Virus record (IMG/VR): IMGVR_UViG_3300024255_000959
Coordinates: 1 to 27,729 of that record
From: a virus
Length of the DNA: 27,729 bases
Reading direction: 5' to 3' (one strand)
Shown here: positions 1 to 27,729 of the stretch, one piece after another
Layout of the letters: each line of letters opens with the position of its first letter
Numbering within the stretch: the stretch's first letter is position 1
The notes under the pieces: model-generated
Databases searched by the model: none
The model's input: only the letters and a program-made list of their open reading frames with translations
Told to the model about the DNA's origin: nothing
Made by a program: the position numbers and the translations under genes

Positions 1-467
1 GCAACTGGGGTCCGGGCATAGATGTATATGCCGCTGGAGAGAATGTAATGGGTGCTATGATGAAAGATGAAATTGCCTACGGTAATCCCTATTACGGACA
101 GGAAAGCAATACACCAAAATGGGATACTATGGGTTCGCAAAACGGCACAAGTTACGCTTCACCTTTAATAGCAGGTATGTTGGCTTGTTTAGCAGAAGTA
201 TATCCTACACTAACAAATGACCAAGCAAGAACATATTTACAAAACAATGCTGTTACAGGATTGATGGCGGATACAGCAGACGCAATAGATATAGATGTAA
301 GCACAAGAGTAAGCACGGACGGTGCTAACATTGATAGAATAGCACTATGGAAGAATCACAGAGCAACGTCAGGTAATATGGCGTTTAACACATACAATAA
401 AGACGTAAACACTCGTCCTACAAGTGGATTGATGTATCCTCGAGTTAGAACACGTAGACGCGGATAA
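1..467 (+). CDS. Subtilisin-like serine protease (S8), C-terminal part
   Basis: The reading frame is open from the window edge (first full codon at base 3), so only the C-terminal part of the gene is visible. The visible protein begins NWGPGIDVYAAG, like the segment of subtilases that follows the oxyanion Asn. It then has GTSYASPLIAGMLA, the classic block around the catalytic Ser. The catalytic Asp and His must lie upstream, outside the window. After the Ser block comes a helical end (PTLTNDQARTYLQ) and a tail of about 70 residues finishing in basic RTRRRG. The gene stands before a run of virion-type genes and a late promoter, so a role in the particle (capsid maturation or host-surface cleavage) is likely but inferred. 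An ATG at 48 lies inside the protease domain and is not the true start. Confidence 0.85.
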   Translation, partial: NWGPGIDVYAAGENVMGAMMKDEIAYGNPYYGQESNTPKWDTMGSQNGTSYASPLIAGMLACLAEVYPTLTNDQARTYLQNNAVTGLMADTADAIDIDVSTRVSTDGANIDRIALWKNHRATSGNMAFNTYNKDVNTRPTSGLMYPRVRTRRRG

Positions 468-468
468 A

Positions 469-476
469 GATAAATA
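469..476 (+). promoter_or_regulatory. Late promoter box GATAAATA
   Basis: GATAAATA is one base from the T4 late-promoter octamer TATAAATA. It ends 16 bases before the ATG at 493 and overlaps the end of the protease gene by a few bases. The same octamer stands before three other late-type genes in the window (4273, 21792, 26563). T4 spacing would put the RNA start near 482. Confidence 0.6.
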
Positions 477-492
477 CTAAAAAGGAAGTATT
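473..492 (+). repeat. Inverted repeat around the ribosome site of the 493 gene
   Basis: AATACT (473-478) and AGTATT (487-492) are perfect inverted repeats with an 8-base loop holding the Shine-Dalgarno AAGGA. The left arm overlaps the late promoter box. RNA begun at that promoter (about 482) would lack it, while read-through RNA could fold. Confidence 0.45.
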
Positions 493-1065
493 ATGGAACA
501 TTTTGTAAGAGTAGTAATGGAAAAGAGCGATAGTCTAAATGAAAGTTTAGATGAAAGTATTTTTCCAGGTACAGAATTATTAGAAACAGAGCAAGGTGGT
601 TCTGTATATCAAATACCATTACCAAGATTACTAAGCGAAGAAGAAGCAGACGAGTATGCAGACAAGTTAGCGAACTTTTTGTTTAGCGAAGGATTTGATG
701 ACTTTGATATCGAAATATCAACAGATGACGACACACCAGTAGTTGAAGAAACATATGACGGCGATGACTTTTTTGAAGAGTATGGTACTATGTGGTTCAA
801 CGAAGATGATGAAGATTTAGACGAAGCAGAGTATCAAGGACGTAAAGTAAAACTTGGTAAGCCTATGCAAGGTGACGTTAAGAAGTTTAAAGTATACGTC
901 AAAGACCCAAAGACTAAGAATGTTAAAAAAGTAAACTTTGGTGATCCTAACATGAAGATTAAGAAGTCAAATCCAGCACGTAGAAGAAGTTTCCGTGCTA
1001 GACATAACTGTGATAATCCAGGACCGCGTACAAAGGCAAGATATTGGAGTTGTAGAAAATGGTAG
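493..1065 (+). CDS. Acidic protein with basic Cys/Arg C-terminal tail, likely virion-associated
   Basis: A 190-residue protein of unknown function. Residues 1 to about 115 are very acidic, with Glu/Asp runs. The last 70 residues reverse to strongly basic: KFKVYVKDPKTKNVKKVNFG, then an Arg-rich stretch and a Cys motif of the form HNCDNPGP...ARYWSCRKW. Tails of this type recur in T4-like phages of marine bacteria, usually in proteins annotated as hypothetical or structural. The Shine-Dalgarno AAGGA lies just before the ATG, and a late promoter box at 469 drives it. This fits a late, particle-associated protein that may touch DNA through its basic end. The exact role is unknown. The charge polarity and paired Cys residues are what can be seen directly. 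Confidence 0.8.
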   Translation: MEHFVRVVMEKSDSLNESLDESIFPGTELLETEQGGSVYQIPLPRLLSEEEADEYADKLANFLFSEGFDDFDIEISTDDDTPVVEETYDGDDFFEEYGTMWFNEDDEDLDEAEYQGRKVKLGKPMQGDVKKFKVYVKDPKTKNVKKVNFGDPNMKIKKSNPARRRSFRARHNCDNPGPRTKARYWSCRKW

Positions 1066-1238
1066 AGAAAAAGTCAGAAGCAGAACAAATAAGAGAGTTA
1101 GGCAATCGTTTGGCTATGATAAACGGCATAGGTAATGTCGAAACACCTGAGCAACAGCTAGATAATGATACACTTGTATTAGCATCTAATCCATACGGTT
1201 CGTCGTATGCAGACTTATTAGCAGCCAAAGAGAAGTAG
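1059..1238 (+). CDS. Small hypothetical protein, 59 residues
   Basis: A short reading frame that begins MVEKKSEAEQIRELGNRLAM and ends LLAAKEK. The ATG overlaps the last seven bases of the preceding gene, and the stop lies just before the next ATG at 1240, so it fills an otherwise coding-free gap in a tightly packed operon. Composition and codon choice match its neighbours. Its N-terminal half looks helical and the middle (NVETPEQQLDN) polar. No family was recognised. Translational coupling to the upstream gene is likely because of the overlap. Confidence 0.6.
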   Translation: MVEKKSEAEQIRELGNRLAMINGIGNVETPEQQLDNDTLVLASNPYGSSYADLLAAKEK

Positions 1239-1239
1239 C

Positions 1240-1569
1240 ATGAAACTATTTGAATTAGCAGAAAAAGATGAATTTACATTAGAGTATGATGTGTGTCAAG
1301 ACTGTCACACTTATATGAAAAATGACCCAATGTTTTATAGAAAAGAATACTTTCCTGCAATGACTAAGATATCAGATCAGTATAGAAAAGGCAAGGCAGT
1401 AGACTTTGCTGAAACGTTACGCCCAGTAGTACAATCAGCAATGCAATCATATTGTGCAAAGTATGATTTAGACGGTTCACAAAGTGTTTTTACTGAAGAT
1501 GACGAACTAAACATTATTGAACGTATTAAAGAGGACGAAATTCAGAATATAGAAGAAGGGGAATACTAA
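1240..1569 (+). CDS. Hypothetical protein, 109 residues
   Basis: An acidic, mostly helical-looking protein beginning MKLFELAEKDEF. It contains a small Cys/His cluster near the N-terminus (YDVCQDCHTYMKND), a possible metal-binding CxxCH-like site, and a third Cys near residue 72. The LFELAEKDEF start resembles the short helical leaders seen on several neighbours (IKELFEAP and DIKRLAGV). The stop overlaps the next ATG by one base (TAATG), so the two genes are probably translated together. No family was recognised. Its place among virion-type genes suggests a late protein. Confidence 0.75.
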   Translation: MKLFELAEKDEFTLEYDVCQDCHTYMKNDPMFYRKEYFPAMTKISDQYRKGKAVDFAETLRPVVQSAMQSYCAKYDLDGSQSVFTEDDELNIIERIKEDEIQNIEEGEY

Positions 1570-2330
1570 TGTTTATCAAAGAACTGTTTGAGGCACCAGC
1601 TAAGAAAGCGGTTCTTGCTTTTGGTAGACTTAATCCTCCAACTATTGGTCACGAAAAACTAGTAGGTCAAATAAAAAAGTATGATGGTGATCATTATCTT
1701 TTTTTATCACAAACACAAAAACCAAAAACCGATCCATTAGACTTTGCAACTAAGTTAAAGTTTGCAAAGCAATCATTTCCCGGTATTAATGTAGGACATC
1801 AAAGTGTACGTACACCTGTACAAGCACTAGAAATGTTACAAGGGTTAGGATATACAGATTTAATATTTGTTGCAGGTAGCGACAGAGTTGATGGCTTCCA
1901 AAAAATGTTTGACACATACAACGGCAAGCCAGATAAGTCAGGTAAAATACCATTTAAGTTTAACACACTTAAAGTTGTAAGTGCTGGCGAACGTGATCCT
2001 GATGCAGAAGGTGCAGAAGGTATGAGTGCAAGTAAGATGAGACTTGCGGCTGCTGAAGGTAACTTAGAAGCATTTGCTCAAGGTGTGCCTGCTACAGCAA
2101 AGAAACTTGCAAAAGCAATGTATGATGCTGTACGTAAAGGCATGGGCGTTAAAGATGAAGTTCCTGCAAACGAAATACTAGGGTTTGCAAAGCACCAACC
2201 TAAAAGAGCTGTTATAAAGAAAAGATATAAACAGCCTGAAGACGATAGTGTACAAGACAAATTAAAAAAGCGTAGAGCAATGTCTGCAAAAGGCGATCCT
2301 AATGCATTTAAATCAGGTGCAATAAAATAA
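1569..2330 (+). CDS. Nucleotidyltransferase-fold protein (cytidylyl/NMN adenylyltransferase-like)
   Basis: The N-terminus reads AVLAFGRLNPPTIGHEKL, the nucleotide-binding (T/H)xGH signature of the HIGH superfamily, at about residues 14-31. A second hallmark, GMSASKMR near residues 150-157, corresponds to the ISxTxxR motif. Between them come strands such as DLIFVAGSDRVDGF. The family joins a nucleotide to a phosphorylated substrate and releases pyrophosphate; the substrate cannot be told from sequence. The C-terminal 60 residues are basic (KKRYKQ, KKRRAMS). Similar genes in marine T4-like phages are usually labelled cytidylyltransferase. Lying inside a virion block is odd for a metabolic enzyme, so packaging in the particle is possible. 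It overlaps both neighbours by one base. Confidence 0.75.
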   Translation: MFIKELFEAPAKKAVLAFGRLNPPTIGHEKLVGQIKKYDGDHYLFLSQTQKPKTDPLDFATKLKFAKQSFPGINVGHQSVRTPVQALEMLQGLGYTDLIFVAGSDRVDGFQKMFDTYNGKPDKSGKIPFKFNTLKVVSAGERDPDAEGAEGMSASKMRLAAAEGNLEAFAQGVPATAKKLAKAMYDAVRKGMGVKDEVPANEILGFAKHQPKRAVIKKRYKQPEDDSVQDKLKKRRAMSAKGDPNAFKSGAIK

Positions 2331-2551
2331 TGGACGAACTACAGGACATTAAGCGACTAGCAGGCGTAGGTGAATTTAAAGGTTACACAGAATACCAAAT
2401 AGATGAAAACCCTAGCGAAACAGCTGCAGAGCTAAAGAAGAAAGAAAAGAGATTAGGTTTGAAACCGGGCGACAAAGATTGGTTCAAACTATGGTTTAGT
2501 AAACCTTATATGACTGGTGCAACACAATTTAGGGGCCGTAAAAAGAAATGA
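2330..2551 (+). CDS. Small basic hypothetical protein, 73 residues
   Basis: It begins MDELQDIKRLAGVGEF. The short DIKRLAGV helix is like leaders on other proteins of this block (for example DFAKLAGI in the gene at 4872). The C-terminus is rich in Lys, Trp and Phe and ends in a basic RGRKKK. No family was recognised. It starts on the last base of the preceding stop, and its own ATGA stop overlaps the next start, so it is part of one translationally coupled chain. Confidence 0.7.
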   Translation: MDELQDIKRLAGVGEFKGYTEYQIDENPSETAAELKKKEKRLGLKPGDKDWFKLWFSKPYMTGATQFRGRKKK

Positions 2552-3744
2552 AGTGGCAAGATATCAAAGAAGATGGCAGGATTGTTAAAGGCGTTAACAC
2601 TACCGTTGATGTTGATACCAATCAGATTCCTAAAGAAGCAGGTAAGTTTGGAAACAAAGTAGACAATGACGGTGTTCCACCTACACTTAGTAAAAAAGTA
2701 AAAGGTAAGAGTACAAACGTATTATTCAACTTAGGTCTTGCTGAAGGCAAGTATGCTGATATACATGACGTAAAAGATTACAACCCAGACAACTTAGAAA
2801 TATGGGTAAAGGGCGTAGGTGTTTACACACTTAACGGTCTTAAAAACAGATTAAAACAAAGACTAGAAGGCTTTAAAGATAACATGGACTACAACGCTGA
2901 AGGCGTAGAGTCAGTGTTAAGCGGCACAGGTTACGATGCATTTATGAGTATGCTTAGAGGTTACAACGAAGTAATGAAAGCATTAGAAACACCTCAAATG
3001 AAACGTAAAAAGACTATTGCAAAACGTAAAGCAAAGTATAGCGAAGGTCAAGCAATACCTAATCCTAAGAATACATTCTTAGCAAAGTCTGACACAGCAT
3101 ATGATCATTATAAAATTGGAACTAACTTAGCAAACTTAAAGGGAGTACCTAAGGGTGCTAACTATGATGAGCCTGATGTTGTTATTGCACCATACGCAGG
3201 TGAGAAAGAAACAAAGTATCTTATGAAACAACTTTCTCGTATTGGTTATGATGTACAAGATGCAGAAGGCTATCAAGATGCACACTTTGATGACGAGCCA
3301 ACAGGTGGCGAAGCACCTCCGCAAATCAAAGATCAGGGTAAGTTAGGTAAAATTAAACTAAGTAAATTGCGTAGTGTACAAAAAGGTAGAAACTTCCGTA
3401 AACTTGAAAAGCAAATGACTAAAGTAAAAGACGGAAACTACAGTCCTTTAACTATTGATCCGAAAGGACGTATAGTAAACGGCCATCATAGGTTTGATGC
3501 ACTAAGACTTATGGGTGAAGAATTTGCAACTGTTAGAATGATTGACACTTCATTAGAAGAAATGATTGCAGAAAACTTTGCAGACGGTAAAAAAAAGGGT
3601 AAAAGCAGACCCGGACGAGTAAAGAAGTCAGGTGCTAGTTGTAATGGTAGTGTAACAGCCTTAAGAAAACGTGCAAAGAAAGCATCAGGTGAAAAAGCAA
3701 GAATGTATCACTGGTGTGCTAATATGAAGAGCGGGAAGAAATAG
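2548..3744 (+). CDS. ParB/sulfiredoxin-like domain protein with Cys-bearing basic tail
   Basis: A 398-residue protein. Near residues 290-335 it has PLTIDPKGRIVNGHHRFDAL followed by RLMGE, the core of the ParB/Srx fold (GxxxGNHR-like, here GRIVNGHHR). That fold binds nucleotide and, in ParB-type nucleases, cleaves DNA. The segment before it (KLGKIKLSKLRSVQKGRN) fits the first strand of the domain. The N-terminal 280 residues are lysine-rich and not recognised. The end is a separate module with two Cys residues around a basic helix (SCNGSVTALRKRAKKASG, then YHWCANM), a tail type recurring in marine T4-like phages. The start overlaps the previous stop. It is probably a virion or packaging protein; nuclease activity is not shown by the sequence. 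Confidence 0.7.
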   Translation: MKWQDIKEDGRIVKGVNTTVDVDTNQIPKEAGKFGNKVDNDGVPPTLSKKVKGKSTNVLFNLGLAEGKYADIHDVKDYNPDNLEIWVKGVGVYTLNGLKNRLKQRLEGFKDNMDYNAEGVESVLSGTGYDAFMSMLRGYNEVMKALETPQMKRKKTIAKRKAKYSEGQAIPNPKNTFLAKSDTAYDHYKIGTNLANLKGVPKGANYDEPDVVIAPYAGEKETKYLMKQLSRIGYDVQDAEGYQDAHFDDEPTGGEAPPQIKDQGKLGKIKLSKLRSVQKGRNFRKLEKQMTKVKDGNYSPLTIDPKGRIVNGHHRFDALRLMGEEFATVRMIDTSLEEMIAENFADGKKKGKSRPGRVKKSGASCNGSVTALRKRAKKASGEKARMYHWCANMKSGKK

Positions 3745-3748
3745 TGAA

Positions 3749-3952
3749 ATGTTTAGCAAACAATGTAAAATACATTTAGAAGATAAAGGCGAAACAGGAT
3801 TAGAACATATGAAAGCGGCACTAAAGACCGCTATAAAACTACAATTACTTGTACCGGCATTAGTAGTACACAGTGTTGCTCCACGCTTTTTTACAGACAC
3901 AGCAACAACAGTAATTAAAGACATATTAGGGGATAGACATGAAAATAAATGA
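3749..3952 (+). CDS. Small DUF6356-like protein
   Basis: A 67-residue protein with the pattern GETGLEHMKAALKTAIKLQ then LLVPALVVHSVAPRFF. It resembles the DUF6356 family, small proteins of unknown function with a conserved EH followed by a hydrophobic stretch and a final His/Pro. The hydrophobic part (about residues 29-47) is long enough for a membrane-associated helix. The assignment is from memory of the family pattern and is moderate. The gene overlaps the next one by 14 bases. Confidence 0.65.
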   Translation: MFSKQCKIHLEDKGETGLEHMKAALKTAIKLQLLVPALVVHSVAPRFFTDTATTVIKDILGDRHENK

Positions 3953-4277
3953 TATAATAGTTGAATCACAAAAAGACACGCATTGTTCAGACAAGTGTTG
4001 TGGTGCAGACGTTAAAAGAGAAGATTGTAAATGTCCTGCAGATTGTCCACATTGCAACTGTAACGATCCTAGTGTTGCAGAATCAGCTACCGCAGGTGCT
4101 AGTAGCGCAGGTAGTGTTGCTAGTGTAGTTAATCCTACATACGCATATGCAAAGAGTAAGAAAAAAGGTAAGTATGGTGCACCAGAAGCACCGCAAGCAA
4201 AGAATCCAGACGGGACCGCCAAGAACGGATTGGATATTAAAAACAATTTAATGGGCGGCAAGGTCGCAAAGAGATAA
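3939..4277 (+). CDS. Cys-rich hypothetical protein, likely virion-associated
   Basis: A 112-residue protein. The N-terminal half carries eight Cys and two His residues in about 35 residues (HCSDKCCGADVKREDCKCPADCPHCNC), a pattern suited to binding zinc or another metal. The C-terminal half (AGSVASVVNPTYAYAKSKKK, later GTAKNGLDIKNNLMGG) is a low-complexity module resembling the ends of conserved structural-block proteins of marine T4-like phages. It overlaps the 3749 gene and ends on a late promoter box at 4273. No enzymatic signature is visible. Confidence 0.7.
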   Translation: MKINDIIVESQKDTHCSDKCCGADVKREDCKCPADCPHCNCNDPSVAESATAGASSAGSVASVVNPTYAYAKSKKKGKYGAPEAPQAKNPDGTAKNGLDIKNNLMGGKVAKR

Positions 4278-4280
4278 ATA
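4273..4280 (+). promoter_or_regulatory. Late promoter box GATAAATA
   Basis: This octamer overlaps the stop codon of the Cys-rich gene and ends 20 bases before the ATG at 4301. A Shine-Dalgarno GGAG (4291-4294) follows. The sequence is identical to the boxes at 469, 21792 and 26563. Confidence 0.6.
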
Positions 4281-4300
4281 TATATTAGTAGGAGTTACTG

Positions 4301-4870
4301 ATGAGAGAAAAAGATTTAAAAGAGGGTTTAGGCGAATTAGCTGACAAGGCTGAGCAAGACCACGAAGTACAAATGGCACGTGCCGAGCTTTACAAGGCCG
4401 CTAAGTATTCAATCAAACTACACGAAATGCTTAAAGGCGTTAGTGAAGCAGAAGGATTAGAAGGTTGGGTACAAGCAAAGATTACAAAAGCATCAGACTA
4501 TTTAAGTTCTGTATATCATCACCTGGATTATCAAGAAGCTGACGATAGTGCAATGGCTCCTGACGCACTAGATAGCATTTCAAGCGGTAAAGAAGAAGTT
4601 GGTGAAGGTAAAGGTAAAAGCAACAAACAAAAAGCTGCTATTGCTATTGCTAAGAAAGAAAAAGGTTACAAAGAATCTTTAGCAGACAAGTTAGGAAATA
4701 AACTTGCTGAAGCTAAAGCCGTTTGTAAAGACTGTGGCAATCCAAGTTACACAACACTACCAGAAGAAAAGCAAAAAGGCGTTGACGGCAAAGTATGCTG
4801 GAAAGGCTATAAGCGTATGGGCACCAAGAAAAAAGGTGGTAAGACCGTAGACAACTGTGTAAAGGCCTAA
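4301..4870 (+). CDS. Conserved phage protein with Cys tail, likely virion-associated
   Basis: A 189-residue protein. Residues 20-85 are a helical stretch (ELYKAAKYSIKLHEMLKG, then EGWVQAKITKASDYLSSVYH) of a type well conserved in marine T4-like phages. A lysine-rich linker follows (KSNKQKAAIAIAKKEKGYK). The C-terminal 50 residues hold CKDCG and a late Cys pair in a CWKGYKRMGTKKKGGKT-type module. The linker and the Cys module both recur in other proteins of such phages, so they look like exchangeable tail modules. A late promoter lies directly upstream. Function is unknown; an internal or capsid-associated protein is the simplest inference. Confidence 0.75.
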   Translation: MREKDLKEGLGELADKAEQDHEVQMARAELYKAAKYSIKLHEMLKGVSEAEGLEGWVQAKITKASDYLSSVYHHLDYQEADDSAMAPDALDSISSGKEEVGEGKGKSNKQKAAIAIAKKEKGYKESLADKLGNKLAEAKAVCKDCGNPSYTTLPEEKQKGVDGKVCWKGYKRMGTKKKGGKTVDNCVKA

Positions 4871-4871
4871 C

Positions 4872-5711
4872 ATGGATTTTCATAAACTTCAACAAAAACT
4901 ATTCCAAATAGAACCAACTGATCCAGCAGCTGATAAAGCAAAGATGATAGCATCTATGCAAGGTCAACCGCAACAAAGTGTTGAAGTTCCACAAAACATT
5001 GTACAAGAAAGTGTAGATGTACCGCAAGGTACTATGCCAGTTGAAGGTAATTACAGCGTAAGTGACTTTGCTAAACTAGCAGGTATAACACTTAACGAAG
5101 GTAAGCAAAAACATGGCAGTGCAGGTCAACTTAAAGGCAAGGATGCCTTTACTAAAAGTACAAAGCCAGGTGGTAATGAATCACCACACCCTGCAAGAAA
5201 CAAACTAGTTGGTGACAGCATGGACAATGACGTTGATGAAGGTCCAATTGACGCTGTTAAAAAGTCTAAAGGTATAGGCGGTGCATTTCAAACAGGTTTT
5301 AATGCAACACAAAAAGGTGGAGCATTAGGTCCAGATGCATTAAACAAAGCAGTAAGCAATGCGTTTACAGGCAAAGGCAAAGATGATAAAGGCAAAGAAT
5401 CAAAGTTTGATCAAGGTATTCAACAAATACTTAAAGATCCAGCACTAAAAAGAGAACTATTATTACTAATGAAGAAGGCAAACTCAAAGAGTCAAATGAA
5501 CTCTGAGGCACAAAAGAAACCTAAGAAGCCACTAATAAAGGCACGAAATCCAGGATACAAAGATCTACAAGCACTACGTACTAGTGGCGCAGGTGGTTCA
5601 CATCCAGATAAAACAAAAGTACTTCCACGTAAGCAAAAGTACAAATCAGATCCTACTCAGGAATCTATTAAAGAAATGCTTTTTCGTAAATTAAACGAAA
5701 AAACTTCTTGA
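4872..5711 (+). CDS. Hypothetical protein, likely virion-associated, 279 residues
   Basis: It begins MDFHKLQQKLFQIEPTDPAA, a helical start, followed by a Gln/Pro-rich stretch and SVSDFAKLAGITLNEGK near residue 60, echoing the DIKRLAGV helix of the 2330 gene. The remainder is low-complexity, Lys/Gly/Ala-rich and basic toward the end. It resembles the scaffold-like or internal proteins of marine T4-like phages, but no defined domain was recognised. It starts one base after the previous stop and closes the left-hand late block. Its last bases include the -35 box of the next promoter (5708), so the change of regulatory block falls exactly at its end. Confidence 0.7.
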   Translation: MDFHKLQQKLFQIEPTDPAADKAKMIASMQGQPQQSVEVPQNIVQESVDVPQGTMPVEGNYSVSDFAKLAGITLNEGKQKHGSAGQLKGKDAFTKSTKPGGNESPHPARNKLVGDSMDNDVDEGPIDAVKKSKGIGGAFQTGFNATQKGGALGPDALNKAVSNAFTGKGKDDKGKESKFDQGIQQILKDPALKRELLLLMKKANSKSQMNSEAQKKPKKPLIKARNPGYKDLQALRTSGAGGSHPDKTKVLPRKQKYKSDPTQESIKEMLFRKLNEKTS

Positions 5712-5736
5712 CAAACCCTTCATAATATCGTATAAT
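5708..5736 (+). promoter_or_regulatory. Sigma-70-type promoter, exact consensus
   Basis: TTGACA (5708-5713) and TATAAT (5731-5736) are separated by exactly 17 bases. It drives the DsbA-like gene and probably the polymerase downstream. The bases after the -10 box (AGTATATAAATTAC) nearly match those after the -10 box of the 20019 promoter. Confidence 0.85.
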
Positions 5737-5766
5737 AGTATATAAATTACTAAAGGAGATCCTCTT

Positions 5767-6027
5767 ATGGGAAGTCGTGTATTCGGTGCCGATGAAAAGG
5801 CAAAATTAGAAAGACTAGTTAACGAAGGTGTTACAGTCTATCAAGAAGTAGAAGATTTAACAGCAGGCTTAAAAGATACTGTAAAGGCTGTTGCAGAAGA
5901 ACTTGATATTAAACCAAGTTTAATTAACAAAGCAATCAAAATTGCACAAAAAGGTGACTGGGAAAGAGTTTCCGATGAGTTTGACGACCTTGAAACATTG
6001 GTTGTTACTGTCGGTAAGGACAAGTAG
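5767..6027 (+). CDS. dsbA: DsbA-like double-stranded DNA-binding protein
   Basis: An 86-residue protein with the length and helical pattern of T4 DsbA, a small dsDNA-binding protein linked to late transcription. Visible features are a long helix (DEKAKLERLVNEGVTVYQEV), the conserved core KDTVKAVAEELDIKPSLINK with a helix-turn-helix-like shape, and an acidic end (SDEFDDLETLV). Similarity is moderate and based on pattern, so another small DNA-binding regulator is possible. It has a strong Shine-Dalgarno (AAAGGAG) and a perfect-consensus promoter, so it should be expressed strongly before late genes. The stop overlaps the next start by one base. Confidence 0.6.
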   Translation: MGSRVFGADEKAKLERLVNEGVTVYQEVEDLTAGLKDTVKAVAEELDIKPSLINKAIKIAQKGDWERVSDEFDDLETLVVTVGKDK

Positions 6028-6305
6028 TGCAAGGCATTAAAGACTTTTATAGAGATAGTCTCACCTCAGACCCAGTTGCACACTATGCAGAGATGATAGG
6101 TGCTGTTAGTGTTATTATAGGTAGTTCTATATTAACATGGACTGTACTTGCACCAAGACCAGACATATTCATTCCATTTTATTTTATAGGAAGTTGTGCA
6201 AGTTTCTTTGGTGCATATAGACGTGGACTACCTTGGGTATTAGTACTCACTGGTTGGTTCATTATTATGAACATCATTGCACTTAGTAGACTATATATTA
6301 CATAA
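6027..6305 (+). CDS. Small membrane protein
   Basis: A 92-residue protein with three hydrophobic segments at roughly residues 20-42, 47-63 and 69-88 (for example GAVSVIIGSSILTWTVL and WVLVLTGWFIIMNIIAL). There is a short basic loop (YRRG) between the second and third. The start is GTG, overlapping the previous stop TAG, with AAGGA ten bases upstream. It sits between the DsbA-like gene and the DNA polymerase. No family was recognised; it could be a superinfection or membrane-modifying protein, but nothing in the sequence decides this. Confidence 0.65.
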   Translation: MQGIKDFYRDSLTSDPVAHYAEMIGAVSVIIGSSILTWTVLAPRPDIFIPFYFIGSCASFFGAYRRGLPWVLVLTGWFIIMNIIALSRLYIT

Positions 6306-6340
6306 CGCCAAAGACAATAGTCAGGCATGCAGAAGGTTAA

Positions 6341-6356
6341 GTTGGCCACAAGCAAC
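6341..6356 (+). promoter_or_regulatory. Possible gp43 translational operator hairpin
   Basis: GTTG (6341-6344) and CAAC (6353-6356) can pair around an 8-base loop, directly upstream of the polymerase Shine-Dalgarno AAGGAG (6358-6363). T4 gp43 represses itself by binding a hairpin with an 8-base loop in the same place. The stem here is only 4 bp, so this is tentative. Confidence 0.3.
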
Positions 6357-6369
6357 GAAGGAGAAATAA

Positions 6370-9042
6370 TTGAGTTACGTAGACGCACTATTTGATCGCG
6401 ACTCTGACATTATCAGAACTGTCGAACGTAAAGACGGTAAAAGACATTATCACGAGTACCAAGCAAAATATACTTTTTACTATAAAGACCCACGTGGCAA
6501 ATACAAAAGCGTTTATGGCGATCCTTTAAGCCGTATTGTTTGTAAAAATACAAAAGACTTTAGAAAAGAAGTTGCTATCAACAGAGACAAGCAACTATTC
6601 GAAAGCGACATTAATCCTATCTTCCAATGTTTGAGTGAGAACTATCTTAATCAAGATGCACCTAAACTAAACATTGCTTTTTTCGATATTGAAACAGACT
6701 TTGATCCAGAGCGAGGCTTTGCTGATCCTGCTGATCCATTTATGCCAATTACTTCTATAAGTGTATACTTACAGTGGTTAGAAACAATGGTGTGTTTGGC
6801 AGTTCCGCCTAAGACACTTACAATGGAACAAGCAAAAGCAGAACTTGAAGGCATTGATAATGTAATGCTGTTTGAAAAAGAAAGTGGAATGATTGATACT
6901 TTCTTAACACTTATTGAAGACGCTGATATTTTGTCAGGTTGGAACAGTGAAGGTTATGATATTCCGTACACAGTAAACAGAACTAGTCGTGTACTAAGCA
7001 AAGACGACACAAGGCGCTTTTGTTTATGGGGCCAATTGCCTAAGAAACGTGAATATGAAAAGTATGGGAAATCAGCTGTTACCTTTGACCTAATAGGCAG
7101 AGTGCATTTAGATAGTTTAGAATTATATCGTAAATACACATATGAAGAAAGACACACATATAGACTTGATGCCATTGGCGAGATCGAAGTTGGTGAAAAT
7201 AAAGTTCCTTATGAAGGCACTTTGGACCAGTTGTACAACAATGACTTTAGAAAGTTCATCGAATACAACATACAAGATACCGCACTACTGGACAAGTTGG
7301 ACAAAAAACTAAGATTTATTGATCTAAGTAACGAACTTGCACACGCAAATACTGTTTTGCTACAGACCACAATGGGTGCTGTTGCTGTTACAGAGCAAGC
7401 GATTGTTAACGAAGCACATGCAAGAGGCTTACAAGTTCCTAATAGACCTAAACGTGACGACACAGAAAATACACAAGCCGCTGGTGCATATGTAGCATTT
7501 CCTAAGAAGGGATTGCACAAGTGGGTAGCGTCAATGGATTTGAATTCACTGTATCCTAGTGTGATTCGTGCATTGAATATGGCGCCCGAAACTGTTATAG
7601 GACAGATACGTCCTGAGATATCAGAAGCTCGTGTACATGAAGACATGACTCTTAAGAAGAAGTCATTTGCAGGTAGCTGGGAAGGTCGCTTTAGTACAGA
7701 AGAATACGAAGCCGTAATGGAGCAACGAAAAGACATTGCACTTACAGTTGACTTTGAAAACGGACAAACTGAAGTGTTAAGTGGTGCTGAATTATATAAG
7801 ATTATATTTGACAGTAATCAGCCATGGATGCTTAGTGCTAACGGTACTATCTTTACAACAGAGTTTGAAGGTGTTATTCCTGGACTACTAAAGCGTTGGT
7901 ATAGCGAACGTAAAGATCTACAAGCACAACTAAAGAAAGCAAAAGACGCAGGCAATGCTATTGAAACTGAGTACTGGGACAAACGACAGTTAGTTAAAAA
8001 GATTAACCTAAACAGTTTGTATGGTGCTATTCTTAATCCTGGTTGTAGATTCTTTGATAAGCGTATCGGACAGTCAACAACACTAACTGGCAGAACTATT
8101 GTTAAGCATATGAGTGCTGAAGTAAACAAAGTTATTACAGGTACATATGATCACGTAGGTGAATCTATGATCTATGGTGATACAGACTCTTGTTACTTTA
8201 GTGCATGGCCTATGCTAAAAGATGATGTAGAGGCTGGCAAAGTTGAATGGACTAAAGAAAAATGTATCACGCTTATGGATCAAGTGTGTGAACAAGCAAA
8301 TACATCATTTCCTGAATTTATGTTGGATGCGTTTCATTGTCCAAAGTCACGTAGTGATGTTATTGCCGCTGGGCGTGAGATTATTGCACAGTCTGGATTG
8401 TATATTACTAAGAAGCGTTATGCGGCATTAGTAATTGACAACGAAGGTTTTAGAACTGACATAGACGGCAAGGCTGGTAAAGTAAAAGCAATGGGCTTAG
8501 ACTTACGTAGATCAGACACACCTGTGTTTATGCAAGAGTTTTTAAGTGAACTATTACTTATGGTGCTTACAGATAAGCCGCAAGAAGATGTTCTAGAGCG
8601 TATTACAACATTCCGTCAGGAGTTTAGTAATCGACCTGGTTGGGAAAAAGGTAGTCCAAAACGTGCAAACAAAGTTGGACACTATCGACGCTTAGAAGAA
8701 AAACAAGGCAAGGCAAATATGCCTGGGCATGTACGGGCAAGCATTAACTGGAATACATTAAAACGTATGAACGGCGACAAATATTCGCAAGAGATCGTTG
8801 ACGGTATGAAAGTTATTGTTTGTAAATTGAAACAGAATCCGCTAGGTTATACTAGTGTTGCATATCCAACTGACGAGTTACGTATTCCAGAATGGTTTAA
8901 AGAACTTCCGTTTGATGATGCAGCAATGGCGGAGACTATTATTGATAACAAACTAGACAACTTAATTGGTGTGCTAAACTATCCATTAGAAGATACTAAG
9001 CGACATAATACGTTTACAAGTTTGTTTGATTTCGGAGAATAA
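6370..9042 (+). CDS. 43: Family B DNA polymerase (T4 gp43-like)
   Basis: The replicative polymerase, 890 residues, close to the T4 size. The proofreading exonuclease shows Exo I with NIAFFDIETDFD (D106, E108), Exo II with GWNSEGYDIPY and Exo III with YNIQDTALL. The polymerase domain has motif A MDLNSLYPSVI (about 389-399), motif B KKINLNSLYGA (about 543-553), motif C YGDTDS (602-607, metal-binding D604 and D606) and KKRYAAL. The protein ends TSLFDFGE, which resembles the SLFDMF clamp-binding tail of T4/RB69 gp43 and fits the gp45 clamp encoded at 10537. The start is TTG, chosen because AAGGAG lies seven bases upstream and no ATG fits the conserved N-terminus. Confidence 0.97.
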   Translation: MSYVDALFDRDSDIIRTVERKDGKRHYHEYQAKYTFYYKDPRGKYKSVYGDPLSRIVCKNTKDFRKEVAINRDKQLFESDINPIFQCLSENYLNQDAPKLNIAFFDIETDFDPERGFADPADPFMPITSISVYLQWLETMVCLAVPPKTLTMEQAKAELEGIDNVMLFEKESGMIDTFLTLIEDADILSGWNSEGYDIPYTVNRTSRVLSKDDTRRFCLWGQLPKKREYEKYGKSAVTFDLIGRVHLDSLELYRKYTYEERHTYRLDAIGEIEVGENKVPYEGTLDQLYNNDFRKFIEYNIQDTALLDKLDKKLRFIDLSNELAHANTVLLQTTMGAVAVTEQAIVNEAHARGLQVPNRPKRDDTENTQAAGAYVAFPKKGLHKWVASMDLNSLYPSVIRALNMAPETVIGQIRPEISEARVHEDMTLKKKSFAGSWEGRFSTEEYEAVMEQRKDIALTVDFENGQTEVLSGAELYKIIFDSNQPWMLSANGTIFTTEFEGVIPGLLKRWYSERKDLQAQLKKAKDAGNAIETEYWDKRQLVKKINLNSLYGAILNPGCRFFDKRIGQSTTLTGRTIVKHMSAEVNKVITGTYDHVGESMIYGDTDSCYFSAWPMLKDDVEAGKVEWTKEKCITLMDQVCEQANTSFPEFMLDAFHCPKSRSDVIAAGREIIAQSGLYITKKRYAALVIDNEGFRTDIDGKAGKVKAMGLDLRRSDTPVFMQEFLSELLLMVLTDKPQEDVLERITTFRQEFSNRPGWEKGSPKRANKVGHYRRLEEKQGKANMPGHVRASINWNTLKRMNGDKYSQEIVDGMKVIVCKLKQNPLGYTSVAYPTDELRIPEWFKELPFDDAAMAETIIDNKLDNLIGVLNYPLEDTKRHNTFTSLFDFGE

Positions 9043-9043
9043 A

Positions 9044-9154
9044 ATGAAAATTAATATACAAGTGGAAGTAGATACTGAGAATGCTCAGGATTTAACAACC
9101 ATTGAAGAATTAATTGCAATGCTAAGATCATTAGCAGACCAGTACGAGGAATAG
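9044..9154 (+). CDS. Tiny hypothetical protein, 36 residues
   Basis: The peptide begins MKINIQVEVDTENAQDL and ends ALADQYEE-like (SLADQYEE). It starts two bases after the polymerase stop with GGAG ten bases upstream, and ends just before the next ATG at 9157, so it fills the gap exactly. A strand followed by an acidic helix is predicted by eye. No family was recognised. The good ribosome site and the fit support it being a real gene. Confidence 0.6.
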   Translation: MKINIQVEVDTENAQDLTTIEELIAMLRSLADQYEE

Positions 9155-9156
9155 TT

Positions 9157-9351
9157 ATGGAATGGGTATTAGTATATATTAGTCTTACATTTCATGGCCA
9201 TCCTATAGCAGAAGAAATAGGTCGTTACGATAGTATGATTGACTGTTTTTATGCTAGAGAACAACTGGCACAAGATGTTGGCGGTTCAAACGGATACTTT
9301 CCAAATGGCGAGCAAGCCGTATGCGTATCTAATTTAAAGGAAATGGGATGA
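9157..9351 (+). CDS. Hypothetical protein, 64 residues
   Basis: The protein starts MEWVLVYISLTFHGHPI, a hydrophobic strand or weak signal-like stretch, followed by a helix (DCFYAREQLAQDVGG) and a Cys near the end (QAVCVSNLKEMG). The two Cys residues could pair. No family was recognised. GAGGA stands six bases before the ATG. The stop overlaps the next gene's ATG, so it is coupled to the cytidylyltransferase. Confidence 0.65.
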   Translation: MEWVLVYISLTFHGHPIAEEIGRYDSMIDCFYAREQLAQDVGGSNGYFPNGEQAVCVSNLKEMG

Positions 9352-9770
9352 CAGGTAGAGTAGGATTTACATGTAGTTCATTTGATTTGTTACACGCAGG
9401 TCATGTACAAATGTTGCGTGAAGCAAAAGCACAATGTAATTATCTTATTTGTGGATTACAAGTTGATCCTGCAAATGATCGACCTGAAAAGAACTCACCA
9501 GTACAATCTATCGTAGAACGATATACCCAGCTCAAGGCTGTTAGTTACGTAGATGAAATTATTCCTTATGGTACTGAAAAAGATCTAGAAGATATCTTAG
9601 AACTGTACACAATTAATGTACGAATACTAGGAGAAGAATATAGAGATAAAGAGTTTACTGGTAAAGATATATGCCGTAGACGAGATATAGAACTATATTT
9701 TAACAATAGAGATCATAGATTCAGTAGTTCAAACTTGCGAGCAAGTGTAATTAAATCGGAAAAGAAATGA
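9348..9770 (+). CDS. Cytidylyltransferase-like protein (TagD/RfaE type)
   Basis: A compact 140-residue nucleotidyltransferase. It has the HxGH motif in FDLLHAGHVQMLREAK (about residues 13-28), a strand with CGLQVDP, RYTQLKAVSYVDEIIPY, and a final SSSNLR (about 127-132) in the place of the family's RTxGISTT motif. The length and pattern match glycerol-3-phosphate cytidylyltransferase and the nucleotidyl domain of heptose enzymes, which activate a sugar or polyol phosphate with CTP or ATP. It overlaps the NAD epimerase gene that follows by four bases, so the two probably act in one sugar-nucleotide pathway. The substrate is unknown. It is separate from the larger nucleotidyltransferase at 1569. 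Confidence 0.8.
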   Translation: MTGRVGFTCSSFDLLHAGHVQMLREAKAQCNYLICGLQVDPANDRPEKNSPVQSIVERYTQLKAVSYVDEIIPYGTEKDLEDILELYTINVRILGEEYRDKEFTGKDICRRRDIELYFNNRDHRFSSSNLRASVIKSEKK

Positions 9771-10540
9771 ATATATTATTAACAGGATCAAGCGGCTTTA
9801 TAGGAAGTGAATTACTAAAGCGTCTAACTGTAAAGCATGGACACTATGTACACACAATTGATATTGCAAATGGTGTAGAACAAGACTTAATGTATTGTCA
9901 ATTTCCAAAAGAATCTACAATTGATTTAGTAATACATTTAGCAGGTAAAAGCGGTGTACGTGAAAGCATCAAAGATCCTGCTAGTTATTGGTTAAACAAC
10001 ATTGAAGCAAGTAGACGCTTGTTTAATGCTTACCCTAACACACGCATACTGTATGCAAGCTCTAGTAGCGCCTACGAGCCCGATTTAAACCCTTATGCAG
10101 CTTCTAAGTATTGTTTAGAAGAACTTGCATCACGTTATCCTGATACACTAGGCATGCGTTTTCATACAGTGTATGCAGATGTTTGTCCTAGAGAGAATAT
10201 GTTCTTTCGAAGACTACGCAATGATACATTAGAATATGCCACTAGGCATTATAGAGATTTTGTGCATTTACAAGATGTGTTAGATGCTATTGATTTATTG
10301 ATAGCAAAACCAAAAGTAAATGGCATAATAGATATTGGTACAGGGGTTCCTGTCCGTATCCAAGACCTTGCACCAGAGGCTCCTGTTCGCCTAAATACAC
10401 CTGGAGAACGAGAATATACTTGTGCAAACATAGAAAAAATTAAAGGACTAGGTTGGAAACCTAAATACTTTATAGAAAACTTCTTGACAAAAGAAGACAA
10501 AGGCAATATAATAAACATTACAAATGGAGAACCCTTATGA
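9767..10540 (+). CDS. NAD-dependent epimerase/dehydratase (extended SDR)
   Basis: A 257-residue extended short-chain dehydrogenase. Seen directly are the nucleotide-binding TGSSGFIG (residues 6-13), VIHLAGKSGVRES (like the HLAA block), a Ser-rich strand YASSSSAYEP and the catalytic Tyr/Lys in YAASK (Y110, K114). Family members act on nucleotide-activated sugars (UDP-glucose epimerases, dTDP-sugar dehydratases). It is shorter than typical 310-340-residue members, with a reduced C-terminal substrate lobe. Fused tightly to the cytidylyltransferase gene and placed between polymerase and clamp, it may help to make an unusual sugar for DNA, capsid or host surface. The 10484 promoter lies inside its 3' end. 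Confidence 0.85.
   Translation: MNILLTGSSGFIGSELLKRLTVKHGHYVHTIDIANGVEQDLMYCQFPKESTIDLVIHLAGKSGVRESIKDPASYWLNNIEASRRLFNAYPNTRILYASSSSAYEPDLNPYAASKYCLEELASRYPDTLGMRFHTVYADVCPRENMFFRRLRNDTLEYATRHYRDFVHLQDVLDAIDLLIAKPKVNGIIDIGTGVPVRIQDLAPEAPVRLNTPGEREYTCANIEKIKGLGWKPKYFIENFLTKEDKGNIINITNGEPL
10484..10512 (+). promoter_or_regulatory. Sigma-70-type promoter, exact consensus
   Basis: TTGACA (10484-10489) and TATAAT (10507-10512) have exactly 17 bases between them. Both boxes lie inside the coding end of the epimerase gene. The promoter gives the sliding clamp its own expression, with the RNA start about 18 bases before the ATG at 10537. Confidence 0.8.
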
Positions 10541-11265
10541 AAGATATTTTACAAGACATTGTCGCCCATACACATGCACTAGGTTTTTTAAGTCTAGTTA
10601 AAGTGACAAGCGACTCAGATACCTCAGTAGAGAGTATGGCAGATGACAGAAGTGTAATTCTGTCTGGTGCAATACATACTCCTGTTGCAGAATTTACAGG
10701 CACTTTTGGTATGCCTAACTTAGAAAAGTTAGCATTACATTTAAAGAATCCTGAGTATCAAAAAGATGCTAAACTTGATGTTGTAACAGCAGATAGAAAT
10801 GGCGAAGTTATTCCTACACATATTCACTTTGAAAATGCGGCAGGCGACTTCCAAAATGATTATCGCTTTATGAACAAAGCAATTATTGAAGAAAAACTAA
10901 AAACTGTTAAGTTTAAAGGTGCTTCATGGAATGTAACATTCCAACCAAGCATGGCAAGTATTGCACGTATGAAACTTATGAGTGCGGCGCATACAGAAGA
11001 GCCTACATTTAATGTAAGCACTAACGACGGTAACTTAACATTTAGTTTTGGTGATGCAAGTACACACGCAGGTGAGTTTGTATTCCAACATGGTGTTGAA
11101 GGATCGTTGCAACACACTTGGAGTTGGCCTGTAGCACAAGTACAAAGCATCTTAAACTTAGATGGCGATGTTACTATGAGCATTAGTGATCAAGGCGCAA
11201 TGATGATTTCAGTAGATAGCGGTATGGTCAAATACGACTACATACTTCCGGCGCAAAGCAAGTAA
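10537..11265 (+). CDS. 45: DNA polymerase sliding clamp (T4 gp45-like)
   Basis: A 242-residue protein with the length and strand-rich pattern of T4 gp45 (228 residues), the trimeric ring that tethers gp43 to DNA and activates late transcription. Visible features are an N-terminal helix (MKDILQDIVAHTHALG), FTGTFGMPNLEKLALHLKN, which matches the gp45 segment before its first domain boundary, and a repeated strand pattern in the second half ending YDYILPAQSK. No catalytic motif is expected. The assignment rests on overall pattern and on its position beside gp43. It has its own perfect-consensus promoter (10484) and a GGAG ribosome site. It overlaps the epimerase by four bases. Confidence 0.8.
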   Translation: MKDILQDIVAHTHALGFLSLVKVTSDSDTSVESMADDRSVILSGAIHTPVAEFTGTFGMPNLEKLALHLKNPEYQKDAKLDVVTADRNGEVIPTHIHFENAAGDFQNDYRFMNKAIIEEKLKTVKFKGASWNVTFQPSMASIARMKLMSAAHTEEPTFNVSTNDGNLTFSFGDASTHAGEFVFQHGVEGSLQHTWSWPVAQVQSILNLDGDVTMSISDQGAMMISVDSGMVKYDYILPAQSK

Positions 11266-11266
11266 T

Positions 11267-11572
11267 ATGCGGAATTGGATATACAACTGTTGGACATTAG
11301 TAATGGATGATACTCGAAATCCTTTGAGTTCTATTCCTGATGTTCAAACACGTCATATGGTGATGCAAGTGCTTGCCTGGATGTGGTGTATTGTATTTGC
11401 AATTATTGCAGGTAGTATGTGGGCAGGAGTGTTTAGTATGATACTACACACATTACTGTTAGGTGCTATTGCTGTAACAGTTGCGACATTTGAAACAGCT
11501 AAACGTAAACCTAGTTCATTTCGTAGAGACAACGGAATTAATTCACGTGGATATGGTGGCGAACATGAGTAA
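11267..11572 (+). CDS. Small membrane protein, two helices
   Basis: A 101-residue protein with an N-terminal cytoplasmic part (MRNWIYNCWTLVMDDTRNPL), two adjacent hydrophobic helices at about residues 33-51 and 53-73 (LAWMWCIVFAIIAGSMWAGV and a second rich in Leu/Ala), and a basic tail (KRKPSSFRRDNG). Lys/Arg after the second helix suggests both ends face the cytoplasm. The start is uncertain: no clear ribosome site precedes 11267, and ATG at 11303 is an alternative. It lies between the clamp and the TGT-like gene. No family was recognised. Confidence 0.65.
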   Translation: MRNWIYNCWTLVMDDTRNPLSSIPDVQTRHMVMQVLAWMWCIVFAIIAGSMWAGVFSMILHTLLLGAIAVTVATFETAKRKPSSFRRDNGINSRGYGGEHE

Positions 11573-11581
11573 CGATATAAT

Positions 11582-13120
11582 ATGAACAAAGATTTAACCG
11601 CAACACAAAATGATTATGCAACATTTTTACCTGCACTTAGTGGCTTTTATGCTACGTATGTAGGTAAACAACGTTTTGATGAATATGTAGACAAAGCACG
11701 TATTCCAAGTAACTTTGCAAATGGTGTTGAGAGTTTAAACTATCTAAATAAAAACGAAGGTGCATTTACATATAAATGGACATTGTACTCAGCAGGACAT
11801 GCAGACTTAGATACTACTAAAGAAGTACCTAAAGAAGACATGGTTCGAAACAGAGATAGAGAAAACACTTGGCTACTAGGTGACTCAGGTGGTTTCCAAA
11901 TTGGTAAAGGTGTTTGGGAAGGCGATTGGAAAGATCCTAATTGTCCTAAAGCACAAAAGAAACGTGACGGAGTTCTTCGTTGGATGGACGCTTATATGGA
12001 CTATGGCATGGTACTTGATATTCCAGCCTGGGTAGCACGTTCAGAAGCAGGTGCTAAAGCAACCGGCATTAGCACATATGATGAAGCAGTTAAAGCAACA
12101 CGCATTAACAATGACTATTGGATGAAACACAGAACAGGTGCTTGTAAGTTCTTAAACGTTTTGCAGGGTGAGAATCATGCAGACGCAGATGACTGGTACG
12201 AGCAAATGAAAGATTACTGTGATCCTAAAGTGTATCCAGACAATCATTTTAATGGTTGGTCAATGGGTGGACAGAACATGTGCGATGTGCATTTGGTTCT
12301 TAAACGCATAGTTTCATTGATATATGATGACCTACTACAAACAGGTGTACATGATGTAATGCACTTCTTAGGCACATCTAAACTAGAATGGGCTACGTTA
12401 CTAACAGACATACAAAGAGCTGTTCGTAAATATCATAACCCAAACTTTATGATTACATTTGATTGTGCTTCACCTTTCTTAGCAACAGCAAACGGACAAA
12501 TTTATATTCAAACTGAAACTGAAGATAGAACTAAATGGGTCTATAGAATGGTTCCTAGTATTGATGATAAGAAGTATGCCGCAGATACTAGACTGTTTAA
12601 AGACGCTGTACTACAAGATAACATATTTAAAAACTTTACTAACAGTCCAATTACAAAAGACCTTAAAGTAAATGATGTGTGTCATTATGCACCAGGAATG
12701 TTAAACAAAATTGGTAAAGAAGGAAAGACATCATGGGATAGTTTTTCATATGCTATCCAAATGGGTCACAATGTATGGAGTCATATAAATGCTGTACAAG
12801 AAGCAAACAGACAATATGACGCAGGCATTATTCCTAAGATGCTTGTACAAGAACAATTTGACAGGCTTTTATTTAGAGACGTTGTGGAAGCAATATTTGC
12901 GGCTGGTGACAGAGAAGAAGCTAACGCAATAATTGAACACTACAGTCGCTTTTGGATGACCATACCTGGTACAAGAGGAGCGATTGGTAAAAAGACTGTA
13001 AACAGTAGTACATACTTTGGAAACTTATTTGAAGAAGTAGGTGAACCTGTAATTACAGACGAAGAAGATCTAGATGAAACAAAATTAGAGGATCTCGAGG
13101 ATGAGCAACTTCACAGATGA
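11582..13120 (+). CDS. dpdA: TGT-like DNA deazaguanine transglycosylase (DpdA-like)
   Basis: A 512-residue protein with the full active-site series of tRNA-guanine transglycosylases. It has DSGGFQ (D101, base recognition), LDIPAW (D146, the D156 equivalent of Zymomonas TGT), LNVLQGE (Q195, like Q203), GWSMGG (G229-G230) and TFDCASPFLATANGQIY (D294, the nucleophile). The usual Cys-rich zinc site is reduced to C367 with H396 and H401. No PUA-type RNA-binding domain is evident; the tail is acidic. Phage TGT relatives with these traits are DpdA enzymes, which exchange guanine in DNA for a 7-deazaguanine. The folE and queE genes at 17952-19529 supply that pathway, which supports DNA rather than tRNA as target. 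The ribosome site is weak. Confidence 0.8.
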   Translation: MNKDLTATQNDYATFLPALSGFYATYVGKQRFDEYVDKARIPSNFANGVESLNYLNKNEGAFTYKWTLYSAGHADLDTTKEVPKEDMVRNRDRENTWLLGDSGGFQIGKGVWEGDWKDPNCPKAQKKRDGVLRWMDAYMDYGMVLDIPAWVARSEAGAKATGISTYDEAVKATRINNDYWMKHRTGACKFLNVLQGENHADADDWYEQMKDYCDPKVYPDNHFNGWSMGGQNMCDVHLVLKRIVSLIYDDLLQTGVHDVMHFLGTSKLEWATLLTDIQRAVRKYHNPNFMITFDCASPFLATANGQIYIQTETEDRTKWVYRMVPSIDDKKYAADTRLFKDAVLQDNIFKNFTNSPITKDLKVNDVCHYAPGMLNKIGKEGKTSWDSFSYAIQMGHNVWSHINAVQEANRQYDAGIIPKMLVQEQFDRLLFRDVVEAIFAAGDREEANAIIEHYSRFWMTIPGTRGAIGKKTVNSSTYFGNLFEEVGEPVITDEEDLDETKLEDLEDEQLHR

Positions 13121-13301
13121 ACACAATAAAATTGCAGGCTATTTACAAGAGCTATATAAGAAGCATAGAAAACTTGACGAAGAAATAAAATTAATGTATA
13201 ATACTTTTGCAAGTGATAGTGCTATTAACAGGCTTAAAACAAAAAAACTTTGGTATAAAGACGAAATTCATAGATATGAAACAAGGCTAAAAACATTATG
13301 A
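13101..13301 (+). CDS. DUF465/YdcH-like small protein
   Basis: A 66-residue helical protein with an N-terminal helix (HNKIAGYLQELYKKHRKLDE) and the segment RLKTKKLWYKDEIHRYETRL, matching the small YdcH/DUF465 family, in which LK.KKL.LKDEI is the signature. The family forms short helical hairpins; its function is unknown. The gene starts 20 bases inside the end of the TGT-like gene with a GAGG ribosome site, and its stop overlaps the next ATG. It is therefore translated with both neighbours. Whether it helps the transglycosylase cannot be told. Confidence 0.65.
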   Translation: MSNFTDEHNKIAGYLQELYKKHRKLDEEIKLMYNTFASDSAINRLKTKKLWYKDEIHRYETRLKTL

Positions 13302-13816
13302 AAAGAGATTATAACACAGGCACATTAGACAGTATTACATTCTTTACAGGTGTAGAAGTTGAAAAGACTCCTGCATTAGGAATGAAAACATTGTTTGTTA
13401 CAGGCAAACAAGACTATAATACAATAATGAAACACTACACAGAAGAACAGTGTGAACACATCTTCTTTGGTGCCAATCATAGTTATAGTCCTGTTAAAGC
13501 AGATGATTTCGAAGATTGGGATCTAATGATACGTGCATTTACTGATCAGGAAATATTATGTAGTTTGGACATACCAAGTACAATTAATATGGAATGGTTT
13601 TTAGATGGCGGTCTAACTGAATCAGATTACTTTATTCCACAAATACGTGTAGTAGTTCCTTATATTAAACAGTGGAACTACAATACAATGATTAAAATCG
13701 ATGACAAAGATTTTAAAGCATCCAATCCAGGTGTGTGGTGTCATAGACTCCACGATTTAATGGATAGCGAAAAGTTTACGGATTGGACTAAATATTCGCT
13801 TGACAAACCATTATAA
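13298..13816 (+). CDS. Unknown protein in the dpdA operon, 172 residues
   Basis: A soluble-looking, mixed alpha/beta protein. Notable segments are TGVEVEKTPALGMKTLFVTG near the N-terminus, EHIFFGANHSYSPV near residue 55, DIPSTINMEWFLDGG in the middle, and aromatic-rich VVVPYIKQWNYNTMIKIDD followed by WCHRLHDLMDS. Acidic and His residues are scattered but no known catalytic motif stands out. I do not recognise a named family, though similar segments seem conserved among marine phages. The ATGA overlap with the DUF465-like gene, itself inside the end of dpdA, makes it a candidate accessory protein for that enzyme. The promoter at 13800 lies in its last codons. Confidence 0.7.
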   Translation: MKRDYNTGTLDSITFFTGVEVEKTPALGMKTLFVTGKQDYNTIMKHYTEEQCEHIFFGANHSYSPVKADDFEDWDLMIRAFTDQEILCSLDIPSTINMEWFLDGGLTESDYFIPQIRVVVPYIKQWNYNTMIKIDDKDFKASNPGVWCHRLHDLMDSEKFTDWTKYSLDKPL

Positions 13817-13828
13817 TGAAAGTATACT
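13800..13828 (+). promoter_or_regulatory. Sigma-70-type promoter
   Basis: TTGACA (13800-13805) and TATACT (13823-13828) are 17 bases apart. The -35 box lies in the end of the 13298 gene. Transcription should begin near 13835, exactly on an in-frame ATG. This argues for the downstream ATG at 13892, which has a ribosome site, as start of the next gene. Confidence 0.75.
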
Positions 13829-13891
13829 ATAACAATGCAAGAACGTTATCATGAATACATGTTACGCAGAACAAAAGAGGAAAATGCCAAG

Positions 13892-14317
13892 ATGAAACAA
13901 GAGAATGCACTAAATAATGCTACTAGAAGTATATGGGTAACCTTTACTAAAGAAGGCATCCATAAGTATCCAGGAGCAGATAGTGATCCAAAACTTGCAA
14001 CAGGTGATTGGGACGATGTGTCGTTTCTTGCTGTGCCTCATCGTCATATTTTCCACTTCAGGGTGCGTATCGAAGTGTTCCACAACGATAGAGACATCGA
14101 GTTCATCCAATTTAAACGATGGCTTGAAAGATTATATTCTGAGCAAGGTACGTCCGACAGTGAAGTGCTTGTTCTAGATTATAAGTCCTGTGAGATGATC
14201 GCAGATGACTTATACGAAGAAATTTCTACAAAGTTCCCCGGCCGATTTGTAGAGATTAGTGTTGCTGAAGACAACGAAAACGGCTGTGTAATTTATTACC
14301 CAAACCCTAAATCTTAA
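13892..14317 (+). CDS. Conserved marine-phage protein, possible T-fold (QueD-like)
   Basis: Core segments are RSIWVTFTKEGIHKYPGA, a His-rich strand (VPHRHIFHFRVRIEVFHND), EFIQFKRWLERLY, SCEMIADDLYEEISTKFPG and EISVAEDNENGCVIYY. The order of a His-containing beta hairpin, a helix, an acidic-start helix and a final strand with ED...G resembles QueD/6-pyruvoyltetrahydropterin synthase T-folds. The classic Cys and HGH motif are absent, so activity is unproven. Start choice: ATG 13892 has AGAGGA ten bases upstream and lies inside the transcript of the 13800 promoter. The longer frame from ATG 13835 (160 residues) would be leaderless. Codons in the middle are more GC-rich than in neighbours. Confidence 0.7.
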   Translation: MKQENALNNATRSIWVTFTKEGIHKYPGADSDPKLATGDWDDVSFLAVPHRHIFHFRVRIEVFHNDRDIEFIQFKRWLERLYSEQGTSDSEVLVLDYKSCEMIADDLYEEISTKFPGRFVEISVAEDNENGCVIYYPNPKS

Positions 14318-14344
14318 AGTGCTATTAATAGAGGATATTAAAAA

Positions 14345-14575
14345 ATGGCAATCAAGTTTAATAAGCCCGCTTACGACAAAATTTTTCGTGACTTGGAAAA
14401 TTTTAAAGACTTCTGTCGCTACGTTGGCGATGCTAAAAACGTGGCGTTCGTTTACAACGAAAAGGATTTGTATAACGAACGATCTTATGTGTGGCGCTCA
14501 TATCAGCGTCATGTTAACCACCTTAAGGCAAAAAGCCGTTCAGGTAAAAACTTTAATCACAAACGGAGAAACTAA
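14345..14575 (+). CDS. Small basic hypothetical protein, 76 residues
   Basis: A basic, aromatic-rich protein: MAIKFNKPAYDKIFRDLENF, FCRYVGDAKNVAFVYNEKD, then VWRSYQRHVNHLKAKSRSG ending in NHKRRN. The Arg, His and Lys content suggests nucleic-acid or ribosome contact, but this is inference. A GAGGA ribosome site lies nine bases before the ATG. Codon choice (TTC, CGC, TAC, AAC) is more GC-rich than in most of the window, as in the preceding gene. The stop overlaps the glycosyltransferase ATG. Confidence 0.7.
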   Translation: MAIKFNKPAYDKIFRDLENFKDFCRYVGDAKNVAFVYNEKDLYNERSYVWRSYQRHVNHLKAKSRSGKNFNHKRRN

Positions 14576-15636
14576 TGACTATTCATATTGTAGATATTGA
14601 AGCCGTAGACACACGCTATACTAAGCAGTGGAAAGATTATCTTCCACGTCAACTGTTGAAGTCTACAAATGAAAAGATAAATGTTATTAGTGGCGGGGAT
14701 ACACCTCAGGCAACTACGCCTGGGGCGTTCCTCAACTTCGGCGGTACTAATGTATACAAGTCAAAACAGCTCGAGCAAATAGGAGAAATGTTTTGTAATG
14801 GTGCTGTTAAAGATGGTGATTACTTCTTATACACTGACGCTTGGAACCCTACTGTTATACAACTTCGTTACATGGCAGAACTACTAGGCGTTGATGTTTG
14901 TATTGGCGGTTTGTGGCATGCAGGGTCTTATGATCCTCAAGATTTCCTAGGTAGACTTATAGGAGATAAGCCTTGGGTAAGACATGCTGAAATGTCAATG
15001 TTTGAATGTTATGATGATAACTTCTTTGCAACTGACTTTCATATTGATATGTTTACAGATACACTAGGTGAAGATTATCAAATTGACAATGATAAAATAC
15101 ATCGAGTAGGCTGGCCTATGGAGTATCTAAAGAATAGTTTGGATAGTTATAAAGGTATGGAAAAACGTAACCTTATACTTTTTCCACACAGAGTTGCTCC
15201 TGAAAAACAAGTTGATATATTTCACGACTTAGCACAACAACTACCCGAATACGAGTTTGTTGTATGTCAAGAACGTGATCTTACAAAGAATGAATATCAC
15301 AACTTGTTAGGTGAAGCTAAACTTGTGTTTAGTGCTAACTTACAAGAAACACTAGGTATTAGTTGGTACGAAGGTGCATTAGTAGATGCTATTCCTATGG
15401 TGCCAGATAGATTGAGCTATAGTGAAATGTCTGTGCAGGAGTTTTTATATCCTAGCAAATGGACTGAAGACTATACAGCATATAGAAAGCATAGAGGCGA
15501 AGTTGTTACACAGATACGCAACTACATGGAAAACTATTCCGACTATTTGGTTAGTTTGGAGAAACAACGTAAAATACTTAACAAAGACTTTTTTAGTGGT
15601 AGTGCATTATATGAAAGGCTTAAAGATGAGCGATAA
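14575..15636 (+). CDS. GT-B glycosyltransferase (GT4-like)
   Basis: A 353-residue protein with two-domain GT-B architecture. The C-terminal donor domain starts RNLILFPHRVAPEKQVDIF (about 197-215). It has the EX7E signature in ETLGISWYEGALVDAIPMVPD (E258, E266) typical of family GT4 retaining enzymes that use nucleotide sugars. The N-terminal half (for example GDYFLYTDAWNPT and GGLWHAGSYDPQD) is the acceptor domain and gives no clue to the target. Targets could be phage DNA, by analogy with T4 glucosyltransferases, a virion protein or host surface glycan. Proximity to dpdA makes modified DNA attractive but unproven. A GC-rich hairpin lies within its 5' part (14704-14725). Confidence 0.8.
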   Translation: MTIHIVDIEAVDTRYTKQWKDYLPRQLLKSTNEKINVISGGDTPQATTPGAFLNFGGTNVYKSKQLEQIGEMFCNGAVKDGDYFLYTDAWNPTVIQLRYMAELLGVDVCIGGLWHAGSYDPQDFLGRLIGDKPWVRHAEMSMFECYDDNFFATDFHIDMFTDTLGEDYQIDNDKIHRVGWPMEYLKNSLDSYKGMEKRNLILFPHRVAPEKQVDIFHDLAQQLPEYEFVVCQERDLTKNEYHNLLGEAKLVFSANLQETLGISWYEGALVDAIPMVPDRLSYSEMSVQEFLYPSKWTEDYTAYRKHRGEVVTQIRNYMENYSDYLVSLEKQRKILNKDFFSGSALYERLKDER

Positions 15637-15976
15637 TACTTATACGTATAATTACAGTAGTGATGATACTATTACAATAGATACTAGTAATTGGGACGAT
15701 AGTTTTACTACTAGTCCTTCATCTATATATACTAATGATACTTTTACATTTACAGATGCTGTGGCCGGAAAATACGGTCTTTCTGTTGAAGGTAAACTAG
15801 AAGTAGATGGCGTAGACGTTATGCAATCTATTAAAGATTTGCAACTTGTACTAGGTGTAGTTAGTAGAGATCTTGAAAAAGAAGAAAAGTACAAAGGCTT
15901 AAAACGTGCCGCAGAAGCATATGAACGTGAACTAGCAAAGATTGAAACTTTTGAAGCTCTAAAGGACTCAGCATAA
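15626..15976 (+). CDS. Conserved phage protein with Ser/Thr/Asp-rich head and coiled-coil tail
   Basis: A 116-residue protein. Residues 1-45 are rich in Ser, Thr, Asp and Tyr (MSDNTYTYNYSSDDTITIDT). A short strand pair follows (GLSVEGKLEVDGVDVMQSIK), then a long helix (LVVLGV-like, then RAAEAYERELAKIETFEALKD) that may form a coiled coil. The start at 15626 overlaps the glycosyltransferase by 11 bases. A longer open frame reaching to 15422 lies inside that gene and is not supported. Similar proteins occur in other T4-like marine phages without known function. Confidence 0.7.
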   Translation: MSDNTYTYNYSSDDTITIDTSNWDDSFTTSPSSIYTNDTFTFTDAVAGKYGLSVEGKLEVDGVDVMQSIKDLQLVLGVVSRDLEKEEKYKGLKRAAEAYERELAKIETFEALKDSA

Positions 15977-16440
15977 TGTTTGGTTTTTTAAAAGGTCGTA
16001 AACGTGTAATTAAAGATAGAGATAGTAACGAGCCTTACTTGGTTCGTTGGTATTTGTTTTTAAAGGACAGAAAGAACTTTCCGTTCAATGTCACTCTGCA
16101 CAAAGTTTTAAAAAGCGACGAAGCAACGTTACACGATCATCCTTGGAGTTATGCAACACTTATACTTAAAGGTGGTTATTGGGAGAATGTTCCCGTTGTT
16201 AGTAGAGAAGGATTCATAGTAGGATCACGTGGTATCTGGCGTGGACCAGGACACTTTAGATTTCGTAAGTCAGATGACTTACATTTTTTGACTTTAGAGA
16301 AAGACAAAGACGGTAATGAAATACCATGTTGGAGTTTATTCTATATGGGCAAAAAAGCAAAAGAATGGGGCTTTGTACCTTTTGTACAAGGCATTGGTTA
16401 TAGATGGCAAAATAGCGAAGATTACCTCGCTAAGGAGTAA
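15976..16440 (+). CDS. Cupin-like protein
   Basis: A 154-residue protein with a cupin-type core. LHDHPWSYATLILKGGYWE (about 52-70) matches the first cupin motif, where the His residues bind metal. RGPGHFRFRKSDDLHFLTLE (about 91-110) matches the second, including the late His. Basic and aromatic residues flank the core. Cupins range from sugar epimerases to dioxygenases and binding proteins, so the reaction is unknown. With the nearby glycosyltransferase, epimerase and cytidylyltransferase it could handle sugars, but this is inference. The start overlaps the previous stop (TAATG). Confidence 0.65.
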   Translation: MFGFLKGRKRVIKDRDSNEPYLVRWYLFLKDRKNFPFNVTLHKVLKSDEATLHDHPWSYATLILKGGYWENVPVVSREGFIVGSRGIWRGPGHFRFRKSDDLHFLTLEKDKDGNEIPCWSLFYMGKKAKEWGFVPFVQGIGYRWQNSEDYLAKE

Positions 16441-16443
16441 TTT

Positions 16444-16713
16444 ATGAGTCAGTATAATGACGTAGTAGAAAGGCAACGAGATTTGTTAGAAGCAGAAAAA
16501 TGGGCAACGGGTGTAAAAAGTTTGCACTTCCATAGCTTAAAAAGTATGTGGTATGATACTCATCCTGAAGATTCAGACATGGGTATGGTAATGGATGTTG
16601 AATACAACAACGGTGTAATAAAGCGTACACTAAAAGATAACAGTGTACGAATTTTTGGTGAAGAACTTAGTGGAGAACAACTCCTCGACGAATACAAAAG
16701 GAATAATAAATGA
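16444..16713 (+). CDS. Hypothetical protein, 89 residues
   Basis: A polar, acidic protein with an N-terminal helix (YNDVVERQRDLLEAEKWATG), then strands (VKSLHFHSLKSMWYDTHPED, GVIKRTLKDNSVRIFGEEL) and a final helix. No family was recognised. AAGGAG precedes the ATG at 16444. The stop region overlaps the next ATG by four bases, so it is probably co-translated with the phosphoribosyltransferase. Confidence 0.7.
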   Translation: MSQYNDVVERQRDLLEAEKWATGVKSLHFHSLKSMWYDTHPEDSDMGMVMDVEYNNGVIKRTLKDNSVRIFGEELSGEQLLDEYKRNNK

Positions 16714-17270
16714 AGAAACATTATTACACTTGGGGACACATTGAAAAAATGTGTATTGATATTGCAATGCAGATGCAAAAAGACAACTGGAAGCCAGACT
16801 ACATTGTAGGCATTACACGTGGTGGTAATGTTCCTGCTACAATACTGTCGCATATGTTAGGCGTTCGTTGTGAAGCATTAAAAATTAGTTTACGTGATGA
16901 CGATGAAAGTGGAAGCGAAAGTAATCTTTGGATGGCGACTGATGCATTTGGATATGTAGATGAAGAAGATCGTAAAACTACTAAAAGTCGTTGGGACGTT
17001 AGTAAACGTAAAAATATTTTAATTGTAGATGATATCAATGATACAGGCGCAACACTTGATTGGATCAAGCAAGATTGGCCAGCTGGTTGTTTACCCGACG
17101 AAAACAGTTGGAGTACTGTGTGGAATAAAAATGTAAGATTTGCTACACTAACTGAAAACCTTGCAAGTAGTTTTGACGGCGTAGATTATTCAGCACACGA
17201 AGTTAACAAAGCAGAAGAAGATGTTTGGTTAGTTTACCCTTGGGAAATAGTAGGTAAGTATGACGCTTGA
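16710..17270 (+). CDS. Phosphoribosyltransferase-family protein
   Basis: A 186-residue type I phosphoribosyltransferase. The PRPP-binding motif reads ILIVDDINDTGAT (V106-T115), and an upstream loop has YIVGITRGGNVPATILSHML (about 31-50), as in purine-type enzymes. An acidic insertion (RDDDESGSESN) replaces the usual flexible loop. Such enzymes link a base to PRPP to make a nucleotide, or the fold serves as a regulator. The substrate base is not clear; guanine or xanthine types are the nearest by pattern. It overlaps the HIT gene by 11 bases, suggesting a joint role in nucleotide salvage. Confidence 0.75.
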   Translation: MKKHYYTWGHIEKMCIDIAMQMQKDNWKPDYIVGITRGGNVPATILSHMLGVRCEALKISLRDDDESGSESNLWMATDAFGYVDEEDRKTTKSRWDVSKRKNILIVDDINDTGATLDWIKQDWPAGCLPDENSWSTVWNKNVRFATLTENLASSFDGVDYSAHEVNKAEEDVWLVYPWEIVGKYDA

Positions 17271-17634
17271 TACATTAGAACAAGCTCAGCAAGAAGGCAG
17301 AGCACCATGGGATAACGTGTACTTAGATACTAGAGACTTTGTAGTATACGAAGACAAGTATCCTGTAACTGAAGGACATTTGTTAGTAGTACCTAAAGTA
17401 AATGTTATGGATTGTGTAGAAAAATGTTTTAAGTTTGCTATGTCAATGGGAAACGATAATGTTACAACAACCAAGAATAACGTTACTGGTTATAATATTG
17501 GCCTAAATATAGGTGTAAGTGCAGGACAAACAGTTATGTACCCACATGTACATTTAATCTTCCGTCGTGATGGAGATATGGAAGATCCGAAAGGTGGCGT
17601 AAGAGGCGTCATTCCATCTAAACAAAAATACTAA
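17260..17634 (+). CDS. HIT-family protein with altered histidine triad
   Basis: A 124-residue HIT protein. The fold is clear: VYEDKYPVTEGHLLVVPK, then a conserved Asn strand (TGYNIGLNIGVSAGQTVMYP), then the active-site region PHVHLIFRRDGDMEDPKGG. HIT hydrolases use H-x-H-x-H; here it reads H96-V-H98-L-I100, so the third His is replaced by Ile. The central His that attacks the phosphate (H98) remains. Similar two-His forms occur in other marine phages. It probably acts on dinucleoside polyphosphates or nucleotidyl conjugates, with uncertain activity. It is coupled to the phosphoribosyltransferase by overlap. Confidence 0.8.
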   Translation: MTLDTLEQAQQEGRAPWDNVYLDTRDFVVYEDKYPVTEGHLLVVPKVNVMDCVEKCFKFAMSMGNDNVTTTKNNVTGYNIGLNIGVSAGQTVMYPHVHLIFRRDGDMEDPKGGVRGVIPSKQKY

Positions 17635-17645
17635 GGAAAGGAACT

Positions 17646-17852
17646 ATGGACTTGAAGGAACAAATGATCAAAGCGGCAAGACTACATGCCGAAGCAGAGA
17701 TAGAATTGCATAAGACTAACGTCGAAGTATACATGCAAAAAGTTGTAGGCATTGGAGAACATTCTGATATTATCGAAACGATACAAAAAGAATTAGATGC
17801 TATGTCTACAGCACATGATCGTCTTGAAATGTTAAACACATATTTTGCTTAA
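17646..17852 (+). CDS. Small coiled-coil hypothetical protein, 68 residues
   Basis: An almost wholly helical protein: MDLKEQMIKAARLHAEAEIE, then TNVEVYMQKVVGIGEHSDII, and a second helix ending RLEMLNTYFA. A central Gly pair suggests a helical hairpin. No family was recognised; similar short helical proteins are common in T4-like phages. AAAGGA precedes the start. It is the last gene before the folE promoter. Confidence 0.7.
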   Translation: MDLKEQMIKAARLHAEAEIELHKTNVEVYMQKVVGIGEHSDIIETIQKELDAMSTAHDRLEMLNTYFA

Positions 17853-17857
17853 TATAC

Positions 17858-17886
17858 TTGACAAAAACCTAAATACAATGTATAAT
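17858..17886 (+). promoter_or_regulatory. Sigma-70-type promoter of the folE-queE operon, exact consensus
   Basis: TTGACA (17858-17863) and TATAAT (17881-17886) are 17 bases apart. The -10 box lies inside a 33-bp near-perfect dyad centred on 17891. RNA should start near 17893, giving a leader of about 60 bases before folE. Confidence 0.85.
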
Positions 17887-17907
17887 ATAAGTTATATTGT
17901 GCATTGT
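17875..17907. promoter_or_regulatory. 33-bp dyad over the folE promoter, candidate operator
   Basis: Arms 17875-17890 and 17892-17907 are inverted copies around G17891, matching at 14 of 16 positions; the two others would be G-U pairs in RNA. The dyad covers the -10 box and start point, the usual place for a repressor site. ATTTTT follows at 17908-17913, so the same element might also act as a terminator for RNA arriving from upstream. Confidence 0.55.
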
Positions 17908-17951
17908 ATTTTTAACGGCAATCCACTGCCTAAACATCGGAGAATAAAAGA

Positions 17952-18641
17952 ATGGATAAATCCAAAGAGATAAAGGCCCGTTTGCAACAAGCAAACAAAC
18001 GCTTCTGGGCAGGCGACAACATTTCAGACTATATTAAAGACGGCGAAAAGCAAATACTAATTGATGAGCTTGCTGTTAAGTTTGAAGACGTATTACAAGG
18101 TCTTGTAATAGATACAGAAAACGATCCTAACAGTAACGGCACAGGCAAACGTCTTGCTAAGATGTATGTTAACGAACTAATGAGCGGTAGGTATGATCCT
18201 ATGCCAGCGGCAACAGCATTTCCAAATGACAGTGACGAACGTTACGAAGGTATGCTAGTAGTAAGAAGTGAACTTACAAGTATGTGTTCACATCATCATC
18301 AGATTGTTAAAGGCGTAGCATACATTGGTATTATTGCATCAGACAAATTAATTGGTTTAAGTAAGTACACAAGAATCGCACAATGGTGTGCGATGCGTGG
18401 AACACTACAAGAAGAACTAGCAAATGACATTGTACGTGAGATTCAGAAAGCCACAGGTGCAGAACACTTAGGTGTTTATGTACAAGCAACACACGGTTGT
18501 GTTGAAAACAGAGGTGTTAAGGCACACAGTAGTCTTACACAAACAACTGTTTTAAAAGGTGCGTTTAAGGATGACGCAGGTACAAAGAAAGAGTTTATGG
18601 ATAATATTAAACTCCAACAAGAATTTGCATGTGGGAAGTAG
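17952..18641 (+). CDS. folE: GTP cyclohydrolase I
   Basis: A 229-residue FolE, which turns GTP into dihydroneopterin triphosphate, the first step of both folate and 7-deazaguanine synthesis. The zinc ligands are present: C112 and H115 in SMCSHHHQ, and C183 in THGCVENRGVK. They correspond to C110, H113 and C181 of the E. coli enzyme. GKRLAKMYVNELMSG and GLSKYTRIAQW are further family blocks. queE follows three bases after its stop, so the product is most likely meant for preQ0-type bases rather than folate. Expression is set by a consensus promoter with a dyad (17858-17907). The ribosome site GGAGA lies eight bases before the ATG. Confidence 0.93.
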   Translation: MDKSKEIKARLQQANKRFWAGDNISDYIKDGEKQILIDELAVKFEDVLQGLVIDTENDPNSNGTGKRLAKMYVNELMSGRYDPMPAATAFPNDSDERYEGMLVVRSELTSMCSHHHQIVKGVAYIGIIASDKLIGLSKYTRIAQWCAMRGTLQEELANDIVREIQKATGAEHLGVYVQATHGCVENRGVKAHSSLTQTTVLKGAFKDDAGTKKEFMDNIKLQQEFACGK

Positions 18642-18644
18642 AGT

Positions 18645-19529
18645 ATGAAACTTAGATATTCAGAAGCGTTTTATAGCGTACAAGGAGAAGGCAAGTTTGT
18701 AGGAGTGCCTAGTGTATTCTTACGTACATTCGGTTGTAACTTTCGTTGCATGAACTTTGGATTAGAAAGAGGAACGCCTGCAAGAGCAGATGGTGTAAAA
18801 CATAATCCAGAAGTTAAAAAGTTACTCGATAGTAATATTATAAGTACTGTTGAAAAATTTACAGACTTACCTGTAATACATACAGGTTGTGATACATATG
18901 CTAGTATCTATCCAGAGTTTAAAAAGTTTATGATGGATAGAACTGTAGATGAAGTTGTAGAACATTTGTTATCACTTACTCCAGAAGGTAAGTGGACAAT
19001 GGATAGCGGACAAGATGTCCACTTGATTTTCACTGGCGGTGAACCTTTGTTAGGGTGGCAGAGATTCTATGCTGAATTGTTAGAACACCCGCGTATGAAG
19101 GACTTAAAAAATGTTACATTTGAAACAAACACTACGCAAAAGTTACGACCAGATTTTAGAGACTATCTTAATAGTCAAGACAGATTTGAAGTTACTTGGA
19201 GTTGTTCCCCAAAACTTAGTGTCAGCGGAGAACGCTGGGAGGATGCTATTATGCCTGATATTGCTAGTGAGTATTTCAGTGTTGCTAATAGTAACCTTTA
19301 CTTTAAGTTTGTTGTGGCTGACAGTATTGACGTTGAAGAAGCTGGCAGAGCTGTGGCGAGTTATAGAGACGCCGGGATACAATGTCCGGTATATCTTATG
19401 CCGTTGGGTGGACGAAGTGAAGAATACAAGCTCAACATTCAAGAAGTGGCTGAGCTCTGTATGGAAAAAGGATGGCGATTCACTCCACGACTACACATCG
19501 ACTTATTCGGTAATGCCTGGGGAACGTAA
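18645..19529 (+). CDS. queE: 7-carboxy-7-deazaguanine synthase (QueE-like radical SAM)
   Basis: A 294-residue QueE. The N-terminus YSEAFYSVQGEGKFVGVPSV is diagnostic for the family. The iron-sulfur cysteines are C31 and C35 (FGCNFRCMN) and, after an insertion of 46 residues, C82 in TGCDTYASIYPE, where GCDT corresponds to the WCDT of standard CX3CX2C enzymes. The spacing here is therefore CX3CX46C. FTGGEPLL (about 128-135) is the SAM-binding block. The end RLHIDLFGNAWGT matches the usual QueE C-terminus, so the protein is complete. It makes CDG from carboxytetrahydropterin. Paired with folE and with the DpdA-like gene in the same window, it argues for 7-deazaguanine in phage DNA. Confidence 0.9.
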   Translation: MKLRYSEAFYSVQGEGKFVGVPSVFLRTFGCNFRCMNFGLERGTPARADGVKHNPEVKKLLDSNIISTVEKFTDLPVIHTGCDTYASIYPEFKKFMMDRTVDEVVEHLLSLTPEGKWTMDSGQDVHLIFTGGEPLLGWQRFYAELLEHPRMKDLKNVTFETNTTQKLRPDFRDYLNSQDRFEVTWSCSPKLSVSGERWEDAIMPDIASEYFSVANSNLYFKFVVADSIDVEEAGRAVASYRDAGIQCPVYLMPLGGRSEEYKLNIQEVAELCMEKGWRFTPRLHIDLFGNAWGT

Positions 19530-19620
19530 ATATAAAAATGAACAACACGAACGAGCTATGACAGCACCAATTGAAGACGGTGGTGATTTAGAAAAACGTG
19601 TAAGGAGAGCAGGATTATGA
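19513..19620 (+). CDS. Possible tiny protein, 35 residues
   Basis: A short frame, MPGERKYKNEQHERAMTAPI and onward, ending RVRRAGL. It bridges the gap between queE and the next gene, and its ATGA end overlaps the following start. The ATG lies inside the end of queE without an evident ribosome site; ATG 19558 is an alternative. The charged, polar make-up differs from random out-of-frame translation, and the coupling arrangement supports it, but it is uncertain. Confidence 0.45.
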   Translation: MPGERKYKNEQHERAMTAPIEDGGDLEKRVRRAGL

Positions 19621-20015
19621 GCAATTGGTTTAATAAACTTTTAAATAATGCAGGCATCACAAAGAAGATTGATGAGCCGACAGTAGAGCCTTCAGCAGAA
19701 GATGTAAGACGTGCGGCACTTGAAGCAGAAAAGGTTGCCGCTACTAAAGCAGGTCAACCTTGGGTTGCTGTATTAGATACACAAGTTAATAAAGACAACA
19801 TTCGAAACGGATTCTTTGAACTTGACTGGAACAACGAATTTATCGAAGAACTTCTTGATGCAGGATATCAAGGCGAATCGAACGAACAAATTGTTGATCA
19901 GTGGTTTAGAACTATTGTTAGTCAAATGCTTCAAGAAGAAGGACAAGATCCTAAAACTGAAGCAGGGTATATTAACGTAGTACCTATCGATAAAGGCAAA
20001 TCAGAAGTATCTTAG
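19617..20015 (+). CDS. Conserved hypothetical phage protein, 132 residues
   Basis: A polar protein with a variable N-terminus (NWFNKLLNNAGITKKIDEPT) and a conserved-looking core: GQPWVAVLDTQVNKDNIRNG, FFELDWNNEFIEELLDAGYQ, and QWFRTIVSQMLQEEG. The WVAVL, FFELDWN and WFR segments recur in other marine T4-like phages, always of unknown function. It has an AAGGAG-like ribosome site within the preceding tiny frame and is the last gene of the folE operon. A role in pyrimidine or deazaguanine modification cannot be judged from sequence. Confidence 0.75.
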   Translation: MSNWFNKLLNNAGITKKIDEPTVEPSAEDVRRAALEAEKVAATKAGQPWVAVLDTQVNKDNIRNGFFELDWNNEFIEELLDAGYQGESNEQIVDQWFRTIVSQMLQEEGQDPKTEAGYINVVPIDKGKSEVS

Positions 20016-20018
20016 TGC

Positions 20019-20047
20019 TTGACAACAGCCAGATTTGGTGTTATAAT
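20019..20047 (+). promoter_or_regulatory. Sigma-70-type promoter of the exonuclease operon, exact consensus
   Basis: TTGACA (20019-20024) and TATAAT (20042-20047) are 17 bases apart. A perfect 17-bp palindrome (20041-20057, arms TTATAATA and TATTATAA) covers the -10 box. The following ATAAATTAC matches the sequence after the 5731 -10 box. Confidence 0.85.
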
Positions 20048-20076
20048 AGTATTATAAATTACGCAAAGGCGAACTA

Positions 20077-21066
20077 ATGGCAACATATATTCTAGTAGAT
20101 ACAGCTAACACATTTTTCCGTGCAAGGCATGTAGTACGTGGCGACATTGATACTAAGGTAGGCATGGCTATGCATATTACACTTAACAGTGTTAAGAAGG
20201 CATGGCAAGACTTTAACGGCACACATGTTGTGTTTTGCTTAGAAGGTCGTAGCTGGCGTAAAGACTTTTACGAACCTTACAAGCGTAACAGACAAGTTGC
20301 ACGTGATAAGATGACTGTAACTGAGTCAGAAGAAGATACAGTGTTTTGGGAAATCTTTGACGAGTTTAAAGACTTTGTTAGCGACAAGACTAACTGTACT
20401 GTTATGCGACACAAACAACTAGAAGCAGATGATCTTATTGCAGGTTGGGTACAAGCACACCCTAATGACAAGCATGTTATTATTAGTACAGATGGCGACT
20501 TTGCACAACTTATTGCACCTAACGTAACACAGTATAGTGGCATACAAGACTTAACTATTACACACGAAGGTTACTTTGATAAGAAAGGTAATCCTGTAAT
20601 AGACAAGAAAACTAAATTAGAAAAGCCTGCACCCGATCCTGACTTTATGTTGTTTGAAAAGTGTATGCGTGGCGACACTAGTGATAATGTATTCAGTGCA
20701 TATCCAGGTGTACGTAAGAAAGGCACTAAGAACAAAGTAGGCCTTATTGAAGCATACGAAGATAAGAGTACAAAAGGTTACAACTGGAATAACATGATGC
20801 TACAGCGTTGGACTGATCATGAAGGTGTAGAACATCGTGTACTAGATGACTATCAACGTAATGTTGTGCTATGTGATTTAACAGCACAACCTGCAGAGAT
20901 ACGTGCTATTATAGATGAAACAATTAACGAAGCAACAGATAATCCTAAGGAAATAGCACAAGTTGGTATGCGTCTTATGAAGTTCTGTGCTAAATGGGAT
21001 ATGCAACGTATTGCTGATCAGGCTCAATACTACGCAGAACCTTTACAAGCGAGATATATTAAATGA
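20077..21066 (+). CDS. rnh: 5'-3' exonuclease / RNase H of the FEN type (T4 Rnh-like)
   Basis: A 329-residue flap-endonuclease-family enzyme, close to T4 Rnh (305). Acidic metal ligands appear in order: D8 (ILVDTANTFFRA), EADDLIAGW (E116, D118, D119), STDGDFAQL (D139, D141) and GDTSDN (D200, D203), then a helix-hairpin-helix-like PGVRKKGTKNK. The second usual Asp is replaced by Glu in VVFCLEGRSW, and the helical arch carries YKRNR. The enzyme removes RNA primers from the lagging strand, working with gp43 and gp32. It is expressed from its own consensus promoter. The stop overlaps the next ATG. Confidence 0.9.
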   Translation: MATYILVDTANTFFRARHVVRGDIDTKVGMAMHITLNSVKKAWQDFNGTHVVFCLEGRSWRKDFYEPYKRNRQVARDKMTVTESEEDTVFWEIFDEFKDFVSDKTNCTVMRHKQLEADDLIAGWVQAHPNDKHVIISTDGDFAQLIAPNVTQYSGIQDLTITHEGYFDKKGNPVIDKKTKLEKPAPDPDFMLFEKCMRGDTSDNVFSAYPGVRKKGTKNKVGLIEAYEDKSTKGYNWNNMMLQRWTDHEGVEHRVLDDYQRNVVLCDLTAQPAEIRAIIDETINEATDNPKEIAQVGMRLMKFCAKWDMQRIADQAQYYAEPLQARYIK

Positions 21067-21533
21067 GCATAAAAGCAAAAACAATACTAAAAGACAAGTT
21101 CTGGATTGTTGAAGAAGAAGGTGAGAAGTTAGGAACCTTGAGTTTCAATGACGAAAAGTTTATGTTCTCTGCAAACAACGGTGTTGCATTCTTTGAAAAC
21201 AAAAAACAATTAAAAAACGAGCTTGGGCTTACTATATTTGATAAAGAGCCTTCAGTACAGTTTGAAACTGAAAAAGAAATTTATGGGTTTCCAACTAGCA
21301 CTACACCTTACAATGTAATTTATGATGTACATCGTAAGTTTGCATTGTTTACTAAAAGTCGTAAGAGCAAGAGTTTATATTGTGCAGGATACTACATTAT
21401 CCACTTTGACAAAGGTTGGGTAAAGAGTTTTTGTCCTAAACTAATTACATTAGAACGTTACAACTACAAAGGTCCATTTAAAAACGATCTTACTATGCGT
21501 CAGGAACTGTCAAATGCAAACCAAAAATCTTGA
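21063..21533 (+). CDS. Conserved hypothetical phage protein, 156 residues
   Basis: A basic, strand-rich protein. The N-terminal part (KDKFWIVEEEGEKLGTLSFN) looks like a small beta-barrel. The well-formed core reads YGFPTSTTPYNVIYDVHRKF, then LFTKSRKSKSLYCAGYYIIH and SFCPKLITLERYNYKGPF. Two Cys residues and many Lys, Tyr and Phe suggest nucleic-acid contact. Proteins of this pattern occur in many T4-like marine phages; none has a function known to me. It overlaps both neighbours in the exonuclease operon. Confidence 0.75.
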   Translation: MSIKAKTILKDKFWIVEEEGEKLGTLSFNDEKFMFSANNGVAFFENKKQLKNELGLTIFDKEPSVQFETEKEIYGFPTSTTPYNVIYDVHRKFALFTKSRKSKSLYCAGYYIIHFDKGWVKSFCPKLITLERYNYKGPFKNDLTMRQELSNANQKS

Positions 21534-21768
21534 TCCAATAAACACTTTTCCAGTACAACAGTTTATTCAAACTGTTAAGAGTGCTGACGCTAGTAGAGCT
21601 AAAGATGTTAGAATTGACATCGATACAGCAAAAAGATTAGCATTTACACTAGGAGAAGTGATGTCTCGACTCAATGGAGACATGGAACAGTTTATTAAAG
21701 AACATGTACAAACACTAGACAATGAGCCCGTAGAGGTGCAATTAGACGGTGGTACTGAGTGGAAATAA
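21514..21768 (+). CDS. Conserved hypothetical phage protein, 84 residues
   Basis: A small helical protein: NTFPVQQFIQTVKSADASRA, IDIDTAKRLAFTLGEVMSRL, then an acidic loop and a final strand (VEVQLDGGTEW). The second helix is amphipathic and the pattern is conserved in marine T4-like phages. The size is in the range of the late-transcription coactivator gp33, but I see no clear gp33 clamp-binding tail, so no name is given. It starts 20 bases inside the previous gene. Confidence 0.7.
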   Translation: MQTKNLDPINTFPVQQFIQTVKSADASRAKDVRIDIDTAKRLAFTLGEVMSRLNGDMEQFIKEHVQTLDNEPVEVQLDGGTEWK

Positions 21769-21791
21769 ACTAGCATTTAACTCAAAAAAGA

Positions 21792-21799
21792 GATAAATA
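21792..21799 (+). promoter_or_regulatory. Late promoter box GATAAATA
   Basis: The fourth-identical octamer of the window ends 28 bases before the ATG at 21828. It overlaps the left arm of an 11-bp inverted repeat (21797-21829) whose right arm contains the start codon. T4-like spacing puts the RNA start near 21805, inside that left arm. Confidence 0.65.
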
Positions 21800-21829
21800 T
21801 ATACGTAGTTAATTAAGGTACGTATATAT
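21797..21829 (+). repeat. Inverted repeat hiding the start codon of the 21828 gene
   Basis: ATATATACGTA (21797-21807) and TACGTATATAT (21819-21829) are perfect inverted repeats with an 11-base loop ending in AAGG. In read-through RNA the hairpin would bury the ATG (21828-21830). RNA begun at the late promoter would lack most of the left arm. Confidence 0.65.
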
Positions 21830-22115
21830 GAGCAGACCAAAGCCAAATGTTCTTTTAGAACATGTAAACAAAAAGAATTATAGATGTGAGCAAGTCTTAG
21901 ATGCTGATGCTATCTGGGCCGTATTCTATAAAGATAAACCATTCAATTTAAAAAGTTCAAACGCTTTAACAAATTATCCTGGACCAAAATATAAGAAAAC
22001 AAGTTTTTCTAATCCAGGGCATGCCCACAACTTAGCACAAAAACTTAACGAACTGTTTTCATGTGAAGACTTCTTTGTGTATAAATTGTCAACAGGCGAA
22101 ATTGTAACTGAATGA
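21828..22115 (+). CDS. Hypothetical protein, 95 residues, late-expressed
   Basis: A basic protein starting MSRPKPNVLLEHVNKKNYRC, with a compact core: VLDADAIWAVFYKDKPFNLK, YPGPKYKKTSFSNPGHAHNL and a final strand with FFVYKLSTGEIV. The NPGHAHNLAQKLNELF part looks like a turn followed by a helix. No family was recognised, though similar proteins occur in marine T4-like phages. A GATAAATA box and the start-hiding repeat upstream suggest strict late translation. It is coupled to the next gene by an ATGA overlap. Confidence 0.7.
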   Translation: MSRPKPNVLLEHVNKKNYRCEQVLDADAIWAVFYKDKPFNLKSSNALTNYPGPKYKKTSFSNPGHAHNLAQKLNELFSCEDFFVYKLSTGEIVTE

Positions 22116-22504
22116 ACTGGAAAGAAACCTACACAAAGTTATTCCTAAAAGAACTAGGTAAAAGTTTTAACGACTTATCTGTTAAGGAGCATATGCCTTT
22201 GTGGTGGCATAATACACGTAGCAAGGACACTGGTGGACTTAGACTTACAGACGCAGGATTAGATGTACTTACACAAGCAGAAGTAGCAACATACGATGTA
22301 CCTTATCCACATGATATGCCGATGACAACTCAAGTTATTATCTTTTTAGACAAGTTTATTGACTGTCCTTACTACATAGGACCAAGATCTATTCAAGTAA
22401 CACACCAAAAGAAGGCGGTCGAACTGTCTCTTTTCTCAGGTGATCTACGTAAGTATGGACTTACTAAAGCGTTATCTCGTCAAAATAAAGACGAAAATAA
22501 TTAA
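22112..22504 (+). CDS. Conserved hypothetical phage protein, 130 residues
   Basis: A mixed alpha/beta protein: KLFLKELGKSFNDLSVKEHM, the tryptophan-rich PLWWHNTRSKDTGGLRLTDA, then DKFIDCPYYIGPRSIQVTHQ and LFSGDLRKYGLTKAL. The WWxNxR..GGLRLT block, the DCPYYI block and the LFSGDL.KYG block form a pattern I associate with a small conserved family of marine T4-like phages with unknown function. It is translated with the 21828 gene and is therefore probably late. Confidence 0.75.
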   Translation: MNWKETYTKLFLKELGKSFNDLSVKEHMPLWWHNTRSKDTGGLRLTDAGLDVLTQAEVATYDVPYPHDMPMTTQVIIFLDKFIDCPYYIGPRSIQVTHQKKAVELSLFSGDLRKYGLTKALSRQNKDENN

Positions 22505-22523
22505 AAAAAACTGCAGAAAACGG

Positions 22524-22552
22524 TTGACATTACCCCCAATTGGTAGTATTAT
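22524..22552 (+). promoter_or_regulatory. Sigma-70-type promoter of the MoxR-like gene
   Basis: TTGACA (22524-22529) and TATTAT (22547-22552) are 17 bases apart. The -10 box differs from consensus at one position. The leader is about 40 bases and ends in an AGAGG ribosome site before ATG 22601. Confidence 0.8.
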
Positions 22553-22600
22553 ATATACATAAGTTAGAAATTCGCACTGATAACTAAGAGGTAATACAAT

Positions 22601-23689
22601 ATGGAAAACGTAATCACAAGAACAGTTTCGCCGAACGGCGCAAAGTCAAGCATTAATCATGCTATTCGCAAGAATCGTCCTATCTTCCTTTGGGGGCCTC
22701 CAGGCATTGGTAAGTCTGATATTGTTAGACAAATTACCGAAGACCTTGGTAACTCGCATTTGATCGACATTCGTTTGTCACTTTGGGAACCTACAGACAT
22801 TAAAGGTATTCCGTACTTTGACAGCAACTCAGGTACAATGGTGTGGGGCGCACCAGCAGAACTTCCTACAGAAGAATTTGCATCACAATTCGACTATGTC
22901 GTTTTGTTCTTAGACGAAATGAACTCAGCGGCGCCTGCTGTACAAGCGGCTGCATATCAGCTGATTCTTAACCGCAGAGTTGGGCAATATAAGTTGCCAG
23001 ACAATGTTGTAATTATTGCGGCTGGTAACCGTGAAGCTGACAAAGGTGTTACTTACAGAATGCCTGCTCCGTTAGCAAACCGTTTTATCCACTTAGAACT
23101 TGCTGTATCATTTGATGACTGGTTCCAGTGGGCTGTTAACAACAATCAACACAAAGACGTTGTTGGTTACTTAACATTTGCAAAGAAAGACTTATATGAC
23201 TTCGATCCAAGAAGTGCAAGTCGTTCATTTGCAACACCTCGTTCTTGGTCGTTTGTAAGCGAATTGCTCGCAGACGATGTAGACGAAACCACTACTACAG
23301 ATTTAGTTAGTGGGTCAGTTGGAGAAGGCTTGGCTGTCAAGTTTATGGCGCACCGTAAAGTTGCGTCTCAGATGCCTAATCCAAGTGACATTTTAGCAGG
23401 AAAAGTCAAGGAGATGGCCAGTAAAGAAATCAGTGCTATGTATTCCCTCACTGTGTCATTGTGTTATGAGCTACAAGAAGCTGATAACAAGAACGACAAA
23501 GACTTCGATAAGAAAGTTAATAACTTCCTGCGATTTTCAATGGATAACTTTGATACTGAATTAGTTGTAATGGGCATTAAGCTCGCACTTACTCAGTATT
23601 CATTGCCCATTGATCCGGACGCTGTAGATTGCTTTGATGAATTCCATGAACGTTATGGTAAGTATATTAAGGCTGCACAGGGTTCTTAA
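22601..23689 (+). CDS. MoxR-type AAA+ ATPase
   Basis: A 362-residue AAA+ protein. It has Walker A in WGPPGIGKSD (residues 31-40), Walker B in VVLFLDEMNSA (100-110), sensor 1 in VIIAAGNREAD (137-147) and an arginine finger in LANRFIHLEL (R161). FLDEMNSA and IAAGNR are typical of MoxR, not of replication clamp loaders. The C-terminal 180 residues are a helical lid and unknown extension. MoxR ATPases act as chaperones that insert cofactors or remodel complexes, nearly always with a VWA partner, and such a partner is encoded next (23793). Each gene has its own sigma-70 promoter and a terminator stands between them. Confidence 0.9.
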   Translation: MENVITRTVSPNGAKSSINHAIRKNRPIFLWGPPGIGKSDIVRQITEDLGNSHLIDIRLSLWEPTDIKGIPYFDSNSGTMVWGAPAELPTEEFASQFDYVVLFLDEMNSAAPAVQAAAYQLILNRRVGQYKLPDNVVIIAAGNREADKGVTYRMPAPLANRFIHLELAVSFDDWFQWAVNNNQHKDVVGYLTFAKKDLYDFDPRSASRSFATPRSWSFVSELLADDVDETTTTDLVSGSVGEGLAVKFMAHRKVASQMPNPSDILAGKVKEMASKEISAMYSLTVSLCYELQEADNKNDKDFDKKVNNFLRFSMDNFDTELVVMGIKLALTQYSLPIDPDAVDCFDEFHERYGKYIKAAQGS

Positions 23690-23694
23690 GAATA

Positions 23695-23729
23695 GAAAGG
23701 GCGGGTTAATACTCGCCCTTTCACCTTTT
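23695..23729 (+). terminator. Intrinsic terminator after the MoxR-like gene
   Basis: GAAAGGGCGGG (23695-23705) pairs with CTCGCCCTTTC (23712-23722, one G-U) around a 6-base loop, giving an 11-bp GC-rich stem. ACCTTTTC follows. It is by far the strongest hairpin of the window in an AT-rich context and sits between two genes that have separate promoters. Confidence 0.85.
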
Positions 23730-23733
23730 CTGG

Positions 23734-23762
23734 TTGACAACACCAAGAAATCTTGTTATAAT
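23734..23762 (+). promoter_or_regulatory. Sigma-70-type promoter of the VWA gene, exact consensus
   Basis: TTGACA (23734-23739) and TATAAT (23757-23762) are 17 bases apart, directly after the terminator. The leader is about 25 bases and ends in AAAGGA before ATG 23793. Confidence 0.85.
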
Positions 23763-23792
23763 ATATATATAAACTTAGAAAGGACATAGCAC

Positions 23793-25100
23793 ATGAGCGT
23801 AGAAGGTAAAAAGAACTGGTCACCTAATCCAGACATTACTGAATCCGAACTTAAAGTAATGCGTGAAGATGTACTTGATCGCATTATTGTTGCACGAGTA
23901 GGACTTCTTCTCAAGCATCCTTTCTTTGGTAATATGGCAACACGCCTTAAAATCCAAGCCGCAGACGACTGGTGTCCTACAGCAGCCGTAGATGGCAGAA
24001 ACTTATTTTTTAACACTCAGTTCTTTAATGCAATGGACAATAAAGAAATTGAGTTTGTTATTGCACACGAAATTTTACATTGTGTATTTGATCACTTAGA
24101 ACGTAGAACTTGGCAAGGCCGCAACTTAGATGCTATGCTGTCTAATATTGCACAAGACTACGTTGTAAACAATATTCTTGTAAGAGACAGCATTGGTACT
24201 AAGCCTAAAATTGTTGACTGTTACCAAGACTTTAAATACGAAGATTGGTCTTCAGAAGAAGTTTATGACGACCTATTTGAAAAGTATGACGAAGAACAAC
24301 TTAACGCATTAGGCGAATTACTTGACGAGCACATTGACTGGACCGACGGTGACGGTGACGAAAATGGTTCATCTGGTAAAGACGGCAAAGATGACGGCAA
24401 AGGTAAAGACGGTAAAAAACCTACTTACTCTAAAGAAGAACTTAAAAAGATACGTGACGAAATAAAAGAGAACATGATAACAGCCGCACAGAGTGCAGGT
24501 GCTGGTAATGTTCCTAAAGGTGTCGAACGTATGATCAAAGAGCTTACAGAGCCTAAGATCAATTGGCGTGATCTGCTTCGTCAGCAAATTCAATCAACAA
24601 TTAAAAGCGACTATACATTTAGTCGTCCTTCACGTAAAGGTTGGCACACTGGTGCTATATTGCCTGGAATGAACTTCCAAGATACTATCGACTTATGTAT
24701 TGCAATCGATATGAGTGGTTCAATTGGCAATGATCAGGCAACTGATTTCTTAACTGAAGTAAAAGGTATTATGGACGAGTACAAAGACTATGCAATTAAA
24801 TTGTGGTGCTTTGATACTGGTGTATATAACGAAGAAGACTTTACTGCCGCAGAAGGCCAAGATTTGATGTCATATGAAATCTTAGGCGGTGGTGGTACTG
24901 ACTTTATGTGTAACTGGACATACATGAAAGACCAAGGCATTACGCCTAAAAAGTTTTTAATGTTTACTGACGGTTATGCATGGGATAGCTGGGGAGATCC
25001 CGACTACTGTGATACAGTGTTTATTATTCACAGTAATCATAATAAAGAACTATTAGCCCCATTTGGAGTTACAGCTCATTATGAAGCTCAAACAGCCTAA
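23793..25100 (+). CDS. Metallopeptidase-like / VWA domain protein (MoxR partner, DUF2201-like)
   Basis: A 435-residue protein with two domains. The N-terminal half holds IEFVIAHEILHCVFDH (HExxH at 92-96, next His 101) followed by NIAQDYVVNNIL, the pattern of the putative metallopeptidase region of the DUF2201 family. A Gly/Asp/Lys-rich linker (about 183-210) leads to a VWA-like domain with a complete metal-ion site: D306-x-S308-x-S310 (AIDMSGSIGND), T369 in GGGGTDF and D393 in FTDG. The family usually works with a MoxR ATPase, and the gene just upstream is one. Targets in phage infection are unknown. The own promoter and the terminator upstream allow separate control of the two partners. Confidence 0.88.
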   Translation: MSVEGKKNWSPNPDITESELKVMREDVLDRIIVARVGLLLKHPFFGNMATRLKIQAADDWCPTAAVDGRNLFFNTQFFNAMDNKEIEFVIAHEILHCVFDHLERRTWQGRNLDAMLSNIAQDYVVNNILVRDSIGTKPKIVDCYQDFKYEDWSSEEVYDDLFEKYDEEQLNALGELLDEHIDWTDGDGDENGSSGKDGKDDGKGKDGKKPTYSKEELKKIRDEIKENMITAAQSAGAGNVPKGVERMIKELTEPKINWRDLLRQQIQSTIKSDYTFSRPSRKGWHTGAILPGMNFQDTIDLCIAIDMSGSIGNDQATDFLTEVKGIMDEYKDYAIKLWCFDTGVYNEEDFTAAEGQDLMSYEILGGGGTDFMCNWTYMKDQGITPKKFLMFTDGYAWDSWGDPDYCDTVFIIHSNHNKELLAPFGVTAHYEAQTA

Positions 25101-25350
25101 CCCTTTAAACTACTTTAAGGTACGCAGCACTCAATATTTGCCTAGGCATTTTGAAGTTGTTAGTTTACCTATTTCCTACAATATGGAAAGTAGTATTGAA
25201 AAGTGGATATTTGAAAATTTGAAAAATAGATATTATGTTTCACGAGAAAAGACTCGTACCTTTGGACATAGTAATATTAAAGTAGGATTTGAAGATCCAA
25301 AAGAAGCAAGTTATTTCATGTTGGCGTGTCCACATCTGAAGTACAAATAA
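25081..25350 (+). CDS. Small hypothetical protein, 89 residues
   Basis: A basic protein beginning MKLKQPNPLNYFKVRSTQYL. Then follow a strand and helix (FEVVSLPISYNMESSIEKWI), ENLKNRYYVSREKTRTFG and a short end with LACPHLKYK. It overlaps the VWA gene by 20 bases. ATG 25081 is preferred because GGAG lies about 12 bases upstream; an in-frame TTG at 25063 would add six residues. No family was recognised, though similar proteins appear in other T4-like marine phages. Confidence 0.65.
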   Translation: MKLKQPNPLNYFKVRSTQYLPRHFEVVSLPISYNMESSIEKWIFENLKNRYYVSREKTRTFGHSNIKVGFEDPKEASYFMLACPHLKYK

Positions 25351-25353
25351 ATA
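25346..25353 (+). promoter_or_regulatory. Possible late promoter box AATAAATA
   Basis: This octamer differs from GATAAATA at one base. It overlaps the end of the 25081 gene and ends 37 bases before ATG 25391. A perfect 12-bp AT palindrome (25365-25376) follows in the leader. It is weaker evidence than the four exact boxes. Confidence 0.4.
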
Positions 25354-25390
25354 AAGTACGCATATATATTAATATAGGAGAATATAAATT

Positions 25391-25639
25391 ATGAGCGACG
25401 AAAACAAAACAGAAGCACCTGCTACTGAACAACAACAAGCACCTGCACCAGATCTTACTGTACAGGATCTGACAGCAATGAAATCAATTATTGATGTTGC
25501 ATCAACTCGTGGCGCTTTTAAGCCTAACGAAATGACTACTGTCGGTACGGTGTATAGTAAATTAGAAGCATTCTTAAACGCTGTACAAGCACAACAAGAA
25601 GCTAAAACGGAAGCACAAGAGGCTCCAACAGGAGAATAA
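25391..25639 (+). CDS. Conserved hypothetical phage protein, 82 residues
   Basis: The N-terminal 20 residues are low-complexity (Glu, Gln, Pro, Ala). The core LTVQDLTAMKSIIDVASTRG then AFKPNEMTTVGTVYSKLEAF looks like two helices joined by a conserved turn, followed by an Ala/Gln tail. The core is well conserved in T4-like marine phages but has no known role. GGAG lies about 12 bases before the ATG. The late promoter-like box and the virion genes after it suggest late expression. Confidence 0.75.
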   Translation: MSDENKTEAPATEQQQAPAPDLTVQDLTAMKSIIDVASTRGAFKPNEMTTVGTVYSKLEAFLNAVQAQQEAKTEAQEAPTGE

Positions 25640-25640
25640 T

Positions 25641-26240
25641 ATGAAACATATTGGTAGACAAATTAATCCAAAAAGACGTTGCGTAGTAGCGTATAGAGTC
25701 GTGCCTAAAGAAGCAGATCAATGTTTAGTTGTATTCACTGACAGTCTTGAATCAGACGCACATGATGCGTTAATGAACTTGGTTGAAAGTAATGCAGGTC
25801 AAACAGCATACGAACTCGCAGAAGCAATGGATAGAACTCAATTACCAGATGGTAGAAACATGCTTAGAGCATTTGCCGGAACCGGTAAGTTATCAAAGAT
25901 GCCAACTGATAAAATTGAAATGACTCCAGACATGCAGAATACTGTTACGTTGTCAGAACTTAATAATGCTATTGCAACACAAAAAGGTGTTACAGTAGAA
26001 GACTTAGCTCTACAACCTCAAGACAAAGGTTCTGAAAAGTCTGAGACAACACCACAACCTGTGATTGCAGAAGCACCAGTTGCTCCATCATCTAACGATG
26101 TTTTAAGTGACGAAGACTTAGCAGCACAATACCGTTCTCAAGCAGATACTTTATTTAAAGAAGCGAAGCGTTTAAGAGAACAGGCGGAAGATCTAGTACC
26201 TACTAAGAAAAGTAGTAAGAAGTCCGCCGCAAGTGCCTAA
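25641..26240 (+). CDS. Hypothetical protein, 199 residues, late block
   Basis: The N-terminal part is compact and mixed: QINPKRRCVVAYRVVPKEAD, QCLVVFTDSLESDAHDALMN, YELAEAMDRTQLPDGRNML. The C-terminal half is a Glu/Pro/Ser linker and a final charged helix (YRSQADTLFKEAKRLREQAE), probably a coiled coil, ending in a Lys-rich tail (TKKSSKKSAASA). No family was recognised. It sits between two conserved late-type genes, one base after the 25391 stop, and overlaps the next start. Confidence 0.7.
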   Translation: MKHIGRQINPKRRCVVAYRVVPKEADQCLVVFTDSLESDAHDALMNLVESNAGQTAYELAEAMDRTQLPDGRNMLRAFAGTGKLSKMPTDKIEMTPDMQNTVTLSELNNAIATQKGVTVEDLALQPQDKGSEKSETTPQPVIAEAPVAPSSNDVLSDEDLAAQYRSQADTLFKEAKRLREQAEDLVPTKKSSKKSAASA

Positions 26241-26553
26241 GAAGAAGAATAAACTCAGCAAACAAGTTATTGACAAATGGCCTGAAGTACTCGGTAATAT
26301 CGACATAAAAGTTGTTCCTACTGAATACATTAAGGCCGTTGAAGTCACATTCACAGACGGTAAAATATGGGTTATAGAAAATGATCCTAAACTTCCAATA
26401 GGCGAAAATGCAGAAGCGTTCGAACAAAGTATGGAAGACCTTATGCAAGAATACGAAGATGTACTACAAAGTGTGAACTTTGTGGTAGATATTGAACGTG
26501 TAAAGAAGGATATTACCAAACGTACAAAGATATTTATGAAGAAAAGAAAATAA
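26233..26553 (+). CDS. Conserved structural-block protein, 106 residues
   Basis: A basic-ended protein: PKKKNKLSKQVIDKWPEVLG, then IDIKVVPTEYIKAVEVTFTD with GKIWVI, an acidic middle and NFVVDIERVKKDITKRTKIF ending in KKRK. The same arrangement (basic start, EYI..VxVxFxDGxIW, xDxxxVKKDIxKRTxxxLKKRK) is seen in many T4-like cyanophage and pelagiphage genomes near structural genes. Function is unknown. The start is GTG, inside the end of the previous gene, and no better ATG exists upstream. Confidence 0.75.
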   Translation: MPKKKNKLSKQVIDKWPEVLGNIDIKVVPTEYIKAVEVTFTDGKIWVIENDPKLPIGENAEAFEQSMEDLMQEYEDVLQSVNFVVDIERVKKDITKRTKIFMKKRK

Positions 26554-26562
26554 CTCTTTTAT

Positions 26563-26570
26563 GATAAATA
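26563..26570 (+). promoter_or_regulatory. Late promoter box GATAAATA
   Basis: This exact octamer stands ten bases after the previous stop and 35 bases before ATG 26606 of the fibre-like gene. GGGAG lies 12 bases before that ATG. Confidence 0.65.
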
Positions 26571-26605
26571 TATATGTAAACTTAAATCATTGGGAGTTAT
26601 AACAA

Positions 26606-27729
26606 ATGGCATTGCGATTAAGAAGAGGCACAGATGCACAAAGATTGACACTAGACGGTGTAGCTTTGCCGGTGCCAGCTGAAGGCGAATTAATATACAC
26701 AACAGATACTAAGAAACTTTATGTAGGCGATGGTGCTACAACAGGTGGTATTGCTGTTGACGTTGCTAACTCTACCTTAAGTGTTGATGATTTAAGCGAT
26801 GTAGATATTACTTCTGTTGCTCCAACAGCAGGGCAAAGCCTTGTATGGAACGACAGTGATAACGAGTTTCAACCAGGCGATGCAACTATACTATCAGATA
26901 AATCAATTAATGCACTACTAGACGTAGATACAGCATCTAATGTACCTACTGTAGGACAAGTATTAAAATGGAACGGTACAAAATTTGTTCCAAATGACGA
27001 TCAATCAGGTGGCTTAGTTGTAGGTGCTACTTACCAAATTAACATTACAGGTGATGTTACAGGTGATGTTACAGGCGATACAGCAGGTACACATACTGGT
27101 GCAGTAACTGGTAATGTAACTGGTGACTTAACTGGTGATGTAACTGGTTCAGTATTTGCTGATGATTCAACTACAGTTATTGATGGACTCAACGGACAAG
27201 TATTAGGTAACGTAGTTAACTCTACTGTTACAACACAAGATGTTAATACTGCTATTTTAAGACTTTCGGGCATAGACTCAACAGGTAATAATAAAGCTGG
27301 TATTAAGATTACTACGGACGGAAACGCCGATGATGGTTATTCACTTTTTGACATTGATGCAGCTACAGAATCCGATGTAGGTTCTTCAGTTGTTTTTACA
27401 AAATCAAGAGGTACACACGCATCTAGAGCAGCTGTACAAGACGGAGATGAAATATTAGGTATTAACTATTTTGGTTATGACTCAGCTAATAATCCGGGCG
27501 CAGCGGCTGTTATCCAAGTAGCTGTAGACGGTACTCCTACAGCAGGTTTTGTACCTGGAAGTATTGTATTTGGTACAACTAATCCAGTAACAGGCACAGT
27601 AGCCGCACTTACATTAAATGCACAACAGACCGCTGTATTTGGTGGTGCAGCAACATTTGCTAATATGACAACTGGTGTTCGAAATGCACTAACACCGGCA
27701 GCTGGCATGGTTGTGTTTAATACTACAGA
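26606..27729 (+). CDS. Tail-fibre-like virion protein, N-terminal part
   Basis: The frame is open to the window end, giving 374 residues. It begins MALRLRRGTDAQRLTLDGVA, with PAEGELIYTTDTKKLYVGDG following: this is the RRGT...GELxYTTDTxxLYVGDG pattern of the N-terminal domain found on phage fibres and in the Mtd tropism determinant. Residues 70-130 contain two similar DLSDVDITSVAPTAGQSLVW / ALLDVDTASNVPTVGQVLKW units, a repeated fibre module. Then come nine TGxV tetrads (27047-27154). The later part (GTHASRAAVQDGDEILGINY, LTNAQQ-like LNAQQTAVFGGAATF) is typical of marine phage fibres. It is probably a receptor-contact or baseplate fibre protein, late expressed. The C-terminus lies outside the window. 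Confidence 0.85.
   Translation, partial: MALRLRRGTDAQRLTLDGVALPVPAEGELIYTTDTKKLYVGDGATTGGIAVDVANSTLSVDDLSDVDITSVAPTAGQSLVWNDSDNEFQPGDATILSDKSINALLDVDTASNVPTVGQVLKWNGTKFVPNDDQSGGLVVGATYQINITGDVTGDVTGDTAGTHTGAVTGNVTGDLTGDVTGSVFADDSTTVIDGLNGQVLGNVVNSTVTTQDVNTAILRLSGIDSTGNNKAGIKITTDGNADDGYSLFDIDAATESDVGSSVVFTKSRGTHASRAAVQDGDEILGINYFGYDSANNPGAAAVIQVAVDGTPTAGFVPGSIVFGTTNPVTGTVAALTLNAQQTAVFGGAATFANMTTGVRNALTPAAGMVVFNTT
27047..27154 (+). repeat. Tandem 12-bp repeat coding TGxV tetrads
   Basis: Nine consecutive 12-base units of the form ACAGGTGATGTT or ACTGGTGATGTA encode TGDV, TGDV, TGDT, AGTH, TGAV, TGNV, TGDL, TGDV and TGSV. The first two units are identical and later ones have drifted. This suggests unit gain by slippage in a fibre shaft. 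Confidence 0.85.

Follow-up and report, generated by a model that had tools for sequence, protein, structure and literature searches.

The window analysed here is the entire virus record IMGVR_UViG_3300024255_000959 of IMG/VR, a stretch of 27,729 bases; QueD and QueC genes, if this phage has them, would lie outside the fragment. It carries a gene for a protein of the tRNA-guanine transglycosylase (TGT) type between replication genes and two genes of 7-deazaguanine synthesis, FolE and QueE, all on the same strand (Table 1). The first-pass annotation of this DNA had mentioned neither of these two genes, nor the absence of QueC. No tRNA genes were detected within the 27,729-base window. Close to its left end, a 139-aa ORF (48-467) is a fragment that matches the C-terminal part of a subtilase (PF00082, 2.4e-10).

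Table 1. Genes at the TGT-like locus of the window. The last two columns give the number of loci with the gene among close (32) and distant (36) relatives with at least 7.5 kb of downstream sequence.
Feature	Position	Strand	Evidence	Close relatives	Distant relatives
T4-type (gp43-like) family B DNA polymerase	6370..9042	+	phrog_262 E 9.6e-197		
Conserved gene just upstream of TGT	10537..11265	+	phrog_12062	30/32	35/36
TGT-superfamily (DpdA-like) transglycosylase	11582..13120	+	512 aa, ATG start; ORF, AlphaFold2 model, Foldseek, residue conservation		
g13298, conserved protein	13298..13816	+	AlphaFold2 pLDDT 84.9	32/32	33/36
g13835, small conserved protein	13835..14317	+	phrog_17812 (unknown function)	32/32	36/36
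Glycosyltransferase-like protein, probably GT4 type	14575..15636	+	homologue of PA5oct EST35_0317	32/32	31/36
Cupin / cysteine-dioxygenase-like protein	15976..16440	+	phrog_4786 E 2e-31	22/32 (variable association)	18/36
Purine-type phosphoribosyltransferase	16710..17270	+	PF00156 E 9.1e-15; xanthine phosphoribosyltransferase model 1.7e-13	32/32	26/36
HIT-domain protein	17260..17634	+	PF01230 E 1.8e-8		
FolE, GTP cyclohydrolase I	17952..18641	+	PF01227 E 5.8e-37; phrog_2197 E 3e-44	31/32	27/36
QueE-like radical SAM enzyme (7-carboxy-7-deazaguanine synthase)	18645..19529	+	phrog_2076 E 7.7e-50	32/32	19/36

This neighbourhood is stable across relatives and is found again in marine and freshwater phages and in jumbo phages like PA5oct. 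A 'T4-like' phage had been proposed initially, which is only loosely right because the polymerase, though of T4 type, is nearest to those of two jumbo phages, Sinorhizobium phage Phosso (49.8% identity) and PA5oct (50%), which are the nearest named relatives of the phage. The QueE of the window matches the Pfam Radical_SAM family below the cut-off only and shares 40% identity with its counterpart in Synechococcus phage BUCT-ZZ01. The glycosyltransferase-like protein is 45% identical to PA5oct EST35_0317, which directly follows the TGT gene in that phage and itself matches PF00534 at E 0.0011. Relatives of g13298 occur in PA5oct and beside FolE in Acidovorax phage ACP17; despite its confident model, this protein gave no PDB match at E≤1e-3. 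A nucleotide-sugar epimerase is encoded upstream of the TGT gene (9767-10540; PF01370 2e-22, phrog_540) in only 21 of the 32 close and 8 of the 36 distant loci, and could provide the sugar donor for the glycosyltransferase. The conserved gene just upstream of TGT looked like a sliding clamp by eye; no PDB profile match and no match to Moby gp45 was obtained, and the assignment was set aside.

The TGT-like reading frame is not a chance frame, since at least 594 homologous loci were found in IMG/VR. Five catalytic landmarks had been named in it by the first-pass annotation (D101, D146, Q195, G229-G230 and D294), and these residues occupy exactly those positions. We aligned 48 diverse relatives, in all of which D101, D146 and D294 are conserved; they correspond to the TGT catalytic aspartates D102, D156 and D280 of the Zymomonas enzyme, the equivalences of D101 (in DSGGFQ) and D146 being drawn from alignments with other phage TGT-like proteins. 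Also invariant are S102-G104, Q106, G196, H261, G264, D365, W385, D386 and H396. Glycine is found at position 230 in 46 of the 48, while position 195 holds Q (37 relatives) or S (11) and position 229 holds G (34) or A (14). The aspartates together with G196 and G230 are thus the constrained positions, whereas there is no strict requirement for Q195 and G229. The profile alignment with E. coli Tgt spans residues ~188 to 310 and pairs NVLQGE with GIIQGS, GWSMGGQN with GYAVGGLA, HFLGTSK with YLMGVGK and FDCASPF with FDCVMPT (window and Tgt, respectively). The zinc site CxCxxC...H is reduced, as had been remarked: only C367 (43/48) and H396 (48/48) remain.

The AlphaFold2 model of the protein (pLDDT 86.8, pTM 0.86) was compared with the PDB by Foldseek, and all 49 matches at E≤1e-3 were TGTs. 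Insertions kept the TM-scores at moderate values (about 0.4 by query and 0.55 by target). The matches in a viral structure library were headed by a 596-aa protein, the length of the homologue in Vibrio phage 2.275.O, and included, lower in the list, a 'tRNA guanine transglycosylase' of phage Motura (7.3e-12) and protein R9TGF0 of Vibrio phage nt-1 (3.9e-11). Single-sequence searches of the window protein against Pfam, PHROGs, NCBIfam, PADLOC and the PDB gave no match; PF01702, the Pfam TGT family, was not matched at E≤10, and just one of the 48 relatives reached it, at 0.054. Profiles of the window family likewise found no match in the PDB. The link to TGTs runs solely via intermediate families and the fold. 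By hhalign the window family matched the family of the GR7B, Peetri, NCTB and Motura proteins with a probability of 98.3% (E 2.3e-14); that family matches the archaeosine TGT 1iq8 at 7.6e-10, and the NCTB protein matches PF01702 at 1.5e-8. Scans seeded with the PA5oct or the 2.275.O protein alone returned nothing, and a family alignment used as query succeeded. This chain of alignments is independent of the fold and agrees with membership in the TGT superfamily, and a TGT fold of the window protein is well supported by model and alignments together.

The predicted structure bore out the initial remark that no PUA domain is evident: none is seen in the AlphaFold2 model, which ends in helices and has low confidence for residues 467-498. 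The use of this absence as a pointer to DNA fails, because bacterial tRNA TGTs also lack a PUA domain, the C-terminal PUA being found in the archaeal type only; the feature does not discriminate between the two substrates. We nevertheless consider DNA the likelier substrate because FolE and QueE are encoded in the window, the neighbourhood recurs, the 2.275.O homologue lies in a 7-deazaguanine gene context and the gene order resembles that of Escherichia phage 9g. A tRNA-modifying TGT that raises the queuosine-type modification of host tRNA, with FolE, QueD and QueE boosting the precursor, would fit the observation that every solved fold match is a tRNA TGT, and boosting of tRNA queuosine has been discussed for phages that have the pathway without DpdA (PMC6884629). 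We regard it as unlikely: the window protein shows no Pfam-level relation to bacterial Tgt at E≤10, its zinc site is reduced, the gene lies among replication genes, homologues adjoin QueC, QueF and YhhQ in jumbo phages, and the DpdA of 9g did not complement a tgt mutant (PMC6884629).

We searched 20 large IMG/VR contigs that carry relatives of the window protein for the genes of the pathway. QueE was present in all 20, FolE in 17 and QueD in 14. QueC was found in none of the 20, nor in the records of PA5oct and Phosso; it was detected in the positive controls of this search, 2.275.O, GR7B, Motura, phi-pp2 and 9g. The small protein g13835 was present in 15 of 15 large contigs tested. We then scored 23 named phages, for which further phages were listed by tblastn with the g13835 relative of BUCT-ZZ01. 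Twelve had QueC only, ten g13835 only, one had both and none had neither (Fisher p 9.6e-6, a value that is indicative only and overstates the strength, as the 23 phages are non-random and share ancestry). The one phage with both was D479, which combines g13835 with a partial QueC-like match; Xanthomonas phage X1, whose QueC match fell below the family cut-off, was therefore entered under g13835 only. QueC and g13835 replace each other within the cluster of the window protein (g13835 in PA5oct, Phosso and the marine phages, QueC in 2.275.O) and again within the DpdA2 cluster (g13835 in ACP17, BUCT-ZZ01 and X1, QueC in phi-pp2, nt-1 and Moby). That the swap is seen inside two separate transglycosylase clusters suggests a tie to the base that is made rather than to the transglycosylase.

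On its simplest reading, this distribution suggests that g13835 is a candidate 7-carboxy-7-deazaguanine (CDG)-processing enzyme that stands in for QueC. With QueC absent and g13835 in its place, CDG itself or a derivative of it is probably the base that is inserted. A DNA-guanine transglycosylase could alternatively be supplied with preQ0, or a derivative of it, by a host QueC that finishes CDG, g13835 being otherwise engaged; Mycobacterium phage Bipper, which is without QueC only, was placed among preQ0 phages with CDG left open (PMC6884629). Since a host could supply QueC, preQ0 keeps a real if minor share of the likelihood. The near-exclusivity of QueC and g13835, repeated in two TGT clusters, suggests instead that g13835 takes the step after CDG, and we consider preQ0 the less probable base. 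The 2023 work of Cui et al. reportedly included ACP17 and phiST among the phages studied, and is said to describe DNA containing dCDG and unsubstituted deazaguanine together with a CDG decarboxylase, DpdL. Conceivably, g13835 is this DpdL. By eye, motifs of g13835 were like those of a QueD-type T-fold, and this candidate was dropped after hhalign gave 14% and neither a Pfam nor a PDB match was found.

Taken together, we favour the interpretation, at a probability of about 0.7, that a separate DpdA-like DNA-guanine transglycosylase swaps guanine in the phage DNA for a 7-deazaguanine, probably CDG or the product of g13835 and not phage-made preQ0. The precursor would be made by the phage FolE and QueE of the window with the QueD seen in larger relatives, yielding CDG. 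After replication guanine would be removed from the phage DNA and a 7-deazaguanine base put in, with D294 most likely acting as the nucleophile and D101 and D146 holding the base. CDG, or what g13835 makes from it, would be inserted instead of phage-made preQ0, and the modified genome would be shielded from host restriction. The purine-type phosphoribosyltransferase of the neighbourhood could, speculatively, re-use the guanine freed by this exchange. It might also join the base to PRPP, so that the dGTP pool receives a 7-deazaguanine nucleotide and the TGT-like protein is left as an accessory; the gene is conserved in 32/32 and 26/36 loci and adjoins QueE in BUCT-ZZ01. Such a route is highly improbable, as the transglycosylase catalytic aspartates are intact in 48/48 relatives, the PA5oct locus has no phosphoribosyltransferase match, and salvage of released guanine explains the gene equally well.

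The glycosyltransferase is almost confined to phages that carry g13835, and this co-occurrence leaves room, as a matter of speculation, for a decorated base. We tentatively extend the favoured interpretation: g13835 might replace QueC and turn CDG, for instance by decarboxylation, into a different 7-deazaguanine base. The distinct transglycosylase subfamily would insert this base into DNA, and in phages with the glycosyltransferase it may be decorated further. Abundant marine and freshwater phages would in that less likely case contain an undescribed DNA base.

TGT-like genes were also encountered in contigs assigned to cellular genomes. Bacterial genome contigs, some of them very long, encode TGT-like proteins of 420-470 aa that are 25-33% identical to the window protein (among them L212, L216, L217, L221, L226, L227, L233, L239 and L240, at about 5980-7390 in each). 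The gene usually lies right behind one for a 550-660 aa protein without a Pfam or PHROG family (26 loci), and in the scanned locus L239 tyrosine integrases and serS were found nearby. No match to FolE, QueD, QueE or QueC was found near these bacterial genes, which could be integrated DNA-modification or defence units that draw on host precursors. Four further contigs (L204, L205, L206 and L207), binned in Neomarinimicrobiota, Pacearchaeota, Euryarchaeota and Rhodobacteraceae MAGs, carry TGT genes with 55-80% identity. All four have g13835, and L204-L206 have further genes of the module, so it is probable that phage contigs were sorted into these bins.

The type of system is already known. Phage DpdA and DpdA2 were defined by Hutinet et al. 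2019, who also measured dPreQ0 in nt-1, a T4-like phage, and pointed out a phage in which QueC alone is missing (PMC6884629). A Schizotequatrovirus studied in 2025 showed a dG modification level of 15% that fits dPreQ1 (PMC12028318). Phages nt-1 (PMC6884629) and 6E351A (PMC12028318) are thus precedents of T4-like phages with 7-deazaguanine DNA, and the first-pass view that such a modification would be an added layer in this group does not hold as worded. What is new is the subfamily, its abundance and the pattern of QueC and g13835. No assay or mass spectrometry on the window subfamily was found in the literature searched. As Pfam, PHROGs, NCBIfam and PADLOC all miss this DpdA-like subfamily, of which IMG/VR contains at least 594 loci, DNA modification in environmental phages is under-counted. 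The pattern also points to a way of ending the 7-deazaguanine pathway without QueC, for which it offers a specific candidate gene, and a modified guanine would affect both the restriction resistance of the phages and the performance of DNA sequencing.

We placed the window protein among known phage transglycosylases by pairwise BLAST, which separated four clusters: the window protein with those of PA5oct, Phosso and 2.275.O; GR7B, Peetri, NCTB, Motura and Ep032; the DpdA2 proteins of phi-pp2, Moby, ACP17, X1 and BUCT-ZZ01; and the DpdA1 proteins of 9g and phiSM. In the profile comparison with DpdA families that had been suggested at the outset, the window family had no detectable match to the DpdA of 9g (DpdA1; hhalign 0.1%, E 0.48) and aligned weakly with DpdA2 (E 0.0097). 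In this comparison with DpdA1 and DpdA2 the window family stands apart as a subfamily of its own. The original proposal of a DNA-modifying DpdA survives as a TGT-superfamily protein that probably acts on DNA, given its fold, transitive homology and FolE/QueE neighbourhood, but not as a recognisable DpdA1 or DpdA2.

The direct homologue in PA5oct, a jumbo phage of the Arenbergviridae, is EST35_0316 (37% identity across 80% of the query), and the two phages have in common the order polymerase, 10537-like gene, TGT, glycosyltransferase, g13835, QueE and 5'-3' exonuclease. EST35_0316 is annotated in the records only as 'hypothetical protein'. Iyer et al. 2021 already assigned a deazaguanine synthesis and incorporation system to PA5oct, apparently without naming the gene meant, and a transglycosylase to Motura (PMC7824862). 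The literature searched contained no analysis of PA5oct DNA. The homologue in 2.275.O adjoins QueF, a YhhQ-type transporter, QueC and FolE.

The TGT-like proteins of Motura, GR7B and NCTB form the nearest sister cluster and have the same DSGGFQ motif; that of Motura is annotated as a tRNA guanine transglycosylase and sits in a FolE-QueE-QueC cluster. They differ from the window protein in keeping the CxCxxC zinc motif, and their phages have QueC and lack g13835. The DpdA2 proteins of nt-1 and phi-pp2 share with it the TGT fold, the DSGG(L/F)Q and (F/Y)D motifs, and the neighbouring 7-deazaguanine and T4-type replication genes, but they read DSGGLQ where the window protein has DSGGFQ, and both phages have QueC and no g13835. 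In phage 9g the genes for polymerase, clamp, DpdA1 and FolE follow one another in a similar way, and guanine is replaced in its DNA (PMC6884629); its DpdA1, however, has 317 aa and the motif DSGAFS, shows no detectable sequence match, and is accompanied by a gat-QueC. ACP17 resembles the window in having FolE, QueD, QueE, a glycosyltransferase (40%) and g13835-like and g13298-like genes around the transglycosylase, with QueC absent, whereas the transglycosylase itself belongs to the DpdA2 cluster. In ACP17 (L196), X1 (L198) and BUCT-ZZ01 (L177), g13835 and the glycosyltransferase surround a transglycosylase of the DpdA2 type, and the accessory genes therefore move between transglycosylase types.
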